Shown: positions 1-64,000 of the stretch, piece after piece
How positions within the stretch are numbered: the stretch's first letter is position 1
Layout: every line of letters begins with the position of its first letter
Source of the DNA: Caldifarciminota bacterium
GTDB lineage: Bacteria; Hydrothermota; UBA3072
Assembly: GCA_016930175.1 (NCBI GenBank)
Contig: JAFGHJ010000003.1
Location: forward strand, 124,001-188,000
Length of the DNA stretch: 64,000 nucleotides
Direction of reading: 5' to 3'
Notes under the pieces: model-generated
Databases searched by the model: none
The model's input: the letters and a program-made list of their open reading frames with translations, nothing else
Told to the model about the DNA's origin: nothing
Position numbers and translations under genes: made by a program

Positions 1-291
1 TTAACAGACATGGGAATGGGTGTTGCTTTTACTGGTTCGGCAGACTTCACCGGTATGTATGGACCCGGAGGTATTTGGATTGGTAAAATTATTCATAAAA
101 CTTTTTTGGAAGTGGATGAGGAAGGCACAGAAGCTGCAGCAGCTACTGTTATTGCGATGGAAAGTGGTCCCGGACCCGTAACTTATTATCCTACTATATT
201 TGTTAATAGACCCTATATATTCGCAATCAGAGAAAATCATTCGGGAGCGATACTTTTCATCGGGAAGATTATCGACCCTGTCTGGGAATGA
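1..291 (+). CDS. serpin, C-terminal fragment (cut by window edge)
   Basis: This is the last ~96 residues of a serine/cysteine protease inhibitor; the reading frame is open back to base 1, so the N-terminus lies outside the window. The reactive-centre-loop hinge is readable (EEGTEAAAAT), and the family C-terminal signature follows (NRPYIFAIRENHSGAILFIG, then KIIDP). Serpins trap proteases by loop insertion, and the small-residue hinge (Gly-Thr-Glu-Ala-Ala-Ala-Ala-Thr) is the hallmark of an inhibitory member. The loop appears about four residues longer than in alpha-1-antitrypsin and includes Glu-Ser-Gly-Pro-Gly-Pro, so the P1 residue cannot be assigned. Family is certain; target protease and export are unknown. 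Confidence 0.93.
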   Translation, partial: LTDMGMGVAFTGSADFTGMYGPGGIWIGKIIHKTFLEVDEEGTEAAAATVIAMESGPGPVTYYPTIFVNRPYIFAIRENHSGAILFIGKIIDPVWE

Positions 292-345
292 AGAATTCGA
301 ACTAAACGAGAGGGCTTTAATCTAAAGAATATAAGGGAGGATGAA

Positions 346-1251
346 ATGAGGAGAAGAAAATTAGTAGGGTTAATAGTTATATTTGTTATATTCGTTGTTT
401 TCGGGTGTGAAACCAACCCGACAGGCAGCGATATTTCTACGGATGAAGAGGCAGATAAAAAAGCAATTCAGGATTTTATATCAAACGATGCTGATTTTGC
501 TGGTTATTTTGCGTTTGACGAATATTACGGATTAGGAGATACTATGCCCCTCGAAATTCCATTAAGAACCATTACCAATCCGCACACATGGTATAGAGAG
601 CCGCAGGATGTAAATAGAGATATGTCGATTAACATAGTTAATGACTCAGCCTTTGTTTCTTTTTGGAATAGAGTTGATGGCGTATTTCATGTACTGGAAA
701 AAGATATATCGGCTTCTTCAGGTGCCCTAATAGACCATCAGAAGAAGCTTATAGATGTATCTCATAACTATGCCATATTTAAACGTTACGCAGGAGTATC
801 TGCTTATGGGGGATATAGACTCGAAAGCTTGACCGGAATAGGGGTATCTGGAGCAGAGGTCCAGCCTTCTGACTGCGTATGGGTTAGAATTGATTCCCTC
901 AGAATTAATTGTGAATCCTACGAGGACACATTATTTACTTCTCCCTTAGTATTTTTCCATAGAGAAGAGCTTCTGACTTTTAACGGTCAGGAAGTGGTTA
1001 CTCTCACTATTTATTCATCTTCATCTCCATATTATCATATATATGCCTATCTGCATGCCAATAGTCTGGGACACTTGAGAAGATGGAGGTTGGAAGAAAT
1101 TGAGACGGGAGTATGGCAGGGTTATTGGGTAACTCCGCTTATTTCCGGGATTAGGTCTATCGCGTTCGATATTGTGGAGAAAGAAACTATCGACGAAGAA
1201 GAGTGGCGGTATCTATCCAGCATTTGGTTGCTTCCTTATAAGATAGAGTAA
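346..1251 (+). CDS. lipoprotein of unknown function
   Basis: Residues 1-20 form a positively charged, very hydrophobic signal peptide ending in a lipobox (VVFG then Cys21), so the mature protein is probably a lipid-anchored envelope protein. The remaining ~280 residues are acidic and rich in aromatic residues and beta-prone stretches; I do not recognise a domain. A clear ribosome-binding site (AAGGGAGG) precedes the ATG. The gene follows the serpin by ~55 bases and ends at a strong terminator, so the two may be co-transcribed. Lipoprotein status is well supported by sequence; function is not assigned. Confidence 0.8.
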   Translation: MRRRKLVGLIVIFVIFVVFGCETNPTGSDISTDEEADKKAIQDFISNDADFAGYFAFDEYYGLGDTMPLEIPLRTITNPHTWYREPQDVNRDMSINIVNDSAFVSFWNRVDGVFHVLEKDISASSGALIDHQKKLIDVSHNYAIFKRYAGVSAYGGYRLESLTGIGVSGAEVQPSDCVWVRIDSLRINCESYEDTLFTSPLVFFHREELLTFNGQEVVTLTIYSSSSPYYHIYAYLHANSLGHLRRWRLEEIETGVWQGYWVTPLISGIRSIAFDIVEKETIDEEEWRYLSSIWLLPYKIE

Positions 1252-1274
1252 ACTCTGACTTTTTTCCGTTTCTT

Positions 1275-1311
1275 CAACAAAGGGGCAGTTTAGACTGCTC
1301 CTTTGTTGTTT
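1275..1311 (+). terminator. rho-independent terminator after the lipoprotein gene
   Basis: A 15-base-pair stem (1275-1289 paired with 1294-1308, one G-T wobble, loop TTAG) is followed by a short T run. It lies 24 bases after the stop of the lipoprotein gene and separates it from the xseB promoter. Confidence 0.85.
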
Positions 1312-1343
1312 AATTCCCTTTTTACGAAAATTTTTTCCGACCC

Positions 1344-1372
1344 TTGACACTTTGATACAATTATGATAGGTT
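1344..1372 (+). promoter_or_regulatory. promoter of the xseB-lpxA operon
   Basis: A perfect TTGACA (1344-1349) is followed 17 bases later by a weak -10 candidate, TAGGTT (1367-1372). The xseB ATG is at 1379 and has no Shine-Dalgarno, so the transcript may start at or beside the start codon. The -35 is convincing; the -10 is uncertain. Confidence 0.5.
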
Positions 1373-1378
1373 GTAGAT

Positions 1379-1618
1379 ATGAAATTCGAAGAATCCTTGA
1401 GTCGTCTCGAGGAAATTGTTAGGAATTTAGAGGAAGGAGAGGTTTCTCTTGAAGAATCCCTGCCTTTGTTTGAAGAAGGGATAAAACTTCTTACCGAGCT
1501 CAAAGATTATCTTTCGGCAGCTGAAACCAAGATAGAAAAATTGATAAGAGATAGTGAAGGTAAATTCAAGTTAGATGAATATAGAGAATTATCTAAAGGA
1601 TTGGAAGAAGAAAGTTGA
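1379..1618 (+). CDS. xseB: exodeoxyribonuclease VII small subunit
   Basis: This 79-residue protein has the typical XseB sequence: KFEESLSRLEEIVRNLEEGE near the N-terminus, then SLEESLPLFEEGIKL, forming a helical hairpin of the expected family length. XseB binds the large subunit XseA to degrade single-stranded DNA; no xseA is visible in the window. It is the first gene of a tightly packed operon, and its end overlaps the polyprenyl synthase by 44 bases, an xseB-ispA linkage seen in many bacteria. No Shine-Dalgarno precedes the ATG. Confidence 0.93.
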   Translation: MKFEESLSRLEEIVRNLEEGEVSLEESLPLFEEGIKLLTELKDYLSAAETKIEKLIRDSEGKFKLDEYRELSKGLEEES

Positions 1619-2450
1619 CGATAAGTTGAACGAACATCTCCCTTCTGAGGAAGAGTACCCGCCCTTGTTACACAAAGCTATGAGGTATTCGGTTCTTGCA
1701 GGAGGCAAGAGGATTCGAGCCATTCTTATGATTACAACTTACTCGCTCTCGGGAGGGAAACATTTCGATGAAATTATGCCTGTCTCTTCAGCTATTGAGT
1801 TTATTCATTCTTATTCTCTGATACATGATGACCTGCCTGCGATGGATAATGATGATTACAGGAGGGGAATTTTAAGTTCTCACAAAAAATTTGGAGAAGA
1901 TATTGCAATATTAGCAGGTGATGCTCTTTTCTCTCATGCTTTTTATATGATATCTCACAGTAACATTCGAGCGGATTTAAAAGAAGAAACGCTGCGGGTG
2001 CTCACACGAGCCATTGGCAACAAAGGGATTATAGGTGGGCAAATCGAGGATGTGATATCTGATTCCGGTGAAAAGAACCCAAAGCTTCTCCGGTATATAC
2101 ATTCGCATAAAACGGCTTCTTTCTTTTCTGCAGTGTGTGAAATTGGGACAATTCTTGCAGATGCGAATAAGGAAAAGATTTCAGCTTCCAGAAAAGGAGG
2201 GCTTTTAATTGGTATGGCTTTCCAAATACAGGATGATATTCTGGATGTTGAAGGTAAGAAAGAAGAAATGGGTAAAGAAGTAAAGAAAGATAAAAACAAA
2301 CTGACTTACCCCTCGGTTTACGGCATTGATTTTTCAAGAAAGATAGCCAAAAAATACAGTATGCTAGCGTTAAAGCAATTAAATGTTATAAGCGGCAACG
2401 ATAAAATATTTGAGGATTTATTAGACTTCTTACTCGGGCGGAGAAATTAA
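1575..2450 (+). CDS. ispA: polyprenyl (farnesyl/geranylgeranyl-type) diphosphate synthase
   Basis: This trans-isoprenyl diphosphate synthase condenses isopentenyl diphosphate with allylic diphosphates. The first aspartate-rich motif DDLPAMD and the second DDILD bind Mg-diphosphate; GGKRIRA and GGQIEDV are further family motifs. Its 291 residues match the short-chain (C15/C20) class, but chain length cannot be read reliably. The start lies inside xseB (44-base overlap), and the DUF212 ATG directly follows its stop. With dxs downstream it supplies precursors for quinones and undecaprenyl phosphate. The symbol is by family; the product could equally be geranylgeranyl diphosphate. Confidence 0.92.
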   Translation: MNIENYLKDWKKKVDDKLNEHLPSEEEYPPLLHKAMRYSVLAGGKRIRAILMITTYSLSGGKHFDEIMPVSSAIEFIHSYSLIHDDLPAMDNDDYRRGILSSHKKFGEDIAILAGDALFSHAFYMISHSNIRADLKEETLRVLTRAIGNKGIIGGQIEDVISDSGEKNPKLLRYIHSHKTASFFSAVCEIGTILADANKEKISASRKGGLLIGMAFQIQDDILDVEGKKEEMGKEVKKDKNKLTYPSVYGIDFSRKIAKKYSMLALKQLNVISGNDKIFEDLLDFLLGRRN

Positions 2451-2885
2451 ATGAGATCAAATTTATTACATCTTTTTTTGCTCCCTTACCTTAGCGGTCT
2501 GTCCTGCCAATTAATAAAAATCTTTAATCACTGGATAATGAGGAAGCGTTTTAGACTTACATTGAAGAATCTTTTAGAATTAGGAGGTTTACCAAGCGCG
2601 CATTCAGCTGCAACCATAACTTTGACCACTTTAATAGCGATATATTACGGAGTGGCATCGCCGCTGTTCATAATTTCCTTATTTCTTTCGATATTCATAA
2701 TGGGGGAAGCATTTGTGGTGCGTGGCGTAATAAGTCGACATTCTGAGTTGATAAAAAAGTTAGCAGAAATAAACCCTCAAAAAGAATTAGCCTTATATAA
2801 TCTTCCAGGGACAATTGGTCATACTCCAATGGAAGTAATAATCGGTGTAATTTTTGGAGTGTTTTTTGCCCTGGCATTCGTTTAG
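2451..2885 (+). CDS. divergent PAP2-family (DUF212) membrane protein
   Basis: This 144-residue integral membrane protein has the DUF212 signature: GGLPSAHSA in the first half and GHTPMEV near the C-terminus, with three to four hydrophobic segments. The family is distantly related to type 2 phosphatidic acid phosphatases and is usually listed as acid phosphatase/vanadium-haloperoxidase-related; its biochemical role is not settled. Lying between a prenyl synthase and dxs, a role on a lipid or prenyl diphosphate is a reasonable inference. The ATG abuts the preceding stop codon. Confidence 0.85.
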   Translation: MRSNLLHLFLLPYLSGLSCQLIKIFNHWIMRKRFRLTLKNLLELGGLPSAHSAATITLTTLIAIYYGVASPLFIISLFLSIFIMGEAFVVRGVISRHSELIKKLAEINPQKELALYNLPGTIGHTPMEVIIGVIFGVFFALAFV

Positions 2886-2893
2886 GTGAGTAA

Positions 2894-4756
2894 ATGTATC
2901 TTGAGAAGATTAATTCTCCCGAAGATTTGAAAGGGTTGACACTGAAAGAACTTAGAGCTCTTGCAGATGAGATGAGGGAGAAAATAATTGATGTTGTTTC
3001 AAAGAACGGGGGGCATCTTGCCCCGAATCTCGGGGCAGTGGAGCTAACAATAGCTCTACTAAAGGTATTCAATCCTCCTCACGATAAAATAATCTGGGAC
3101 GTTTCCCATCAAACTTACGGATATAAATTACTGACAGGCAGAAGAGAAGGATTTGAAACTCTACGTAAATTTGGCGGTTTAAGCGGGTTTTTAAAAAGAG
3201 ACGAGTCGATTTATGATGCCTTCGGAACAGGACATGCGAGCACATCGCTCTCAGCTGCTCTTGGTTTCGCAATAGCCAGGGATAAGAAAGGTGAAGATAA
3301 CGATGTTGTAGCTGTTATCGGAGACGGAGCTTTAACAGGAGGAATAGCTTTAGAAGGATTAAATCAAATCGGTTATCTGAAAAAAGATATGCTTGTTATT
3401 CTGAATGATAATGAGATGTCCATCGCAAAGAACGTAGGAGGGTTTAGGGAATATCTAACCAGATTACAATCAGCTGAAATTTACAATCTAATTATGGAAG
3501 ACGCATGGAATCTCATAGAGAAATTGCCCGCGGGATTAAACAAAAAAGCAGCTCATGCCGCAGAAAAATTACATATTGGCTTAAAGAACCTGATTGTTCC
3601 AAATATTATATTCGAAGAACTTGGGCTATCCTATTATGGTCCAATTGACGGGCACAATATAAATGAACTGCTTATGATTCTTTCTAAAGTAAAAAAAATA
3701 AAGAGAGCCAAACTTTTACATATTATCACGGAAAAAGGTAAAGGATATGAACCCGCGTGCAAAGATCCGGCTCTTTTCCATGGAGTGGGACCGTTTGAAT
3801 GTAAAACGGGTAAAGTTATAAAAAGGAAAGGTCCGAAAACATACTCGGAAGTCTTCGGAGAAGCGATTGTAAAGGAAGCAGAAAAGAATAAGGATATAAT
3901 CGCAATAACTGCAGCTATGACTGAAGGTACCGGGTTGGCAACTTTTAAGGAGAGATTCCCCGAAAGATTTTTTGATGTCGGTATAGCAGAACAACATGCG
4001 GTTACTTTTGCCGGTGCATTAGCAGCTGAGGGATTACGTCCGGTATGCGCAGTATACTCAACTTTTCTCCAGAGGGCGTACGACCAGATAATACACGATA
4101 TAGCGCTGCAGAAATTGCCTGTCATTTTTTGTTTGGATAGGGCAGGATTCACGCCTGGAGACGGACCCACGCATCACGGAGTTTTCGATCTGTCATATTT
4201 AAGAATAATCCCGAATATGTTGATAATGGCTCCGAGAGATGAAGTAGAACTAAAGAAAATGTTTAAAACAGCTTTTCTTAACACCGATGGGCCGACGGCT
4301 ATACGCTATCCGAGAGCCCGGTCTATTGGAGTAAAACATCCCACAAAGATTGAAGCTCTTCCTATAGGTAAGGCAGAAATCTTGAAAAAAGGAAAGGATT
4401 TGCTTATACTAACTGTAGGACCAATAGCCTATGAAATACTGGAAGTTGCAGAAGAATTAGGGAGTATTAATCCGACAGTAATTGATGCAAGGTTTGTGAA
4501 ACCTTTAGACGAAGAAACAATTCTTAGTTTTGCTGAGAAAAACAAAAAGATAGTAACAGTGGAAACAAATACTGTAATAGGCGGATTTGGTAGCGCGGTT
4601 TTGGAACTCCTTAATAGAAAATCTATAAAAAAAGAAATCTTACTCATAGGTATTCCTGACCGTTTTATCGAACATGGTGAAGAGGATAAGCTCTTTGAAT
4701 CAATCGGTATGGATAAGAATAGCCTAAAGGATAGAATCAAGAAGTTTGTAAAATGA
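2894..4756 (+). CDS. dxs: 1-deoxy-D-xylulose-5-phosphate synthase
   Basis: First enzyme of the MEP isoprenoid pathway: thiamine-dependent condensation of pyruvate with glyceraldehyde 3-phosphate. The 620 residues show full family architecture: GHASTSLSAALG, the thiamine diphosphate motif GDGALTGG (143-150) with NDNEMSI (171-177), then the transketolase-like middle domain with FDVGIAEQHAVTFAGALA and DRAGFTPGDGPTHHG, and a C-terminal domain with VIGGFGSAV. The start has a GGTGAG ribosome site 3 bases before the ATG. It overlaps lpxC by four bases (ATGA). No other MEP gene is in the window. Confidence 0.97.
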   Translation: MYLEKINSPEDLKGLTLKELRALADEMREKIIDVVSKNGGHLAPNLGAVELTIALLKVFNPPHDKIIWDVSHQTYGYKLLTGRREGFETLRKFGGLSGFLKRDESIYDAFGTGHASTSLSAALGFAIARDKKGEDNDVVAVIGDGALTGGIALEGLNQIGYLKKDMLVILNDNEMSIAKNVGGFREYLTRLQSAEIYNLIMEDAWNLIEKLPAGLNKKAAHAAEKLHIGLKNLIVPNIIFEELGLSYYGPIDGHNINELLMILSKVKKIKRAKLLHIITEKGKGYEPACKDPALFHGVGPFECKTGKVIKRKGPKTYSEVFGEAIVKEAEKNKDIIAITAAMTEGTGLATFKERFPERFFDVGIAEQHAVTFAGALAAEGLRPVCAVYSTFLQRAYDQIIHDIALQKLPVIFCLDRAGFTPGDGPTHHGVFDLSYLRIIPNMLIMAPRDEVELKKMFKTAFLNTDGPTAIRYPRARSIGVKHPTKIEALPIGKAEILKKGKDLLILTVGPIAYEILEVAEELGSINPTVIDARFVKPLDEETILSFAEKNKKIVTVETNTVIGGFGSAVLELLNRKSIKKEILLIGIPDRFIEHGEEDKLFESIGMDKNSLKDRIKKFVK

Positions 4757-5568
4757 AAGAAAGAACTATAAAAAAGAATGTAGAGTTTTCGGGTATTGGA
4801 GTCCACACAGGGAAAAAATCAAGAATAATACTTTGTCCTACGGAAAACGACGGAATAAGATTTGTAAAGAATGGAGAAGTGATACCAGCTGCACTGGATA
4901 ATGTAAAATATTGCGATCGTGAAATTACTCTTTCAAAAAATGGTAAAGATATAAGAACCGTGGAACATCTCATGGGCGCTCTTTATGCCTGTAAGATCGA
5001 TCATCTTAGAGTAGTGGTCGAGGGTGATGAAATACCGGCACTCGACGGTAGCGCCTACCCTTTTATCTCCGAAATCGAAGAAACCGGCATTAAAGAATTA
5101 AAGAGTAAAAAAAGGGAAAGATATATAAAAAGGAATATCACTGTTGAAGACAAGGGATGTTTTGCGTCCTGTGCGCCGGCTAAAAAACTCGAAATACATT
5201 ATATTATTTCTTATGACCACCCATTACTTCATTATCAAGAATATATTTTTAACGGGAAATGTGATTTTAAAGAGATTGCAAAGTGTAGAACCTATGGTTT
5301 GCTTTCCTGGAAAGAAGAACTGAATAAAAGAGGATTTGCCCTTGGAGCCTCTGAAGATAACACACTAATCTATACTGATAATGGAATGTTAAATGAAGCT
5401 CGTTTCCCTGACGAGGCTGTAAGACACAAAATAGTGGATTTTATTGGTGAACTTTATCTGTTTAATCCAATCCCTATCGGACGATATTTCGTTTTCAGAG
5501 GCGGACATTTATTACATTTTCAATTAATAAAGGAAATAAAAAGGAGCGAGAATGGAATTCAATATTGA
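4753..5568 (+). CDS. lpxC: UDP-3-O-acyl-N-acetylglucosamine deacetylase
   Basis: Zinc deacetylase catalysing the committed step of lipid A synthesis. Zinc ligands are His72 (EHLMGAL), His225 and Asp229 (RHKIVDFIGEL); the catalytic Glu71 and His252 (RGGHLLHF) are also present, so it should be active. N-terminal GIGVHTG and ALDGSAYPF are family motifs. At 271 residues it is slightly short but complete. In Bacteroidetes-type bacteria LpxC and FabZ are often fused; here they are separate genes overlapping by 17 bases in different frames. Its presence is the main evidence for a lipid A-containing outer membrane. Confidence 0.96.
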   Translation: MKERTIKKNVEFSGIGVHTGKKSRIILCPTENDGIRFVKNGEVIPAALDNVKYCDREITLSKNGKDIRTVEHLMGALYACKIDHLRVVVEGDEIPALDGSAYPFISEIEETGIKELKSKKRERYIKRNITVEDKGCFASCAPAKKLEIHYIISYDHPLLHYQEYIFNGKCDFKEIAKCRTYGLLSWKEELNKRGFALGASEDNTLIYTDNGMLNEARFPDEAVRHKIVDFIGELYLFNPIPIGRYFVFRGGHLLHFQLIKEIKRSENGIQY

Positions 5569-5992
5569 AAAAATACTTGAAATCATGCCTCACAGGTATC
5601 CTTTTCTGTTAATCGATAAAGTAACAATAATAAGCGAAGATGAAATTATCGGTATAAAAAACGTAACTTATAACGAGCCTTTTTTCTCCGGGCATTTCCC
5701 TGGTGACCCCATAATGCCTGCAGTTCTGATAGTAGAATCGATGGTTCAGGCTGGTGGTTTTTTGCTTTTTAATAAACTTGAAGACCCGGCGAAGGCAAAT
5801 GTTTATTTTACCTCAATAAATAAAGCAAAGTTCAGAAAACCTGTTCGTCCGGGAGATGTTCTTGAGCATAAAGTAAAGCTTACGGGATTTAGGCCCAACT
5901 TTTGTAAAATGGAGGGGAAATCTTTTGTGAAAGGAGATGTTGTCGCTGAGGGTTCATTCGCGGCAGCTATTGTAGAAAGAAAAGGAGTCTAA
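5552..5992 (+). CDS. fabZ: 3-hydroxyacyl-[acyl-carrier-protein] dehydratase
   Basis: Hot-dog-fold dehydratase of fatty acid elongation. The N-terminal IMPHRYPFLLIDKV and the active-site block GHFPGDPIMP with His48 and Glu62 are intact; 146 residues is the usual length. Sitting between lpxC and lpxA, it shares their 3-hydroxyacyl-ACP pool, and balance between fatty acid and lipid A synthesis is the usual reason for this linkage. The start is inside the lpxC end with GGAGCGAG just upstream; the stop overlaps the lpxA ATG by one base (TAATG). Confidence 0.96.
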   Translation: MEFNIEKILEIMPHRYPFLLIDKVTIISEDEIIGIKNVTYNEPFFSGHFPGDPIMPAVLIVESMVQAGGFLLFNKLEDPAKANVYFTSINKAKFRKPVRPGDVLEHKVKLTGFRPNFCKMEGKSFVKGDVVAEGSFAAAIVERKGV

Positions 5993-6750
5993 TGCAAAAG
6001 GAAGTCCATCCTGAAGCAAAAATTGCCAAAGGCGTTCATATAGAGGCGGGTTGTTTGATTGAAAAAGACGTTGTAATCGGAGTCGGCACTACAATAGCTA
6101 AAGGCGTAATCATTAAGAACGGCGTTCGTATCGGGAAAAACAACGAAATACATCCTTACGCAGTAATAGGAGATACGCCACAGGATAAAAGTTATAATAA
6201 CAATCTGGGGAAAGTCACTATAGGGAATTCTAACGTAATACGGGAATTTGCAACAATACATCTTCCGGTCGGAGATAAAACAGAGACAAAAATCGGAAAC
6301 GACAATTACCTTATGGCATATTCTCATGTAGCTCATAACTGTAAAATTGGGAATAATGTTCTGCTTGTAAATGGAGCAACGCTCGGAGGCTACGTAGAAG
6401 TTGAGGATTTCGCATATATATCCGCCTTTGTGCCTGTCCACCAATGGGTAAGGATCGGCGCTTATTCGATAATAGGCGGGGGATTGCGAATAATAAAAGA
6501 TTTGGTTCCTTTTGCCATGGCTGCCGGTTCTCCCTTGCGGGTTGTCTCTTATAATTCTCGTGGTCTCAGGAGAAACGGTTTTTCACAGATGCGGATAGAA
6601 GAAATAAAGAAAGCTTTTCGCGTTCTGTTCAGATCAGGACTTAACACGAAACAAGCTGTAGAAAAACTTAAAGACGACTTTAAGGATAATAAAGATGTAG
6701 AACATATTATTAAATTCGTCAATGAATCCAGAAGGGGAATAGTAAAATAG
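5992..6750 (+). CDS. lpxA: acyl-ACP--UDP-N-acetylglucosamine O-acyltransferase
   Basis: First enzyme of lipid A synthesis, moving a 3-hydroxyacyl chain from ACP to UDP-GlcNAc. The N-terminal two-thirds is a left-handed beta-helix of hexapeptide repeats (for example VVIGVG, VRIGKN, CKIGNN), and the C-terminal helical domain begins near RGLRRNGFS. The catalytic histidine is His115 in SHVAHNC. The 252 residues are typical. It is the last gene of the operon that starts at xseB and is followed by a repeat-filled gap. Confidence 0.96.
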   Translation: MQKEVHPEAKIAKGVHIEAGCLIEKDVVIGVGTTIAKGVIIKNGVRIGKNNEIHPYAVIGDTPQDKSYNNNLGKVTIGNSNVIREFATIHLPVGDKTETKIGNDNYLMAYSHVAHNCKIGNNVLLVNGATLGGYVEVEDFAYISAFVPVHQWVRIGAYSIIGGGLRIIKDLVPFAMAAGSPLRVVSYNSRGLRRNGFSQMRIEEIKKAFRVLFRSGLNTKQAVEKLKDDFKDNKDVEHIIKFVNESRRGIVK

Positions 6751-6778
6751 CTTCCGATGGCTTTTTAAATTCGAAAAG

Positions 6779-6960
6779 CAAATATCAAAATGCAAAAATA
6801 CAAATCAAAATTTAAAAAAAATATTAACCACAAAGGATACAGAGAAATGATTGTGTTAAAAAAGAAAAAAAACACTGCGCACACAGAGAAAAAAACAAAT
6901 AAAAACTCTGTGCTCTCCGTGGTAAAAAAATCTGGGGTTGAGAGAGGGGGCTCTGTGTGT
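6779..6960. repeat. intergenic mosaic of dispersed modules (lpxA-deoC gap)
   Basis: The 261-base gap holds no gene with family features. It contains CAAATATCAAAATG and the following AT-rich word (6779-6813), matching in reverse complement the copies at 27663-27700 and 43738-43774, then CACAAAGGATACAGAGAAA-like and CTCTGTGCTCTCCGTGG-like words (6829-6923) shared in type with other gaps. Low complexity and word reuse, not codon structure, define it. Confidence 0.7.
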
Positions 6961-7011
6961 TTTTCGTTTTGCTTTTTAAAATATAGATATGAGTAATACT
7001 CTACGTTAACA

Positions 7012-7674
7012 ATGAAGAATATCAACTCTCTCATTGATCATACAAATTTAAAACCCGCTGCAAGCGAAAAAGATATTTTGAAATTATGCGAAGAAGCCCT
7101 CAAATATAATTTTAGAGGAGTGTGTGTAAATCCTATATGGATTTCATTGATTTCTGGCTATATCAAAAATAAATCCATAAAGATAATTTCCGTTTGCGAT
7201 TTTCCTTTGGGTTCTTCCTTGACTGCCGCCAGGTGTAAAGAAGCAGAGCTGGTGATTAAAAACGGGGCGGAAGAAATAGATGTTGTTTTGCAAATACCGT
7301 TCTTAAAAAGCAAAAAATACAAAGAAATCGAGAGAGATATTGAGAAAATAGTAAATATTGTGCATCCTCAGGGAACAATTAAAGTCATAATAGAAGCTCC
7401 CATTCTGTCAGATGAGGAAATCTTATCCGCAACGGCGATTGCAGAAAGTGCCGGTGCCGACTTTATTAAATCCGGTACTGGGACAAGCGGACCTGTCACT
7501 ATTGCTCAAATAAGACAAATAAAAAGAGCAACAAAACTTCCTATAAAGGCGGCAGGAGGAATAAAAAATATTAAGGTCGCTCTGGAGCTTATAAAAGCCG
7601 GTGCGCGGGTTATAGGAAGTTCCAGAGGAAAAGAAATAGTGAAGGAACTTTCGAGGGGTGGTTTAAAAATATGA
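7012..7674 (+). CDS. deoC: deoxyribose-phosphate aldolase
   Basis: Class I aldolase interconverting 2-deoxyribose 5-phosphate with acetaldehyde and glyceraldehyde 3-phosphate, a nucleoside salvage step. The Schiff-base lysine is Lys153 in ADFIKSGTGTSG; Asp90 (EIDVVL) and Lys179 (PIKAAGGIKN) complete the catalytic set. N-terminal IDHTNLKPAA and VCDFPLGSS are family motifs, and 220 residues is typical. No Shine-Dalgarno is visible at the ATG. It leads a + strand operon of membrane glycan-type genes with ATGA overlaps, with no obvious functional link to them. Confidence 0.96.
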   Translation: MKNINSLIDHTNLKPAASEKDILKLCEEALKYNFRGVCVNPIWISLISGYIKNKSIKIISVCDFPLGSSLTAARCKEAELVIKNGAEEIDVVLQIPFLKSKKYKEIERDIEKIVNIVHPQGTIKVIIEAPILSDEEILSATAIAESAGADFIKSGTGTSGPVTIAQIRQIKRATKLPIKAAGGIKNIKVALELIKAGARVIGSSRGKEIVKELSRGGLKI

Positions 7675-8366
7675 AAAAAGAAAAAATCGGAATAAGCTGT
7701 GTCTTTCCTGCCTACAATGAAGAAACGAACATTGAAAGAGCGATTGTAGAAGCGGTAAAAGTGTTTGCCGACTTGGGTATCAATTACGAGATAATCGTTG
7801 TGGATGACGGAAGTAAAGACAAAACGTCTGAAATAACCTTAAGTCTGTCCCGCAAAAACAAAAATATCAGATTAATAAAACATAATAATAATTGTGGTTA
7901 TGCCGATGCCTTGAAAACAGGTTTTAAATCTGCGAGTAAGACTTTTGTCTTTTATACTGATGCGGATAATCAGTTTGACCTTAAGGATATAAAGAAAGCT
8001 CTGCCATTGATAAGAGATGCCGATATGGTAATTGGATATAGATTGGCGAGAGCTGATAATTTTATAAGAAAAGTAGGCTCTTTCGGATATAACTTACTTG
8101 CAAGAAAATTACTCAAATTGAAAGTGAGGGATATTGATTGTGCCTTTAAACTTTTTCGACGGGAAGTCTTCGACAAAATTGAGATTGAGACTAAAGCATG
8201 GCTGGTGGATACTGAAATTTTGGCAAAAGCAATGAAAAACAATATGATTATTAAAGAAATTGGAGTTAAGCATCTGCCCAGACAGCATGGCAAAGTTACG
8301 GTTAAACCGGGAGATGTCGCAAGAAGTTTCAAGGGACTCATAAGTTTAAAGAGAATCATAAGATGA
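7671..8366 (+). CDS. family 2 glycosyltransferase (dolichol-phosphate-mannose-synthase type)
   Basis: GT-A fold glycosyltransferase of 231 residues: N-terminal FPAYNEETNI, nucleotide-sugar site VVDDGSKDKT and DxD-like YTDADNQFD. The DPM1-like class transfers a sugar from a nucleotide donor to a polyprenyl phosphate, which fits the two multi-spanning membrane genes downstream (a GT-C-like enzyme and a flippase-like protein). It has no transmembrane anchor, so the soluble DPM type is likelier than the GtrB type. Donor and acceptor are unknown. It overlaps both neighbours by four bases. Confidence 0.88.
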   Translation: MKKEKIGISCVFPAYNEETNIERAIVEAVKVFADLGINYEIIVVDDGSKDKTSEITLSLSRKNKNIRLIKHNNNCGYADALKTGFKSASKTFVFYTDADNQFDLKDIKKALPLIRDADMVIGYRLARADNFIRKVGSFGYNLLARKLLKLKVRDIDCAFKLFRREVFDKIEIETKAWLVDTEILAKAMKNNMIIKEIGVKHLPRQHGKVTVKPGDVARSFKGLISLKRIIR

Positions 8367-10585
8367 AGGGAGATTTCTGGTTTAATAAAAATGTCTATAT
8401 CTATGCTGTACTTACAGGACTCTGCATTTTATCCTTTAACCAAATTATCTTCGGAGAGTATTATTTCTTTGAGGATTTCCTGTACCAGTATTATCCTTTC
8501 CGTAACTTTTTCGCAACGTCCTTAAGAGGGGGTGTTTTTCCGCTATGGGATCCATATGTTTTCTCGGGAATGTCACTCATTGGTGATATCCAGAGTGCCC
8601 TCTTTTATCCTTTCAACATTATTTTAATTATCTTTGTAAGAAAAGGCGTCCTTTCCTATTACGCACTGGAACTACAAAACATTTTCCATGTACTACTCGC
8701 TGGTGTTTTCACTTATATGTACGCAAGAGAGGTAAAACTTCCCAAAAGCGCCTCGATGGTAAGTGCAGTAACTTTTATGTTTAGCGGTTTTTTAATAACC
8801 AGAATGATTCATCTGACGTTTATAAATGTTATTATATGGCTGCCTTTAATCCTTTTATTTCTGCAGAAGGCCCTAAAGGAAAACAGTTATTCCTATTCGA
8901 TTTTAGGAGGGCTTTTTATGGGATTATCTATGTTGGCTGGCTCTCCTCAATTCTCCCTCCACATTTTTTATTTTCTGGGATTCTATACTATCTTTTTTAT
9001 CTTAATTAACAGAAAAGATTCTTCAATTGTAAAACCTGTATTATTATTATTCGTAATGCTGGCATTTTCTCTCGGCATAGCCGCAATTCAATATTTGCCG
9101 TCTTTTGATTTTTCAAAATACACTGTTCGCAGTAGTATCTCATTTGAAGAGTCAGCACTCCTTTCAATCCATCCGGTTCATCTTCTGACTTTCATAATCC
9201 CCAAATTATTTGGAGAAGTTTCTGTAACCGGAAAGCCTTTCGTGCCGTTCTGGGGAGGGGGTGGCGTATATGGAGCGTTCTGGGAAAATGCCATTTATGT
9301 AGGAATTTTTCCGCTTGTTCTTTTGTTTTTTAGTTTTAAAGATAGAAAAAACAAATTGGTCTGGTTCTTTACGGGTATAGCCATTTTCTCTCTGCTTGCC
9401 GCGTTAGGGAGATATACTCCTTTATACAAATTTATCTATTATTGTCTTCCGGGGTTCAATAAATTTAGAATCCCGGGGAGATTTTCCGGAATCTTGTCCT
9501 TCTCGATTGCAATACTGGCCGGGTTCGGCGCGAATACTCTTTTTAATAAAAGAGAAATCAAATTTCCTAAAGTGCTATTCTGGCTTATCGGTCTGGTTTT
9601 TATAATCTGGATACTTGTATATGCCGGGGCGTTTAAAAATATAAACGAATTTACAAGAAACATTCGAGTCTATAGAAACATAGTGAAACAATATAGTATT
9701 TTTGTTCTCTTTTTTTCTCTGTCCATTGCTATTATCTTCTTGAGAACAAAAAAATTAGTACCACTTAGTGTTCTCGCCGGTTCTGCCATAGGGCTTATCT
9801 TTTTAGACCTTTTCGCTTTCGGCCACAATTTTAACAGGAGTAAAGTTTATCCACAGCAGTTCTATCAATTTAACAGTTTAGTTAGATATTTACAGGAAGA
9901 AAGCAAAAAGGAAAAATTCAGAATAAATGTTCGAAAAGATAAACAAATGATATTGAAAAGAAATAGTGGTAATATATACTATCTTGAACTTATAGAAGGA
10001 TACACTCCTCTGAGAATTAAGAGATTTGTAGAGTTTTCTAAAGTACCATTTGAAAGAAGATTAGATTTATTAAACGTAAAATATCGATTGGAGGTTAATG
10101 AAGAAACTGGATTGATGAAGCTGGTTAGTAATCAGAATTATCTTGGTCGAGCGTTTATGGTTTATAAATACACTTCAGCAAAAGAAAAAAATGAGATATT
10201 AAGAGTAATCTCAAGCGATGAATTTGATTATCGTAATGAAATCATACTCGAGGAAGAGCCCGAAGTCGTGATTCCCTCGGAAGATAAAAATCCGGTATAT
10301 AAAATAGAAGAACAGCTTTTCGAAACAAATAAGATTTACATAAAAATCTACACCAGTGCCCCCGGTTTTCTTGTACTTTCCGAAATTTATAATCCGGATT
10401 GGGAAGCTCACGTTGACGGAAAGAAAACAAAAATTTACTGTGCGAATTACACTTTGAGAGCAATTCCGATTGACGAAGGTACACATCGAGTCGAGCTATT
10501 TTATAATCCCCTTTCGTTTAAAATAGGCAGAATCATTACAATAGGTACTTTAGTTTTTGCCGTTTGCTTGCTTTCCCTTTTATAA
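8363..10585 (+). CDS. YfhO-like polytopic membrane protein (putative GT-C glycosyltransferase)
   Basis: 740 residues with about a dozen hydrophobic segments and a C-terminal soluble region before a last membrane helix. The start block with QYYPFRNFFATSLRGG and FPLWDPYVFSGMSL is characteristic of YfhO and related proteins, whose GT-C-type fold uses polyprenyl-phosphate sugars. YfhO of Gram-positives is linked to teichoic acid glycosylation; the target in a diderm is unknown. It directly follows a DPM-type glycosyltransferase that could make its donor. The C-terminal PDWEAHVDG stretch is also shared with the family. Confidence 0.78.
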   Translation: MKGDFWFNKNVYIYAVLTGLCILSFNQIIFGEYYFFEDFLYQYYPFRNFFATSLRGGVFPLWDPYVFSGMSLIGDIQSALFYPFNIILIIFVRKGVLSYYALELQNIFHVLLAGVFTYMYAREVKLPKSASMVSAVTFMFSGFLITRMIHLTFINVIIWLPLILLFLQKALKENSYSYSILGGLFMGLSMLAGSPQFSLHIFYFLGFYTIFFILINRKDSSIVKPVLLLFVMLAFSLGIAAIQYLPSFDFSKYTVRSSISFEESALLSIHPVHLLTFIIPKLFGEVSVTGKPFVPFWGGGGVYGAFWENAIYVGIFPLVLLFFSFKDRKNKLVWFFTGIAIFSLLAALGRYTPLYKFIYYCLPGFNKFRIPGRFSGILSFSIAILAGFGANTLFNKREIKFPKVLFWLIGLVFIIWILVYAGAFKNINEFTRNIRVYRNIVKQYSIFVLFFSLSIAIIFLRTKKLVPLSVLAGSAIGLIFLDLFAFGHNFNRSKVYPQQFYQFNSLVRYLQEESKKEKFRINVRKDKQMILKRNSGNIYYLELIEGYTPLRIKRFVEFSKVPFERRLDLLNVKYRLEVNEETGLMKLVSNQNYLGRAFMVYKYTSAKEKNEILRVISSDEFDYRNEIILEEEPEVVIPSEDKNPVYKIEEQLFETNKIYIKIYTSAPGFLVLSEIYNPDWEAHVDGKKTKIYCANYTLRAIPIDEGTHRVELFYNPLSFKIGRIITIGTLVFAVCLLSLL

Positions 10586-11536
10586 ATGAGAAAAATCAAA
10601 ATAATAATAGGTTTATCGATAAGCGCTGTTTTTCTCTGGCTTGCGTTTTTGAAAATAAATTTTAAAGAATTAACGGTTGCGTTAGAATCTGCCAATTACT
10701 CCCTTATTATTTTTGCTGCTTTCGTAAATGGGTTGAGTTTCATTCCACGCGCCTACAGATGGAAGCTTTTATTGAAACCTTTAAAGAACACTCGCTTCGG
10801 CAACACCTTTGGAATTTTATCAATCGGATTTATGGCAAATTCTGTTCTGCCCGCGAGAGGAGGAGAGTTTATCAGGGCTTTTGCTATTGGACGAACTGAG
10901 AAGATATCTAAAAGTGCTTCTTTTGCTACAATAATTGTAGAGAGAGTAATAGATATGATTACTCTATTAATTTTTCTAGTTATTTCCATTAGTCTGTTAT
11001 CTGATAATAATCTAATTTCTAAAATTTTTTGGATGGGTTTGATATTAGCAATATCTGCTGTTATATTTCTTGCTGTATTGAGAAAAAATCCTAAAATAAT
11101 TAATATGTTCGTTTCATTATCACCGCGAAGGTTTAAAGAAAGAGTCAAGAAGTTTCTGGAGGCTTTTATAAAAGGGTTGGAAATTTTAAATGATTTCAAG
11201 ACTCTGCTCTATACTTTCCTTCAGTCCCTGCTTATCTGGTCCTGCTATGCTGTAGTTTACTATATCTTATTTATAAGTTTCGGCTTCCGGCTTTCTGTCG
11301 GTGCAGCATTTCTGGTAATGGCTATCTGCAGTTTAGGTATTTCTATTCCGTCCTCGCCGGGATTTATCGGGACTTATCACTACTTTTTAACTTTTTCTTT
11401 AGGTCTTTTCCAGATACCTAAAAGCATTGCTTTAAGTTTTGCAATAGTAGCCTGGGCTGTTAATTTCTTGCCTGTTGTAGTTATCGGATTGGTAGCTCTT
11501 AATAAGCTGGGGATTTCTCTAACAGTTAAAGAGTAG
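10586..11536 (+). CDS. flippase-like / LPG-synthase-type transmembrane protein (YbhN family)
   Basis: 316 residues, seven or eight predicted membrane helices, matching the conserved membrane domain found in YbhN/AglD-type proteins and in lysylphosphatidylglycerol synthase N-termini. The readable signature is PRAYRWKLLL, then NSVLPARGGEFIRAF and VERVIDM. No soluble aminoacyl-transferase domain is present, so this is the stand-alone type, often proposed as a lipid-linked substrate transporter. Its ATG follows the YfhO-like stop directly, supporting a shared glycolipid pathway. It converges with the polyferredoxin gene, overlapping it by 11 bases at the 3' ends. Confidence 0.82.
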   Translation: MRKIKIIIGLSISAVFLWLAFLKINFKELTVALESANYSLIIFAAFVNGLSFIPRAYRWKLLLKPLKNTRFGNTFGILSIGFMANSVLPARGGEFIRAFAIGRTEKISKSASFATIIVERVIDMITLLIFLVISISLLSDNNLISKIFWMGLILAISAVIFLAVLRKNPKIINMFVSLSPRRFKERVKKFLEAFIKGLEILNDFKTLLYTFLQSLLIWSCYAVVYYILFISFGFRLSVGAAFLVMAICSLGISIPSSPGFIGTYHYFLTFSLGLFQIPKSIALSFAIVAWAVNFLPVVVIGLVALNKLGISLTVKE

Positions 11537-12377
11537 ATTTATTTGCGTTTTTTGAGAGGGGGCTTTTAAACGAGGAATAAATTCCATATTTAAAAGATAA
11601 CGCATTCGTGGGACACGCCTTAATACACTCGCCGCACCTAATGCAGTCTACAGATTCCGGGACTTTAAATATTTCGATATCCATGGGGCAGACATTTTGA
11701 CAGGCGTAACATTCGATACACTTATTTTCATCAACCTGTATCTTAAAAAAAGTAAATTTGTTAAAAATGCCGTAGATTGCTCCGAGAGGACACACAAAAC
11801 GGCAGAAAGGTCTTTTTATTAAAATCGAGGAAGACACAAGTATTACAACTATTGCCATTTTAATATAAAATAAAATACCGATCAGGTTTCGCAGAGAGGT
11901 ATCTAAAGCAACCATTGGGATACCTGCTTCTATCCCTCCAGCAGGACATAACTTACAGAACCAAGGTTCGGAAGTGAGGATCGGGAGAACTATAGCAAGA
12001 ATAAACAAAATTAAATACTTTGAATAACTATGTTTCTGAGAAACACGAATTTTAAGAGACTTTATCCTATAAAGGATTTCCTGAAAAAACCCAAAAGGGC
12101 AGACCCATCCGCAAACCAACCTCCCAAGCATTATTCCCAAAATACCCATGAATCCTAACACGTAAACCGGGAAAGTCTTGACGGCGATAAAATTCTGCAT
12201 TGACCCGAGAGGACAGGAAAACCTGGCTAAGGGACACGCATAGCAGTTTAATCCCGGGAAGAAGAAACCCTTTAGTTTTCCCTGATATATGGTTTTATGA
12301 AAATAATTATTTCCTGCAAAGAAAGAAGCAATTAATATTGAATACCGGGCAATTCTTTTATAGAGCCACGTGAACAT
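11526..12377 (-). CDS. NapH/polyferredoxin-type membrane 4Fe-4S protein
   Basis: 283 residues: about five hydrophobic segments with cysteine motifs at their edges (LVCGWVCPFGF at 88-98, CKLCP at 141-145, CRFVCPLGA at 192-200), then two classical ferredoxin motifs (CIECYACQNVCP at 220-231 and CIRCGECIKACP at 245-256). The family (NapH, CcoG, NosR C-terminus) carries electrons across or along the membrane. It is last in the redox operon, one base after the small CxxC protein, suggesting it feeds or drains electrons for the exported TlpA and small CxxC protein. That partnership is inferred from order only. Confidence 0.88.
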   Translation of the reverse strand: MFTWLYKRIARYSILIASFFAGNNYFHKTIYQGKLKGFFFPGLNCYACPLARFSCPLGSMQNFIAVKTFPVYVLGFMGILGIMLGRLVCGWVCPFGFFQEILYRIKSLKIRVSQKHSYSKYLILFILAIVLPILTSEPWFCKLCPAGGIEAGIPMVALDTSLRNLIGILFYIKMAIVVILVSSSILIKRPFCRFVCPLGAIYGIFNKFTFFKIQVDENKCIECYACQNVCPMDIEIFKVPESVDCIRCGECIKACPTNALSFKYGIYSSFKSPLSKNANKSTL

Positions 12378-12378
12378 T

Positions 12379-12519
12379 TCATTCGATACCTATGCATGAA
12401 AGACAGATAAGCGACCCTGTAAACTCGGTTTCCAGTCTTTGTTCGGAACTGATGCCGAAAACAAAAAAACCGGTAAACAAAGCAATTCCAAGGATATAAA
12501 CAAAAGTGAGTTTATTCAT
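12379..12519 (-). CDS. small membrane protein with C-terminal CxxC (CD1871A-like)
   Basis: 46 residues starting MNKLTFVYILGIALF: one membrane helix, a short linker and a C-terminal ICLSCIGIE with a CxxC. I chose the ATG at 12519 because a GGAAGAG site precedes it and it overlaps the tlpA stop by eight bases; a longer in-frame start at 12585 would lie wholly inside tlpA. The C-terminus resembles the small clostridial CD1871A family, ending ICLECIGIG in my recollection; the match is from memory and needs a search. The two cysteines could take disulfide electrons from TlpA or donate to the polyferredoxin next to it. Confidence 0.7.
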   Translation of the reverse strand: MNKLTFVYILGIALFTGFFVFGISSEQRLETEFTGSLICLSCIGIE

Positions 12520-13063
12520 CTTTCTCTTCCAATAATTCAAGTAGCCTATCTTCAATCCTTTTTCCCAGGCGATTATTATAGCCAATTATGGTATCGGTCA
12601 ATTCTCCTTTTTCGTTCATTATAAAAGTAGTCGGTACGGCAATAATTCTATATTTCGTAGCAATTTCCTTATCTCCTGCTAAGACAGGATAGTTTATCTT
12701 ATTGAGATTGGTAAAGGTTTTTAAATTATTCTTGTTTTTATCAAAGCCAACACCCAAAAAAACCAATCTATCATCTTCGTATTTTTTATATAATTTCATA
12801 AGTTTGGAGATCTCTGATCTGCATGAAGGACAGTGAATAGCCCAAAAGTTAATAAGTACTACCTTACCTTTATAGCCGGAAAGTGTATGCTTATTGCCGT
12901 AAACATCCTCTAGAGTAAAATCGGGAGCTGCGATTGAATCCGTATTTTCTATATTTGACTCTTCGCTTTTTGTCTCAGAGTTTTTTTTGTCTGAGGTACT
13001 ATTTGCCCTTCCGCAGCTTGCGGCAAAAAAGTAAATAATAGTTAAAAAAAGAATCCTGTTCAA
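12512..13063 (-). CDS. TlpA/ResA-like thioredoxin lipoprotein
   Basis: 183 residues: signal peptide with lipobox AAS-Cys17, a Ser/Glu-rich linker (20-45), then a thioredoxin fold with active-site HCPSC (Cys78, Cys81) and cis-proline VPTTF. It should be a membrane-anchored thiol oxidoreductase of the envelope, of the TlpA/ResA/peroxiredoxin-like group. The start is TTG with a GGAGG site five bases upstream; no ATG lies nearby in frame. Its end overlaps the small CxxC gene. Direction (reductase or oxidase) cannot be read. Confidence 0.9.
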   Translation of the reverse strand: MNRILFLTIIYFFAASCGRANSTSDKKNSETKSEESNIENTDSIAAPDFTLEDVYGNKHTLSGYKGKVVLINFWAIHCPSCRSEISKLMKLYKKYEDDRLVFLGVGFDKNKNNLKTFTNLNKINYPVLAGDKEIATKYRIIAVPTTFIMNEKGELTDTIIGYNNRLGKRIEDRLLELLEEKDE

Positions 13064-13076
13064 ATGTTCCTCCGTT

Positions 13077-13310
13077 CTATTTTATATTTAAAATTTTCCT
13101 CAACTTATTCTCTTCAAAGCCGACTATTTTATGATTTCCAAAAAGTAAAACCGGAACCCCTGTTTGGCCGGTTTTATTTTTTAGTTCTTTAGCGGCTTGG
13201 GGGTAAACCGATATATTTATTTCTTTGTATTTAATGCCGTGTTCTTTTAGAAATTTCTTTACCCGTATACAATAAGGACAGCTTGAATTTGTGTAAACTT
13301 TTATAGTCAT
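13077..13310 (-). CDS. glutaredoxin-like protein (CPYC)
   Basis: 77 residues, a minimal glutaredoxin/NrdH-type fold: N-terminal beta strand, SSCPYC active site (Cys11, Cys14), GVPVLLFG with the cis-proline, and IVGFEENKL. As a cytoplasmic partner it would be reduced by the thioredoxin reductase encoded immediately upstream (ATGA overlap), the usual NrdH or Grx-like arrangement in organisms lacking glutathione. A second gene of this family is at 25918-26157. Confidence 0.92.
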   Translation of the reverse strand: MTIKVYTNSSCPYCIRVKKFLKEHGIKYKEINISVYPQAAKELKNKTGQTGVPVLLFGNHKIVGFEENKLRKILNIK

Positions 13311-14266
13311 TTTCTCTCTTCAAGAAACCTGTACGCTTCATGTCCGGCAATAGCTCCGTCTCCGACGGAAGTTGCAACCTGTCGGAGAGGTGTGTTTCTT
13401 ACATCTCCTGCAGCAAAAACTCCGCCTATAGAAGTCCTTAAGCGCTCGTCGGTAACGATAAAACCTTTATCGTCTAATTTTAATGCATCCTTAACCAAAT
13501 CATTATTCGGAACTTCGCCTGCGTAAATAAAAGCTCCTTTTACTTTAATGTTTTTTATCTCTCCGCTCTTGATATCTTTTATGTCAACACTGCTGAGAAG
13601 TTTATCTCCGTTAAAACTCGTCACCGAATGAGAAGTTAGCAAATCTATTCTTTCGTTCTCGTTTAAACGATCTATAAGTATAGGTTCTGCCGTGGGAAAC
13701 TCAAGCAACTCGACTATCGTTATATGCTTTGCAAATCTTGAAAGGTAGAGTGACTCCTGAGCCCCGGAATTTCCCGCTCCAACCACAATAACATTTTCTC
13801 CTTCAAAAAAAGGTGCGTCACAGGTTGCGCAAAAGGAAATCCCTTTATGCGTGAATTCTTCCTCTCCCGGAATTCCTAATTTCCTGTTTGATGTACCTGT
13901 TGCCAGAATAATACTGTCGGAAGTGTAAGAGCCAAGGGAAGTTAATATTCTGAAAGGCGTCTCATTTAATTCCAATTTTGTAACTTCCTCGCATTTTATC
14001 TCCGCGCCGAATTTCTCGGCGTGTTTAGCATATAGTTTTCCCAATTGTTCTCCGGCTATGCCTTCAACAAAACCAGGGTAATTTTCTATTTTCTCAACGT
14101 TAACAACATAACCGCCAGGAATAACTTTTTCAAACACTACGGTTTCGACTTTAGATCTTCCGAGATAAATAGCAGCGGTTAATCCTGCCGGCCCACTTCC
14201 AATAATAGCAGCAGCGAAATGTTTTCTGCCGCTGTCCTTTTCCTTTTTTTGTATAGAAAAATCCAT
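13307..14266 (-). CDS. trxB: thioredoxin reductase (NAD(P)H-dependent)
   Basis: 319-residue flavoprotein with an FAD-binding GSGPAGLTAAIYLGRS near residue 23, the redox-active CATC (Cys146, Cys149), a second nucleotide-binding GAGNSGAQESLYLSR and the C-terminal FAAGDVRNTPLRQVA. It transfers electrons from a pyridine nucleotide to thioredoxin-like proteins. The variant second motif (GAGNSG rather than GGGDSA) is common among anaerobes; cofactor preference is undetermined. Its ATG follows the PDO stop codon directly. Confidence 0.95.
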   Translation of the reverse strand: MDFSIQKKEKDSGRKHFAAAIIGSGPAGLTAAIYLGRSKVETVVFEKVIPGGYVVNVEKIENYPGFVEGIAGEQLGKLYAKHAEKFGAEIKCEEVTKLELNETPFRILTSLGSYTSDSIILATGTSNRKLGIPGEEEFTHKGISFCATCDAPFFEGENVIVVGAGNSGAQESLYLSRFAKHITIVELLEFPTAEPILIDRLNENERIDLLTSHSVTSFNGDKLLSSVDIKDIKSGEIKNIKVKGAFIYAGEVPNNDLVKDALKLDDKGFIVTDERLRTSIGGVFAAGDVRNTPLRQVATSVGDGAIAGHEAYRFLEERK

Positions 14267-14911
14267 TTATTTTAAAGCTTCCTTTACTTTATCCAGAAAC
14301 AGGCTTGGCGGCAAATTGCCCATAAAACCGTTTCTATCATTGATTATTATGTGAGGTACACTTGAAACTCTGTGTTTCATCGAAAGTTCTCCGAAGTAAT
14401 TGGCATCGACCATAGAACCTTTAATTTTCTCGTTCGCAAGCGAAAACTGATGCGCGTTTCTTACCGCACCCGGACAGTATGGGCAACCGTGAGTAATGAA
14501 AACTTTTATATCTATCCTCTCTTTTATTTCTTTTAAATCTTTTATGACTTCATCAGGAAGAGAAAGATTGTCCGAACCCATATCCTTTATTGCTTCTACC
14601 AGAGAGATAAATTCATGGCCGGCGGGAACACCATAGAAATTGACAAAACCTTTCCTTTCGGATTTTACTTTGATCGAAGGGCAAAGAGTTAACTCTTCGG
14701 ATTTCATTTTCTCTGCATTATCGCAACTTTCAAGCTCAAGAGATAAATTGTTACTTAGTGATGCGAGTTCTTCTAACAATTCCTTTGTTTGCTCTGAATA
14801 CTCGGAGGCGCTTTCCTCTTGTTGGAAATAGAGCAGCTTTACTTCTCTCTTCAGATTATTCTTAAACTCTTCCTTTAAATATTTTCTGTCTTCTTCGCTT
14901 ATTAAACCCAT
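14267..14911 (-). CDS. protein disulfide oxidoreductase (PDO-like), tandem thioredoxin folds
   Basis: 214 residues with the length and layout of the archaeal/thermophile PDO family, two thioredoxin folds in tandem. Only the second has an active site (HGCPYC, Cys143 and Cys146, followed by cis-proline SVPHIII). The first fold, where PDO has CxxC after a beta strand (KLLYFQQEESASEY), lacks cysteines. It is the first gene of the redox operon, preceded by an AGGAGG site. Likely a cytoplasmic disulfide carrier paired with the adjacent reductase. Confidence 0.85.
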   Translation of the reverse strand: MGLISEEDRKYLKEEFKNNLKREVKLLYFQQEESASEYSEQTKELLEELASLSNNLSLELESCDNAEKMKSEELTLCPSIKVKSERKGFVNFYGVPAGHEFISLVEAIKDMGSDNLSLPDEVIKDLKEIKERIDIKVFITHGCPYCPGAVRNAHQFSLANEKIKGSMVDANYFGELSMKHRVSSVPHIIINDRNGFMGNLPPSLFLDKVKEALK

Positions 14912-14931
14912 TTTGCCTCCTGTTTACCGAA

Positions 14932-14957
14932 AGTATATACATAGCATAAAATGTCAA
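14932..14957 (-). promoter_or_regulatory. candidate promoter of the thiol-redox operon
   Basis: On the minus strand TTGACA (14957-14952) is followed by TATACT (14937-14932), 21 bases before the PDO start. The hexamers are good, but the 14-base spacing is short for sigma-70, so the -10 may be placed differently. Confidence 0.4.
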
Positions 14958-14993
14958 GAGGTTTCAAAATCTCATCCCCACAGCCCAGATTAT

Positions 14994-15034
14994 TATCACA
15001 CGGAGACACAAGGGACACAGAGGAAAATGATTTT
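14994..15034. repeat. short copy of the dispersed intergenic module
   Basis: The word run CACACGGAGACACAAGGG then ACACAGAGGAAAATG sits in the 174-base gap between the PDO and mrp genes. It belongs to the same word family as the gaps at 6829, 22963, 27479, 46669 and 53640. Nothing else recognisable is in this gap. Confidence 0.55.
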
Positions 15035-15085
15035 TTCCCAACTCATCTCCATTTTTTACATGTAAAGCCTGTAGTAAATGTAGTT

Positions 15086-15895
15086 TTATTTCTTTTTGCT
15101 GATTTTATTCGCGATTTCTTTTAAAGCCTTTGTCGCAGGAGAATCAGGAAAAATTTTGACATATAAAAGTCCTTTATCCGCTGCCTTAACTATTTCCGGA
15201 TCTATGGGTATGACACCCAAGAAGGGTATCTCCATATCTTGTGCGAGTTTTTTTCCTCCTCCTTCTTTAAATAACGGGATTTCTTTTCCGCAATGAGGAC
15301 ATCGGAACCCGCTCATGTTCTCTACGATGCCCAGTAGCCTTAGATTTAATTTTCTGGCAAAATCAATAGATTTCTTTACATCAAGAATAGAAATTTCCTG
15401 AGGGGTGGTTACTATAATGGCGCTGCTCGCGGGTACAAGCTGAGCCATCGATAAAGGTTCGTCACCTGTACCCGGAGGGGAGTCAACAATCAGCCAATCA
15501 AGTTTGCCCCACTGGATATCGCTTAAAAACTGCTGAATTACTTTCATCTTCAAAGGTCCTCTCCATATTACTGCCTGGTTTTCTTCCGGTAGTAAAAATG
15601 CCATAGATACGAGTTTTAAATTGTCGGATATTCTAACTGGTTCGATTCTATTCTCATTTGTACTTTGCATCCTTTCTTTTTCTACACCCAGCATCTTGGG
15701 AAGGTTTGGACCATGAATATCAATATCCAGAAGACCAATCTTTTGTCCATTTCCCGCTAAGGCAATAGCAAGATTGCTGGCGATAGTACTTTTTCCGACA
15801 CCCCCTTTACCGCTTATTACCATTACAATATTAGTGACATCACGTAAATTCTTTTTTATTGCTTCGGTCCGACTTCCTGCTCCGGTATTTTGCAT
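15086..15895 (-). CDS. mrp: Mrp/NBP35-family iron-sulfur carrier ATPase
   Basis: 269-residue P-loop ATPase with the deviant Walker A GKGGVGKST (29-37), the DIDIHGPNLPKMLG block, IVDSPPGTGDEPL, and a CPHC pair (Cys199, Cys202) that bridges a 4Fe-4S cluster between two subunits in this family. It delivers Fe-S clusters to target proteins. The N-terminal DUF59 domain found in many Mrp proteins is absent, as in NBP35-like anaerobe versions. A GGAGG site precedes the ATG, and it is co-directional with the metallo-hydrolase 28 bases upstream. Confidence 0.94.
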   Translation of the reverse strand: MQNTGAGSRTEAIKKNLRDVTNIVMVISGKGGVGKSTIASNLAIALAGNGQKIGLLDIDIHGPNLPKMLGVEKERMQSTNENRIEPVRISDNLKLVSMAFLLPEENQAVIWRGPLKMKVIQQFLSDIQWGKLDWLIVDSPPGTGDEPLSMAQLVPASSAIIVTTPQEISILDVKKSIDFARKLNLRLLGIVENMSGFRCPHCGKEIPLFKEGGGKKLAQDMEIPFLGVIPIDPEIVKAADKGLLYVKIFPDSPATKALKEIANKISKKK

Positions 15896-15923
15896 TTAAT
15901 CCTCCTTCATTAGTATTAATTTG

Positions 15924-16724
15924 CTATTCGCTGTTATCTTCAAGAGATATCTTTATTTTGGCTCCGCACCCCATATCAATAAAATCTCTTCCCCATGCTT
16001 CCTCGAATAATTCTATTGCCCTTTCACCTGTACAGTGTGAAGGAGCAATCTTTTTCACTTTCAGAGCTTTTAGTTCTCTTATGATTTCTTTTATTTTAAC
16101 TTCAGAATAAGAGGATAGGTGAAACCCACCGAGAACCAAGTAAATGTCTTCTTTAAAATGATTTTTAACAAATTTTACAATGTCGACTATTCCCGGATGA
16201 GCACAGCCGGTTATAACAATAAGACCTTTAGGCGTAGCAATAACCAGTGATTGTTCTTTAATTAAGGTTCCTAATTCTCCGGTCGACCATACATTTTCAC
16301 ATATCCTTTGGGGTTCCTTTACGGTTAATGATTTCCCTGTTATGCTATTTACTTTATTTTTAAAATCATAGGGAAAAGAAGAGGGAAGATAAACCGAAAC
16401 TTTATTATTTCTTTTTAACAAAGCCTCAAGACCTCCGACATGATCTCCGTGAATATGAGATAAGACAATAAGTTCTACTTCGGCAGGAGCGATTTTGAGC
16501 TTTTTCATGTTGGACAAAAGGATAGAACCGTCGCCACCGGTATCGAATAGTATAGACTTCTGTAAGCCTTTAATAAAAACAGATATACCCCAGTCTGTTT
16601 TTAAATCTTCATTTAATGGAACGTTATTATAGGGGACAGTAATAGTGATTTCATTGGCTGTGCATAAATGTGACAACGTACAAATCGATAACGTAACAAT
16701 CATACCCCTGAACATTTTATACAA
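15924..16724 (-). CDS. exported metallo-beta-lactamase-fold hydrolase
   Basis: 266 residues. After a signal peptide (1-24, ending near SHLCTAN) comes an MBL fold with SHIHGDHVGG, ITGCAHPGI and GGFHL supplying the metal ligands, and the N-terminal FDTGGDGSILLSNM stretch typical of the group annotated as dihydropterin-aminobenzene phosphate synthase-like. Most relatives are cytosolic; the signal peptide here suggests a periplasmic enzyme, so the substrate is open. The TTG start has a GGTGAG site five bases upstream; an ATG three codons later is the alternative. Confidence 0.85.
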   Translation of the reverse strand: MYKMFRGMIVTLSICTLSHLCTANEITITVPYNNVPLNEDLKTDWGISVFIKGLQKSILFDTGGDGSILLSNMKKLKIAPAEVELIVLSHIHGDHVGGLEALLKRNNKVSVYLPSSFPYDFKNKVNSITGKSLTVKEPQRICENVWSTGELGTLIKEQSLVIATPKGLIVITGCAHPGIVDIVKFVKNHFKEDIYLVLGGFHLSSYSEVKIKEIIRELKALKVKKIAPSHCTGERAIELFEEAWGRDFIDMGCGAKIKISLEDNSE

Positions 16725-16747
16725 AACATCTCACCCCTTTACTTTTA

Positions 16748-16775
16748 ACCATAATTTTATAATTGCTTTTGTCAA
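16748..16775 (-). promoter_or_regulatory. promoter of the MBL hydrolase-mrp pair
   Basis: Minus-strand TTGACA (16775-16770), 16-base spacer, TATGGT (16753-16748), ahead of the hydrolase start at 16724. Its -35 faces the divergent promoter for 16838 with only 11 bases between the two -35 hexamers. Confidence 0.6.
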
Positions 16776-16786
16776 GTTCAATCCCC

Positions 16787-16814
16787 TTGACATAATTTGA
16801 TTATTAATTATTCT
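16787..16814 (+). promoter_or_regulatory. promoter of the pilin-like gene
   Basis: TTGACA (16787-16792), 16-base spacer, TATTCT (16809-16814), followed by an AAGGAGG ribosome site and the ATG at 16838. It is divergent from, and back-to-back with, the promoter of the hydrolase gene. Confidence 0.65.
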
Positions 16815-16837
16815 TACAACATACATAAGGAGGCTAA

Positions 16838-17347
16838 ATGAACAGAACGACTTTAAGAATTCTTGATATATGTATAATTATTGCCTTTTTGGCATTGTTA
16901 TATATTTTGATTGAACCGCAGTATCGAAACTCGAAAATAATGACAAAAGAACGAAAATTGCAGTCAAATATGTATACGGTTAAAGCGGCGATAGAAAGGT
17001 ATAGGGCTTTTAATATGGGGCGAATACCTTTTTCATTGGAAGATATATACGAACAAATCGAATCGCTTGAAGTTCCTGTAAATCCTTACACGGATAGCAG
17101 GATGAAATCCTCTGAGATAAGTAGATTCCTGTACGATGTACCTTCTCAAATCGAGAGTACAGATACGAGTGGATATCATGCAGACATGAGAGGAAATCCC
17201 GGAGAAATAGCGATTGGATTTTTTGCGACCGTTATTAAGGAAGATACAGTGCCCAGAAATTACGGAATAATAGGGTTTAACAGCAAGGGTAAGCCGCTTA
17301 CAATAGAAGAAGGAGAGAAAGTCAGAGTAGTAGTCCTTGAAGAATAG
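16838..17347 (+). CDS. pseudopilin-like membrane-anchored protein
   Basis: 169 residues: short charged N-terminus, one hydrophobic helix (10-25), then a long helix containing KLQSNMYTVKAAIERYRAFN and a C-terminal part with VPVNPYTDS. The helix-plus-NPYT pattern resembles type II secretion major-pseudopilin-like proteins, but the prepilin peptidase signature (Gly-Phe-Thr-Leu-x-Glu) is missing, so it may be a non-processed relative. It has its own promoter and an AAGGAGG site and precedes the DUF58/BatA pair by 11 bases. Function unknown. Confidence 0.6.
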   Translation: MNRTTLRILDICIIIAFLALLYILIEPQYRNSKIMTKERKLQSNMYTVKAAIERYRAFNMGRIPFSLEDIYEQIESLEVPVNPYTDSRMKSSEISRFLYDVPSQIESTDTSGYHADMRGNPGEIAIGFFATVIKEDTVPRNYGIIGFNSKGKPLTIEEGEKVRVVVLEE

Positions 17348-17358
17348 TGTAGAAATTT

Positions 17359-18237
17359 TTGGAACTTTTAAAGCCTGAAGTCTTAGAGAAAATCAGGACC
17401 CTTAACCTCAGGGCTAAAATAATTGTCAAAGGGTTTTTAACCGGTTTACATGAAAGTCCGTATCATGGTTTTTCCCTTGAATTTAAACAACACCGTCCCT
17501 ATTATAAGGGAGACCCTGTTAATAAAATTAACTGGAAATTATATGCAAGAACCGAGCGGTTTTACTTAAAGAAATATCAGGCTGAAACAAATTTATCTGC
17601 ACTGTTGCTCTTGGATAAAAGTAATTCTATGGGATTCGGGGGGAAAATTTCCAAATTTCATTATGCTAGAACACTTGCCGCCTCTCTTGCCTATTTGTTA
17701 CTTCGACAGAATGACTCGGTGGGATTGGTTCTATTTGATTCTAAAATAGAAGCTTTTATACCCGCGAGAAGCCAGATGAATCATCTAAAACATTTACTCG
17801 GTACTCTGAGCAAAAATGAGCCGTCGGGTAACACTTCTATTTCTGACGCTATTTTCCAGCTGCTCCCTTTAATAAAAAAGAGAAGCCTTTGTGTCTTATT
17901 TTCCGATTTGCTGGAAGAGCCAGGAAAAGTGATTAAAATCATAAACGTGATGAAAGCAAAGAAACATGAAGTTATTGTCTTTCACATCCTCGATAGAAAA
18001 GAACTGGATTTTTCCTTTCATGATGAATCTTTGTTCAGGGATATGGAGGATTCGAAGACCGTTATCGTAGATCCTAAAAGTCTTAAGTTTTTATATAAAA
18101 ATAAATTCAATGAATTTATCTCAAGTTACAGAAATGGTTTTGCCCCTAAAAGAGTAGATTATTTTCAAGTAATTACAGATGTTCCTTACGATAAAGCTCT
18201 TACAGAATATCTCGAGAAAAGAAAACGCCTTTCATGA
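17359..18237 (+). CDS. DUF58 (vWA-like) protein
   Basis: 292 residues matching the DUF58 family: N-terminal LRAKIIVKGFLTGLHESPYH, the RPYYKGDPVNKINWKLYART block, and a von Willebrand A-like domain whose MIDAS is DKSNSM. DUF58 proteins are normally encoded with a MoxR AAA ATPase and Bat-type vWA membrane proteins, where they are thought to act in envelope stress or metal-cofactor chaperoning. Here the BatA-like gene follows with an ATGA overlap, but no MoxR is in the window. The TTG start has no clear ribosome site. Confidence 0.88.
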   Translation: MELLKPEVLEKIRTLNLRAKIIVKGFLTGLHESPYHGFSLEFKQHRPYYKGDPVNKINWKLYARTERFYLKKYQAETNLSALLLLDKSNSMGFGGKISKFHYARTLAASLAYLLLRQNDSVGLVLFDSKIEAFIPARSQMNHLKHLLGTLSKNEPSGNTSISDAIFQLLPLIKKRSLCVLFSDLLEEPGKVIKIINVMKAKKHEVIVFHILDRKELDFSFHDESLFRDMEDSKTVIVDPKSLKFLYKNKFNEFISSYRNGFAPKRVDYFQVITDVPYDKALTEYLEKRKRLS

Positions 18238-19844
18238 GCTTTCCGGTTTTTTTTCTTCTTTTACCTCTTGTAATAGTGCCAGTAATAATACACTTGATAT
18301 CAAGAAAAAAACTTAAAAAAATTGATTTTCCGTCTTTACTTTTTATCGTAAAGAGTGACGCAAGACTTATTAGATGGTTCCGATTGAAAAGAATATTTTT
18401 GCTTATAATGCGTATAGGTTTAATAATAGCACTGATTTTAGCCGCTGCAAACTTAAAAATTCCTTTTGATTTCGTAACCCCGTCGGAGATTTTAATTGTC
18501 GATAAATCTCCTTCAATGGATCGAATCGAGATCAAAAACGAAAATGCCTTTATTATTCCTAATAAATCAGGTATTCCTCAATTCTTACAATATCTCAAGA
18601 GACATCCCGTTGGAATTTTGATAACCGATGCTCAAAGGAACGGCTTTATAGAAATACTAAAGGAGAGAGAAAAATTTCCGGGGATAAGCATAAAGAAGAT
18701 GGATTTTCCCAAAGGGAATCTCGGAATAATCGGTGCATCCTCCACGCCAAGTTTTGAAGACGAGAAATTTGTCTTAAATTTCAAGATTTTGAATGAATAC
18801 AAAGATAAGAAGAAAACCAGCATAATATTAGAGACAGAAGGGAAGATACTTAAAAAAGAAAGCAGTATTTTAAATGTCGGTGAGAATATATTGTCTTTTG
18901 AGCTTTACTTAAGAAAAGGCCTATATCAATTATCCCTGGAGCTGGAAGATGAAGAAGGATTTATTTTTGATAATAAATTTTATTTTGTAGTCAATGTACG
19001 GGAGAGGAAAAATATTTGTATTTTGTCAGATGCTTACCCCGAACGTCTGATATCAGCGCTCTCGACGTTTTACTTTGAAGTAAAGTGGGTCAAGGAAATC
19101 GCTGATGTGAAAGGAGATTTCTTTTTTGTGTATAATACTAACGAAAAAGATGAGTTGGATTTACTGCAAATAGACATTCCCGGAATTTTTTGTCTGCAAG
19201 GGGAAACAAATACCTCGGTTTCCAATAAAATCCCTGATAGAATTTCAACCATTGCAGATGGTTCTCCCTTTAACAATTCGTTATATCTAAAAAACTTAAG
19301 CGAGATTCCGGTAAGATATAGTTGTATAATAACAGAAGGTAAAACCCTCATGTATTTTGAAAATGGCGATCCTTTTGTCAACAAGATAGAAAACCATCTG
19401 CTTTTCCCAATTTCACTTGAGAAAAATGATTTATCTCTGCATCCTGTTTTTATACCATTCCTTTTCGGTCTAATCGACTTTTTGTCCGAAGGGGAAAGTG
19501 GCCGAAATATTTTATTGGAAGATCCGTTAGAGATAAAAAGCTCAACCGAACCTCAGATAATCAGCCCCAAGGGTGAAAAATATAAACCGCATAGAATTGA
19601 CGAGGATAATTACATCTTTAAAGAAACAAAAGAATGCGGGGTATACAAGATAACTGACGGGAAGAAAATTATAGGATTGGCAGCGGTGAATACACATCCC
19701 TCCGAGTCAAAACTTGATAGTCTCTCAGAAGAAGAAGTCGGATATATTTTTGGGGGTGAAGGTTTTGTAAATGGAGCGGTTTTCTTTCTTTTTATTGCCC
19801 TGTTATTTTTTGTTTTATCTCTTTTTATGGAAAGAAAAATGTAG
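18234..19844 (+). CDS. BatA-N-domain membrane protein
   Basis: 536 residues. The N-terminus (FPVFFLLLPLVIVPVIIHLI, then RKKLKKIDFPSLLFI) is the BatA/aerotolerance N-terminal membrane domain with two helices; a large, poorly recognised extracytoplasmic region follows, closed by one C-terminal helix (515-532) and a short basic tail. No vWA MIDAS is evident after the second helix: DKSPSM at ~90 looks like a degenerate vWA start. It forms a two-gene unit with the DUF58 gene, and the pair probably acts together at the inner membrane. Confidence 0.78.
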   Translation: MSFPVFFLLLPLVIVPVIIHLISRKKLKKIDFPSLLFIVKSDARLIRWFRLKRIFLLIMRIGLIIALILAAANLKIPFDFVTPSEILIVDKSPSMDRIEIKNENAFIIPNKSGIPQFLQYLKRHPVGILITDAQRNGFIEILKEREKFPGISIKKMDFPKGNLGIIGASSTPSFEDEKFVLNFKILNEYKDKKKTSIILETEGKILKKESSILNVGENILSFELYLRKGLYQLSLELEDEEGFIFDNKFYFVVNVRERKNICILSDAYPERLISALSTFYFEVKWVKEIADVKGDFFFVYNTNEKDELDLLQIDIPGIFCLQGETNTSVSNKIPDRISTIADGSPFNNSLYLKNLSEIPVRYSCIITEGKTLMYFENGDPFVNKIENHLLFPISLEKNDLSLHPVFIPFLFGLIDFLSEGESGRNILLEDPLEIKSSTEPQIISPKGEKYKPHRIDEDNYIFKETKECGVYKITDGKKIIGLAAVNTHPSESKLDSLSEEEVGYIFGGEGFVNGAVFFLFIALLFFVLSLFMERKM

Positions 19845-19867
19845 GTTAGGTTTTCGAAAGAAAAATT

Positions 19868-20674
19868 TTAACTATATACTTCGTTTGTTCCCAGGTCTTC
19901 AGAGTTTATGCCCAGGTTATTAAAATCCAGTAAAGTATATGTTTCTTTTTCGATTTCCTGCTCGATTAAACTTTCCAGGCTGCTTGCATCTGATTCTTCT
20001 TTGATTTTTTCGTCCTTAAGTTTTGCACTTTCCAAGAGTAAATAATGCATGGGGGTAGTGATCGTTTTTTCAGGTTTTCTACATTTAGATAGAATATCAA
20101 TTTCGGCTTTATCTAAAGACAAAAGCTCTAATGCTGCTTCTACACCTGTGTTATCTGTAGTTTTGGCGCCAATCAAGACCCCATCCGAAAAATATAAAAA
20201 TCCCTTTTTCTCTTCATATTCTATTTCTAAAGTGCAGGTTTTAGATTCCATTTCAATAAGCTGCAAAAAAGAAGGTAGTGAAAAACCTCTTATATGTCCT
20301 TCGGTTTCTGCATTAAGCCCTTCTAAGATTTTTTCTTCAAGCTCTTTAATATCAAAAGGTTTCTCAAGGTAAAGGAAAGCGCTGAAATTCTTGATTCGTT
20401 CTTCGATTTGAGGGGTACCAAAAGAAGTCATGACGATTACTGAAATTCCCGGATGATTTTTACTCATGTAGGCAAGTAACTCAAGCCCGTCCATTACCGG
20501 CATACCTATGTCCGTTACCACTAAATCTATTTCACCGGAATTTAGTATCTCGACAGCCTCTTTCCCATTTTCGGCAATATGGACTTTAAGTTTGCCCCTA
20601 TACTCACTAGAAAGAAACGCCTTAATTGACTTTAACGTTGGCTTAAAGTCATCTACTATTAATATCTCTTTCAT
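19868..20674 (-). CDS. response regulator with DUF4388 (PATAN) output domain
   Basis: 268 residues: receiver domain 1-120 with acid pair Asp8/Asp9, phospho-acceptor Asp55 (VVTDIGMP), conserved Thr (VMTSF) and Lys (LEKPF), then a DUF4388 domain from ~130 (FSLPSFLQLIEMESKTCTLE, FLYFSDGVLIGAKT), and an acidic C-terminal tail. DUF4388 proteins are signalling or adaptor modules common in delta-proteobacteria and related phyla. No histidine kinase is adjacent. A second DUF4388 protein is at 58073-59011. It converges with the BatA-like gene. Confidence 0.88.
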   Translation of the reverse strand: MKEILIVDDFKPTLKSIKAFLSSEYRGKLKVHIAENGKEAVEILNSGEIDLVVTDIGMPVMDGLELLAYMSKNHPGISVIVMTSFGTPQIEERIKNFSAFLYLEKPFDIKELEEKILEGLNAETEGHIRGFSLPSFLQLIEMESKTCTLEIEYEEKKGFLYFSDGVLIGAKTTDNTGVEAALELLSLDKAEIDILSKCRKPEKTITTPMHYLLLESAKLKDEKIKEESDASSLESLIEQEIEKETYTLLDFNNLGINSEDLGTNEVYS

Positions 20675-20750
20675 TTCTATTTAATGATACAAGAAACATT
20701 CCAAAACTAAGAACTTGTACCGCAAGCGCATAAATTCCAGCTTCTCCCAA
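20649..20750 (-). CDS. possible small membrane protein overlapping the response regulator start
   Basis: A 33-codon frame from a TTG, with one strongly hydrophobic stretch (GIYALAVQVLSFGMFLVSL) and a charged tail (NRNERDINSR), ends 26 bases inside the response regulator gene. The composition looks like a membrane helix with positive-inside flank rather than random AT-rich sequence, and the overlap could couple translation. No ribosome site or ATG is seen, and it may instead be the remnant C-terminus of a decayed membrane protein. Confidence 0.25.
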   Translation of the reverse strand: MGEAGIYALAVQVLSFGMFLVSLNRNERDINSR

Positions 20751-20895
20751 ATTTGGTAAATCATTTATTGCGTTAGTCTATTAAATTTTACATATTCAGG
20801 TAATTAGTATTATTGGGTGAGAGGTTTCGGCGGATTTTGTTGTTTTTTTCTTTTTTTTGTGTTTTGGGCGATATTAGGAATTTTTTTTTGTTGCG

Positions 20896-22641
20896 TTGAA
20901 AAGATTTTTTATTAAATTGGGTATTATGATTTTCTTATGTTGTCTATGCTCGATAGTGCTATTTTCTTCAAACAATGATATCGCCTGGCCTCTTCCTGAG
21001 AGAAAGGGGCTGCTTTCATCTTTTGGGGAGTGGAGAGAAGGGCATCTTCACGCCGGTATTGATCTGCCAACGAATAGAATAGGCGAGGAAGTTTATTCGG
21101 TTGTTAATGGTTGGGTGATGAGGGTGAGGGTTTCTCCCTGGGGTTACGGTAAGGCTGTATATATAAAAGGTTTGACGGGAGAAATTTATGTTTATGCTCA
21201 TCTTTCCGATTTCTATTCGGATTTACGAAGGATAGTAAGAAAAGAGCAGCTGAGAAAAGGTTCTTATGAGGTGGACATTTGGTTTAAAGAAGGAGAGGTG
21301 CCTGTTAAGGAAGGAGAGGTTATTGCGTATACGGGACGTTCGGGATGTTATGATCCTCATCTTCACTTTGAATTAAGGGATGAAAACAATAATCCATTTG
21401 ATCCTTTCGTGCGAGGGTTTACCGTTCCTGACACACTTCCTCCAGTTATTAAAGCGGTTCGTCTTGTACCTTTGGACGAGTATTCTACAGTTTCCGGATC
21501 CCATATGGGAAGGGTTTTTAATGTTGCTTCAGATACAGTTTCCGTTTTTGTTGAGGGAATAGCTGGCTTAGAAATCGAAACTGTCGATATGGTTAATACC
21601 AGGTCCGGAAAACTTGATCTTAAAGAAATCAAATTATACAAAAACAGATCACTCATAAGAAGAGAATTTATTGATAAATTTTCCTATTTAAACTATAAGG
21701 ATTCCAGGTTTCTTTTTGATTTTGAATACAGAAGAAGAACCGGAAGGAAATTCAGGAGGTTGTTTACTGTCCAGGGCAATGGATTTCCTTTTTATGAAGG
21801 AGGGGATGGTATTATTACCGGAGAAGATAGAGGAAATTATTCGATTGAGGTCTATGATGGTTCTGGGAATATTAGCCGTTTAGTTATTGCTTTACGGGAT
21901 TCGCCGGGAAGCGAGAAAATTGGGTCGATTGATCTGAGTAAAAATAAAATACTTTTCGAGACAAATGGTTTTCAGATTTATGGGAAATGGTATGATTTGA
22001 GAAAAACCAGGGATTTTCTTAAATCCGGAGATTCGATTGCAATCTGGAATTTTAAAAAGAAAAATTTTCACAAATTGTCGTCTCCGGACGGTAGGTGCCA
22101 TATAGATCTTACCTCGGCGGGTATAATTAATACCAAATTAATCGCGGTTAAAGTAGGAAATTCGGAAATAAAAACCTGGAGCTGGGAGCCTCCTGTGCCC
22201 TTTAAGAATAAAGCTAAGATTAAAATAAAAGTTCCCCAGAAGAGCAAGTTCTCTTCTATCTACGAGAAAAATGGTTCGGGCTGGAGTTTTTGTTCTTCAG
22301 AAAGAGAAGAGGGATATCTGGTGGATTTTATAGATCATTTAGGGACTTTTGGTTTAATGGAAGACTCGGTTGCTCCGGAAGTTTCTTTAAGTAGTAAAAA
22401 TTTTTCCTTTAAGATGCCTCTTCGGATTAACGTTCTGGATTCTCTATCGGGAATCGATTTTTACTCTATCAAAACTTTTATTGATGAAAAACAAACCGTT
22501 TTCAGATATGATCCGCAGGAAAAAAGATTGATTTTCGAACATCCGGAGGAGATTTCAATAGGAAAACACGAATTAAAACTCATCTTGAGTGACAGACAGG
22601 GAAACAAAACTTCCCGGGTATGGGAAATTGTGAGGAATTAG
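20896..22641 (+). CDS. M23-family (LytM-type) metallopeptidase, exported
   Basis: 581 residues. Signal peptide (1-25), then a peptidase M23 domain: LLSSFGEWREGHLHAGIDLP supplies the first His and Asp ligands, YVYAHLS follows, and GCYDPHLHFELRD supplies the HxH. All zinc ligands are intact, so a peptidoglycan endopeptidase is expected. The remaining ~400 residues are beta-rich with immunoglobulin-like stretches (GIDFYSIKTFIDEKQTVF), which fits cell-surface binding. The TTG start is chosen because it gives a basic n-region (KRFFIK); the first ATG, ten codons later, would lack one. No ribosome site is apparent in the T-rich leader. Confidence 0.85.
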   Translation: MKRFFIKLGIMIFLCCLCSIVLFSSNNDIAWPLPERKGLLSSFGEWREGHLHAGIDLPTNRIGEEVYSVVNGWVMRVRVSPWGYGKAVYIKGLTGEIYVYAHLSDFYSDLRRIVRKEQLRKGSYEVDIWFKEGEVPVKEGEVIAYTGRSGCYDPHLHFELRDENNNPFDPFVRGFTVPDTLPPVIKAVRLVPLDEYSTVSGSHMGRVFNVASDTVSVFVEGIAGLEIETVDMVNTRSGKLDLKEIKLYKNRSLIRREFIDKFSYLNYKDSRFLFDFEYRRRTGRKFRRLFTVQGNGFPFYEGGDGIITGEDRGNYSIEVYDGSGNISRLVIALRDSPGSEKIGSIDLSKNKILFETNGFQIYGKWYDLRKTRDFLKSGDSIAIWNFKKKNFHKLSSPDGRCHIDLTSAGIINTKLIAVKVGNSEIKTWSWEPPVPFKNKAKIKIKVPQKSKFSSIYEKNGSGWSFCSSEREEGYLVDFIDHLGTFGLMEDSVAPEVSLSSKNFSFKMPLRINVLDSLSGIDFYSIKTFIDEKQTVFRYDPQEKRLIFEHPEEISIGKHELKLILSDRQGNKTSRVWEIVRN

Positions 22642-22679
22642 CCGCGGAAGAGCACGTATAAAAAAATGTTTTTTTCAAA

Positions 22680-22905
22680 AAAAGACGGACGCAGATGAAC
22701 GCGGATTTACAGGATTATATTTTTATTTGTTTTAATAAAATAAAGAGAACAAAGGGGAGGGGGTAAATCTGATTATATCTGAGTCAATCTGCGTGCTATT
22801 AGAAACTTATAAATTACAACTTACAATTTAGAATTTTTGGCAGAAGGTTAGAAAAACAGCTAACGGCTTACAACTCACTGCTGACAGTTCTTAAGCTAAC
22901 GTTCC
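22680..22905. repeat. intergenic mosaic of dispersed modules (after the M23 gene)
   Basis: No gene is seen here. Words include GACGCAGATGAACGCGGATT (22690-22709 region), a related AATCTGCGTGC near 22788, and an AGCTAACGGCTTACAACTC stretch (22858-22876) related to CTAACGGCTAAAAGC in the 29283-29410 gap. All resemble words reused in other gaps of this window. Confidence 0.6.
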
Positions 22906-22962
22906 TCTTCTTGTATGTTTTAAAATGTTTTTGCCGAAAGCCGAAAGCGATAAGCGGATAGC

Positions 22963-23155
22963 CTATTTATCTCTGTGTGCTCCGTGTCTTTGTGAGAGAA
23001 TCTTTTTTTTGGGTTGTGAGATGGGTTTTAAACAACATATTTTTCTTTGTGTTCTCTGCGAGTTTTTTGTTTCTCTGCTTGCCCTGTGCAATGAATCAAC
23101 CAATTTTTTTATTTCACAGGGTGTCCTCTGTGTTTCAAAATTTGGTGGGGTGGTG
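22963..23155. repeat. long copy of the dispersed module before the aspartate kinase
   Basis: CTCTGTGTGCTCCGTGTC, TTTGTGAGAGAATC and GGGTTGTGAGATGGGTTTTA followed by AACAACAT and TTTCTTTGTGTTCTCTGCG line up with the 46860-46950 gap over more than 80 bases with few differences. An open frame crosses this block in phase with the kinase gene, but its codons follow the repeat words, so I treat the block as non-coding leader and repeat. Confidence 0.7.
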
Positions 23156-23159
23156 GCTC

Positions 23160-23187
23160 TTGACAACAAAGCTATTTTGTGTATCCT
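23160..23187 (+). promoter_or_regulatory. promoter of the aspartate kinase gene
   Basis: TTGACA (23160-23165), 16-base spacer, TATCCT (23182-23187), then ACGGAGGA and the ATG at 23207. It begins within about five bases of the end of the repeat block and decides that the coding region starts at 23207, not further upstream. Confidence 0.7.
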
Positions 23188-23206
23188 AATTTCAGACGGA
23201 GGATTG

Positions 23207-24601
23207 ATGTTAACTGTTGAAAAAATAGGTGGGGTTTCGATGTCGAAATTCCAGGACGTGTTAAAAAACATAATTTTGGGTAATCGTAAGGAAGGAGATT
23301 ACTACAACAGGATTTTTGTTGTCTCGGCTTACGCAGATGTGACCAATTGGCTTCTGGAACATAAGAAAACCGGCGAGCCCGGCGTTTATGTGAAATTCGC
23401 GAAACAGGAAAGTTATGATAGAGCTCTGGAGGAAGTTCTCGACAAATTACTGAAGATAAACAGGAATTTTATAGATATTGGATTGGATCTTGAAATTGCC
23501 GACAATTTTATAAAAAATCGCATTCAGGAAGCCAGAAATTATTTGCATAATATGGCCAATGTACTGGCTTCGGGATATCTTGATAGGGATAGTATTTTGC
23601 TCGCAGCGCGTGAAGTTTTGGCTTCTATAGGAGAGGCTCATTCGGCTTTTAACTCGGTAAATATTCTTGAGAATAATAATATTCATTCTACTTTCGTTGA
23701 TTTATGTGGTTTTGAAGATTCGGAATTATTGAGTATCGATGAAAGAATACATAGAAAACTAAAAGGAATAGATTTTTCTAAGACTCTGGCTGTTGTTACC
23801 GGATACACTAAAGGAACGGAAGGCATTATGAGGGAATTCGATAGAGGGTATTCCGAGGTCACTTTCAGCAAGGTCGCAGTCGAGGTGGGCGCAAAGGAAG
23901 CGGTAATTCATAAGGAATTTCATCTTTCTTCCGCCGATCCTAAAGTCGTGGGCGAAGATAAAGCAATTCCTGTCGGATTTACGAATTTTAACGTGGCGGA
24001 TCAGCTTGCGGATATAGGTATGGAAGCGATTCATCCGAAGGCTTCTAAACCGATAGAGATGGCAGGGATAAACATCAGGATAAAAAGCACTTTTGAGCCG
24101 GAGCATGAAGGGACTCTTATTTCGAAAAATTACGTGGGTGAGAGGTCAAGAGTGGAAGTGATATCCGGAAGCGATAAAGTGGTTGTTTTAGAAGTCCACG
24201 ATCCTCTTATGGTGGGTGAAGTCGGAGCCGACCTCGAGATAATGAAAATATTTAAAAAATATAAAGTCAGTTATATTTTAAAGGCAACGGACGCAAACAG
24301 CATATCGATGGTGATATGGGAGAAAGATTTAAGCGACGATTTAGTAAAGGAGTTGAAGGAGAAATACTATAGAATTACCGTTAAAAAAGTAGCTGTTTTG
24401 TGTGTGGTTGGTACCAATATCGCCAGTCCGGGGATTCTTGAGCGGACTACGAAATTATTGGCGGATAATAAGGTTAATATTGAGTGTGTTTCGCAGTCTT
24501 TACAGCAGGTTAATATGCAGTTTGTAATCAATAGAAAGGATTATAATAAAGCTGTTGTTGCCTTAAATGATGCGCTTTGCGTAAAGCCAATTGCAACTTA
24601 G
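23207..24601 (+). CDS. lysC: aspartate kinase
   Basis: 464 residues from the ATG preceded by ACGGAGGA. It phosphorylates aspartate, the first step to lysine, threonine and methionine. The N-terminus LTVEKIGGVSMSKFQDVL is the variant K-(F/I)-GG-(T/V)-S substrate motif; NRIFVVSAYADVTN and VTGYTKGTEG are kinase-core motifs; two C-terminal ACT-type regions (LEVHDPLMVGEVGADLEI and VAVLCVVGTNIASPGILERT) suggest amino-acid feedback. A longer frame upstream is repeat sequence with a promoter inside and is rejected as coding. No other aspartate-family gene is nearby. Confidence 0.93.
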   Translation: MLTVEKIGGVSMSKFQDVLKNIILGNRKEGDYYNRIFVVSAYADVTNWLLEHKKTGEPGVYVKFAKQESYDRALEEVLDKLLKINRNFIDIGLDLEIADNFIKNRIQEARNYLHNMANVLASGYLDRDSILLAAREVLASIGEAHSAFNSVNILENNNIHSTFVDLCGFEDSELLSIDERIHRKLKGIDFSKTLAVVTGYTKGTEGIMREFDRGYSEVTFSKVAVEVGAKEAVIHKEFHLSSADPKVVGEDKAIPVGFTNFNVADQLADIGMEAIHPKASKPIEMAGINIRIKSTFEPEHEGTLISKNYVGERSRVEVISGSDKVVVLEVHDPLMVGEVGADLEIMKIFKKYKVSYILKATDANSISMVIWEKDLSDDLVKELKEKYYRITVKKVAVLCVVGTNIASPGILERTTKLLADNKVNIECVSQSLQQVNMQFVINRKDYNKAVVALNDALCVKPIAT

Positions 24602-24672
24602 GCTTGACTGCGAAAATTGTAATGTATCTAAACACCTTTTAAGACCAGGAAGAACAGGAGAGGAGAAAATAA

Positions 24673-25887
24673 ATGTCTGAAATAAAAAATATAGGTATTA
24701 TAACCAGCGGAGGAGACTGCGGTGGGTTGAATGCCGTTGTTAGGGGTGCGGCTTTTATGGCTATGGCGAACGGTGTTTCCGCCTATATTATTCCTAATGG
24801 TTACGCAGGATTGTATAATCTTATAGATATGGAAAAATTAGCCAGGTTGGACGAAAGGAGGGTCGATACGATAAATTCGACTCTTGCAGGTTCAGAAGCG
24901 GGGCATTCCAGAGTTAAGATAAAAAAGATACAAAGTGAAGATAAATATGTGAGAATTAAAGAGGGTCTTAAGAAATTCGACATAGGCGGTCTGGTTATTT
25001 CCGGCGGAGACGATACAGGCAGCGTGGTGGTGGATTTGGCACAGCAAGGTATACCCTGTGTCCACGCGCCGAAAACAATGGACCTTGACCTTCAGACTTA
25101 CTCCGTGGGTGCGGATTCAGCTATTAGTCGAGTTTCAAGTTTTGTGTCCGATCTTAAAACCACGGGGCAAAGCCACAACAGGATAATGGTAATAGAAGTG
25201 TTTGGAAGATATGCCGGGCATACCGCATTTAGAGGAGGTGTGGGAGCTGACGCCGATTGTATTTTAATACCCGAGATTCCTGTGGATTTCGATGTTGTTT
25301 ATAAGCATATGAAGAAGCATTTCATGAGGAGAATAATCGATAGTGATGTAAATGCCGGCACCTATTCGGTTGTTGTCGCAGAAGGAATGAAAGATGCGTC
25401 AGGAGAAGAATTGTATGACGAGAGTCTTGGAGTGGATGCTTTCGGACATAAAAAATTAGCCGGAGCCGGCAGGTATGTTCGGAAACAATTGGAGAAAAGA
25501 TTGAAAGATGACCCGGAGATAAAGAAATTCATGAAAGAGCAGGGTATGTTTGTTCCGGGATTGTATGAGGTGCCTGAGGTTCGTGATGTTAAACCTGAGC
25601 ATCTTGTTCGTTCCGGTAAGTCTTCCGCTTTCGATGTAAATTTCGGAATGGAGGCTGGAGCAGGAGCGGTGGTACTCTTGCTTAACGGAATGAGTGGAGT
25701 TACGGTTCAGGATGTCAAGAAAGGAAAAGTTAGATATCTTCCTACAGATAAGGCGATAAAAGAGCGAGATGTAGATCTTGAAATGGTTTCTTTTTACGAG
25801 AGTCTCGGAACCTGTTTCGGAAGAAAGGGCGATGTATATAAGGCAAAATTTGAAGAAAACAAGGGGGAGATAGAACGCCATCTTTAG
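24673..25887 (+). CDS. 6-phosphofructokinase, probably PPi-dependent
   Basis: 404 residues of the PFK superfamily: TSGGDCGGLNAVVRG at the N-terminus, SGGDDTGS (110-117), PKTMDLD (133-139) and VFGRYAGH. In this superfamily, Asp in the GGDD position and Lys in PKT mark pyrophosphate users, whereas ATP enzymes have Gly at both, so PPi dependence is predicted. The usual TIDND is altered to TMDLD but both aspartates remain. The start follows GGAGAGGAG; a TTGACT at 24604 is a possible -35. It leads a row with glutaredoxin, rubrerythrin and RNase Z-like genes. Confidence 0.9.
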   Translation: MSEIKNIGIITSGGDCGGLNAVVRGAAFMAMANGVSAYIIPNGYAGLYNLIDMEKLARLDERRVDTINSTLAGSEAGHSRVKIKKIQSEDKYVRIKEGLKKFDIGGLVISGGDDTGSVVVDLAQQGIPCVHAPKTMDLDLQTYSVGADSAISRVSSFVSDLKTTGQSHNRIMVIEVFGRYAGHTAFRGGVGADADCILIPEIPVDFDVVYKHMKKHFMRRIIDSDVNAGTYSVVVAEGMKDASGEELYDESLGVDAFGHKKLAGAGRYVRKQLEKRLKDDPEIKKFMKEQGMFVPGLYEVPEVRDVKPEHLVRSGKSSAFDVNFGMEAGAGAVVLLLNGMSGVTVQDVKKGKVRYLPTDKAIKERDVDLEMVSFYESLGTCFGRKGDVYKAKFEENKGEIERHL

Positions 25888-25917
25888 TTTTTGATTGGAT
25901 GCTGAAAAGGAGGAATA

Positions 25918-26157
25918 ATGTCGAAAATAATAGTTTATTCAACTCCCACATGTCCATATTGTAATCTGGTTAAAGATTATTTAAAGCAAAAGGGAGTTGA
26001 ATTTGAGGAGAAGGATGTCTCGAAAAATAGGGTTGCTGCTCGAGAGATGGTTGAAAGGTCAGGCGAGATGGGTGTTCCTCAAATCGATATTAATGGGACA
26101 ATTATTGTCGGTTTTAATAGAGATGCTATAGATGGTGAGCTTGGCAAGATAAAATAA
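25918..26157 (+). CDS. glutaredoxin-family protein (CPYC)
   Basis: 79 residues with TPTCPYC (Cys12, Cys15), GVPQIDINGTIIVGF and the compact NrdH-like fold. The DVSKNRVAAREMVERSGEMG helix is typical of the stand-alone glutaredoxin-like proteins of anaerobes. An AAAGGAGG site precedes the ATG. Followed at 35 bases by a rubrerythrin-like gene, it may belong to a small oxidative-stress group. Paralogue of the 13077-13310 protein. Confidence 0.92.
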   Translation: MSKIIVYSTPTCPYCNLVKDYLKQKGVEFEEKDVSKNRVAAREMVERSGEMGVPQIDINGTIIVGFNRDAIDGELGKIK

Positions 26158-26192
26158 GGGATATCTTGAATTTTAAGCTCACAGGAGGATAA

Positions 26193-26666
26193 ATGGCGAT
26201 TTTTGAAGCAAAGGAGATTTTTAAATTTGCAATAAGAATTGAGGAAAACGGCGAGAAATTTTACAGGTTTGCAAGTAAGTTAGCTGATGATGAAGAAACG
26301 AAAAAGATATTTAATTATCTGGCAGATGAAGAGGTAAAGCATAAGAAAATTTTTACCAAGTTACTTTCTGAAATAACTAAGGATATTTCTTTCGATAATT
26401 ACTCCGATGAGTACTTTGATTATTTGAGATGTTATGTTGACAATGTGATTTTTACCGAGGAACAGCTGGAGAAACAGCAAGAAGAAGTCAAAGATGTTCT
26501 TTCCGCGATAAAATTTGCAATGCAGAAAGAATTGGATTCCGTTCTCTATTATCATGAAGTGGAGAAATTCGTGTCAGATAAACAGAAAGATTTAATACAA
26601 GAAATAATCGCGGAAGAACGAAAACATTACGCCAAACTGTCGGAGATGAAAAAAAATCTGAAGTGA
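26193..26666 (+). CDS. rubrerythrin/ferritin-like di-iron protein
   Basis: 157 residues forming a four-helix ferritin-like bundle with carboxylate/histidine pairs EENGEKFY, DEEVKHKK, QKELDSVLYYHE and EERKHY, the pattern of a rubrerythrin diiron site. The C-terminal rubredoxin domain is absent, so it needs an external electron donor. Probable role: peroxide reduction or iron handling in an anaerobe. An ACAGGAGG site precedes the ATG. Confidence 0.88.
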   Translation: MAIFEAKEIFKFAIRIEENGEKFYRFASKLADDEETKKIFNYLADEEVKHKKIFTKLLSEITKDISFDNYSDEYFDYLRCYVDNVIFTEEQLEKQQEEVKDVLSAIKFAMQKELDSVLYYHEVEKFVSDKQKDLIQEIIAEERKHYAKLSEMKKNLK

Positions 26667-26667
26667 T

Positions 26668-27462
26668 TTGACAGAAAAAAAAGGCTCTTTTTATCTAAAA
26701 ATTATCGTTTTGGGTTCAGGAAGTTGTGTTCCTTCCTTTGTAAGGTATCCGGCTTCCTATTTTTTTTATTCTACTACTTTAAAAGAAAATTGGCTTGTAG
26801 ATATAGGAGAAGGGGCTCTTTTCAGATTGTCGGAAGCGAAAGAGTCCTATAGGGAAATAGATAGAATATTTATAAGCCATACTCATCCCGACCATATCGA
26901 AGCTCTTGTTCCTTTACTTCTTGCTTTAAAATATACACCGGGTTTTAAAAGGAGTAAACCTTTATTTATATATGGTCCCGATAATGTTTGGGAGTACGTA
27001 CAGATGCGTTTGGATTTTGCTCCGTATTTAAAATATGACTTTCCGCTGGAGTTTATTTCTTGTTCTCACATGAGTGAAGTTAAAATCGGAGACTGTTTAT
27101 TGAAAACGGAAAAGATGGAGCATTTTGAGCCTACTCTTGGTTTTCGGTGGGAGATTGGTCATAAGGTTGTAGTTTACGGGGCGGACGGAGCTCTGTCGGA
27201 TAATTTAATAGAGCTTTCCCTTAATGCAGATTTGTTAATTGCGGAAAGTTCTTATACTAAAAATAAGCCGGGTCCGGGTCATTTAACCACGTTTGAAGCT
27301 GGTAGAGTAGCCGCGGAAGCCGGAGCAAGAAAGTTGCTACTTTCACATTTCTATCCCGAAGTTGCTGCAATGAAAGAAGAAGAAATAGAGGAAGAAGTAA
27401 GGTCTTCCGGTTATAAGGGAGAAATTCTCTTGGCGAAAGATTTGATGACAATCTGGATATGA
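26668..27462 (+). CDS. ribonuclease Z-like metallo-beta-lactamase protein
   Basis: 264 residues with LGSGSCVP at the N-terminus, VDIGEGALFRLSEA, the zinc motif SHTHPDH, VYGADG and LLLSHFYPE. This is the RNase Z/phosphodiesterase branch of the MBL superfamily. The tRNase Z exosite arm is not recognisable, so tRNA 3' processing is only one possibility; cyclic phosphodiesterase is another. The start is a TTG one base after the rubrerythrin stop, with the core beginning at LKIIVLG, so a start a few codons downstream is equally possible. Confidence 0.8.
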   Translation: MTEKKGSFYLKIIVLGSGSCVPSFVRYPASYFFYSTTLKENWLVDIGEGALFRLSEAKESYREIDRIFISHTHPDHIEALVPLLLALKYTPGFKRSKPLFIYGPDNVWEYVQMRLDFAPYLKYDFPLEFISCSHMSEVKIGDCLLKTEKMEHFEPTLGFRWEIGHKVVVYGADGALSDNLIELSLNADLLIAESSYTKNKPGPGHLTTFEAGRVAAEAGARKLLLSHFYPEVAAMKEEEIEEEVRSSGYKGEILLAKDLMTIWI

Positions 27463-27478
27463 AAACTACTTTTTAATT

Positions 27479-27700
27479 GCCACAAAGACACGAAGGCACT
27501 AAGTAAAATATGGGCTTCAATCCATTTCTTGATAGAAATTAAATATTAAAATTTAAAAAGCAAAATGACAAATTAAAGTGTAAAATTATCCCTTCCCCCT
27601 AAACGCAAAACTTAAAAAATTGTGCTATTAGTGAAATTCGTTGTTTCTATTTTTTACTTTTGAATTTTGATTTGTATTTTTTCATTTTGATATTTGATTT
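27479..27700. repeat. intergenic mosaic of dispersed modules (between convergent genes)
   Basis: GCCACAAAGACACGAAGGCA with CTAAG (27479-27503) follows the + strand gene in sense. At the other end (27663-27700) the reverse complement of CAAATATCAAAATG and its AT-rich extension runs up to the stop codon of the minus-strand gene, thus also in sense for that gene. About 33 bases of this end match 43738-43774 almost exactly. No gene is seen in the gap. Confidence 0.7.
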
Positions 27701-28681
27701 TTACATTTTGTTTAAGGCCTTAATGTACTGAAGCCTATCGTAAAGCTCGGTCTTTTCTTCTTCTTTTTTACTTAATTTTCCTCTGAAGTCCTCGATGTTT
27801 TCGTAATCATGTTCACTCATCCAGCTTTTAATCTCCTCGAGCATATTCTTTATGTGACCGATGCCGTTTTTGTAAAGTGTAGAGCATATCTCTACAGCTT
27901 TTGCTCCGGCTAGAATCTGTTTTATGACATCTTCTCCCGAATAGATGCCGGTTGTTGCGGCAAAATCACAATTTATGCGGTCAGATAAAAGAGCTATCCA
28001 TCGCAGACTATTACTGATTTCGTTTGGAGAACTTAGGGGATTGCCTCCTATTGCCTTGAGATTTTTGATGTCTATATCGAACTGATAGAAACGGTTAAAT
28101 AAAACTAAACCATTTACGCCTTTCTTTGATAGATCATTAAGAATTTTTGCAATTGATGTAAAATACGGTCCTATTTTAACAGCTACAGGTAAGTTGATTT
28201 CCCCAAGTACTCCTTCTAAGATATCAAAATATATTTTCTCTATTTCTTCGCTATTCCTTTCTGAATTGCTGGGCAGTACGGAAATGTTGAGTTCTATAGC
28301 ATCAGCTCCAGACAGTTCAAGTTGTTTTGCGTAGTCTATCCACCATTTTGGAGAAACACAATTGAGGCTTGCAATTATTGGAATAGAAGTTTTTTTCTTT
28401 GCATCGGAGATTAAATCCAGGTAAATGCTGGGACCGTTAGCCATGCTCATTCCCCGTACATACTCAAAAGCCTCCGTGTGATTCGGCAGCCAGCTGTCGG
28501 CTATTAAGTCTTCGGTTTCCGTTTCTATTTGTTCTTCAAAGAGAGATTTTAATACTACTGCTCCCGCACCAGCTTCTTCGCATTTCTTTATTTGTTCAAT
28601 TTTAGAGGTCAAGTCGCAGCTTGCAACAATCAAAGGATTTTTTAATTCAAGACCCATATAAACAGTGGAAATATTTGCCAT
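27701..28681 (-). CDS. dihydroorotate dehydrogenase-like flavoprotein
   Basis: 326-residue TIM-barrel protein of the class 1 DHOD superfamily: GLELKNPLIVASC at the N-terminus, ELSGADAIELNIS, LPVAVKIGPYFT and ATTGIYSGEDVIKQILAGA for FMN phosphate binding. The catalytic Cys/Ser loop of true DHODs (NLSCPN-like) reads NISVLPSN here, so the base is not conserved. This subgroup is usually named DHOD-like; its substrate is uncertain. The pyrR-pyrB-pyrC genes lie 3-7 kb away on the other strand, which keeps a pyrimidine role possible. Confidence 0.82.
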   Translation of the reverse strand: MANISTVYMGLELKNPLIVASCDLTSKIEQIKKCEEAGAGAVVLKSLFEEQIETETEDLIADSWLPNHTEAFEYVRGMSMANGPSIYLDLISDAKKKTSIPIIASLNCVSPKWWIDYAKQLELSGADAIELNISVLPSNSERNSEEIEKIYFDILEGVLGEINLPVAVKIGPYFTSIAKILNDLSKKGVNGLVLFNRFYQFDIDIKNLKAIGGNPLSSPNEISNSLRWIALLSDRINCDFAATTGIYSGEDVIKQILAGAKAVEICSTLYKNGIGHIKNMLEEIKSWMSEHDYENIEDFRGKLSKKEEEKTELYDRLQYIKALNKM

Positions 28682-28694
28682 ATTTTCCTCCAGG

Positions 28695-29234
28695 CTACTT
28701 TAATTTATATCTTTTTTTTATTAAATTCTTTGCCTTCTCTATTGAATCGTGATAAAAATCGTGTTTCATTTCAGGTGTTTCTTCAAGTTCGAAAAATTTA
28801 GCATCAAGAGCATCATCACCTGCTTTTATATCCCCTCCGGTTATTCTGACGAGAAATATTATTATTAAAAGACTTCCGTATATTTCTACGTCATGAGTGT
28901 GGACGCTTAATAATTCTATTACTTCCCCTTTTAAAGAGGTTTCTTCATAAAGTTCCCTTAGCGCGGTTTCTTCGGGTTTTTCTCCTGCTTCCATAAATCC
29001 GGATGGAGGTGCCCATGAACCCTTTGAAGGTTCTATCCCTCTTTTGATTAGCGCAATTTTATTTTCTTTTATTCCTATGATTGATACACAGGGAAGGGGG
29101 TTTTTGTAATCTACAAAACCGCAGGAACGGCAATTCTTACGGTCTTTACCTTCAATGGAGTCTACCAGGAGTTTTTCCCCGCATATAGGACAATAATTGA
29201 ATTCTCTTTTAGGGATGCTTTTATGTTTTATCAT
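28695..29234 (-). CDS. Nudix hydrolase with N-terminal zinc ribbon
   Basis: 179 residues: two CxxC pairs (CPIC and CRSC, residues ~16-38) followed by a Nudix domain with PPSGFMEAGEKPEETALREL and YEETSL forming the Nudix box (G-x5-E-x7-REL-x-EE). The ribbon-plus-Nudix layout resembles NudC/YjaD-type or ADP-ribose pyrophosphatase-like enzymes. Substrate unknown. No Shine-Dalgarno; the promoter -10 lies six bases before the ATG, so the mRNA is probably leaderless. The DHOD-like gene follows 13 bases later with its own GGAGG site. Confidence 0.88.
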   Translation of the reverse strand: MIKHKSIPKREFNYCPICGEKLLVDSIEGKDRKNCRSCGFVDYKNPLPCVSIIGIKENKIALIKRGIEPSKGSWAPPSGFMEAGEKPEETALRELYEETSLKGEVIELLSVHTHDVEIYGSLLIIIFLVRITGGDIKAGDDALDAKFFELEETPEMKHDFYHDSIEKAKNLIKKRYKLK

Positions 29235-29240
29235 AAGCTA

Positions 29241-29268
29241 AAATTAAAGTTTTATATAATTAAGTCAA
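29241..29268 (-). promoter_or_regulatory. leaderless-type promoter of the Nudix gene
   Basis: Minus-strand TTGACT (29268-29263), 16-base spacer, TAATTT (29246-29241), ATG at 29234: 28 bases from the -35 end to the start codon, so transcription would begin at about the A of ATG. Confidence 0.5.
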
Positions 29269-29282
29269 GGCTGATAATTTCC

Positions 29283-29410
29283 GCACACAGCCCCAAAACA
29301 CCAAGCTGTTAGCTATTTTACTTTAGCCTTTGGCTTTTATTTTTAAAAGGGCTAAAAACTAACGGCTAAAAGCGAAAGGCTGAACCTTTGATATTTGATT
29401 TTTGAATTAT
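29283..29410. repeat. intergenic mosaic of dispersed modules (Nudix-comEC gap)
   Basis: Contains CACACAGCCCCAAAACACC, GCTAAAAACTAACGGCTAAA and, at 29388-29409, the reverse complement of AATTCAAAAATCAAATATCA, which begins ten bases after the comEC stop in sense orientation. No gene is seen. Confidence 0.6.
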
Positions 29411-29418
29411 TGGCGGCT

Positions 29419-30741
29419 TTACCGCGTTATTATGTTATTTTGTTTTGTTTTTCTGTACGCCCAGGTTAAGAGAAATATCAAATAAAACAAATATATGATG
29501 AGTAATAAAGGTTCGTTTTTCTTAACTTTTATAATGACATAGGGGATTTTCTCAATTGTTATCATTGTCTTATTCATTGTAAATCCTATTATCCATGTAA
29601 AATTACCGGTTATTCCTCTCAAAGGTGGAAGCAGAAAGAAAATAAAACAGCCCGAGATCAAAGCGCCGGTAAGCGGGATAAGAATTAGATTTGCAATTAA
29701 ACCGATTAGAGGTATATATCCGAAGTAATATGCAACTAAGGGTAGCGTGCCGAGCTGAGCGCTTAGCGTAAGAAAAAAAGGAATTATAATCCACTTTTTA
29801 TACCATTTATTTGGTATTTTTTCCAAATATTCTTTAAGGATGTTAAACATGATAAGAATTGAAAAGACTGCTAAAAATGAAAGTTGAAAGCTTATGCTGA
29901 ATATGCTTCCTGGCATAAGTAAAGAGATAAAAATACCCGCCGCACAGAGTGTATTTAATGGATCTATATTTTTTTCTCGAGATTCGCCGATTACAAAAAA
30001 CAATAACATTATGGAAGCACGCATAACAGGTAAGCGTAAACCAGTGAAAACAGCGTAAATTAAAACAAAAAATCCCGAAATTAACAGGGCCGGATTCCTT
30101 TTTAATTGTAGAACTTTAAGGAAAAGGAAAATAACTGCAAAGACGATTCCTGTATGTAGTCCGCTTACCGCTAACAAGTGAGCCGCTCCGCACGTCTGAA
30201 ATCTTTTATACGTATATGAGGGAAGGGATTCTCTTACACCCAGAGTGATTGCAGAACACATTTCGCCGATGTCTCCAGGGCATGCCCCGCGGATTCTTTT
30301 ATCCAGATATTTTCTCAGAGAAAACAATTTGTTTAAAATAGTGGGTGAAGATTTTATTGATTCTACTTTTGTCAATTTCGAAAATCCTCTAATCTCCGTA
30401 AACTTTCCGCTGCCTTTAACAAAATCCCCGCAATTTGCGGGTATTTTTGCATACAATTCTCCGAAAACAGGGTCTATTATTCTATTATTAAGGTAAAAAC
30501 CTCTAAAATATATAATTTGTCCTCTTGGAGGAATACGAGAAGACTGAAAGACTCCGGCAGAGAAGAAAAGAACAATGAGGAGTGCAATATCTTTTCTTTT
30601 TATAAGAAAACCAATGATAGAAAGAAATAATCCTATCAAAAATATTCTAATATCTAAGAAATACCCCGAGTAAAGTCCGGTCAATAAAACAAGAAAGATG
30701 GTAAACGCGGGCCTTTTTTTTAAGGTCTTCTTTATATCCAT
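29419..30741 (-). CDS. comEC: ComEC/Rec2-family membrane protein
   Basis: 440 residues with about ten membrane helices. The ComEC competence domain is recognisable from HLLAVSGLHTGIVFAV, GLRLPVMRASIML and FQLSFLAVFSI; the preceding soluble OB-fold region (RGFYLNNRIIDPVFGELYAK) is also present. ComEC forms the inner-membrane channel for single-stranded DNA uptake. The C-terminal MBL nuclease domain of long ComEC proteins is absent. No other competence gene is nearby in the window. Confidence 0.9.
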   Translation of the reverse strand: MDIKKTLKKRPAFTIFLVLLTGLYSGYFLDIRIFLIGLFLSIIGFLIKRKDIALLIVLFFSAGVFQSSRIPPRGQIIYFRGFYLNNRIIDPVFGELYAKIPANCGDFVKGSGKFTEIRGFSKLTKVESIKSSPTILNKLFSLRKYLDKRIRGACPGDIGEMCSAITLGVRESLPSYTYKRFQTCGAAHLLAVSGLHTGIVFAVIFLFLKVLQLKRNPALLISGFFVLIYAVFTGLRLPVMRASIMLLFFVIGESREKNIDPLNTLCAAGIFISLLMPGSIFSISFQLSFLAVFSILIMFNILKEYLEKIPNKWYKKWIIIPFFLTLSAQLGTLPLVAYYFGYIPLIGLIANLILIPLTGALISGCFIFFLLPPLRGITGNFTWIIGFTMNKTMITIEKIPYVIIKVKKNEPLLLIIYLFYLIFLLTWAYRKTKQNNIITR

Positions 30742-30778
30742 TCTTATTACAAATTTAATTATTGTGGAAAATTTTGGC

Positions 30779-31405
30779 TTATGATTTACTAAAGAATTTT
30801 CTTATTCCGGTATGGTTTTTCAATTCTTCCATGAAAGTTTTTGCTCTTGCGTGATTTCTATCCAATTTTAGTACTTTTTTTGTATGATTCAATGCGTCTT
30901 TATATTTTCCTAACTTGGCATAACATCTGGCAAGATTAAAATAATTTTCGGCTGTTTCTTCGTTTACTGCCGCCTCAAGACAGAGATCCAACCCTTTTGT
31001 ATCTCTTCCTGAGAGTATCAAAGATAAACCATAGTAGCTTTTAAAGGTCTGGTTTTCGCTGTCGAGTTGAAGAGCTTTTCTGAAATATTTGGATGCACGG
31101 ACAGGGTCCCCCATTAAATACCTCATCCCCTGCTCGAACAACTTTATCCTGCTGTTTCTTCTATCTTTTTCCTGATCCTCCTCAAAAATTCCAAGAGTAC
31201 ATTCTCTGATGTACTTGCCTCTTGTGTCCGAATCTTTTAGTATAAGGTAAGCCTTTGTGATTTTTAGAAAATAAGGTAGAAACTGCTTCGCTTCTTCAGG
31301 AGGCAGATGGTCAGGGTGATATTTGGCGGCAAGTTTATAATAAGCTTTTTTTATTTCGTCATCGTTTGCATCTTTTGAAACGCCTAGTATTTCGAAATAT
31401 TCCAT
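30779..31405 (-). CDS. J-domain protein with tetratricopeptide repeats
   Basis: 208 residues: N-terminal J domain (1-65) with KKAYYKLAAKYHPD carrying the HPD tripeptide that stimulates DnaK, then two or three TPR-like helical repeats (ASKYFRKALQLDSENQTF, AENYFNLARCYAKLGKYKDA). It lacks the Gly/Phe and zinc domains of DnaJ, so it is a specialised co-chaperone with TPR binding. No Shine-Dalgarno; the ATG sits at the predicted transcription start. It is divergent from the pyr operon. Confidence 0.9.
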   Translation of the reverse strand: MEYFEILGVSKDANDDEIKKAYYKLAAKYHPDHLPPEEAKQFLPYFLKITKAYLILKDSDTRGKYIRECTLGIFEEDQEKDRRNSRIKLFEQGMRYLMGDPVRASKYFRKALQLDSENQTFKSYYGLSLILSGRDTKGLDLCLEAAVNEETAENYFNLARCYAKLGKYKDALNHTKKVLKLDRNHARAKTFMEELKNHTGIRKFFSKS

Positions 31406-31411
31406 GGTATA

Positions 31412-31439
31412 ATTTTAAAGATACGAGAAAAAAAGTCAA
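31412..31439 (-). promoter_or_regulatory. leaderless-type promoter of the J-domain gene
   Basis: Minus-strand TTGACT (31439-31434), 16-base spacer, TAAAAT (31417-31412), ATG at 31405, 28 bases from the -35 end. No ribosome site exists between the -10 and the ATG. Confidence 0.65.
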
Positions 31440-31458
31440 GGGTATTTTTTAAGAAACC

Positions 31459-31486
31459 TTGACTATTCAACTGTTTTTGATAAATT
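31459..31486 (+). promoter_or_regulatory. promoter upstream of the leader ORF and pyrR
   Basis: TTGACT (31459-31464), 16-base spacer, TAAATT (31481-31486), then AAGGAGG (31494-31500) and an ATG at 31505. It is the only promoter-like sequence I can see ahead of the pyrR-pyrB-pyrC operon. Confidence 0.6.
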
Positions 31487-31504
31487 AATAAAAAAGGAGG
31501 CTTT

Positions 31505-31621
31505 ATGAAGGGGAAAATCGCATGGATTTCCTGCTTCGAGAGTAGTACTGTGTCTTCTATACGGTATTTGCCAGTTGGCAAATTAGAATATAAAGGAAAA
31601 TTAGATTCTTGTTATTTTTAA
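31505..31621 (+). CDS. 38-residue leader ORF ahead of pyrR
   Basis: A short frame (begins MKGKIAWISC, ends KLDSCYF) has a promoter and the best ribosome site of the region (AAGGAGG, four bases before the ATG). It matches no family I know. A hairpin (31566-31583: ATTTGCC, loop AGTT, GGCAAAT) lies within its second half, and 64 bases separate its stop from pyrR, which itself has no ribosome site. A regulatory leader peptide for pyrimidine control, or a small protein in its own right, are both possible; neither is shown. Confidence 0.45.
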   Translation: MKGKIAWISCFESSTVSSIRYLPVGKLEYKGKLDSCYF

Positions 31622-31685
31622 TTATGACTATTACCCGAAATCTTAAACCAGTAGTTCTACTATTAATTAGTTTTTCCGCTTACAG

Positions 31686-32249
31686 ATGAATATTCAATTT
31701 AAGGATAAAAGAATTTTATTGGATAAAATGGAGATGCAAAGAACCATTGAAAGGCTCTCTTCCGAAATTATAAAAGACAATCCTGATATTGAGGTTCTGT
31801 GTATAATGGGTATTAGAAAAAGAGGGGATATTCTTGCTAAGAGGTTGGCTAATATTTTGAAAAAAACGACCTCATGGGAAATCGAAGTAGGGGTTCTGGA
31901 TATCACATTATATAGAGATGATTTAACAATATATGGCCCTAAACCTATTATTGGTTCAACTTATTTTCCCTCTTCAATAGACGGCAAAGAAGTTCTTTTG
32001 GTTGACGATGTGATTTATACCGGAAGAACAATAAGATCTGCACTCGACGAAATAATGGATTATGGACGTCCCCTGAGGATAAAACTTGCCGTTTTGGTTA
32101 ATAGAGGGGGGAGAGAACTTCCCATTCTTCCCGATTACACCGGTATTTCTGTGGAACTGGGCGAAAAGGAAGAAATTCAGGTACTCTTAAAAGAAACGGA
32201 TAAAGAAGATATGGTTAAGGTTGTAGAGGTCAAAAATGGGATTAGATAG
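31686..32249 (+). CDS. pyrR: PyrR-type bifunctional regulator / uracil phosphoribosyltransferase
   Basis: 187-residue PRTase-fold protein with the PRPP loop VLLVDDVIYTGRTIRSA (103-119) and the family N-terminus. PyrR binds UMP and pyr leader RNA to attenuate transcription, and has weak uracil phosphoribosyltransferase activity. It is first in the pyr genes here, as in Bacillus-type operons, overlapping pyrB by 14 bases. The canonical PyrR-binding RNA consensus was not recognised in the 5' region. Confidence 0.93.
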   Translation: MNIQFKDKRILLDKMEMQRTIERLSSEIIKDNPDIEVLCIMGIRKRGDILAKRLANILKKTTSWEIEVGVLDITLYRDDLTIYGPKPIIGSTYFPSSIDGKEVLLVDDVIYTGRTIRSALDEIMDYGRPLRIKLAVLVNRGGRELPILPDYTGISVELGEKEEIQVLLKETDKEDMVKVVEVKNGIR

Positions 32250-33177
32250 GAAAGATTTACTGGGAATTCAAGACTTATCTATCGATGAAATCGAGGAGAT
32301 TTTGACTACTGCTGAACATATGGAAGAAATTTTAACACGACCCATAAAAAAAGCCCCTACTCTTCGTGGTATTACAGTTGCAAACCTTTTTTTTGAGCCC
32401 AGCACCAGGACCTTAAATTCTTTTACACTTGCAGAGAAAAGACTTTCGGCTGATTCTATCAACTTATCGGCTGCTTCTTCTTCGGTTCTTAAAGGAGAAA
32501 CATTGCTTGATACGGCTAAAAATATACAGGCGATGGAGGTGGACGTAATGGTTGTTAGACATTCTATGCCGGGTAGTCCTCATTTCCTTGCCAAAAGGCT
32601 GAAGGCTTCTGTAATAAACGCTGGAGACGGTTGTCACGAGCATCCAACTCAGGCATTGTTAGATATTATGACTATAAAGAAAAATTTTCCCTCATTTAAA
32701 GATTTGAAAATCGCTATTATTGGAGACATTAAACATTCCCGGGTTAGTCGTTCTCTCATTTTAGGTCTTAAGAAGATGGGAGCTAAGATTACGCTTTGCG
32801 CTCCTCCCACACTTCTGCCACTCTGGCTTGAACCGTTTGGCGTCGAATTTGAATATAGTTTAGAAAAAACACTTCCGGGAAAAGATATCCTTTATATCTT
32901 AAGAATTCAGAAGGAGAGACAGGAAGAGAGCTTCCTTCCTTCCCTCAGGGAATACATAAAGAACTACTCTCTTACATATGAGAAGCTTAGAAAGTTTGCT
33001 TCTAAGGAGGTGCTAATAATGCATCCCGGACCAATTAATAGAGGAATAGAAATTGAGTCGAGGATCGCGGATTCAGAGTATTCTCTCGTTTTGAATCAAG
33101 TAACTTCGGGAGTTGCTGTAAGAATGAGTATTCTTTATCTTTTAACGCAGAGGAAATTATATGGATCTAAAGATTAA
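32236..33177 (+). CDS. pyrB: aspartate carbamoyltransferase catalytic subunit
   Basis: 313 residues; condenses carbamoyl phosphate with aspartate. The carbamoyl-phosphate loop FFEPSTRTLNSF (STRT at 56-59), the SSSVLKGETL loop with Lys86 from the neighbouring subunit, HPTQALLDI and HPGPINRGIEI are all present. No regulatory pyrI is in the window. A GAGGT site lies inside the pyrR end, eight bases before the ATG, and the pyrC start overlaps the pyrB end by 17 bases. Confidence 0.97.
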   Translation: MGLDRKDLLGIQDLSIDEIEEILTTAEHMEEILTRPIKKAPTLRGITVANLFFEPSTRTLNSFTLAEKRLSADSINLSAASSSVLKGETLLDTAKNIQAMEVDVMVVRHSMPGSPHFLAKRLKASVINAGDGCHEHPTQALLDIMTIKKNFPSFKDLKIAIIGDIKHSRVSRSLILGLKKMGAKITLCAPPTLLPLWLEPFGVEFEYSLEKTLPGKDILYILRIQKERQEESFLPSLREYIKNYSLTYEKLRKFASKEVLIMHPGPINRGIEIESRIADSEYSLVLNQVTSGVAVRMSILYLLTQRKLYGSKD

Positions 33178-34435
33178 AAACGTACATCTTTTTGACCCTT
33201 TAAATAAGATTGATGAAGTTGGGACCCTCTTGATCGATAAGGGTAAGGTCATAAAGGGTTCAGAATCTTCCGCCAGGCAGGAAATAGATGGGAAAGGTTT
33301 GTATCTTTTTCCAGGTTTCGTCGATGTCCATTCCCATTTTCGGGAACCCGGCGCCGAGGATGCGGAAACCATCGAAACCGGATCGAAGGCAGCTGTTAAA
33401 GGAGGATATACGTCTGTATGCGTAATGCCTAATACAGGTCCTCCGATTGATAATGAAGGGCTGGTTCGTTTTATCAAGGAAAAAAGCGAAGAAGTTGGTC
33501 TTTGCAGGGTTTTTCCTATAGGTACCGTTACAAAAGGAAGAAAAGGGAAGGAACTTTCAGAGATGGCGCATCTATATGAAGCAGGTTGTGTTGCTTTTAG
33601 CGATGATGGCGATTGTGTGATGAATTCATCGGTAATGCGTAACGCTTTGGAATATTCAAAGCTATTTAACGTCCCGATAATTGATCATCCTGAAGATGTT
33701 TTTCTCTCGAATAAAGGGCAAATGCACGAAGGTTCTGTTTCTACGGAGTTGGGTTTTAAAGGTATACCTGATATATCCGAATCGACAGTTGTGGCGAGAG
33801 ATATTTTGTTATCGAAGTTTACACAGGGAAGAATTCATCTCGCTCATGTTTCAACGGCAGATTCGGTTAAACTGATTAAAGATTGGGAAACTGATAAGGT
33901 GACTTCGGAGGTTACTCCTCACCATTTGCTTTTGAGCGATGATGAAATTAAAGATTTTGATCCGAATAAAAAGATGAAACCTCCCTTAAGAACCCGTTAT
34001 GATGTTGAAGTTATGCAAAAAGCTGTAAAGGATGGTCTAATAGAGGTTGTGGCAACCGATCATGCTCCGCATCCGGATTATAAAAAAGAGCTTGAATTTG
34101 CAGAAGCGGCTTTTGGTGTAACCGGTTTGGAAACTTCTTTCGCGGTTTTGTATACAGAGCTTGTGAAAAAAGGAAAATTAACTCTTGGTATACTAATTAA
34201 GGCCCTATCATCGTCTCCTTGCAACATATTTAATCTACCTCTTGGAGAAGTGAAAGAAGGAGCAACAGCCGATTTCACAATTGTCGATCTTAAAGGTGTT
34301 TGGGAGGTTACAACGGATGTTTTTGCTTCAAAGGCGAAGAATTCTCCTTTCCTGGGCCGGAAATTAAAAGGAATTGTAAGATACTGTATAGTTGATGGAA
34401 GAACAATTTTTAAAAATGGTGATTTTATAAGTTAG
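33161..34435 (+). CDS. pyrC: dihydroorotase (class I type)
   Basis: 424 residues of the amidohydrolase superfamily: DVHSHFREPG (His57, His59, Arg61), MPNTGPPIDN, AFSDDGDCV with the metal-bridging aspartate of class I enzymes, HLAHVST, and VATDHAPH with the catalytic Asp. It cyclises carbamoyl aspartate to dihydroorotate. An AGAGGAAA site is inside pyrB. Five bases separate it from the cyclase-like gene, so the operon continues beyond pyrimidine genes. Confidence 0.96.
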   Translation: MDLKIKNVHLFDPLNKIDEVGTLLIDKGKVIKGSESSARQEIDGKGLYLFPGFVDVHSHFREPGAEDAETIETGSKAAVKGGYTSVCVMPNTGPPIDNEGLVRFIKEKSEEVGLCRVFPIGTVTKGRKGKELSEMAHLYEAGCVAFSDDGDCVMNSSVMRNALEYSKLFNVPIIDHPEDVFLSNKGQMHEGSVSTELGFKGIPDISESTVVARDILLSKFTQGRIHLAHVSTADSVKLIKDWETDKVTSEVTPHHLLLSDDEIKDFDPNKKMKPPLRTRYDVEVMQKAVKDGLIEVVATDHAPHPDYKKELEFAEAAFGVTGLETSFAVLYTELVKKGKLTLGILIKALSSSPCNIFNLPLGEVKEGATADFTIVDLKGVWEVTTDVFASKAKNSPFLGRKLKGIVRYCIVDGRTIFKNGDFIS

Positions 34436-34440
34436 AAAAC

Positions 34441-36963
34441 ATGAAAGAAAAATTCAGTCCCGCATATTTGGAAATTGCCACTACATTCGATAGTAAACTT
34501 CTTGATACCCTTGAGGAAAGCGTTGGAGAAAAAAGTCGCTTTGAATACCTCAGAAGCCTTTTGTTGCGATATTTGAAACCAAGGTCTATTAAGACAACTT
34601 TTTCAGATTTTATTGCTGACCACAGCGTAAAAATATTTGTCGAGATTGATAATGAAGACCTTGCTTACATTCGGGATATATTTATTCGATTAAAAGAAGA
34701 TAAATTGTATAAAAAGGATAGGAAATTTTTGTGCGATTTATTCCTCAATGCTTTGGATAAAGGCGAGCATTTTTTTGTTATACTTTTATCTGCTTTAATT
34801 AAATTGTATCCTGGTGAACTACTGGAAGGGTTTGGGGACGCTTTAGTAATTGGTAAGAGACTGATTGATGTTATCTTGGAGGGTATTCCTGAGCAGGAAG
34901 TTGAACCTTTTGCAAGATTGGTAACAAAAGAGCCTATCTTTGTCGGGTTTCCTGCACGCAATTTAAGCATAGGAGATTTGGGTCGCTTTCTCGCTCGTTT
35001 TGGTTTCACCCCTTCTGTGTTTACCAAAATACATGATCTTTTGATAGAGGATTTTACCGAAAGAGAATCCGGTGATATCGTTTCCCTTTTCAAAAATTCC
35101 GAGATAACCAGCACGCAGGCTTTAAGAAATTTTCCTTTCGGAGATTTTTTTATGCCTTCGATGAGCACATTACAAAATCTGGCAAAAATTTCTTCTCAGA
35201 AGTCTGCAAAATCAAAAAGGAAGTTAATGGACAGAGATAGAGTTCTTGATGGAAAAGATATGAAAGTCAGGGAAGAGACCAACAAATTTCTACAAAAAAG
35301 TCTTAATAAACTTCAGACTTTGATAGATGTGAAGAATCAAGATTTATCTATAGCACTTACAAAAGTGCAGGAAGAGATTACGAAGCTTGAGGAAACATTA
35401 AAGTTGCACCTCAGGATGGTTCAGGAACTTAAGGACACGAGTGGAGTACTAAAAGACGAAATTGACCAGAATAGGGTTCTTCAAGGTATAAAACCGCAGG
35501 ACATAGTTTCTATGTTGCCTCCTGTCCCGTCATGGGCAATTGAGAAGACTGTAATAGAGTTCTGGAAGGCGCAGCCTTTTCTGGCTATTACAAGTCCGGC
35601 TTCTGAAAAAGCAATAATTCATTTTTTACGTAAGACAGAACGAGCAACTAAAGACAACCAGCTTTTTTCTAAGTTGACTTCAAATTCGAAGAGATCGTTT
35701 ATGCCGGATGTTAAAAAAGTAATATATAATTACAAGTCAGTTTTTTACGAAATACTTGAAGTTATATATATTCGTGATATTATTAACAACATGATTGAGA
35801 TATGGCCTCCTTCCGTTGATTTTGATAATGCGAGGTCAAGAAGAAACGGAGACAAAATAATTCATCTCGTTGGTCTTAATTTACTGCAGAAAGGGAAATT
35901 TTATAGATTCTCTAAGGCGGGTAAGATTGAACCCAAAATAGATAAGGAGAATATAGAATTAAAGGCTGAAGTCTCTAAGGTTCTCCGAAAGAAGTTTTCC
36001 TCTCTGGTTTCCACGCTTGTTTATGATATAAGAGGTTCTACTTTTATGTCTCATCGGTTAAGAGATGCCGAAAGAGAAAGATCCATTATTTCTTTATTTC
36101 AGTCGAATATTTTTGAAGCTTCCAAAAAGGGTTCTTCTTTCATATTAAAAGATACCGGAGACGGCGGAATTTTATGGTTTGGGAGTAATTCTCAAAAGCT
36201 TTATAGAAATATTTATAAAACTTCCCGGACGAGATCAGGTTCGATTGTACGTTATTCCACTGCTCTTGAAGATGAGTTCAATCTTTTGCCGCATATGAAT
36301 AGCGGAGAGATGGCTATAAGAACGGCTTTAAATATGGTCAAAGCTGCAGAAAAATTTGTTAAGGAAAATTACGTAAAGTACCGGGGATGGTTTGGAGAAA
36401 TAACGGAAAAGGAAATTTTCCATGAGGGGATTACTTATGCGTTGCTGCCGCCTCAGTTTAAATCCTTGTTTAGACTGGGTGTTGGAATTGCCAGCGGTAG
36501 CCCGGGTAAAGATTTAATCTTTACCCCAAATGCTTTTGGCGACCCGGATTTGAATGGTATTCTTGTCGATGAGGCGGCATTGCTCTCTTCCGGCAGGAGT
36601 CCTGAGAGGTCGGTTATATTAATAGACAACAACACATTGATAAATCTAATGCTTAATTGTGATGATTATTTGCTTACTGAACCACTCAAAAAAGGAGATT
36701 CCGAAAAGGAAATCGTCAACAAACTACTTTATATATTAAAAGCAGAAGATAAAGATCGCTCGTTTTTCTTCGACGGTTTCAGCGTTTCACCTGTTGGTGT
36801 TTACTATTTAGATGAACAAGATAAAAGAAAAGCATTAAGATTCGAACTCCCTCAAGATTTTAATTTTAACATCAATGAAAAGGGAGAACTTAAGATTAAA
36901 AAAGAAAGAGTTAAAATAATATACGAAGTTTTGCCCGAGGAAAAGGATGAAGAGCAAGGTTAA
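34441..36963 (+). CDS. large class III adenylate/guanylate cyclase-like protein
   Basis: 840 residues. The N-terminal ~250 residues are helical and unrecognised; a coiled coil follows at ~270-345. From ~520 a class III nucleotidyl cyclase pattern appears: VYDIRGSTFM with metal Asp529, DTGDGGILWFG with Asp574, a 60-residue insertion, RLGVGIASG, and FGDPDLNG with Asn705. The arginine four residues after this Asn, needed for transition-state stabilisation in classical enzymes, is Val709, so activity is uncertain. No signal peptide or membrane helix is evident. Placed between pyrC and a GAF-GGDEF gene with overlaps, it is probably co-expressed with both. Confidence 0.72.
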   Translation: MKEKFSPAYLEIATTFDSKLLDTLEESVGEKSRFEYLRSLLLRYLKPRSIKTTFSDFIADHSVKIFVEIDNEDLAYIRDIFIRLKEDKLYKKDRKFLCDLFLNALDKGEHFFVILLSALIKLYPGELLEGFGDALVIGKRLIDVILEGIPEQEVEPFARLVTKEPIFVGFPARNLSIGDLGRFLARFGFTPSVFTKIHDLLIEDFTERESGDIVSLFKNSEITSTQALRNFPFGDFFMPSMSTLQNLAKISSQKSAKSKRKLMDRDRVLDGKDMKVREETNKFLQKSLNKLQTLIDVKNQDLSIALTKVQEEITKLEETLKLHLRMVQELKDTSGVLKDEIDQNRVLQGIKPQDIVSMLPPVPSWAIEKTVIEFWKAQPFLAITSPASEKAIIHFLRKTERATKDNQLFSKLTSNSKRSFMPDVKKVIYNYKSVFYEILEVIYIRDIINNMIEIWPPSVDFDNARSRRNGDKIIHLVGLNLLQKGKFYRFSKAGKIEPKIDKENIELKAEVSKVLRKKFSSLVSTLVYDIRGSTFMSHRLRDAERERSIISLFQSNIFEASKKGSSFILKDTGDGGILWFGSNSQKLYRNIYKTSRTRSGSIVRYSTALEDEFNLLPHMNSGEMAIRTALNMVKAAEKFVKENYVKYRGWFGEITEKEIFHEGITYALLPPQFKSLFRLGVGIASGSPGKDLIFTPNAFGDPDLNGILVDEAALLSSGRSPERSVILIDNNTLINLMLNCDDYLLTEPLKKGDSEKEIVNKLLYILKAEDKDRSFFFDGFSVSPVGVYYLDEQDKRKALRFELPQDFNFNINEKGELKIKKERVKIIYEVLPEEKDEEQG

Positions 36964-38494
36964 AGGAATCGGAGAAATTTTAAAAGCGATCAATTCGCCT
37001 GATGTTGATATCGACGAGGTGCTTGCGCTGATAATGAAAGATGTTTCTCGTCTTCTTGATGCGGAAGCCTGGTCATTACTTCTTTTAGATAGAGATAGAG
37101 AGGAGCTTATTTTTAAAGAGGTAATAGGCGAGAAAAAGTCCGAATTAGAGGGTAAAAGGATGCCGATTGATAAAGGTGTTGTGGGATGGACGGTAAAAAA
37201 TAAAAAGCCGGCAATTGTTACCGACCCTTATAAAGACAAAAGATTTTTCCAGAATATTGATAAGCAGACGGGTTTTATAACTAATACTATTCTTTCCGTT
37301 CCTTTACTAAGCAAAGGAAAGATATTGGGTATAATAGAAGCTATAAATAAGAAAGACAAAACCCCTTTTAATGATGAAGATTTGAATTTGGTTAGCAATT
37401 ACGCGGAACACGCAGCTATCGCTCTCGAGAATGCAAATTTGGTTCAGAATCTAAAAGCAAAGGTTGGCCAATTAACGCTTATTTTTGACATTAACAAAAC
37501 TATTACCTCCATTCTTAATTTGGAAAGGCTTTTAAAAAAGAGCGCAGAATTGATTCAAAAAGCATTTGATTATTATTTTGTAGGAATAGCTCTCGAAGAA
37601 GGTTCTGATGTTATACTTAAAGGATTTTCCGCAAAAGGGAAAATTGAGCCGGAGAAAAAAATACGAAAGAGTAAAGGTCTTGTCGGTAAAGTATTGAAAG
37701 CAGAAGAAATGGTAATTTGTCAGAATACGGAAAAAGAGAAAACTTTTAAAGATTTTAGTGATAAGTTTAAGTCTGAGATGGTTGTACCCATTGAGAAGGG
37801 GGAAAAGCTAATTGGGGTAACGATTATAGGTTCTCCGGAGAAATACGCTTTTAATAAAGAAGAATCTAAAATCATAAAAGAAGTTTCCTATCAGTTAGGT
37901 ATAGCTATTGATAATGCAAGACTTTATGAGAAAATAAGATTGGCGACAATTACCGATGAACTAACTGGTTTATACAATTCACGGTATTGCAATGAATATT
38001 TGCCTTCTATAGTGGAAGAATGGAACAAGACAGAGGAAAAGGGAGCTGTGATTTTTATGGATCTTGACCATTTCAAAAATATAAATGATAGTTATAATCA
38101 TTTGATTGGGAGTAAGTTGTTACGTCAGGTAGGCAAGGAAATTCAGAGCAAAATAGAGAATGGAACACATGTGGGTATTAGATATGGGGGAGATGAGTAT
38201 GTTATAGTCTTGCGTCAGGTGGATTTAGAAGGGGCAATTGGATTTACTAAAATGCTTAAAGACTCAATATCAAAGAAGAAATTTCGCATAGAAGATGAAA
38301 AGAAAATAATAGAAGTTCAAATTAAAGCAAGTTTCGGGATAGCTTGTTATCCATCGGATAGTGAAAATTTCTATGATTTGCTTCGGCTTTCGGATCTTGC
38401 AATGTACTATGTTAAAGGCAGGGGCAGAAACAATATAGCTTATATAAATGTAGAAAAAGCAATTTCATTGATTGATGAGTCAGAAAATACTTGA
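36947..38494 (+). CDS. GAF-GAF-GGDEF protein (putative diguanylate cyclase)
   Basis: 515 residues: GAF1 (~10-165, LLDAEAWSLLLLDRDREELI), GAF2 (~170-330) and a GGDEF domain (~335-500) with DLDHFKNIND and the active-site variant GGDEY (414-418). An upstream RxxD inhibitory site is not seen. GGDEF domains make c-di-GMP; Tyr in place of Phe is unusual but does not remove the catalytic acids. The gene starts 17 bases inside the end of the cyclase-like gene, so two second-messenger-type proteins are translationally coupled. Confidence 0.88.
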   Translation: MKSKVKGIGEILKAINSPDVDIDEVLALIMKDVSRLLDAEAWSLLLLDRDREELIFKEVIGEKKSELEGKRMPIDKGVVGWTVKNKKPAIVTDPYKDKRFFQNIDKQTGFITNTILSVPLLSKGKILGIIEAINKKDKTPFNDEDLNLVSNYAEHAAIALENANLVQNLKAKVGQLTLIFDINKTITSILNLERLLKKSAELIQKAFDYYFVGIALEEGSDVILKGFSAKGKIEPEKKIRKSKGLVGKVLKAEEMVICQNTEKEKTFKDFSDKFKSEMVVPIEKGEKLIGVTIIGSPEKYAFNKEESKIIKEVSYQLGIAIDNARLYEKIRLATITDELTGLYNSRYCNEYLPSIVEEWNKTEEKGAVIFMDLDHFKNINDSYNHLIGSKLLRQVGKEIQSKIENGTHVGIRYGGDEYVIVLRQVDLEGAIGFTKMLKDSISKKKFRIEDEKKIIEVQIKASFGIACYPSDSENFYDLLRLSDLAMYYVKGRGRNNIAYINVEKAISLIDESENT

Positions 38495-40043
38495 AAGGTA
38501 TCCCAGTTTAAAATTTCCGGTAACCTTAGCTAAAGTTGACAATCAGTATACGTCTCTTCAAAATAGTTTGCCTCCCAAGAGTTCGGTAGAATTTCTTGAT
38601 TTAGGAGACGCTGAAGGGCGTAGAACTTACGAGAGGACACTGGTTTTCCTTCTTGATTATATTTCTAAAAAAAGAGAAGTTACTATTAAGATAGAACATT
38701 CATACGGTAACGCTATATTTGGTAGATGCCTTAAGGGAAATCTGAATCTAAGATCGGTTAAGAAGGAAATGCAGGATTTAGTAAAAAAGAATAAGAATAT
38801 AGATAGAGCAATGCTTCCGAAATTGGAAGCATTGCATTATCTTTCCGGCAGGGAAGATGATATAAACATTCTTAAAAATCTTGCGGCGTCCTATATTCCT
38901 GTTTATAAAATCGATGGATTTTCTGCCTATTTTGCCGGACCTCTTTTGCCGAATACTAGCTTTATTTCTACTTTCGATCTGAAACCGGTAAAAGGAGGAT
39001 TTTTATTGATCCTTCCTTCTAAAGAAGATCCGTTAAGTGTTGGATACGTTGAAGAAAGGAAAAAACTTTTTAATGCTTATAGAGAGGCAGAAAAAGAAGC
39101 GGAAATACTAAAGATATGGAGTGTTTCTCAGCTTAATCAATACATTATACGAGGAGAAATATCTGAGATTCTGAAGATTGCAGAGGTCATCCATAGTGAG
39201 AAGATAACAGGAATTTGCAAACAAATTGTTCAAAAAAGGAGAAAAATTCAGGCCGTTTTAGTTGCTGGTCCTTCTTCTTCCGGGAAAACAACCTTTTCCA
39301 AAAGACTTGGCATTCATTTACGCTTGCATGGCATCGAGCCTATTTATGTATCTCTTGACGATTACTTCCTTGAGAGAGATAAAACTCCTTATTATAAAGA
39401 CGGTACACATTTCTTTGATGCTTTTTCCGCATTGGATATTAATTTGTTCAGAAAACATATAAATGATCTATTAAAGGGAAAGAAAACCGAAAGGATATAT
39501 TTTAATTTTAAAACTGGTAAAAGAGAAAAAAGCACCGGAATTATCGAGCTTAAAAAGAATAATATTCTTATTATCGAGGGACTACATTGCTTTAATCCGG
39601 CTTTGATTAAAAATATTCCGCTGGAAACTTTTCATATATATGTTTCCCCCTTAACTCAGGTAAATATTAACAGGGTTAATAGAATCCCGACCAGAGATCT
39701 TAGACTTTTAAGAAGAGTTTTCAGAGACACCAGATATAGGGGATATAACGCAGAATATACTTTAAAAAAATGGGAGTCGGTAAAAGATGGGGAAGAACAA
39801 TTTGTTTTTCCATATCAGGAAAGAGCCGATGTAATGTTTAATTCGTCACTTGTTTATGAGCTTGCGGTCTTGAAGGTTTTTCTCGAAACACCTTTGAGGT
39901 GTGTCCCGACCAGTTCTCCTTATTATTGCGAGGCTCTTAGACTTTTAAATTTCCTTGATCATTTTCTTAATATCCCGGAAAAAGAAATACCTCAAACTTC
40001 AATACTTAGGGAATTCATAGGTGGGAGTACATTCCTTTATTGA
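38475..40043 (+). CDS. uridine-kinase-like protein with ThrRS-type N-terminus
   Basis: 522 residues from the ATG at 38475 (a TTG directly before it is the other option). The N-terminal ~200 residues resemble the TGS/second additional domain of threonyl-tRNA synthetase (LEALHYLSGREDDINILKNL), and the C-terminal half is a uridine/phosphoribulokinase fold with Walker A GPSSSGKTTFSKRL (from ~265), VSLDDYFLERD and IIEGLHCFNP. This architecture is known in Thermotoga-type nucleoside kinases. It ends an operon that begins with de novo pyrimidine genes, which supports a salvage role. Confidence 0.87.
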   Translation: MSQKILERYPSLKFPVTLAKVDNQYTSLQNSLPPKSSVEFLDLGDAEGRRTYERTLVFLLDYISKKREVTIKIEHSYGNAIFGRCLKGNLNLRSVKKEMQDLVKKNKNIDRAMLPKLEALHYLSGREDDINILKNLAASYIPVYKIDGFSAYFAGPLLPNTSFISTFDLKPVKGGFLLILPSKEDPLSVGYVEERKKLFNAYREAEKEAEILKIWSVSQLNQYIIRGEISEILKIAEVIHSEKITGICKQIVQKRRKIQAVLVAGPSSSGKTTFSKRLGIHLRLHGIEPIYVSLDDYFLERDKTPYYKDGTHFFDAFSALDINLFRKHINDLLKGKKTERIYFNFKTGKREKSTGIIELKKNNILIIEGLHCFNPALIKNIPLETFHIYVSPLTQVNINRVNRIPTRDLRLLRRVFRDTRYRGYNAEYTLKKWESVKDGEEQFVFPYQERADVMFNSSLVYELAVLKVFLETPLRCVPTSSPYYCEALRLLNFLDHFLNIPEKEIPQTSILREFIGGSTFLY

Positions 40044-40095
40044 TCTTAAGTGGGCCAATAAAACTTAAAGAAAGAAATATATAATATTACTTTAC

Positions 40096-40113
40096 TATAA
40101 TCTGAAGATTATA
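40096..40113. terminator. possible bidirectional hairpin between convergent genes
   Basis: A perfect 7-base-pair stem (TATAATC, loop TGAA, GATTATA) lies between the convergent kinase-like and receiver genes. It is AT-rich and has no clear T run, so it is a weak terminator candidate. Confidence 0.3.
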
Positions 40114-40125
40114 ATGTTTACACGC

Positions 40126-40524
40126 TTAGGTATCTGTGCTCGGTTCTTCTCTAATTGCGTTTTTTTCTAATAGCCGAACTACTTTAATCCATAGGTGCTC
40201 TAAATCCGGGGGTTTGGTTACAAAATCGACGTCCAATTTGCCTTTAGCTATAATATCAACATCTTCTTTTAAATCTTCGTACGCCGTACATATAATTACC
40301 GGAAATTTGTAAGCTCGTTCAATTAAACTCCGGAGAATTTCTAACAGATGCTTACTTTCCATTTTAATACTAAGTACAATAAGATGGTAATCGTTTTTAC
40401 CAAGCTTCTTTGCGGCTTCAAAGGCGCTTTCTGCGGTATCTACTTTATAACCCTTAAGTTTAAAAAACTCCCTTAATAAATATAAAACAGAGGGAATGTC
40501 TTCAGCTACTAAGACTCTAGCCAT
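40126..40524 (-). CDS. atypical (pseudo-)receiver domain protein
   Basis: 132-residue stand-alone receiver domain: VLVAEDIPS with Glu8/Asp9, ICTAYE with the conserved Thr, and VTKPP with the conserved Lys. The phospho-acceptor position reads LIVLSIKM, giving Ser52 in place of Asp, so classical phosphorylation is not possible. Such proteins act as protein-interaction modules. A GGAGGGGG site precedes the ATG. It is divergent from the NtrC-type regulator and may act with it or with the upstream cyclases; this is inference. Confidence 0.85.
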   Translation of the reverse strand: MARVLVAEDIPSVLYLLREFFKLKGYKVDTAESAFEAAKKLGKNDYHLIVLSIKMESKHLLEILRSLIERAYKFPVIICTAYEDLKEDVDIIAKGKLDVDFVTKPPDLEHLWIKVVRLLEKNAIREEPSTDT

Positions 40525-40701
40525 TTCCCCCTCCCGAATAAAATAAAAGATTTAAATTAGTATTTTTTTTGAATTGTATCATTATATTTAATTATACTAT
40601 AAAAAAAATATTCCAGCACCTAAGATATTGATGTACGCATAGATAAAAGGTAAAACAAGTCTATATTTGTTGCAATTGTAATGAACAGGTGTAGAATATA
40701 C

Positions 40702-40729
40702 TTGACAAAGGAATTCTCCTGTATAAATT
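40702..40729 (+). promoter_or_regulatory. promoter of the NtrC-type regulator
   Basis: TTGACA (40702-40707), 16-base spacer, TAAATT (40724-40729), 45 bases before the ATG at 40775, which has a GAGGAGG site. The rest of the 250-base divergent gap shows no gene. Confidence 0.6.
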
Positions 40730-40774
40730 AAATTAGAGTGAATGAAGCTATAAGATATATGCTGAGGAGGCATT

Positions 40775-42148
40775 ATGTCGGATAAGGTGCTCATTGTTGA
40801 TGACGATGAAAAGCTTTTAAAGATACTGAGCGAGGCGTTAGAAAAAGAAGATTTTGTTGTATCAACTGCTGCAAGTGCAGGGGAAGGACTCGAAAGATTT
40901 AAGGAAATTGATTTTGATGCTGTTTTGGTCGATCTTGTCCTTCCGGATATGGATGGAATAGAACTCCTAAAAACAATACGGAACATCGATTCCGATTTTC
41001 CTGTAATAATGATAACGGGGCATGCTTCCGTTGATCTTGCTGTAAAAGCGATGCGTATGGGGGCTTTTTATTTCATCGAAAAGCCCGCCTCTACAAAAGC
41101 TATAATGGAAATACTTAAAAGAGCTATTGAGCAGAAAGAATTAATATTGAGCTATCAATCTTTAAAGAAGACGGCAGAGGAGAAATTTCGTTTTTCGGGA
41201 ATAATAGGAAAAAGCAAACAAATGCAAGAGATCTTTGAGCTAATCGAACGTATAGCTTCCGCTGAAGCAACGGTACTAATTCAGGGGGAATCAGGAACCG
41301 GCAAGGAATTGGTCGCGAAGGCGATACATTTTAATTCTCCTCGAAAAGAAAACCGGTTTGTTGCCATAAACTGTAGTGCTCTACCCGAAACCCTGCTTGA
41401 AAGTGAATTATTTGGATATGAAAGGGGAGCCTTTACGGGAGCTAATAAGAAAAAGAAAGGTCTTTTCGAAATTGCTCATAAAGGTACAATATTTCTTGAT
41501 GAAATAGTAGAGACTTCGCCTGCGTTCCAGTCGAAGTTGCTCCGGGTGTTAGAAGATAAGACTTTCTACCCGGTAGGATCTACAGAGGAAAAGAAAGCCG
41601 ATACAAGAATTCTCGCAGCCACTAACAGAGATATCGAAGATTCAGTAGCAGGAGGAAGGTTCAGAAAAGATCTCTATTATCGTCTCAATGTGGTTAAAAT
41701 ATCTTTGCCCCCTCTACGGGATAGAAAAATCGATATCCCATTACTCACTCAGAATTTCTTAAAAACCTATGCCGATAAAAACCGCAAAGATATTGTAGGG
41801 GTTTCTGACGAGGCAATGGAAGTATTGATGCGTTACTCCTGGCCGGGAAATGTCCGCGAGCTTGAAAATGCGATTGAACGAGCTGTTATCCTGTGTCAGG
41901 ATCAAACTATACGCGCGGAACATTTGCCGGAGAGAACAAGTAGAAGCGAAGAACTCGAACCTTCAAATATTCTTGAATATGATATGGCAAAAGATTCTTT
42001 TGAGAAAAAATATCTTAGAAACTTATTGAAACACACGGAAGGAAATGTTACTGACGCATCAAAAATTGCGCAGATGACCAGACAGAATATTTATCTTAAA
42101 CTCAAAAAATACGATATTAATCCCAAAGTTTATTATCCGAGAGAATAA
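40775..42148 (+). CDS. NtrC-family sigma-54-dependent response regulator
   Basis: 457 residues: receiver (1-120; Asp9-Asp11 acid cluster, phospho-acceptor Asp53, Thr81, Lys103), sigma-54 AAA+ domain with Walker A GESGTGKE (171-178), the sigma-54-contacting GAFTGA (218-223) and RLNVVKISLPPLRDR, then a Fis-type helix-turn-helix (GNVTDASKIAQMTRQNIYLK). Walker B reads FLDEIVE where FLDEIGE is usual. It activates sigma-54 promoters; its kinase is not in the window and I found no -24/-12 element nearby. Confidence 0.95.
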   Translation: MSDKVLIVDDDEKLLKILSEALEKEDFVVSTAASAGEGLERFKEIDFDAVLVDLVLPDMDGIELLKTIRNIDSDFPVIMITGHASVDLAVKAMRMGAFYFIEKPASTKAIMEILKRAIEQKELILSYQSLKKTAEEKFRFSGIIGKSKQMQEIFELIERIASAEATVLIQGESGTGKELVAKAIHFNSPRKENRFVAINCSALPETLLESELFGYERGAFTGANKKKKGLFEIAHKGTIFLDEIVETSPAFQSKLLRVLEDKTFYPVGSTEEKKADTRILAATNRDIEDSVAGGRFRKDLYYRLNVVKISLPPLRDRKIDIPLLTQNFLKTYADKNRKDIVGVSDEAMEVLMRYSWPGNVRELENAIERAVILCQDQTIRAEHLPERTSRSEELEPSNILEYDMAKDSFEKKYLRNLLKHTEGNVTDASKIAQMTRQNIYLKLKKYDINPKVYYPRE

Positions 42149-42158
42149 AGGAGGAATA

Positions 42159-42641
42159 ATGAAAAAATTGTTTTGTGTATTATTTCTTTTGTTGTTAATT
42201 AAATGTGCTTCTCCTGGAGATATTAATATGTTGTCCGCAGAGGCGACAGGTACATCACGGGATTCTCAGCTTGCCATAGATAAAGCAAAAATGGATGCTA
42301 GAGTCGAAATGACTCAGCAGCTTAACGCTTATGTTCAGGCGTTAATAAAAAAATTCGATGAAGAAGTCGGTATAACCGAAGATTCGGAACTTCTCGGCTT
42401 GTATTCAAAAACCGCTAAAATAGTTGTTGATCAATCTCTGGTGGGCTCTCATATTAAGAAAAAAGATGTAAAACAGGACGGAGAGATATATAAAGCAACC
42501 GTTGTAATGGAAGCCCCTCTAGGTCAGGCAAGAAAAAGACTTCTTGAACAGATAAAAGCCAGTGATGCTCTTTATGGAAGATTTGAAAAGTCCGAGTCTT
42601 TTAAAGAGCTCAAGGAAGAAGTAGAAAGAGAATCAGAATAA
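42159..42641 (+). CDS. LPP20-like lipoprotein
   Basis: 160 residues: signal peptide with lipobox-like LLIK-Cys16, then an LPP20-type domain recognised by EATGTSRDSQLAIDKAKMDA followed by RVEMTQQL, a pattern of conserved Ala/Asp positions in this outer-membrane lipoprotein family. Lys before the Cys is atypical for a lipobox. Function of the family is unknown. It follows the regulator by ten bases with a GGAGG site and is likely co-transcribed. Confidence 0.78.
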   Translation: MKKLFCVLFLLLLIKCASPGDINMLSAEATGTSRDSQLAIDKAKMDARVEMTQQLNAYVQALIKKFDEEVGITEDSELLGLYSKTAKIVVDQSLVGSHIKKKDVKQDGEIYKATVVMEAPLGQARKRLLEQIKASDALYGRFEKSESFKELKEEVERESE

Positions 42642-42653
42642 ATTTAGTTATTT

Positions 42654-43643
42654 TTAATGAATCAATAGGGAATCTGCGGCTTCTCTATCCAAGGATGCGA
42701 CTTCTTTCTCTGTAATTTCCCCTTTTTTTGTTTTTACACTGACTTTTGCGCTTTCTTCATCTCTTTTTTTTGTGTATCTAACACATATCGAAGCAGAGGT
42801 ATTTATGTCTTTAGGATTATTGCTGTTTTTAAGCAAAGCCAGGGGGCTTCCAAACCCTATTCCTTCAATTAATAAATCGTTTTTACCGGCGAGTTTTTCA
42901 ATTATTTGATTTTCCTTCTCGTTCCTTCCCACGATTAACTTGGTTCCGCTTTTGAGTCTAAAATGACGTCCGAAGCGAAGTAGTTGTAATTCAGATATGC
43001 TGTCTTCGTTATGTTCGAACGCGTCGCTTAATCTAATTGAAAAACCGAGATCTGCGAGGCAGCAGCCGCCTGCCGGAGAAGGAAAATCCTTTATTCCAAG
43101 TTCTTTTGCTTTTTGTATCTGGGGTTTTCTGCTTTTACCCTCAAAAGCGAAAAAGCTTTCTCTTTTGACCCATTCTTTCTCTTCGGGCATGGTGGGAGGT
43201 AGCAGTTTTGCCGAAAGGGGACGAAGAAGAAGACCATAAACTTCTGCTTCTTTTTCGATTAACTCCATAGCTTTCTTTCTTTGACTCATAGGACGCTGTC
43301 CCAGGACCTCTCCGCTTACAAGGAAAGACGCTCCGATTTCTTTCATGAAATTATGCGCTTTTTTCATCATGAAAATCTTACAGTCTAAACACGGATTCAT
43401 ATTTTTTCCGTAGCCATGTTTTGGGTTTTTGACTATTTCTATATAATCTGTTCCTCCGCGGAAAATTTCTATTGGAATATTTAATTTATGCGCAGTTTGC
43501 ACCGCCTTAATTTGTTTTTCATCTTCGATATAGTTAAAAGGCAGAACAAAATGGAACGCGATAACATCTATTCCCTGATTTTGAATGAGTTTAACGGCTA
43601 ATATACTGTCCAGTCCGCCCGAAAATAAAACTACAGCTTTCAT
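42654..43643 (-). CDS. PP-loop ATPase, tRNA thiolation-like
   Basis: 329 residues: PP-loop SGGLDS (8-13), NPCLDCKIFM (Cys85, Cys88) and AGGCCLAD (Cys194, Cys195), then a C-terminal domain resembling the NFACT-R/DUF814-type RNA-binding module (LLRFGRHFRLKSGTKLIVGR). The PP-loop adenylates a substrate, and three cysteines in these places suggest an Fe-S cluster or persulfide chemistry as in ThiI/MnmA/TtuA-type enzymes. The exact tRNA position modified cannot be read. A repeat gap separates it from mnmA. Confidence 0.78.
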   Translation of the reverse strand: MKAVVLFSGGLDSILAVKLIQNQGIDVIAFHFVLPFNYIEDEKQIKAVQTAHKLNIPIEIFRGGTDYIEIVKNPKHGYGKNMNPCLDCKIFMMKKAHNFMKEIGASFLVSGEVLGQRPMSQRKKAMELIEKEAEVYGLLLRPLSAKLLPPTMPEEKEWVKRESFFAFEGKSRKPQIQKAKELGIKDFPSPAGGCCLADLGFSIRLSDAFEHNEDSISELQLLRFGRHFRLKSGTKLIVGRNEKENQIIEKLAGKNDLLIEGIGFGSPLALLKNSNNPKDINTSASICVRYTKKRDEESAKVSVKTKKGEITEKEVASLDREAADSLLIH

Positions 43644-43661
43644 AAATATAAGTAAAGTTGG

Positions 43662-43774
43662 TCCGTGGGTCGGTTAGTCCGTTGGTCTGTTTTAAAAAAC
43701 TCACCAACCCACCCACTCACTAACGCACTAACAGATTTCAATTTGTATTTTTTCATTTTGATATTTGATTTTTG
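43662..43774. repeat. intergenic mosaic of dispersed modules (mnmA gap)
   Basis: The block GTTGGTCCGTGGGTCGGTTA to CGCACTAACA (43662-43733) matches, as an inverted copy, 46772-46847. The 43738-43774 word is the CAAATATCAAAATG module beginning seven bases after the mnmA stop in sense orientation and almost identical to 27663-27700. No gene is seen. Confidence 0.75.
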
Positions 43775-44854
43775 CTATTTCTTTATGGTTCCTCCGCCCA
43801 CAAGTACATCGTCCTGATAGAAAACGACTGCCTGACCGGGTGTTATTGCGCTTTGAGGTTCTTTGAATTTGACTAAAACCGTATCTTTTTTATTAGGCGC
43901 AATAATCGCCGCTGCTTCCTTGTGGCGATATCTTATTTTCGCTTTTACTTCTAGTTCATCATTAAGTTTTTCGATTGCTACCCAGTTAAGTTTATTTGCC
44001 AGTAATTCGTCGTCCAGGAGGTCGCTCTTTTCGCCCAGAATAATAGAATTGCTTTCTTTGTCTATACCGGTAACGTATAGAGGTAAACCTTTTGCTACTC
44101 CGAACCCTCTTCTTTGGCCTATGGTATAATACTGGATTCCTTTATGCTCGCCCAGAACGTTACCTTCTTTATCGAGAATTTTACCTTGTTTCCCCTTCTT
44201 TCCGAAAAGATTCGATATATCTCCCGAAAAAAAATCCTGGCTCTCTTTTTTCTCTTTTACAGGTAAATCCATTTTTTTCGCGAGTTTGCGTACTTCTTTT
44301 TTTGTATAATCTCCGAGGGGGAAAATACATTTGGCTATCTGCTGCTGAGATAGCGAATAGAGAAAATAGGATTGGTCTTTTTCTTTGTCTTTTGCTTTTA
44401 GCAGAAGATAACGGTTTCTTTCTTCGTCGAATTTGCTTCTTACGTAATGTCCCGTAGCCACCCGGTCAAATTCGATACCCAGATCATTTGCTTTATCCAA
44501 AAGTGCACTTAATTTTACCATTCTATTGCATAAAACGCATGGATTTGGTGTTTTTCCGGAAAGATATTCATCTACAACATAATCAAGGACAATATCGCGG
44601 AATTCCCTTCGTAGATCAATCACGGTCAAAGGGAATCCAAGGTAGGCGGCAACTTTTTTTGCGTCTTCTATATCTTCCCACGCTCCGGGTCCGTAACACG
44701 CATGCGAACCCCCGGCAGAATTTGTGCATACTTCTCCGTCCCAGATTTTCATTGTAACGGCTATTACATCAAAACCTTTTTTCTTAAGAATAGCGCAACA
44801 GACCGAGGAATCCACGCCTCCGCTCATTGCGACAAGGACTTTTTCTTTAGACAT
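43775..44854 (-). CDS. mnmA: tRNA-specific 2-thiouridylase
   Basis: 359 residues: PP-loop MSGGVDSSV (10-18), the NPCVLCNR motif with catalytic Cys106, GHYVR, QSYFLYSLSQ and TIGQRRGFGVAKG. It thiolates U34 of Lys/Glu/Gln tRNAs. The second cysteine of E. coli-type enzymes (in GICFIG) is replaced: the segment reads ESQDFFSGD. Instead an N-terminal insertion brings Cys43 and Cys53, as in a subgroup where an Fe-S cluster may substitute; that link is inference. It overlaps nadA by eight bases. Confidence 0.94.
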   Translation of the reverse strand: MSKEKVLVAMSGGVDSSVCCAILKKKGFDVIAVTMKIWDGEVCTNSAGGSHACYGPGAWEDIEDAKKVAAYLGFPLTVIDLRREFRDIVLDYVVDEYLSGKTPNPCVLCNRMVKLSALLDKANDLGIEFDRVATGHYVRSKFDEERNRYLLLKAKDKEKDQSYFLYSLSQQQIAKCIFPLGDYTKKEVRKLAKKMDLPVKEKKESQDFFSGDISNLFGKKGKQGKILDKEGNVLGEHKGIQYYTIGQRRGFGVAKGLPLYVTGIDKESNSIILGEKSDLLDDELLANKLNWVAIEKLNDELEVKAKIRYRHKEAAAIIAPNKKDTVLVKFKEPQSAITPGQAVVFYQDDVLVGGGTIKK

Positions 44855-45746
44855 ACCGGAGCATTTCTTTAAGAGCTTTCCTAGATGCGCTTATAATATC
44901 GTTGGGAAGAGTTATTTCATATTTTTCTTCTTTTAAAGCTATGTAGACGTCTTCTAAACGAGTTAGTTTCATGTTTGAACAAATTTTAGGCGTACCCGCG
45001 GAATAGAATTCCTTATTAGGGTTTTCTTTTTTTAGTCTGTATATGATTCCTTCTTCGGTGCCTATTAAAAAACTTTTTGCAAGGGATTCCTTTGCAAATT
45101 TAATCATTCCCGAAGTTGATAAAACTTTATCTGCAATGTCTATAACTTCCGGTCTGCACTCAGGATGTACTAAGAGTAGGGCCTCAGGAAGTCTATTTTT
45201 TGCCTGGAGTACTTCGTCTTTCTGTATTTGCTCATGAACGTAGCAGAACCCGTCCCACAGTATAATTTTTTTATCAACAAACCGCTTAACATACGAACCG
45301 AGATTTCTATCCGGTATAAATATAATTTCATCCGATTCAATGTTTTCTACTACTTTAACCGCATTTGCCGAAGTACAGCAGACATCAGTAACAGCTTTTA
45401 CGTCAGCATTGGTATTTACGTATGAAACTACCTTTGCATTCGGATGTTTTTTTCGCAAATTTAATACATCGTCCGGCGTTATCATATTCGCCATAGGACA
45501 GCCGGCTTCTTCTCTCGGCATTATAACCTTCTTCTCAGGAGAAAGGATTTTTGCGGTTTCTGCCATAAATTTGACGCCGCAAAAAACAATTATTTCAGCA
45601 TCAGTACTGTTTGCTTTTCTTGACAGCTCCAGGGAATCTCCGAGATAATCGGCTATTTCCTGAACTTCTCCCCTCTGATAATTGTGTACCAGTATAACTG
45701 CATTTTTTTCGTCTTTTAATACTTTTATTTTTTCTGCATAATCCAT
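44847..45746 (-). CDS. nadA: quinolinate synthase
   Basis: 299 residues; condenses iminoaspartate with dihydroxyacetone phosphate using a 4Fe-4S cluster. Cluster ligands by family alignment are Cys83 (AGCPMA), Cys168 (DGFCYVH) and Cys256 (PKICSNMK). AVILVHNYQ, GDSLELSR and FCGVKFMAETAK are further motifs. It lies between metF and mnmA with near-zero spacing. nadB and nadC are not in the window. Confidence 0.96.
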   Translation of the reverse strand: MDYAEKIKVLKDEKNAVILVHNYQRGEVQEIADYLGDSLELSRKANSTDAEIIVFCGVKFMAETAKILSPEKKVIMPREEAGCPMANMITPDDVLNLRKKHPNAKVVSYVNTNADVKAVTDVCCTSANAVKVVENIESDEIIFIPDRNLGSYVKRFVDKKIILWDGFCYVHEQIQKDEVLQAKNRLPEALLLVHPECRPEVIDIADKVLSTSGMIKFAKESLAKSFLIGTEEGIIYRLKKENPNKEFYSAGTPKICSNMKLTRLEDVYIALKEEKYEITLPNDIISASRKALKEMLRYV

Positions 45747-45748
45747 TA

Positions 45749-46615
45749 TTACCTCAGGCCTGCATAAGAAGAAATGTTTTTGGCAATAGAAGCGCGATTC
45801 ATTGTAAAGAGGTGGATTCCTTCAATGCCGTGTTTTATCAAATCTTGTATCTGTTTGGCGGCAAATTCCACTCCGGCTTTTTCCATTTCTTCATCATTAT
45901 CTCTGTATTTCTCTACTATTGAAATCAGCTCGGATGGAACCGTAGCGCGGCTCAATTTTATCATTCTAGATAATAGTTTTGCTTTAAAAACGGGCATGAT
46001 ACCGGCAGAAACAGGGACATTAATTCCCATTTCACGTATTTTATCTAAATATGTGTAAAAAAAATCGTTTTTAAAGAACATCTGAGTTATTAAAAAAGAA
46101 GCACCTGACTGGATTTTCCTGGCTAAATTTTTTATGTCTTTTTCCAAGGAATATGCCTCCGGATGACCTTCAGGGTAGCCCGCTACTCCCAAACAGAAGT
46201 TATCCGAATGAGATTTTATGTGAGCTGCTAAATCACAAGCGTATGAGAAATCGGAGGCAGTAGATTTAAAATTTCTACCCGTTGGTATATCTCCGCGAAG
46301 AGAAAGTATGTTCTCGATACCTTTTTGGCTTATTTTATTTAGTATTTTATCGATGTCTTCTTTTTTTGTGTCAACGCACGTCAGATGCATAAGCGGTTCC
46401 ATTTTGTAGGTGTTCTTTATTTCATCCGCTATCTCTATGGTTTCCTCTTTTGTTTCTCCCCCTGCTCCGTAAGTAACGCTTATAAAATCAGGAGATAATG
46501 ATTTTAAATCCCTTATGGTTTCCAGTATGCTGTCTTTCTCTGCTCCAGGTTTGGGAGGAAAGACTTCGCAAGAAAAAACAATTTTCTTATCGTGATAAAT
46601 ATCGCATATTTCCAT
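45749..46615 (-). CDS. metF: 5,10-methylenetetrahydrofolate reductase
   Basis: 288-residue TIM-barrel flavoprotein with FSCEVFPPKPGAEKD, FISVTYGAGG, LTCVDTKKEDIDKIL, ILSLRGDIP and FLITQMFFKND. It reduces methylene-THF to methyl-THF for methionine synthesis or acetyl-CoA pathway carbon flow. It leads the metF-nadA-mnmA operon from a clear promoter. No metV or corrinoid protein gene is adjacent. Confidence 0.96.
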   Translation of the reverse strand: MEICDIYHDKKIVFSCEVFPPKPGAEKDSILETIRDLKSLSPDFISVTYGAGGETKEETIEIADEIKNTYKMEPLMHLTCVDTKKEDIDKILNKISQKGIENILSLRGDIPTGRNFKSTASDFSYACDLAAHIKSHSDNFCLGVAGYPEGHPEAYSLEKDIKNLARKIQSGASFLITQMFFKNDFFYTYLDKIREMGINVPVSAGIMPVFKAKLLSRMIKLSRATVPSELISIVEKYRDNDEEMEKAGVEFAAKQIQDLIKHGIEGIHLFTMNRASIAKNISSYAGLR

Positions 46616-46635
46616 TTTAATTTACTCTTCACCTG

Positions 46636-46663
46636 ATTATATTAACAAAGTACGGATAGTCAA
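46636..46663 (-). promoter_or_regulatory. promoter of the metF-nadA-mnmA operon
   Basis: Minus-strand TTGACT (46663-46658), 16-base spacer, perfect TATAAT (46641-46636), then AGGTGAAG before the metF ATG at 46615. It begins directly beside a repeat block. Confidence 0.75.
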
Positions 46664-46668
46664 GGATT

Positions 46669-46960
46669 AAGCAGCCACTAAGGCACCAAGGCACGAAGAA
46701 ACCAACCTTTATTATTTTAGACAAGATTTTTTTATATTGGTTTATCTGCGCTCATCCGTGGCAATTTTTGTTAGTGTGTTAAGGAGTTGGTGTGTTGATG
46801 TGTGAAAAACAGCCCAACCGACTAACCGACCAAGGGACCAACAGTTATAATCTTTGTGCTCTTTGCGTTCTTTGTGTGAGAATATCTTTTTAGGGTTGTG
46901 GGTTGGGTTTTAAACCACATTATATTTTCTCTTTGTGTCTTCGAGTCTTTGTGGCTATGT
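46669..46960. repeat. intergenic mosaic of dispersed modules (metF-VIT gap)
   Basis: The longest composite gap: GCAGCCACTAAGGCACCAAG (46671 on), TTTATCTGCGCTCATCCGTG (46740s), an inverted copy of the 43662-43733 block at 46772-46847, and a long match to 22963-23060 (CTTTGCGTTCTTTGTGTGAG to the GGGTTGTGGGTTGGGTTTTA word) at 46860-46950. Nothing coding is evident. Confidence 0.75.
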
Positions 46961-46971
46961 ATAAAAAAGGA

Positions 46972-47010
46972 AAGGCTCTGATAAGGGGGTATCAGAGCCT
47001 AAAAGAGCGA
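46972..47010 (-). terminator. rho-independent terminator of the VIT/vWA gene
   Basis: Perfect 11-base-pair stem (AGGCTCTGATA 46983-46993 with TATCAGAGCCT 47000-47010, six-base loop) followed on the minus strand by TTTCCTTTTTT. It lies 24 bases after the stop at 47034. Confidence 0.85.
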
Positions 47011-47033
47011 GAGTGTTGTTAGGCTACAAGTTT

Positions 47034-49328
47034 CTAAATATAATTAACTATCAACTCCAGAGTACCTTTTAAATCGTCAGGCAGCTTGAGGTTTTTTAAT
47101 TCTCTTTTTACCGATTTTTCGATGCATTCTTCGCATGCTTTTCCTTTAGATGTTTTGTAGTTTTTTATTTCGACTTTTTTGACCATACCTGCATCTATTT
47201 CAATTTGTATAGTTAAAGTTACAAGATTCCAGTTTTTTAATATGACTTCAAAGCTCATTTCGAGTTCGTCGGCAAGAAATTCTTCCAGCTTCTTAAGATC
47301 CGTTTTCGGCCCTACGGTTGCCTTACTAATATAGAAGTTTGGCTTTGTTTTCTTCTGGTCTTTAGAGGTTACTGACCTATCCATTTTTACTTCTGGGGCA
47401 TATTCCGCTGCTTTCATCATAACGCCGCCGTAAGGGGCAAATCTTGATGCTGAGGTGTAGTCTCCCACCGCATAATCGCTGACGCCCTGAGGGAGAGGCA
47501 GGGGCTGTTTTACTGTAACCACTTCTCCGGTTTTGCGGATAATTTTATCTACTGCAACAAATGAAGTGTATTGGGTCATTAAATGGTATTTAAGTCCGAG
47601 TTTTGTTACTTCATCTTTTACATCAGTTCCTACTTTACCGTAGTCGTCCAGTGTTGCGATTCTTTCTCTTGCCCACAGATATTTGATGGCAGAATTTTTT
47701 TCATCTTCCATAGAATTTTTAACCTTTATTTCTTTTTTATAATTGCCGTTTGCCGTTTTACCTGTTACCACTATATTTCCTGAGGCTTCTCTGTATTTGC
47801 CGAAAAGTATAAGAGGTCTTTCCTCGAAAAGATCGGGCATGCTGATTGGTTCGATACCATAAGCATCGAATCCTTTAAGGTCAGTTTTTATATCGGTAAG
47901 CATAGGATGTTGAATGTAATTTAAAAATTTGGCGGCTTTTTCTTTAGCCTCTTCCTGATTTATAACGATAAAAGGTTCGCCTTTTCCCGCGCGTGCCATT
48001 CCTTCGATGAGGTAGCGATTTACCGACGAACCGATACCGAAAGCAAAGAAATTATTTTCACTGAGGTTTTCCCGTATGTGGTCAAAAGCTTCTTTTTCTA
48101 CTGAAATGTACCCGTCGGTAGCAGTTACGATGATTCTTGACAGGCCTTCTTTTTTAGGCAGAGTTGATATTCTGTTTAGGGCGTCAAGTAATCTCGTCCC
48201 GCCGCCTCCTGTCTGGGACATAACCATTTCTATTGCCTTCTTTTTGTTTTCTTTTGTTGCGGATAGAGGTCTCTCTGATAGGAAAGAGGAGCCTCCCGAA
48301 AAGAAAAGAATGTTAAAATAGTCCTTTTCTCTTAATCCTTCAACAATCTCCTTTATGAGAGCTTTTGACACATCTAGTGGGAAACCGTGCATCGAACCGG
48401 AAACATCTACAACAAAGAGATATTCACGAGGAGGAACCATATCGATATTTACTCTGTCCGGCGGCTCAAGCATGAGAAGAAAGAAGTTTTCTTCCTCGCC
48501 TGGATAGAGTAATAGACCGGTTTGTATTTGATTTCCTTTAAGCGAATATCTGAGAATAAAATCTCTGTTTCCTCCGTATTTCTCTTTTTTAGATAGGGTT
48601 ATTGTTGCTTTGTCGTATTCTTTGTTGATGTCGACATTGTGCGTGGGAACCACAACCTTCGATATCGGGATTCCTGTTTTTAGGTCAACTTTTATGTCGA
48701 ATTTATAAGGGGGTTGTTCCTTTTCGTGAATATAGGGAGTCGCGGTCCAGTCTTCCTTTTCTTTTTGTTCTCCGGTGAATCTCGGACCCACAACCGTAGG
48801 GAATACATATTCATAAATCCCTTTTTCCGGAACAAGCATCTCTGTGTATTTAACGATTACTTTTACTTCATCTCCGGGCATTATATTGGCGACTTTCATC
48901 TGGAAAACGTTAGGGCGTTTTTGTTCTAAGAGTGATGCTACTTTTCCGTCGTCTTTCGCGTCTTCATATATTTGCCTGGCTTTTTCCGTTTCTTCTATTT
49001 CCGCGTCGATTATGCGTTCACCTATTTTCATTCTCATAGCGTGGATTGCGGATTTCGTACCGAGAGGGAAAACATATACTGCTTCTATTGTTTTTTTTCC
49101 GTCGTTCTTATAAACCTGTGTTAGTTCAATTTCTGCGGTTACTCCGGCAATATTAACTTCAGCTTTTGTTTCGAGGAGAGGAAAACTTTCAACATCTGAG
49201 TCTCCCTGTACTAAGAAATACGGAGATGAAGCGTCCTTTTCGCCGGTCGGTTCTTTTATTTGTGCATTTATTGCTATGCTGAGCAAACTTACTATCATTA
49301 AAAATATTATCTCTGGTACTCTTTTCAT
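47034..49328 (-). CDS. exported VIT-domain/von Willebrand A-domain protein
   Basis: 764 residues: signal peptide (1-22), VIT domain (~40-170, with PLLETKAEVNIAGVTAEIEL and YVFPLGTKSAIHAMRM), and a vWA domain with MIDAS DVSGSM at 308-313. Bacterial relatives often end in a sortase or membrane anchor; here the tail instead forms a small domain (LVTLTIQIEIDAGMVKKVEI, CEECIEKSV, GTLELIVNYI) resembling TonB/AgmX C-terminal domains. The acidic DxSxS metal site is intact. Probable periplasmic or surface adhesion or scaffold protein. A GGAGG site precedes the ATG and a terminator follows. Confidence 0.87.
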   Translation of the reverse strand: MKRVPEIIFLMIVSLLSIAINAQIKEPTGEKDASSPYFLVQGDSDVESFPLLETKAEVNIAGVTAEIELTQVYKNDGKKTIEAVYVFPLGTKSAIHAMRMKIGERIIDAEIEETEKARQIYEDAKDDGKVASLLEQKRPNVFQMKVANIMPGDEVKVIVKYTEMLVPEKGIYEYVFPTVVGPRFTGEQKEKEDWTATPYIHEKEQPPYKFDIKVDLKTGIPISKVVVPTHNVDINKEYDKATITLSKKEKYGGNRDFILRYSLKGNQIQTGLLLYPGEEENFFLLMLEPPDRVNIDMVPPREYLFVVDVSGSMHGFPLDVSKALIKEIVEGLREKDYFNILFFSGGSSFLSERPLSATKENKKKAIEMVMSQTGGGGTRLLDALNRISTLPKKEGLSRIIVTATDGYISVEKEAFDHIRENLSENNFFAFGIGSSVNRYLIEGMARAGKGEPFIVINQEEAKEKAAKFLNYIQHPMLTDIKTDLKGFDAYGIEPISMPDLFEERPLILFGKYREASGNIVVTGKTANGNYKKEIKVKNSMEDEKNSAIKYLWARERIATLDDYGKVGTDVKDEVTKLGLKYHLMTQYTSFVAVDKIIRKTGEVVTVKQPLPLPQGVSDYAVGDYTSASRFAPYGGVMMKAAEYAPEVKMDRSVTSKDQKKTKPNFYISKATVGPKTDLKKLEEFLADELEMSFEVILKNWNLVTLTIQIEIDAGMVKKVEIKNYKTSKGKACEECIEKSVKRELKNLKLPDDLKGTLELIVNYI

Positions 49329-49483
49329 TAATTCCTCCTTTTGGGGTTGTTTATCTGTTTTGATACGATAGCTGCGTTTTAGTTCCGAATTTTATTTGAC
49401 AGGAATACTTTTATTTTCAGAAATTTGTCTTTAGTGTTTTCTAATTTAAGTGTTTAAAACCGTATCGAAGAGTCTACAGGAAT

Positions 49484-50257
49484 TTATCTTTCGACTTTTT
49501 CAAGGTCTTCTTCTTTGTTTAAATCGGCATCGAAGAATTCTTTTGTCTGGGGCAAGTAAACAAAAAGTTGATCCGTGAAATCTATACCTATTTTCACTTT
49601 GTTGGTCTTGCACTCCAGCAAATGACCTCCGCCTTTCCTGTTTTCCGTGATAAAATGAAGGTGGTATTTCGGCACGTTAATGCCGTTTAAATAATCAGGC
49701 AGTCTAAAACCGACCAGTTCTCCTTTGATATTATGAAATTCGAATTCGGGCTGGTTTTTTACGACTTCTGAAAGGAGCGGATATGGTTTTTCTTGCGCAG
49801 GTACACTGCGTGTGCGAACGTATTTGAACGATCCTTCTATTTTTATTGCGTAAATAATGTTTTCTGTCGGGATAATCTTATCCAGAAGTTCTTCCAGTGA
49901 TTTATAATCAAGCGTGGAATCTAAAATTAAGGTTTTATCTTCTTCGTAAAATGTAACCGCAGAAAAAGGAGTTTTCATCGAATCTGCTGCCGGATAAACT
50001 TTGCCGTCTGCTTTCACCTGATATATATAACCATCGAGCATTAACATTTCCCCGTCGAGTGCGTTAAAAGTGCCGAGACCTAAATCTCCATGTCGCTTTA
50101 ATTCTTTAAAAGTCATTTCTCCGTCATATATTCCTTCGAGCAATGCGTTAATTGTGGATAGCTGGAATAAAACGTCCCTATCTATCTCTTTAGTTACGCA
50201 GCCTAATAAAAGGCTGAAAAGAATATAGATGTAAAACAAATATTTAATCTTAAGCAT
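49484..50257 (-). CDS. alpha-acetolactate decarboxylase with lipoprotein signal
   Basis: 257 residues. From ~30 the protein matches acetolactate decarboxylase: LFQLSTINALLEGIYDGEMT, HGDLGLGTFNALDGEM, VYPAADSMKTPFSAVTF, and the zinc ligands His199 and His201 (YHLHF) and His212 (GGGHLLEC). The enzyme converts acetolactate to acetoin and is normally cytosolic. Here residues 1-20 are a signal peptide ending LLLG-Cys20, a lipobox, so the protein is predicted to be exported and lipid-anchored. An AAAGGAGGTG site precedes the ATG. No acetolactate synthase lies nearby. Confidence 0.9.
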   Translation of the reverse strand: MLKIKYLFYIYILFSLLLGCVTKEIDRDVLFQLSTINALLEGIYDGEMTFKELKRHGDLGLGTFNALDGEMLMLDGYIYQVKADGKVYPAADSMKTPFSAVTFYEEDKTLILDSTLDYKSLEELLDKIIPTENIIYAIKIEGSFKYVRTRSVPAQEKPYPLLSEVVKNQPEFEFHNIKGELVGFRLPDYLNGINVPKYHLHFITENRKGGGHLLECKTNKVKIGIDFTDQLFVYLPQTKEFFDADLNKEEDLEKVER

Positions 50258-50293
50258 TTCACCTCCTTTTACCTTTACGCCTCTGTGGTAAAA

Positions 50294-51418
50294 TCATTTC
50301 AACAAATTCTCATAGTATCGAGAGCTGCCTGTTTGTAATATTTCTTTTATTATCGACTCCGTTACTTTCCCTACACCTTTTATACTTCGTAAATTCTCTT
50401 TTATTTTAGATAAAGGTTCTTTTAATTTTGATATGGAATAAGCTGCATAGCCGTAAGGAGAGGGTTTTTCTTCAAGTTTTGCAAGGTAGTCAAGTTGTTC
50501 TAAAATAACTGCTGCAAGATCGTTTTCCTCCAGTATGTCTTTATAAAGGTAAGCAGGTATACGCCGCGGAATTTTATATTTTTTGCTCAGTAAATTAAAT
50601 GTCTTATTTATTGATTCGTAGTATTCTTTCGTCGTTTCTCCCCATTTGTTCTTTAGATATATATTTTCGTATTGAGGGAGAAGATACGGAAAATTTCTCC
50701 TTAGTGTTTCCATAAAATATTCTTTTTGTCTGCCCTCTTTCAAGGTCATTCCTGCGAAGACTATAAAGTCAAGCTCTGTTTCTTTAGCTTTTTTTATTGT
50801 GTTTTCCATAACTTCGGGCGTGTCCGTTATAAAAGGAATAACGGGCATTAAATACATTCCGCAGGCGATCCCTTCTTTTTTGAATTTAGATAAAGTTTTT
50901 AGCCGCTCTGTTGGTGTGGGTACTCCCGGTTCGAAAACAGAACTTATTTCGTCATTGGCGGAGGAAAAACTGAAAGAAACGATAGCTCTATTTTGTTTGT
51001 TTATTTTTTTTATTATATCGATATCTCTTTCTACGAGTGTGGATTTTGTAAGGATATGAACAGGAAATTTTTTCTCATGAAACAATTCCAGAGCCCGGCG
51101 GGTTAATTTATATTTTTTCTCCAGAGGCTGGTAGCTATCTCCGACGCCGCCTACCAAACCCACAAAGTAATGTTTTAACGGGAGTTTTTTTCTTGTTGGG
51201 TCTAACTCGCTCTTTAGAATATCTAATGCGTTAATTTTTACGGTTACTTCGTGTCCGAATTCGCCGTCGACATAGTATCCTTCGCTTCGACCGTCACAGT
51301 ATACGCAGTTATGAGCGCATCCTCTGTAGAGGTTCATTCCGTAACTTATCAGAAACCACGAGTCTACTTTTTTAGCTTTTCTAAGAATAGATTTCGCTTT
51401 AATTTCTTTTACGCGCAC
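50294..51418 (-). CDS. radical SAM protein of the spore-photoproduct-lyase type with HhH tail
   Basis: 374 residues: SYGMNLYRGCAHNCVYCDGR with the CxxxCxxC cluster (Cys34, Cys38, Cys41), GGVGDSYQPLE, HILTKSTLVERD and GVPTPTERL, all typical of the SplB-related radical SAM group. The C-terminus carries a helix-hairpin-helix (LRSIKGVGKVTESIIKEIL), a non-specific DNA-binding motif. Together with the overlapping AlkC-like gene this suggests DNA lesion repair, but the substrate of this subgroup is not established. True SplB has an extra catalytic cysteine that I cannot place here. Confidence 0.82.
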   Translation of the reverse strand: MRVKEIKAKSILRKAKKVDSWFLISYGMNLYRGCAHNCVYCDGRSEGYYVDGEFGHEVTVKINALDILKSELDPTRKKLPLKHYFVGLVGGVGDSYQPLEKKYKLTRRALELFHEKKFPVHILTKSTLVERDIDIIKKINKQNRAIVSFSFSSANDEISSVFEPGVPTPTERLKTLSKFKKEGIACGMYLMPVIPFITDTPEVMENTIKKAKETELDFIVFAGMTLKEGRQKEYFMETLRRNFPYLLPQYENIYLKNKWGETTKEYYESINKTFNLLSKKYKIPRRIPAYLYKDILEENDLAAVILEQLDYLAKLEEKPSPYGYAAYSISKLKEPLSKIKENLRSIKGVGKVTESIIKEILQTGSSRYYENLLK

Positions 51419-52226
51419 TTCTCTTATAAATTTTTTTCTTGTATTTATATTCGTCGACTTTTAATAAATTCAAAACCTTATTTTTATCTTTTTTTATCAG
51501 ATTACGGCATGCCCTGTATGCAATCCAGTATGAATTTTCATTATCGCTGTCGACAAGTTCTTTGACTATTTTATAAACAAGGTCTGGGTGATGTTTTGCG
51601 AGATCGCTCAAATTATTGCCGACAGCGGTTCTTGGATATGATGAGCTTTCTTTAAATAAGTTTCTGAGTATGGATAAAGGATATTCCGGTCTTTCATAAA
51701 ACCATTTGTTTTCTTGAACCGGTCTTAAGGTTTCGGCAACGAATCGACGAATATTTGAGTAACTGGAACTTACAAGATTAAGTAATATTTTTTTTGCCGT
51801 GTTAGGGTGCTTCTTTATAATCTTTCTGAAAAACATTTGGGCAAGTTCTCTGTTATCAAAATCCGGAGAATCGGCAGCCGAAACGAAGTAAGGGAGAGTC
51901 CGTTTAGGGTCTTCTAAACCGCAGAAAGAAATTATACCGAGTGAAACTCCTTTACTTTTGAAGCCCTTACTTTTCTCATACAAATCGGCGGCAATCTCGA
52001 AATTCACAGGTCCTATTTCGGATAGCTTTTCAAAGATATTTTTTGATAATAGTTTTATAACATGTACTCTGCCGAAAGAAATTCTTCTTTTGTCGGGGAT
52101 TTTTTTATATAGTTGATCGAAAATCAGCTCTATATTATTAACTGCGAGGTTATATTTGTCTTTCAGTATGTTATCTGTTATTTTTTTATCGATATCTTTT
52201 TCTAATTTGTCACTTAGTAGTTTCAT
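51399..52226 (-). CDS. HEAT-repeat DNA alkylation repair protein (AlkC/AlkD-like)
   Basis: 275 residues of helical repeats with NIRRFVAETLRPVQENKW, NSYWIAYRACRNLIKKDK and SYPRTAVGNNLSDLAKHHPD, the pattern of AlkC/AlkD-type glycosylases that remove alkylated bases without base flipping. It overlaps the start of the radical SAM gene by 20 bases and starts five bases after the methyltransferase gene. Catalytic Asp/Trp residues were not mapped. Active glycosylase is likely but unproven. Confidence 0.8.
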   Translation of the reverse strand: MKLLSDKLEKDIDKKITDNILKDKYNLAVNNIELIFDQLYKKIPDKRRISFGRVHVIKLLSKNIFEKLSEIGPVNFEIAADLYEKSKGFKSKGVSLGIISFCGLEDPKRTLPYFVSAADSPDFDNRELAQMFFRKIIKKHPNTAKKILLNLVSSSYSNIRRFVAETLRPVQENKWFYERPEYPLSILRNLFKESSSYPRTAVGNNLSDLAKHHPDLVYKIVKELVDSDNENSYWIAYRACRNLIKKDKNKVLNLLKVDEYKYKKKIYKRSARKRN

Positions 52227-52231
52227 TACGT

Positions 52232-52927
52232 TTAAGGCTTTATGCCTCCATAAACGGCAAAATTGTAGTATTTCCAGATTATATCTGTTTTTTTAAATCC
52301 TATTTCTTTCAACCATTTGATCTGGTCTATTATTTTCGCGGGTCTGTCTTCGTCTTCGTATTTAGGGCACCAGATATTTTCAACTTCACTCTGAGATATT
52401 TTTCTCTGCATAAATTCTTTCCACTTATTCATGTATAAATTCTGTAAAGTTTCGCTTGAACCTAAAACGACATCTGCGTTGTAAAACACGCCATTTTTGT
52501 TAAGTGCATCAAAGATTTTTTTAAAAAACTTTTTCTTCTCCTGGTTGTCTCTTAAATGGTGAAGAGCAAGAGAGGTTACCACAATGTCGTATTTTCTGTT
52601 AAAATTAAATTTATGAAAATCTGCTACAATATATTCAATATTTTTATATCTTGCGAGTTTTACTTTTGCCGTTTCAATCATGTTAGCTGCCAGGTCTACG
52701 CATGTTAAAATTGAATCAGGGTAACGTTCGAGAATCATTTTTGCAATCGTTCCGGTTCCGCATCCGAGATCCGCCACTCTTATTTTTTGTGTTTTTGGAT
52801 ACGGCAGAGCAAGAATTAAAGCTTCCAGCATTTCTTTATAAAAAGGAATAATTTTGAGTATTATATCATCGAATTCTTTTGCTTCTTCTTCGAAGTGTTT
52901 TTTTATTTTGTTCAACTTACCCCCCAT
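52232..52927 (-). CDS. class I SAM-dependent methyltransferase
   Basis: 231-residue Rossmann methyltransferase with motif I VADLGCGTGTIAKMI, the acidic end of strand 2 CVDLAANMIE, VADFHKF and VVTSLALHHL. The overall pattern resembles CmoA/UbiE-like methyltransferases; substrate unknown. It is first in the operon with the repair-type pair and has a leaderless-type promoter: TATAAT ends eight bases before the ATG and no Shine-Dalgarno lies between. Confidence 0.87.
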   Translation of the reverse strand: MGGKLNKIKKHFEEEAKEFDDIILKIIPFYKEMLEALILALPYPKTQKIRVADLGCGTGTIAKMILERYPDSILTCVDLAANMIETAKVKLARYKNIEYIVADFHKFNFNRKYDIVVTSLALHHLRDNQEKKKFFKKIFDALNKNGVFYNADVVLGSSETLQNLYMNKWKEFMQRKISQSEVENIWCPKYEDEDRPAKIIDQIKWLKEIGFKKTDIIWKYYNFAVYGGIKP

Positions 52928-52935
52928 GTACTTAA

Positions 52936-52964
52936 ATTATACTGACATTTTATGTTTGAATCAA
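52936..52964 (-). promoter_or_regulatory. leaderless-type promoter of the methyltransferase operon
   Basis: Minus-strand TTGATT (52964-52959), 17-base spacer, perfect TATAAT (52941-52936), ATG at 52927. The expected transcription start is within about two bases of the ATG. Confidence 0.65.
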
Positions 52965-52990
52965 GGGGGAATTTTGATTTAAAATTAAAA

Positions 52991-53020
52991 AAAACCGCAT
53001 GAATTGCATCATGCGGTTTT
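52991..53020 (-). terminator. rho-independent terminator after the outer-membrane-like gene
   Basis: A 12-base-pair stem (AAAACCGCATGA with TCATGCGGTTTT, loop ATTGCA) flanked by A-rich and T-rich tracts on both sides, so it can work in either direction. On the minus strand it follows the stop at 53074 by 54 bases. Confidence 0.85.
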
Positions 53021-53073
53021 TAGATTAAAACAGAATTAATATATAAATCTTAATTCATTGTTGGTTTTTTTTC

Positions 53074-53541
53074 TTAGAAAATTCCGAATTTGAAACCGCC
53101 AGAAAGCCTGAGTGTGACATCTGTATCAACATCACCGGTTAAAATAAGAAGGCTGGGTTCAAGAAAGAGTTTATTCCCTTTTCCCAGAGATGCCTCATAA
53201 CCAGCTCCTCCCCCAAGTGTAACTATGGTGGTTACATCGCCCGCCTGCAGTCCAAAAATAAGATTCAGATATGAAATGATATCCGCAATGTTAGTATAAT
53301 AAAGAAGTTCCAAATTGCCTGGATGGTTGAGACTGAAAACCGTATAATCTCCAAAAATCAGTTCAGCAAGGTTAACCCTTATGCCAATTTTCTTTGTAGG
53401 ATTAGCTATAATGTCGGCTCCAATCCCAACATTTACGCTACTAATATAAAGACTTGCTCTTGGGGCGAGTTCAAGCTTCGGTCTTGCACTAAGGGGTAAA
53501 ACAACTAATAAGACTGCTAACAATAAAAATACTTTTTTCAT
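53074..53541 (-). CDS. small exported beta-barrel-like protein
   Basis: 155 residues from the ATG at 53541, chosen because the AAAGGAGG site precedes it; a start seven codons earlier would place that site inside the gene. A signal peptide (1-18, KKVFLLLAVLLVVLPLSA) is followed by alternating hydrophobic beta strands with Gly-rich turns (VTLGGGAGYEASLGKGNK) and a C-terminal Phe (GGFKFGIF), the features of a small outer-membrane barrel. No family is recognised. It has the best promoter in the window and a strong terminator, so high, single-gene expression is likely. Confidence 0.75.
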   Translation of the reverse strand: MKKVFLLLAVLLVVLPLSARPKLELAPRASLYISSVNVGIGADIIANPTKKIGIRVNLAELIFGDYTVFSLNHPGNLELLYYTNIADIISYLNLIFGLQAGDVTTIVTLGGGAGYEASLGKGNKLFLEPSLLILTGDVDTDVTLRLSGGFKFGIF

Positions 53542-53573
53542 TTGTTTCCTCCTTTTTTTCAAATGTTTCAGGT

Positions 53574-53602
53574 ATTATATGGATAACGGGAATAAATGTC
53601 AA
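53574..53602 (-). promoter_or_regulatory. full-consensus promoter of the barrel-like gene
   Basis: Minus-strand TTGACA (53602-53597), 17-base spacer, TATAAT (53579-53574): both hexamers perfect. The 5' leader is about 25 bases and contains AAAGGAGG. Confidence 0.85.
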
Positions 53603-53639
53603 GTATTAAATTAACACCATGTCATTTGTTTTTTGAACT

Positions 53640-53816
53640 AAGCTCTTTGCTTTTAGCTTAAAAAGGCACTGCGTCCACTGTGGTTAATATTTTAGTTAGG
53701 AGGTTGGGAAGTTAGAGGGTTAAAACAACAAAAAATCTCCGTATCCTCTGTGGTTCAAAACAAAATCTGAATCGGGGTGGGGTGTGACTTAGTGTCTTTG
53801 TGTCTTGGTGGCTAAT
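53640..53816. repeat. intergenic mosaic of dispersed modules (after the zinc-ribbon gene)
   Basis: GGCACTGCGTCCACTGTGG, a TTAGTTAGGAGGTTGGGAAG-type word, TCTCCGTATCCTCTGTGG, and at 53786-53816 the reverse complement of TTAGCCACCAAGACACAAAG followed by ACACTAAG. This last word starts right after the stop of the gene at 53819 in sense, like the copy at 27479. No gene is seen. Confidence 0.65.
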
Positions 53817-53818
53817 TT

Positions 53819-54538
53819 TCAGTTTTTTTCGAGTTTTGCCTTTATCTTTTCCCAGTCCTTCAATGCATTTTTAAAAATTTTATGTCCTTTTAAACCGTCC
53901 ACAAGCATCGCCCCTTCTTCGTAAAAGGGAATAGCTGCAATTCTGGCTTTTTCATAATAGAAAATAATATCCGCACCTTGAAGTCCCATTAATCCCTTAT
54001 CTGTGTGATATTGGATGGAAAGAAACATAACTTTTGCAAGTTCGACTGCGTCTTCCAGGGAGTATTCAGCTCCGACCATATCCTTGGGAGAATCGCTTTC
54101 AAGCTTTGGCGGCTTTACCGTAAATAAATATCCCGGCTGGTCCATTAATTGATAGCGGTTTGTAACGCCGAATGCAGGAACAAAAAACAACATCTTATCT
54201 ATAGGCTTTTCTTTTTTGAGAAGACCTGCAAGAAAACTCGTGAAACGGTCATTGCTTAAAATTTCCGGAGGAATTTGATTTATATCTATGTTAGGCTTCT
54301 TACTGATAGATATTTTGCTTAAAATCTGCCACATCGGTAGATAATATAATTTATTATTCGCAAATTCTTCTTTTGGCTTTACAAAAATGATATCCACTTT
54401 TTTAAATTTGTCCCGGGTAACCTCAAATCCCGAACCGCAGTTCGAGCAGAAATGGACAATGTCATCTTCTCCGCTTTCTATGTCGATTCCACAATCCGGA
54501 CAACGTAAAGGTATAAGTTTAATATCAGTCGTCGCCAT
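53819..54538 (-). CDS. zinc-ribbon protein of the SPFH cluster (no membrane helix)
   Basis: 239 residues from the ATG at 54538 (start of MATTDIK; an upstream frame extension would lie inside the previous gene). Zinc ribbon: Cys13, Cys16 (RCPDC) and Cys31, Cys34 (FCSNC). It then has two segments shared in pattern with its two upstream neighbours: KLYYLPMWQI, and RIAAIPFYEEGAMLVDGLKG. No membrane helix, unlike its neighbours. Family unknown to me; likely a cytoplasmic partner of the SPFH protein. It overlaps the preceding gene by 14 bases and ends the operon. Confidence 0.72.
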   Translation of the reverse strand: MATTDIKLIPLRCPDCGIDIESGEDDIVHFCSNCGSGFEVTRDKFKKVDIIFVKPKEEFANNKLYYLPMWQILSKISISKKPNIDINQIPPEILSNDRFTSFLAGLLKKEKPIDKMLFFVPAFGVTNRYQLMDQPGYLFTVKPPKLESDSPKDMVGAEYSLEDAVELAKVMFLSIQYHTDKGLMGLQGADIIFYYEKARIAAIPFYEEGAMLVDGLKGHKIFKNALKDWEKIKAKLEKN

Positions 54539-55463
54539 ATTGTAACCACCAGACGAAAAACCCGGTAAACAAAGCAAAGACAAAAGCAACTACGCCGTCT
54601 ACTAAAAAAGATATTAAAGAGACAATAATTCCGGATAAGCCAATGATACCGTATAATGCATTCAGTCCCAGGAAAACCTTTTTACTCTCGGCTTTTTTCT
54701 TTTTAGTTTTGTCTTTTACCAGGGCTTTCCCATCTACGGCATCAAAGGAATATGTGTAAAATTCCTGGCCGGATTTGACTCTCGCAAAATATATGGGGTT
54801 AAAATAAATGATTGCTTTTTTCTTTATTGCGCGCAGATAATATTCGAATTCATTAAAATCTCTATAATCTCTTATGATTTCGTCGATGAGCATATCCGAA
54901 GCTTTTTCCATATATTCTTTTATCGGTAAGGGCAAGTCAAAAACGTTTCCGTATTTATGAAGAGCTTCATCGTCGTAGACCTCGAATTTCTTCCCTTCCG
55001 TGCTCACTCTGTGTATCCCGTAACGGTAAAATTCGGAAGGGTCTAATTTGACTTCTAAAATACGCCTTACTCTCTTTTTGATTCTCTTTTCGCCAACCAT
55101 ACGGGGTGTACTCATTGTATCTATATTCATACCGGAGTCGGTATAAGTAGGTTCCTGCACAATAACACCTTTTTTATAACCTCCCAGCCAACCTATTATC
55201 TCTGAAGAAACCTTTATAAATGGGACATAAATAAGAGAAACATCAATGATATCTACGTTCATCCCGAATCTTTCCCTTAAAATGTTTTTAGGCTTGTCTA
55301 TTTTAGGTTTTGCGAAAACTCTCGGAGCTCCGATTTTATTTGTTATCAAAAGACTGCTATTACAGAACTTGCATTTTGTGGTTGTGTATCCTTCTGTTAC
55401 ATCGATTTCGGAACCGCAATTCGGACACGAAAAAGCGATGACAGCAAGCGTACTTTTAGCCAT
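54525..55463 (-). CDS. zinc-ribbon membrane protein of the SPFH cluster
   Basis: 312 residues: zinc ribbon Cys13, Cys16 (SCPNC) and Cys31, Cys34 (KCKFC); a central part with SLIYVPFIKVSSEIIGWLGG; IIYFNPIYFARV and SFDAVDGKALV; then a basic linker and two C-terminal membrane helices (~265-305). The N-terminal ribbon would face the cytoplasm. No annotated family is recognised, but the ribbon-plus-PF-plus-DG layout is shared with the genes on both sides. It overlaps both neighbours by 8 and 14 bases. Confidence 0.72.
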   Translation of the reverse strand: MAKSTLAVIAFSCPNCGSEIDVTEGYTTTKCKFCNSSLLITNKIGAPRVFAKPKIDKPKNILRERFGMNVDIIDVSLIYVPFIKVSSEIIGWLGGYKKGVIVQEPTYTDSGMNIDTMSTPRMVGEKRIKKRVRRILEVKLDPSEFYRYGIHRVSTEGKKFEVYDDEALHKYGNVFDLPLPIKEYMEKASDMLIDEIIRDYRDFNEFEYYLRAIKKKAIIYFNPIYFARVKSGQEFYTYSFDAVDGKALVKDKTKKKKAESKKVFLGLNALYGIIGLSGIIVSLISFLVDGVVAFVFALFTGFFVWWLQYGDD

Positions 55464-56118
55464 GGTGTTTTCCTTTATCGTAGTACCATAAAAGAGATGT
55501 AATAATAGCTACAGAAATCAGTCTAAACGGTAAACTGGGAAAAAATAAGGCTACAAGGACAATAATAGTAAAGGAAAGCAGGGCAAAAGTATGGTGATTT
55601 TTTCCACTTGTTTTTCCCCCTTCAATTCTATTAGAAAGGATATTTCCCCTTGCACCATCTACAAAATAAACCGCATTATCGTCTTTTGACGTGAAGAAAG
55701 GCAAATAAATGAGTCCGATAGATTCAATCTCTTCGCCTTCTTCTGTTTGTTGAAGTGCTTCTTCGACCGATAGATCCGGCTCGGGAACTTCAATTTCAAG
55801 AGTTATTCTATCTCCCTGAGGGATATAACTATTGATTCCTATTAAGTCGGTCTTTTTCCCGGGTAAGAAGATTGTCTGCTCGCGCATTTTTATTCGATAA
55901 AAGGGAAAATACTCAAGTTTCACCTTTAGTTTTTTACCTGATATATTATGAAGCAAACTTTCGGCTACGCGAGCATCGAGGGTGGGCTTTATAGATTCTT
56001 TTGTAAGTACTTTATCTTTTTCGTAATATAAATGGGTACTACAATACGGGCATTTTACAACTTTATGTTCTATCCCCGTTTTTATTACTGCATCACATTG
56101 AGGGCATCTGATTTCCAT
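55456..56118 (-). CDS. zinc-ribbon membrane protein of the SPFH cluster
   Basis: 220 residues: zinc ribbon Cys5, Cys8 (RCPQC) and Cys23, Cys26 (KCPYC); KLEYFPFYRIKMREQTIF; SIGLIYLPFF followed by VYFVDGARGNIL; and two membrane helices at the C-terminus (~178-212). The order of elements equals that of the two downstream genes, so these are probably diverged paralogues. The role resembles B. subtilis YdjG, a zinc-ribbon membrane partner of an SPFH protein, though homology to YdjG is inferred only from layout. Confidence 0.72.
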   Translation of the reverse strand: MEIRCPQCDAVIKTGIEHKVVKCPYCSTHLYYEKDKVLTKESIKPTLDARVAESLLHNISGKKLKVKLEYFPFYRIKMREQTIFLPGKKTDLIGINSYIPQGDRITLEIEVPEPDLSVEEALQQTEEGEEIESIGLIYLPFFTSKDDNAVYFVDGARGNILSNRIEGGKTSGKNHHTFALLSFTIIVLVALFFPSLPFRLISVAIITSLLWYYDKGKHHG

Positions 56119-56132
56119 TCAAATCAGATATT

Positions 56133-57167
56133 TTACTGTTTTTCGCCGCACTCAGGGCAGAATTGTGCCCCTTTTGGTATTTCTTTACCGCACTTTTTGC
56201 AGAATGCTTTTTCTCCCAACTTTGTTCCGCAATTAGGACAGAATTTTGAATTTAAAGGTAACGGCTTACCGCATTCAGGGCAGGACTCTCCCGAAAGGTT
56301 TGCTTCCCCTCCTTTTCCTTCTCCGGTGGCTTTCTGCATCATACCGGGTATCATAGCTCCCATACCGATACCGGCTCCAACACCAACACCCGTTCCTGCT
56401 GCACCGCCTTCAGCCGAGGCGGCATCCCTGAGAGCTTTCGCTGCCTGGAACTGTGTAAATTGGTTTAAGTCTCCGACGACACCCATACCGGAACGCTCGT
56501 CTATCATTTTTTGAACTTCCGGAGGAGGTGTTATCGACCTTATGTAGAAATCTCTCAAGTCAAGCCCATACTTATCGAAATCTTCATAAATTCTGGATTT
56601 GGCACCTGCGGAAAGTTCGTCATAATCCTTTGCGAGATCAAAAATGGTAGAGTAATTCTCTCCCAAGAAGTCGGTCAGTCTTGAAATTACAACATTCTTA
56701 AAGAACTCCTCTACTTCATTTCTGTCTTTTATATTCTCGGTACCTACAATTTTATTTATAAAAAGACGCGGGTCGGAAACCTTATATGAATAGATACCGT
56801 TCGCTCTTATTCTTATCATTTTGAGTTCTTTGTCTCTAAACGGAATAGGTTCCTGAGTTCCCCATTTTGCATTTGTGAAGACTTTATTGTTTACAAAGTA
56901 AACTTCAGTACGAAAAGGACTTTTACCTTCGAAAGCGGCGCCTATCAATTTCTTTAAAAGAGGAAGGTTTGCCGTAGTCAGAGTGTGTCTTCCCGGGCTA
57001 AAAGTATCAAGAGCTCTTCCGTCACGGAAGAAAACAGCTGATTGATTTTCTCGGACGATTAGTTGGCTGCCGATAGAAGTTTCCGCAGAACCTTTTTCGG
57101 GTACTCGGTGTACGATTTCCCTTCCTTCATCGTCTAAAAATTCTATAACTTCGAGAAATAATCCCAT
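56133..57167 (-). CDS. SPFH-domain protein with C-terminal double zinc ribbon (YdjI-like)
   Basis: 344 residues. The SPFH/virion-core-type domain covers ~1-240 (GSQLIVRENQSAVFFRDGRA, FSPGRHTL, WGTQEPIPFRDKEL, DLRDFYIRSITPPPEVQ). A Gly/Ala/Met-rich linker (~255-285) follows, then two zinc ribbons (CPECGKPLPLNSKFCPNCG and CKKCGKEIPKGAQFCPECG). This matches the YdjI family, which in B. subtilis works with the PspA homologue YdjF and YdjG/YdjH in membrane stress. No PspA is in the window. It is encoded between a helical protein and three zinc-ribbon proteins. Confidence 0.88.
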   Translation of the reverse strand: MGLFLEVIEFLDDEGREIVHRVPEKGSAETSIGSQLIVRENQSAVFFRDGRALDTFSPGRHTLTTANLPLLKKLIGAAFEGKSPFRTEVYFVNNKVFTNAKWGTQEPIPFRDKELKMIRIRANGIYSYKVSDPRLFINKIVGTENIKDRNEVEEFFKNVVISRLTDFLGENYSTIFDLAKDYDELSAGAKSRIYEDFDKYGLDLRDFYIRSITPPPEVQKMIDERSGMGVVGDLNQFTQFQAAKALRDAASAEGGAAGTGVGVGAGIGMGAMIPGMMQKATGEGKGGEANLSGESCPECGKPLPLNSKFCPNCGTKLGEKAFCKKCGKEIPKGAQFCPECGEKQ

Positions 57168-57168
57168 T

Positions 57169-57642
57169 TTAATCCCCCTCTAAGATTTTTGAGCGTTTTG
57201 CTAGTAAATTAAATCCAGCCTCTATATTTCCAGAAATTTCCGCAAGCTCGGTATCTACGGTAGAATTATCCGTAAAATTCTTGACCCACTCCATTAAACT
57301 TAAATCAGCCTCATAAATAGAGCGAAGAGTATCTAAAGAGATTTCTTTCTGGTCGAAAAAACCGCTATAACCGTAATTCGCATATAAGATTGAATCGCTT
57401 AATTTTTCCAAATTTTTATCAATCCTTGCTATTTCGTCGAGAGGACTGAGATCGCCGGATTTTGTAACCAATCGTCCTTTCTCGTTTAGGACATCTTTAA
57501 TAGCTTTAAGTTTTTTCGCAATTTTTTCCCGGATTAGCTGGTCGTTTTCTCTTCGTTCTTCTTTCTTATAATAACCCTTGAATCCCGGAATGCTTTTAGC
57601 TATCCTATCTATCCATTTCTTAAAAGCCTTTTCCTCGCTAAT
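57169..57642 (-). CDS. helical protein of the SPFH cluster, apparent ATT start
   Basis: The reading frame is open with clearly protein-like sequence (KKWIDRIAKSIPGFKGYYKK, ERRENDQLIREKIAKKL, then a long helical C-terminus) from just after the DUF4870 stop at 57661 down to 57169, but the first ATG/GTG/TTG codon is a TTG at 57471, in the middle of the conserved part. A GTGAGG ribosome site is five bases before an ATT codon at 57642, which I take as the start (157 residues). Alternatives are readthrough of the DUF4870 TAA, which is in the same frame, or a sequence error. I recall similar helical proteins beside SPFH genes elsewhere, from memory only. Confidence 0.6.
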   Translation of the reverse strand: MSEEKAFKKWIDRIAKSIPGFKGYYKKEERRENDQLIREKIAKKLKAIKDVLNEKGRLVTKSGDLSPLDEIARIDKNLEKLSDSILYANYGYSGFFDQKEISLDTLRSIYEADLSLMEWVKNFTDNSTVDTELAEISGNIEAGFNLLAKRSKILEGD

Positions 57643-57660
57643 AATAACCTCACTCTTGAT

Positions 57661-58002
57661 TTAAATTTTAAATTTTTCCGACAACTGGTATATACCGAGA
57701 GGAGCCTTCCAGTAGTTGCCGGAGAGGGATTGAACAATGCCTATAATCGATATGACAGCTATAGCTAAGAACGCTAAAGAGTCGAGTACACTTATAAAAG
57801 GGCTTATAATTGAAACAGCTATCCATAACCCTAACAATACTATACCCTGCTTGGCGTGGTGTTTGCAGAAAGTGTTTTCAGGCTTCACCAGTAATGGTAT
57901 TAAAAGCAATAATCCCAGATAAGACAACCATGCTATACTTTTTCCGTCATCTATGTCCTTTTTGCTTGCTTTTATTTTAGTTTTTTTATCTTCATCACTC
58001 AT
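57661..58002 (-). CDS. DUF4870-family membrane protein
   Basis: 113 residues: charged N-terminus, then three membrane helices with the family blocks SIAWLSYLGLLLLIPLL and FCKHHAKQGIVLLGLW. DUF4870 proteins are small membrane proteins of unknown function. A GGGAGG site precedes the ATG. It is the first gene of the SPFH cluster and its stop codon is in frame with the next gene. A promoter lies 20-50 bases upstream. Confidence 0.85.
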   Translation of the reverse strand: MSDEDKKTKIKASKKDIDDGKSIAWLSYLGLLLLIPLLVKPENTFCKHHAKQGIVLLGLWIAVSIISPFISVLDSLAFLAIAVISIIGIVQSLSGNYWKAPLGIYQLSEKFKI

Positions 58003-58022
58003 TTTTTCCTCCCTTTTTTATT

Positions 58023-58052
58023 GTTATAATCAATTTTTACTGTTTTATTCAA
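58023..58052 (-). promoter_or_regulatory. promoter of the DUF4870-SPFH-zinc-ribbon operon
   Basis: Minus-strand TTGAAT (58052-58047), 18-base spacer, TATAAC (58028-58023), ahead of the GGGAGG site and ATG at 58002. It separates this operon from the DUF4388 gene upstream. Confidence 0.5.
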
Positions 58053-58072
58053 CCCCAAACCAATAAGAAAAT

Positions 58073-59011
58073 CTATTTCCCGTCTTCCGAGAATAAAGGC
58101 AATATAGTTTCCACCCGGGAAGGGTCATCAAGCAAGTTTTTTATATTTCTTATATTTTCTCCCACATGATTTAGCCTGAACTTGAAAAGAAATATAATAT
58201 GTATTATAATAAAACCGTAAAGAAGAATTTGTTTTAAATTCATAGGAAATGCCATACGCGGTTTTTTAGCAAAAGTCTTTTTGCGCGTCTTAATTTTTCC
58301 TGTACCTTTCCCTTTTTCTAGAAGCCCGATTTCGGTAAGCTTATAAACCGAATTGTAAGTCCTGAATTTTCCGATTCCCGATATTCCTACCAATTCATGT
58401 AAAGTAATATCCTCTGTAATTTTTTCTAATATAGTTTTTTCATCTTCTCCTATTTCCACATTAATTTCTGGCTTTTCGAGCTTCCGCAGGGTAATGTTTT
58501 CATCAGGTAAAGCTTTTTCTATCAAGGGCCATTCGTCTATTCTTCTTATACCCTCCATAACAAGAGTATTAGGTTCTATCTCGACAGAAAATGCAGAATG
58601 TTGATATAGTTTCTTCCCTGCTTCAAAGGAATATCTGCCTTCGTTCCATGTCAAGACTTCACAGGTTGTTTCCTGGATTTTGAAAGCTATTATCTCTTCT
58701 ATGTTCTTTTTAGATAAAAAGTCTCCCTTCTCGACGATTTCCAGGAAAGAAAGCCCTGCTTCTTTGGCTCTTTCCATATACTTATTGAAGGTATCGGGAG
58801 GAATCAGTCCTGTTCTCTGGACATATTCGCTTATAGAATGGAAAAGTTTTTCTCCCTTGTGAAGAGCATCTGTGATTTTTCCCCTTTTGAATCCAAAATC
58901 CACTTCCTCCCTGCCCGATTTAAGTTTGAGTACTCCATCTGCTTCATGCAGGGATAAAAACTGTAATATTTCAGGAACAGAGAATTCCTGTATACTACCT
59001 TCCATTTCCAT
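58073..59011 (-). CDS. DUF4388 (PATAN) protein with C-terminal membrane helix
   Basis: 312 residues: N-terminal DUF4388 domain (EGSIQEFSVPEILQFLSLHE, VDFGFKRGKITDALHKGEKL), a helical middle, a winged-helix-like segment (TLHELVGISGIGKFRTYNSV), then one membrane helix (~265-283) and a short outside tail. A signalling or adaptor function is likely, matching the DUF4388 response regulator at 19868-20674. It is last in the operon with the TPR protein and lipoprotein, overlapping the TPR gene by 17 bases. Confidence 0.8.
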   Translation of the reverse strand: MEMEGSIQEFSVPEILQFLSLHEADGVLKLKSGREEVDFGFKRGKITDALHKGEKLFHSISEYVQRTGLIPPDTFNKYMERAKEAGLSFLEIVEKGDFLSKKNIEEIIAFKIQETTCEVLTWNEGRYSFEAGKKLYQHSAFSVEIEPNTLVMEGIRRIDEWPLIEKALPDENITLRKLEKPEINVEIGEDEKTILEKITEDITLHELVGISGIGKFRTYNSVYKLTEIGLLEKGKGTGKIKTRKKTFAKKPRMAFPMNLKQILLYGFIIIHIIFLFKFRLNHVGENIRNIKNLLDDPSRVETILPLFSEDGK

Positions 59012-60743
59012 ACGGCTCTAGCCTCCAACTCGAGTATAGTAACAATGAATAAAATATTATAAGAGAAATGATGAAGATTCCGTTTCCTATAGAAGTTCTG
59101 TATTGTAAAGATTCTTCAACGTTAAAGAATACAGAATTAAGAAAGATTAAAAGGAAAATAGCTGCGATAAAGCTAAATGTCATTCCCTCAAAATGCCTCT
59201 TTTTGTAAAAATGAGCACTTCCCGGAATTATCAGACTCATTAGTATGTTTGTAATTTTATCAACTTTAAAGGCTTTTGCTGTTATACGTCTTTTAAGTCG
59301 CTCTCTTATACTTTTCGATTTTGTCAACGAAAGCTTTGTAATGCATGATATGCACATATTTTCCTGGCTGTTATCAATCAACATCAAACCTTTACAAATT
59401 GGACAGTATTTCTCTTTTTCTTTTTTAAAAACTGACATTATAGCAATACAAATTCCTATGAGTATCATGATATATAGATTTTTGCCTGCGAGATGCTTAA
59501 ATAAACCTCTGGGAACAAAAATATACTTATAGAGCCATCTTTCGGGCGGATATTTGTATAAAGGTATCTCTTTTCGCGAAATTTCAAGAAGTTGGATTCC
59601 GCTTTTTTTCATTTGATTCGTTGCGTCGTCAAAGTTGAGTTCATCCAGGTGGATTTTAATAATTGTAATATTTGCTATCTCGTTTTTCGGGTAATGAGAG
59701 AGAATATTTTCACACATGTTAATAGATCGAGCCGTATCTCCTTCGGCATAATAAACGGAACATAAGTTCTCCAAGTAGGTTACATCTCTTCTTATATTAT
59801 AACCTTTCCCAAGAAGCTCTTCAGCCTCGGATAAATTCCCCTTTTTGGCTTGTTCAATTCCTTTTACTAAGTATCCATAAGGCGTCACCGGAGAATCAAG
59901 TTCGTAAGAATAAGGATTTAAGCGGGTTTTAAATTCTTTGTAAATAGAACTACGCGGATTAAAATTATTGCTTAAAATATATGAGTATGAGACGAAAAAG
60001 GGAAGTAGAATTAAAAAAGTCGCACATTTGATTAGATTGGGTTTATTCATTTTTATCAAGGACATTGCTACAAGTATGAGGAAGACAATTTGTATAGGTA
60101 GCCACACAAATAGGGCGAATAATATGGCTCCAATCCATAATCCGCTAAAATTGATTTTTGTTTGCAACCATTTTGTGAGATAGCTGACAAAAGACGTAAT
60201 ACTAGCCCCGACTGAAGACATTATAATCCAAAAAGAGAATAGGATTAAAAACAATATTAAAAATTTTATCAAAAAAACTTTATTATTTAGGAACTTGACA
60301 GTCAAAATATAGTTCCATAAGTGTTTCGTCGTTCCAATTGGGTTTGGAAATTTTGATTTAGCCATTGTTAGGGGTATGCGTCTATTTGATGGATCAAGAT
60401 TACCCGCAAATATCAGTTTTCTTTCTCCTTTTTCTTTTATTCCTTTTTTAAGATCTTTTATTCCCGCCTTTAAGTATTTATTAGCAAGTTTAGAATTTAT
60501 ATAATTATTACCCTTCTGTATAACTTCTATCAGTTTGTTTTCCGTAATTTCACTTTCTTTGAAATTTCCCTTTGATAGTAAAAGAGAATCTAACCGGTAA
60601 AGTTCTTCTATGGAAGAAGCATTAGCTATTGAGCTCTTAAATGATACTTGAATGGTTTTTTCCGGGGAGCTTTCAGCCGATGTGAATTTATTGCTTGTAT
60701 TGCTTTGTCCTATAAGAGATAGGGTTAATACGAAGAATATCAT
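58995..60743 (-). CDS. TPR-containing polytopic membrane protein with zinc-knuckle
   Basis: 582 residues: a cleavable or anchoring N-terminal hydrophobic segment, an external helical region, a cluster of membrane helices (~150-255), a TPR-like stretch (YLVKGIEQAKKGNLSEAEEL, SVYYAEGDTARSINMCENIL), a helix, a four-cysteine element (CPIC...CISC), and two or three terminal helices with SLIIPGSAHFYKKRHFEGM. That last block is typical of small TM2-like or zinc-ribbon membrane proteins. Function unknown. It overlaps the lipoprotein by four bases. Confidence 0.7.
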   Translation of the reverse strand: MIFFVLTLSLIGQSNTSNKFTSAESSPEKTIQVSFKSSIANASSIEELYRLDSLLLSKGNFKESEITENKLIEVIQKGNNYINSKLANKYLKAGIKDLKKGIKEKGERKLIFAGNLDPSNRRIPLTMAKSKFPNPIGTTKHLWNYILTVKFLNNKVFLIKFLILFLILFSFWIIMSSVGASITSFVSYLTKWLQTKINFSGLWIGAILFALFVWLPIQIVFLILVAMSLIKMNKPNLIKCATFLILLPFFVSYSYILSNNFNPRSSIYKEFKTRLNPYSYELDSPVTPYGYLVKGIEQAKKGNLSEAEELLGKGYNIRRDVTYLENLCSVYYAEGDTARSINMCENILSHYPKNEIANITIIKIHLDELNFDDATNQMKKSGIQLLEISRKEIPLYKYPPERWLYKYIFVPRGLFKHLAGKNLYIMILIGICIAIMSVFKKEKEKYCPICKGLMLIDNSQENMCISCITKLSLTKSKSIRERLKRRITAKAFKVDKITNILMSLIIPGSAHFYKKRHFEGMTFSFIAAIFLLIFLNSVFFNVEESLQYRTSIGNGIFIISLIIFYSLLLYSSWRLEPYGNGR

Positions 60744-61384
60744 TGCAATTCTATTTTTCTAAACTCAATTTCTAAACTTTTTTGTTCTGCCTTTGCTTCA
60801 ATCTTAAAGGGACAGTTTATACCTTTTTGCAAACGAAATTCGGAGTAATCAATTATGATTTTATTGTCACGGTGTAGAACCACTCGAGTCGGCTTGAAAT
60901 CAGTTGAAATGAAAATCTCGGAATCGTTTCCTGATAAAAGCCAGCCGTTTTCTAATGGAATAACTTCTGAGTTGGATGAAATTGGGATATCCCACATTAG
61001 AAATCGAGGCAGAGAAGCATCCGGATTTTCTTCGAATAAAGAAAGGACTTCTTTTTTTACCTGCTTGCCATCCTTATCTCTTATCGAAATCGAATCTTCT
61101 GAGAAACGAAAAGTCCCAATTGACATTCCGAAAGATCCCAACAATTCGCCACTTAAGATTTTTTCATCGACATTATATTCAAAAGAAAAATAAGAGGAGA
61201 ACCTCTTGTCCGTTTCAGATACGGTCATTTCTCCGGTACCGCTTTTCTCTGATACTTTATCTTGCCAATGAATAATGTTTTCTAAAAGAGATTCTTTAGA
61301 GATCGTTTTTTTGATGACCTGCCTTGCACAATTAAAAAAACAGAATATTATTAAGACAGATAGGAAAAAAATAATCTTATTCAT
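60740..61384 (-). CDS. lipoprotein, LolB/DUF4292-like
   Basis: 214 residues: signal peptide with lipobox FFN-Cys19, then an all-beta domain (GTGEMTVSETDKRFSSYFSF, LLGSFGMSIGTFRF) that resembles the LolA/LolB or DUF4292 fold, which carries or senses lipoproteins. The similarity is structural in flavour and not certain. First gene of a three-gene operon with the TPR and DUF4388 proteins; it is divergent from smpB and has a leaderless-type promoter. Confidence 0.65.
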   Translation of the reverse strand: MNKIIFFLSVLIIFCFFNCARQVIKKTISKESLLENIIHWQDKVSEKSGTGEMTVSETDKRFSSYFSFEYNVDEKILSGELLGSFGMSIGTFRFSEDSISIRDKDGKQVKKEVLSLFEENPDASLPRFLMWDIPISSNSEVIPLENGWLLSGNDSEIFISTDFKPTRVVLHRDNKIIIDYSEFRLQKGINCPFKIEAKAEQKSLEIEFRKIELQ

Positions 61385-61392
61385 TGTCTAAA

Positions 61393-61420
61393 ATTATATA
61401 GAATATAAGGAATAAGTCAA
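61393..61420 (-). promoter_or_regulatory. leaderless-type promoter of the lipoprotein-TPR-DUF4388 operon
   Basis: Minus-strand TTGACT (61420-61415), 16-base spacer, perfect TATAAT (61398-61393), ATG at 61384. The expected transcription start is about two bases before the ATG and no ribosome site can fit. Confidence 0.7.
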
Positions 61421-61421
61421 G

Positions 61422-61868
61422 GTGGAATTCAAAAGTAAAAAAGTGATTGCTAAAAACAGAAAAGCTAAATTTGATTATCATATTTTAGATACATATGAGG
61501 CCGGTATTGTTCTAAAGGGATCAGAAGTAAAATCTATTAGACAAGGCAAAGTAAGTTTGTCAGACGCTTTCGCCCAGGTTGTGGGAAGAGAAATTTTTAT
61601 TTTTAATATGCATATTTCTCCTTATGAAAAGGCGCAGGAAGGCTTAGATTCTAAGAGGGATAGAAAACTGCTTCTAAAAAAAAGCGAAATAAGAAAAATA
61701 GATGGTAAGCTGAAAAACAAAGGGCTTACTTTAATACCTCTTGAAGTATACTTAAAAAAAAACTTAGTAAAAATAGCTTTAGCTGTTGCTAAAGGGAAGA
61801 AAGAATACGAGAAAAGAGGAAAAATAATTGAAAAAGAGCAGAGAAGAGAGATGAAGAAATACATATGA
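61422..61868 (+). CDS. smpB: SsrA-binding protein
   Basis: 148-residue SmpB with IAKNRKAKFDYHILDTYEAG, IVLKGSEVKSIRQGKVSLSD, MHISPYEKA, and the basic C-terminal tail that contacts the ribosome (KRGKIIEKEQRREMKKYI). It delivers tmRNA to stalled ribosomes. The start is GTG. No tmRNA gene was recognised in the window. The amidase gene starts in an ATGA overlap. It is divergent from the lipoprotein gene at a 37-base spacing, so the two promoters must interleave. Confidence 0.95.
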   Translation: MEFKSKKVIAKNRKAKFDYHILDTYEAGIVLKGSEVKSIRQGKVSLSDAFAQVVGREIFIFNMHISPYEKAQEGLDSKRDRKLLLKKSEIRKIDGKLKNKGLTLIPLEVYLKKNLVKIALAVAKGKKEYEKRGKIIEKEQRREMKKYI

Positions 61869-63199
61869 TTTTTTTTATTCTTTCTTTGAGTATTAACCTG
61901 TCGGGCAAAATGTATACATTCCGTGAGTACGGGATGGGACAACATAAATATATAATGACCAACTCAATGCTCGAAGAGATGGATTTTTCTTATTATTGGG
62001 ACCTTAACACGCAAATTTTGACCATTCAAAAAGAGAACATTGTTTCCATTATGCCGGATAACCCTTTTGTTAAAGTAAACAGGGATGTTTTTCAGTTAGA
62101 AGTGCCACCTCTCCGAGAGGAAGGTAAACTGTTTGTTCCGGTTTCTTCTTTGCCCCTCATCCTTGGAAGTTTGACAAACATGGAAGCTAAATTCAATCAG
62201 GGGATACTCGAAGTCGGTGTAAAAGTTAATATCTATAAAATTGAATGGGACGTAACTCCCGGAAAGACGATTTTTAAAATTGAATGTTCACCGAGTCTGA
62301 AACATCTTTTTAATAAAGTTGAAGATGAATGGGTTCTGGTTATATTTGATCCTATATACGACAAAAGCATTTCGGAGGTTTCTCCAAAAGGTTTAATAGG
62401 GGATATTAAATTCGAGAAAGGCAATGGTTTTATAAAGTTTCGTTTTAAAGCAAAAGACGATCTCGCTATGGACGCAATAAGAGATGGTAAGTATTTGAAT
62501 ATTAAGGTTAAAACGTTTGAGGAAAGAAGTATAAAAACTATTGTTATCGATCCGGGACACGGAGGAGAAGATCCCGGAGCGGTTTGCAAGGGTGTACAGG
62601 AAAAAGACATTGTACTAAAAGCGTCGAAAAAAATTGCCGCGAAGCTTGCAAGAGAAGGTTTCGATGTAATAATGACAAGGACAGAAGATGTATTTATACC
62701 ATTAAAAGACAGAACAAAAATTGCCGATTCGGCTAGGGCTGATCTATTCGTTTCGATTCATTGCAACGCGGCGCCAAATAAGAGAGATATGAACGGGTCG
62801 GAGACCTATTTTTTGTCAGCCGCGAGGAGCGATTGGGCAAGAACAGTTGAGGCAACGGAAAATTCCGCGATTAGATTTGAGGCAAAGAGCGGTGCAGGTT
62901 TATCTGAACTCGACTACATATTGAACGACCTTGCTCAAACTCAGTTTCTTGAGGAATCTCAGCAAGCAGGCATTTGCATTCAGGAAAGTATGGTGCAGAA
63001 ATGTGATCTTTATAATCGAGGATTGAAACAGGCTAACTTTTACGTCCTCCGCCTGAATTATATGCCCGCTGTTTTAGTGGAGATAGCTTTTATAACACAC
63101 GCCGAAGACAGAAAGAAGCTGTTAGATGACAAATTCCTGGAGAAAGCCTGTGACGCTATCGTTGAGGGTATAGAAGCTTATGCAAAATCAAGGACATAA
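61865..63199 (+). CDS. N-acetylmuramoyl-L-alanine amidase (Amidase_3)
   Basis: 444 residues: short N-terminal hydrophobic segment, a beta-rich N-terminal part with copper-amine-oxidase-like FVPVSSLP and an AMIN-like domain, then the Amidase_3 catalytic domain from ~222. Zinc and catalytic residues are His232 (DPGHGG), Glu246 (GVQEKD), His299 (SIHCNA) and Glu406 (LVEIAFITH). It cleaves the stem peptide from muramic acid in cell separation. It overlaps smpB by 4 and murI by 20 bases. Confidence 0.92.
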   Translation: MIFFILSLSINLSGKMYTFREYGMGQHKYIMTNSMLEEMDFSYYWDLNTQILTIQKENIVSIMPDNPFVKVNRDVFQLEVPPLREEGKLFVPVSSLPLILGSLTNMEAKFNQGILEVGVKVNIYKIEWDVTPGKTIFKIECSPSLKHLFNKVEDEWVLVIFDPIYDKSISEVSPKGLIGDIKFEKGNGFIKFRFKAKDDLAMDAIRDGKYLNIKVKTFEERSIKTIVIDPGHGGEDPGAVCKGVQEKDIVLKASKKIAAKLAREGFDVIMTRTEDVFIPLKDRTKIADSARADLFVSIHCNAAPNKRDMNGSETYFLSAARSDWARTVEATENSAIRFEAKSGAGLSELDYILNDLAQTQFLEESQQAGICIQESMVQKCDLYNRGLKQANFYVLRLNYMPAVLVEIAFITHAEDRKKLLDDKFLEKACDAIVEGIEAYAKSRT

Positions 63200-63989
63200 G
63201 AAAGATCCGATCGGTGTTTTTGATTCGGGAATAGGGGGTCTTACTGTAGTAAGGGAAATCCGTAAAAGATTGCCGGAAGAAACGATTATATATTTTGGGG
63301 ACAGTGCTCGAGTACCCTACGGAACAAAGTCAAAAGAAACAATTTTACGTTTCGCAAAGGAAGATATTAACTTTCTCCAAAGTTTCAAAGTTAAAGTTAT
63401 TGTTTCCGCTTGTTTTTCGGTTTCTTCCAATGCCCTGGACGAATTAAAGAAAGAATTTGCTATACCTATTATAGGAATGATTGATCCCGGAGTTAACGCT
63501 CTATCGAATGAGTCTTGCGGGAAAGTCGGAGTAATCGGAACCAACGCCACAATTGAAAGTGACGCTTTTAAGAAAAAATTAAAGGACAAGTTTGGGGATA
63601 TTGATATCTATTCCGCAGCCTGTCCGCTTTTTGTCCCTCTCGTTGAAGAAGGTTGGACGGAAGGCGATGTTCCGGAACTTATAGCAGAAAGTTATCTTAC
63701 TCCCTTGATAGAAGAAGATATCGACTCTTTGATATTAGGATGTACCCATTACCCTTTACTTAATTCTGTAATAAAGAACGTAGTAGGAGATTATGTAACA
63801 ATAATTGAACCCGGAAAAGAAGCTGCTAAACTTTTGGAAAAGTTTTTGATTGATAACAATCTAAGAAATAACGGAAAAGGGTCTCTTAAGGTATATCTTT
63901 CTGATATACCGAGAAATTTTGAGCGTACAGTCGTGAATTTCCTGGGAGAGGTACCCGGTGGGATTCAGCTGGTGAATCTGAAAGACTAA
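63180..63989 (+). CDS. murI: glutamate racemase
   Basis: 269 residues; supplies D-glutamate for peptidoglycan. GVFDSGIGGLTVVREI and FGDSARVPYG are present, and the second catalytic cysteine is in LILGCTHYPLL (Cys188). The first, Cys78, lies in SACFSVSSNAL, where the usual block is ACNTAS: Asn-Thr is replaced by Phe-Ser, an atypical but cysteine-retaining site. The start is inside the amidase gene. Activity is likely, though this substitution is worth checking. Confidence 0.92.
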   Translation: MQNQGHKKDPIGVFDSGIGGLTVVREIRKRLPEETIIYFGDSARVPYGTKSKETILRFAKEDINFLQSFKVKVIVSACFSVSSNALDELKKEFAIPIIGMIDPGVNALSNESCGKVGVIGTNATIESDAFKKKLKDKFGDIDIYSAACPLFVPLVEEGWTEGDVPELIAESYLTPLIEEDIDSLILGCTHYPLLNSVIKNVVGDYVTIIEPGKEAAKLLEKFLIDNNLRNNGKGSLKVYLSDIPRNFERTVVNFLGEVPGGIQLVNLKD

Positions 63990-64000
63990 TTAATTAACCA

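Follow-up and report, generated by a model that had tools for sequence, protein, structure and literature searches.

The window, the whole stretch of 64,000 nucleotides that was analyzed, carries six genes at positions 53819-58002, all on the minus strand and separated by short gaps or small overlaps, as an initial annotation of this DNA had described. Read from 58002 towards 53819, they encode a DUF4870-like protein, a helical protein, an SPFH protein, and three zinc-ribbon proteins (ZR1, ZR2, and ZR3). The DUF4870-like gene (57661..58002) specifies a small membrane protein of 113 aa with hydrophobic segments at residues 22-40 and 72-90. It is followed by the gene for the helical protein of about 157 aa (57169..57642), which has an N-terminal amphipathic helix and a helical bundle. 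A 100-aa open reading frame with a TTG start was rejected as the helical gene because the frame stays open beyond it, as far as an ATT codon (57642-57640). This codon lies shortly 3' of a GAGG motif (Shine-Dalgarno), corresponds in alignments to the first Met of MSLEES in the related proteins, and is probably the start codon. The SPFH gene (56133..57167) encodes 344 aa, and the ribbon genes follow: ZR1 (220 aa, 55456..56118), which overlaps ZR2 (312 aa, 54525..55463) by 8 nt, and ZR3 (239 aa, 53819..54538), which starts at the ATG at 54538 and overlaps ZR2 by 14 nt. By hydrophobicity, transmembrane (TM) segments are confined to the DUF4870-like protein, ZR1, and ZR2, and none was seen in the SPFH protein, the helical protein, or ZR3. 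Promoter and terminator scans of the locus gave no signal above that of shuffled sequences.

Pfam searches identified both domains that had been proposed for the SPFH protein. Band_7_1 (PF13421) was matched with E=1.3e-60 and 205 bits against a cut-off of 24 (positions 2-211 of 211), and beyond a Gly/Met-rich linker the C-terminus matched the double zinc ribbon DZR (PF12773, E=6e-12, residues 296-341). The eight ribbon cysteines are unchanged across relatives. Other Band_7_1 proteins belong to the same SPFH family and carry small but different C-terminal adaptors; the window genome encodes three further Band_7 proteins besides the one in the cassette. For the DUF4870 label of the initial annotation, the window protein taken by itself stays below threshold, scoring 12.1 bits against the Pfam PF09685 cut-off of 25. 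We kept the label because orthologues in two relatives (L029 and L129) pass the cut-off with 26.6 and 29.1 bits.

The AF2 model of the helical protein (pLDDT 85, pTM 0.80) consists of four longer helices preceded by an N-terminal helix of lower certainty. Among 49 family members, this first helix is strongly amphipathic in most, with a mean moment of 0.58 compared to 0.31 for shuffled sequences. No Pfam or NCBIfam model was reached at cut-off. A weak match to the Leptospira family LIMLP_15305 (NCBIfam NF047596) was present in 50 of 51 helical members (best E=5e-17), a family-wide similarity in which the window protein, with 25.4 bits, stays below the equivalog cut-off of 210. We also considered the helical protein as a relative of PspA, within the PspA/ESCRT-III superfamily. 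Neither profile nor fold gave support for this: comparison with PspA by hhalign detected no relationship (E=0.35, probability 0.2), and the AF2 model yielded zero fold matches in the PDB at E<=0.001.

The initial annotation had placed the three ribbon proteins in no recognized family. In agreement with this, no Pfam or NCBIfam model was matched above cut-off by ZR1, ZR2, or ZR3, but they are homologous to each other. Alignment of cross-phylum profiles by hhalign linked ZR1 to ZR2 (E=7e-28, 241 columns) and ZR1 to ZR3 (E=1.4e-9, 150 columns); judged by these alignments, the three are paralogues. The CxxC pairs of the ribbon are invariant in ZR1 (20 sequences) and also in ZR2 and ZR3. In the AF2 model of ZR1 (pLDDT 84.9 overall, above 90 in the core, and lower in the ribbon) the ribbon is followed by two helix-plus-hairpin units and two C-terminal hydrophobic helices. 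As one unit can be aligned to the other (hhalign, E=2e-5), ZR1 probably holds an internal duplication. ZR2 combines its ribbon with one or more C-terminal TM segments, the TM-like segment being residues 279-297, and ZR3 has the ribbon and no TM segment. The ZR1 model had no match in the PDB at E<=0.001, and weak hits to a CYTH/TTM-like fold (TM-score ~0.25) were dismissed as not meaningful. By eye, the second half of the ZR proteins gave an impression of PepSY/YpeB-like character; the Pfam listings for 20 ZR1 and 15 ZR2 members did not include PepSY/YpeB.

Gene order was compared between the window genome (G000, 2.34 Mb, 94% complete) and other genomes of its phylum. The order helical-SPFH-ZR1-ZR2-ZR3 is kept in three genomes of the same family (G002, G003, and G004), and recurs in G009, from another family of the same class, where the ribbon proteins are ~30-35% identical. 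Two genomes from another family of the same order, G006 and G007, retain SPFH-ZR1-ZR2-ZR3 on contigs that end within the SPFH gene, and in G007 the helical gene and the SPFH start lie at the end of a second contig. The same-genus genome G001 has the whole set except the helical gene. DUF4870 stands upstream of the cassette in the window, in G001, G002, and G004, and in the decayed G005; it is absent in G003, and only within the family of the window does it stand next to the cassette. It was therefore rejected as a core part, and the six-gene system originally proposed is reduced to a conserved five-gene core with a local addition. The flanks vary: the window and G001 have a DUF4388 gene and a TPR protein gene, G003 has folC upstream, and G002, G004, G005, and G006 have a DUF1015-like gene downstream of ZR3 (folC and the DUF1015-like gene were named by eye). 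Because the flanking genes differ, the cassette behaves as a unit and not as part of a shared chromosomal neighborhood.

Strong matches among the 147 genomes of the phylum numbered 13 for SPFH, 12 for the helical protein, and 14 for ZR3, and SPFH and ZR3 were found together in 12 genomes (hypergeometric p ~1e-14, with the kinship of the carriers ignored). Since the carriers are related, independent support comes from recurrence in separate families (f1/f2/f4, f7, and f9) with different linkage. In families f9 and f7 the helical gene precedes SPFH and the ribbon genes do not follow; whole-genome searches with ZR3 located ZR1-ZR2-ZR3, or the part of it present on the contig, as an operon elsewhere in these genomes. 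Within the phylum, SPFH, the helical protein, and ZR3 thus occur almost only together. There were three exceptions: G145, in which a gene for a small ribbon TM protein comes after helical-SPFH; G025, 77% complete, in which SPFH was not found; and G005, in which DUF4870, a helical fragment, and ZR3 remain.

GTDB genomes were then scanned with the SPFH alignment and 80 loci were kept, with titles including Acidobacteria, Aminicenantes, Fermentibacteria, Coatesbacteria, Geobacter, Zixibacteria, Myxococcales, Caldisericaceae, Bacillota, and others. As these loci were picked by SPFH similarity, they tell of the surroundings of this SPFH clade and not of its frequency. The helical gene is a regular partner, present in 70 of the 80 loci, missing in 7, and cut off by a contig edge in 3; the median gap to SPFH is 10 bp, and in 66 of the 70 the two lie within 150 bp. 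Loci without the helical gene include those of Geobacter and Zixibacteria. A sample from a further phylum gave nine inspected loci with strong SPFH matches, all nine with a helical gene near SPFH; in four of them the two genes were not immediately adjacent or overlapped oddly. No ydjGHI operon turned up in this sample. Among the 80 loci, 17 have the complete triad ZR1-ZR2-ZR3 downstream, with Holophagae, Thermoanaerobaculia, and Geobacter represented, and the five-gene order also occurs in Acidobacteriota. Seven loci carry a fused ribbon protein of 436-474 aa, with a ZR1/ZR2-type unit at ~9-235 and a ZR3 unit at ~255-450. No TM segment was found in these fusions, so not every ribbon protein is anchored in the membrane. 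Ribbon genes are missing from the vicinity of helical-SPFH in many loci. The ZR1 profile was run against 50 genomes that lack a complete triad next to SPFH, and it matched in 32 and gave no hit in 18. About seven of the 32 represent adjacent fused or partial genes, some represent a general two-ribbon family of ~360 aa, and in about ten genomes the matches are separate ZR operons unlinked to the helical-SPFH pair. These data show two coupled modules, a conserved helical-SPFH pair and a ZR triad that is either linked to it or located elsewhere in the same genome. Chance clustering was rejected, given that gene order is conserved across genera, families, and phyla at protein identities of 15-80%. 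The initial annotation had named two outcomes that would speak against a coherent gene set, an unconserved gene order and ribbon proteins that are known enzymes, and neither was found.

The closest described arrangement is pspA-ydjGHI of B. subtilis. There the SPFH protein YdjI is soluble and depends on YdjG and YdjH to form foci at the membrane; PspA needs YdjI for its membrane placement, and loss of YdjI alters fluidity (PMC8581546). YdjG is described as a protein with a pair of ribbons, a domain related to YpeB, and a TM segment, and its SPFH partner consists of a band-7 domain with a C-terminal ribbon (PMC11237479). Our cassette shares with this operon its compactness and a soluble SPFH protein with a C-terminal zinc ribbon beside ribbon-bearing membrane proteins, and the combination of ribbon, small domain, and membrane anchor in the ZR proteins resembles the architecture described for YdjG. 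It differs in having three ribbon paralogues instead of one, an added helical protein, and, in the window's family, DUF4870. It also differs in the apparent lack of PspA and of the TPM protein (YdjH), two absences that the initial annotation had asserted for the locus and that profile searches extended to the window genome. The PspA profile (PF04012) found none there, and the same search was positive in 9 of 14 control genomes; among 50 genomes that carry the cassette genes, PspA was over cut-off in 8 and missing from 42. Incompleteness of the assembled genomes could hide PspA in single cases, not in 42 of 50. TPM (PF04536) was likewise undetected in the window genome, with 8 of 14 controls positive. 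The cassette is accordingly not a member of the PspA-YdjGHI system, and by analogy it plausibly functions like the YdjG-YdjI part of it. The SPFH-ribbon principle is already known, and the cassette is a variant of it. The initial annotation was right about the coherence and the make-up of the set; in calling the composition different it went too far with respect to the ribbon proteins, whose architecture resembles that reported for YdjG (PMC11237479). No paper describing this gene set was found in the collection of literature that was searched.

We propose that the products of the cassette form an SPFH complex that is recruited to the membrane and works without PspA, as a variant of the SPFH and zinc-ribbon arrangement of YdjGHI, and we assign this reading a probability of roughly one half. 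The physical complex, its recruitment to the membrane, and a role in stress or fluidity are what we infer from the gene set; an envelope, microdomain, or stress function is suggested by the B. subtilis precedent (PMC8581546). ZR1 and ZR2 would sit in the inner membrane with their ribbons in the cytosol, where ZR3 would join them, and together the three may hold the soluble SPFH protein by its C-terminal ribbons, so that SPFH oligomers collect at the membrane. The helical protein would bind SPFH and, through its N-terminal amphipathic helix, aid membrane engagement or remodelling. It would thereby occupy the place that PspA has in B. subtilis, a correspondence that is only positional because the two proteins are not detectably related. 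DUF4870 would be an additional membrane component of local occurrence. Such a complex would probably serve to keep up the integrity or fluidity of the membrane or envelope under stress.

Several other explanations were weighed against this proposal. SPFH proteins such as HflK/C cage or steer a membrane protease or chaperone, and a prohibitin/HflKC-like quality-control function could be imagined in which the ribbons act as adaptors for substrates or partners and membrane integrity is affected only indirectly. The AAA_5/MoxR-like ATPase gene that follows ZR3 in some Acidobacteriota loci would fit such a role. This gene is limited to a few of those loci, however, the conserved cassette has no protease gene, and the three other Band_7 proteins of the window genome could serve FtsH, and we regard quality control as unlikely. 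Less probable still is a regulatory module, with ribbons that bind nucleic acid and with membrane-tethered proteins that relay signals to transcription. Low-scoring hits to RNA polymerase subunit P and to TFIIB-type ribbons are among the best that profile searches gave for the ribbons, and DNA binding has been suggested for the YdjG ribbon (PMC9239133), but the profile matches are generic, no member contains a helix-turn-helix or known DNA-binding domain, and three ribbon paralogues beside a ribbon-bearing SPFH protein suit protein-protein contacts better.

Two further explanations appear very improbable to us. SPFH-ribbon pairs are known as partners of PspA (PMC8581546, PMC11237479), and the cassette might thus belong to a classical phage-shock system with PspA encoded elsewhere in the genome; the PspA searches described above argue against this. 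An anti-phage or other biological-conflict system would agree with the modular composition and with the patchy distribution within the phylum (~13 of 147 genomes). PADLOC nevertheless returned no convincing family match, its one marginal hit being to ZR2 (E=0.007), the examined loci lie among housekeeping genes and not in defence islands, and no effector domain was seen.

The proposed PspA-independent SPFH complex can be taken a step further, to a distinct, cross-phylum, PspA-free system built from the modules helical-SPFH and ZR1-ZR2-ZR3, in which the helical family and the duplicated domain of the ribbon proteins would be undescribed and the helical protein would be the functional counterpart of PspA. 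We hold this extension only tentatively, at somewhat less than even odds. What stands out in the cassette is that the helical partner is constant and the triad separable. SPFH proteins organize membranes in all domains of life, and to our knowledge the recruitment of soluble SPFH proteins is understood in few bacteria. A conserved, separable pair and triad present in many uncultured phyla, with a constant, uncharacterized helical partner and usually without PspA, supplies components with which membrane maintenance independent of PspA can be tested. It also provides genomic surroundings for protein families whose current annotation is hypothetical or an uninformative ribbon name.

Pairing of an SPFH protein with a dedicated membrane partner is also seen in flotillin and NfeD/YuaF operons, which PMC11237479 mentions. 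These belong to a different SPFH subfamily, and the cassette has ribbon proteins in place of an NfeD-like gene. Another case is an SPFH and ribbon pair of Paracoccus, encoded close to a toxic-anion-resistance gene, whose SPFH protein is of the Band_7_1 family with a different C-terminal adaptor. This locus has neither the helical partner nor the ZR triad, and its ribbon neighbor is a relative of ZR1 (E=2e-24).

The helical gene of the six-gene cassette may be in the process of being lost or down-tuned in the genus of this genome, because its apparent start codon (57640-57642) is ATT, a very rare start codon, and because the gene is missing from G001, a neighbouring genome of the same genus. 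A reduced cassette was found in another genome of the phylum (G005, L129:4421-5922), where DUF4870, a fragment of the helical gene and ZR3 are left, without SPFH, ZR1 and ZR2. This is apparently an internal deletion, either through real decay or through assembly collapse.

In Paracoccus, a two-ribbon protein related to ZR1 (L128:5127-6413, E=2e-24) is encoded after SPFH and close to a toxic-anion-resistance gene. Similar 360-aa two-ribbon proteins were found in several genomes and appear to make up a large family that no Pfam model covers. Judged by eye, the C-terminal adaptor of Band_7_1 varies by lineage between double ribbon, GYF-like and SHOCT-like tails (L128, L127, L040, L041), the GYF-like tails occurring in Paracoccus and Bacteroides. 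At L085:9634-10512 and in similar Acidobacteriota loci, an AAA_5 (MoxR-like) ATPase gene lies immediately 3' of ZR3. A possible further module variant is seen in G145 (L135), where the helical-SPFH pair is followed by a 117-aa ribbon transmembrane protein and a 549-aa secreted/membrane protein for which Pfam gave no match.

The region upstream of the cassette (58073-60743) encodes two proteins, one with DUF4388 and the other a TPR protein that carries a zinc ribbon. Judged by eye, relatives of both also occur close to the ZR operons that stand apart from the helical-SPFH pair in family f9 (L130-L132); this is possibly a residual neighbourhood link. Downstream of ZR3, an intergenic stretch (53650-53820) carries 'CACCAAGACACAAAGACACTAAG'-type repeats, and a spurious ORF near 22963-23271 seems to rest on a similar stretch. 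Directly past the cassette lies a small outer-membrane-like gene (53074-53562), preceded by a perfect sigma-70-like consensus, TTGACA-17-TATAAT (53574-53602).
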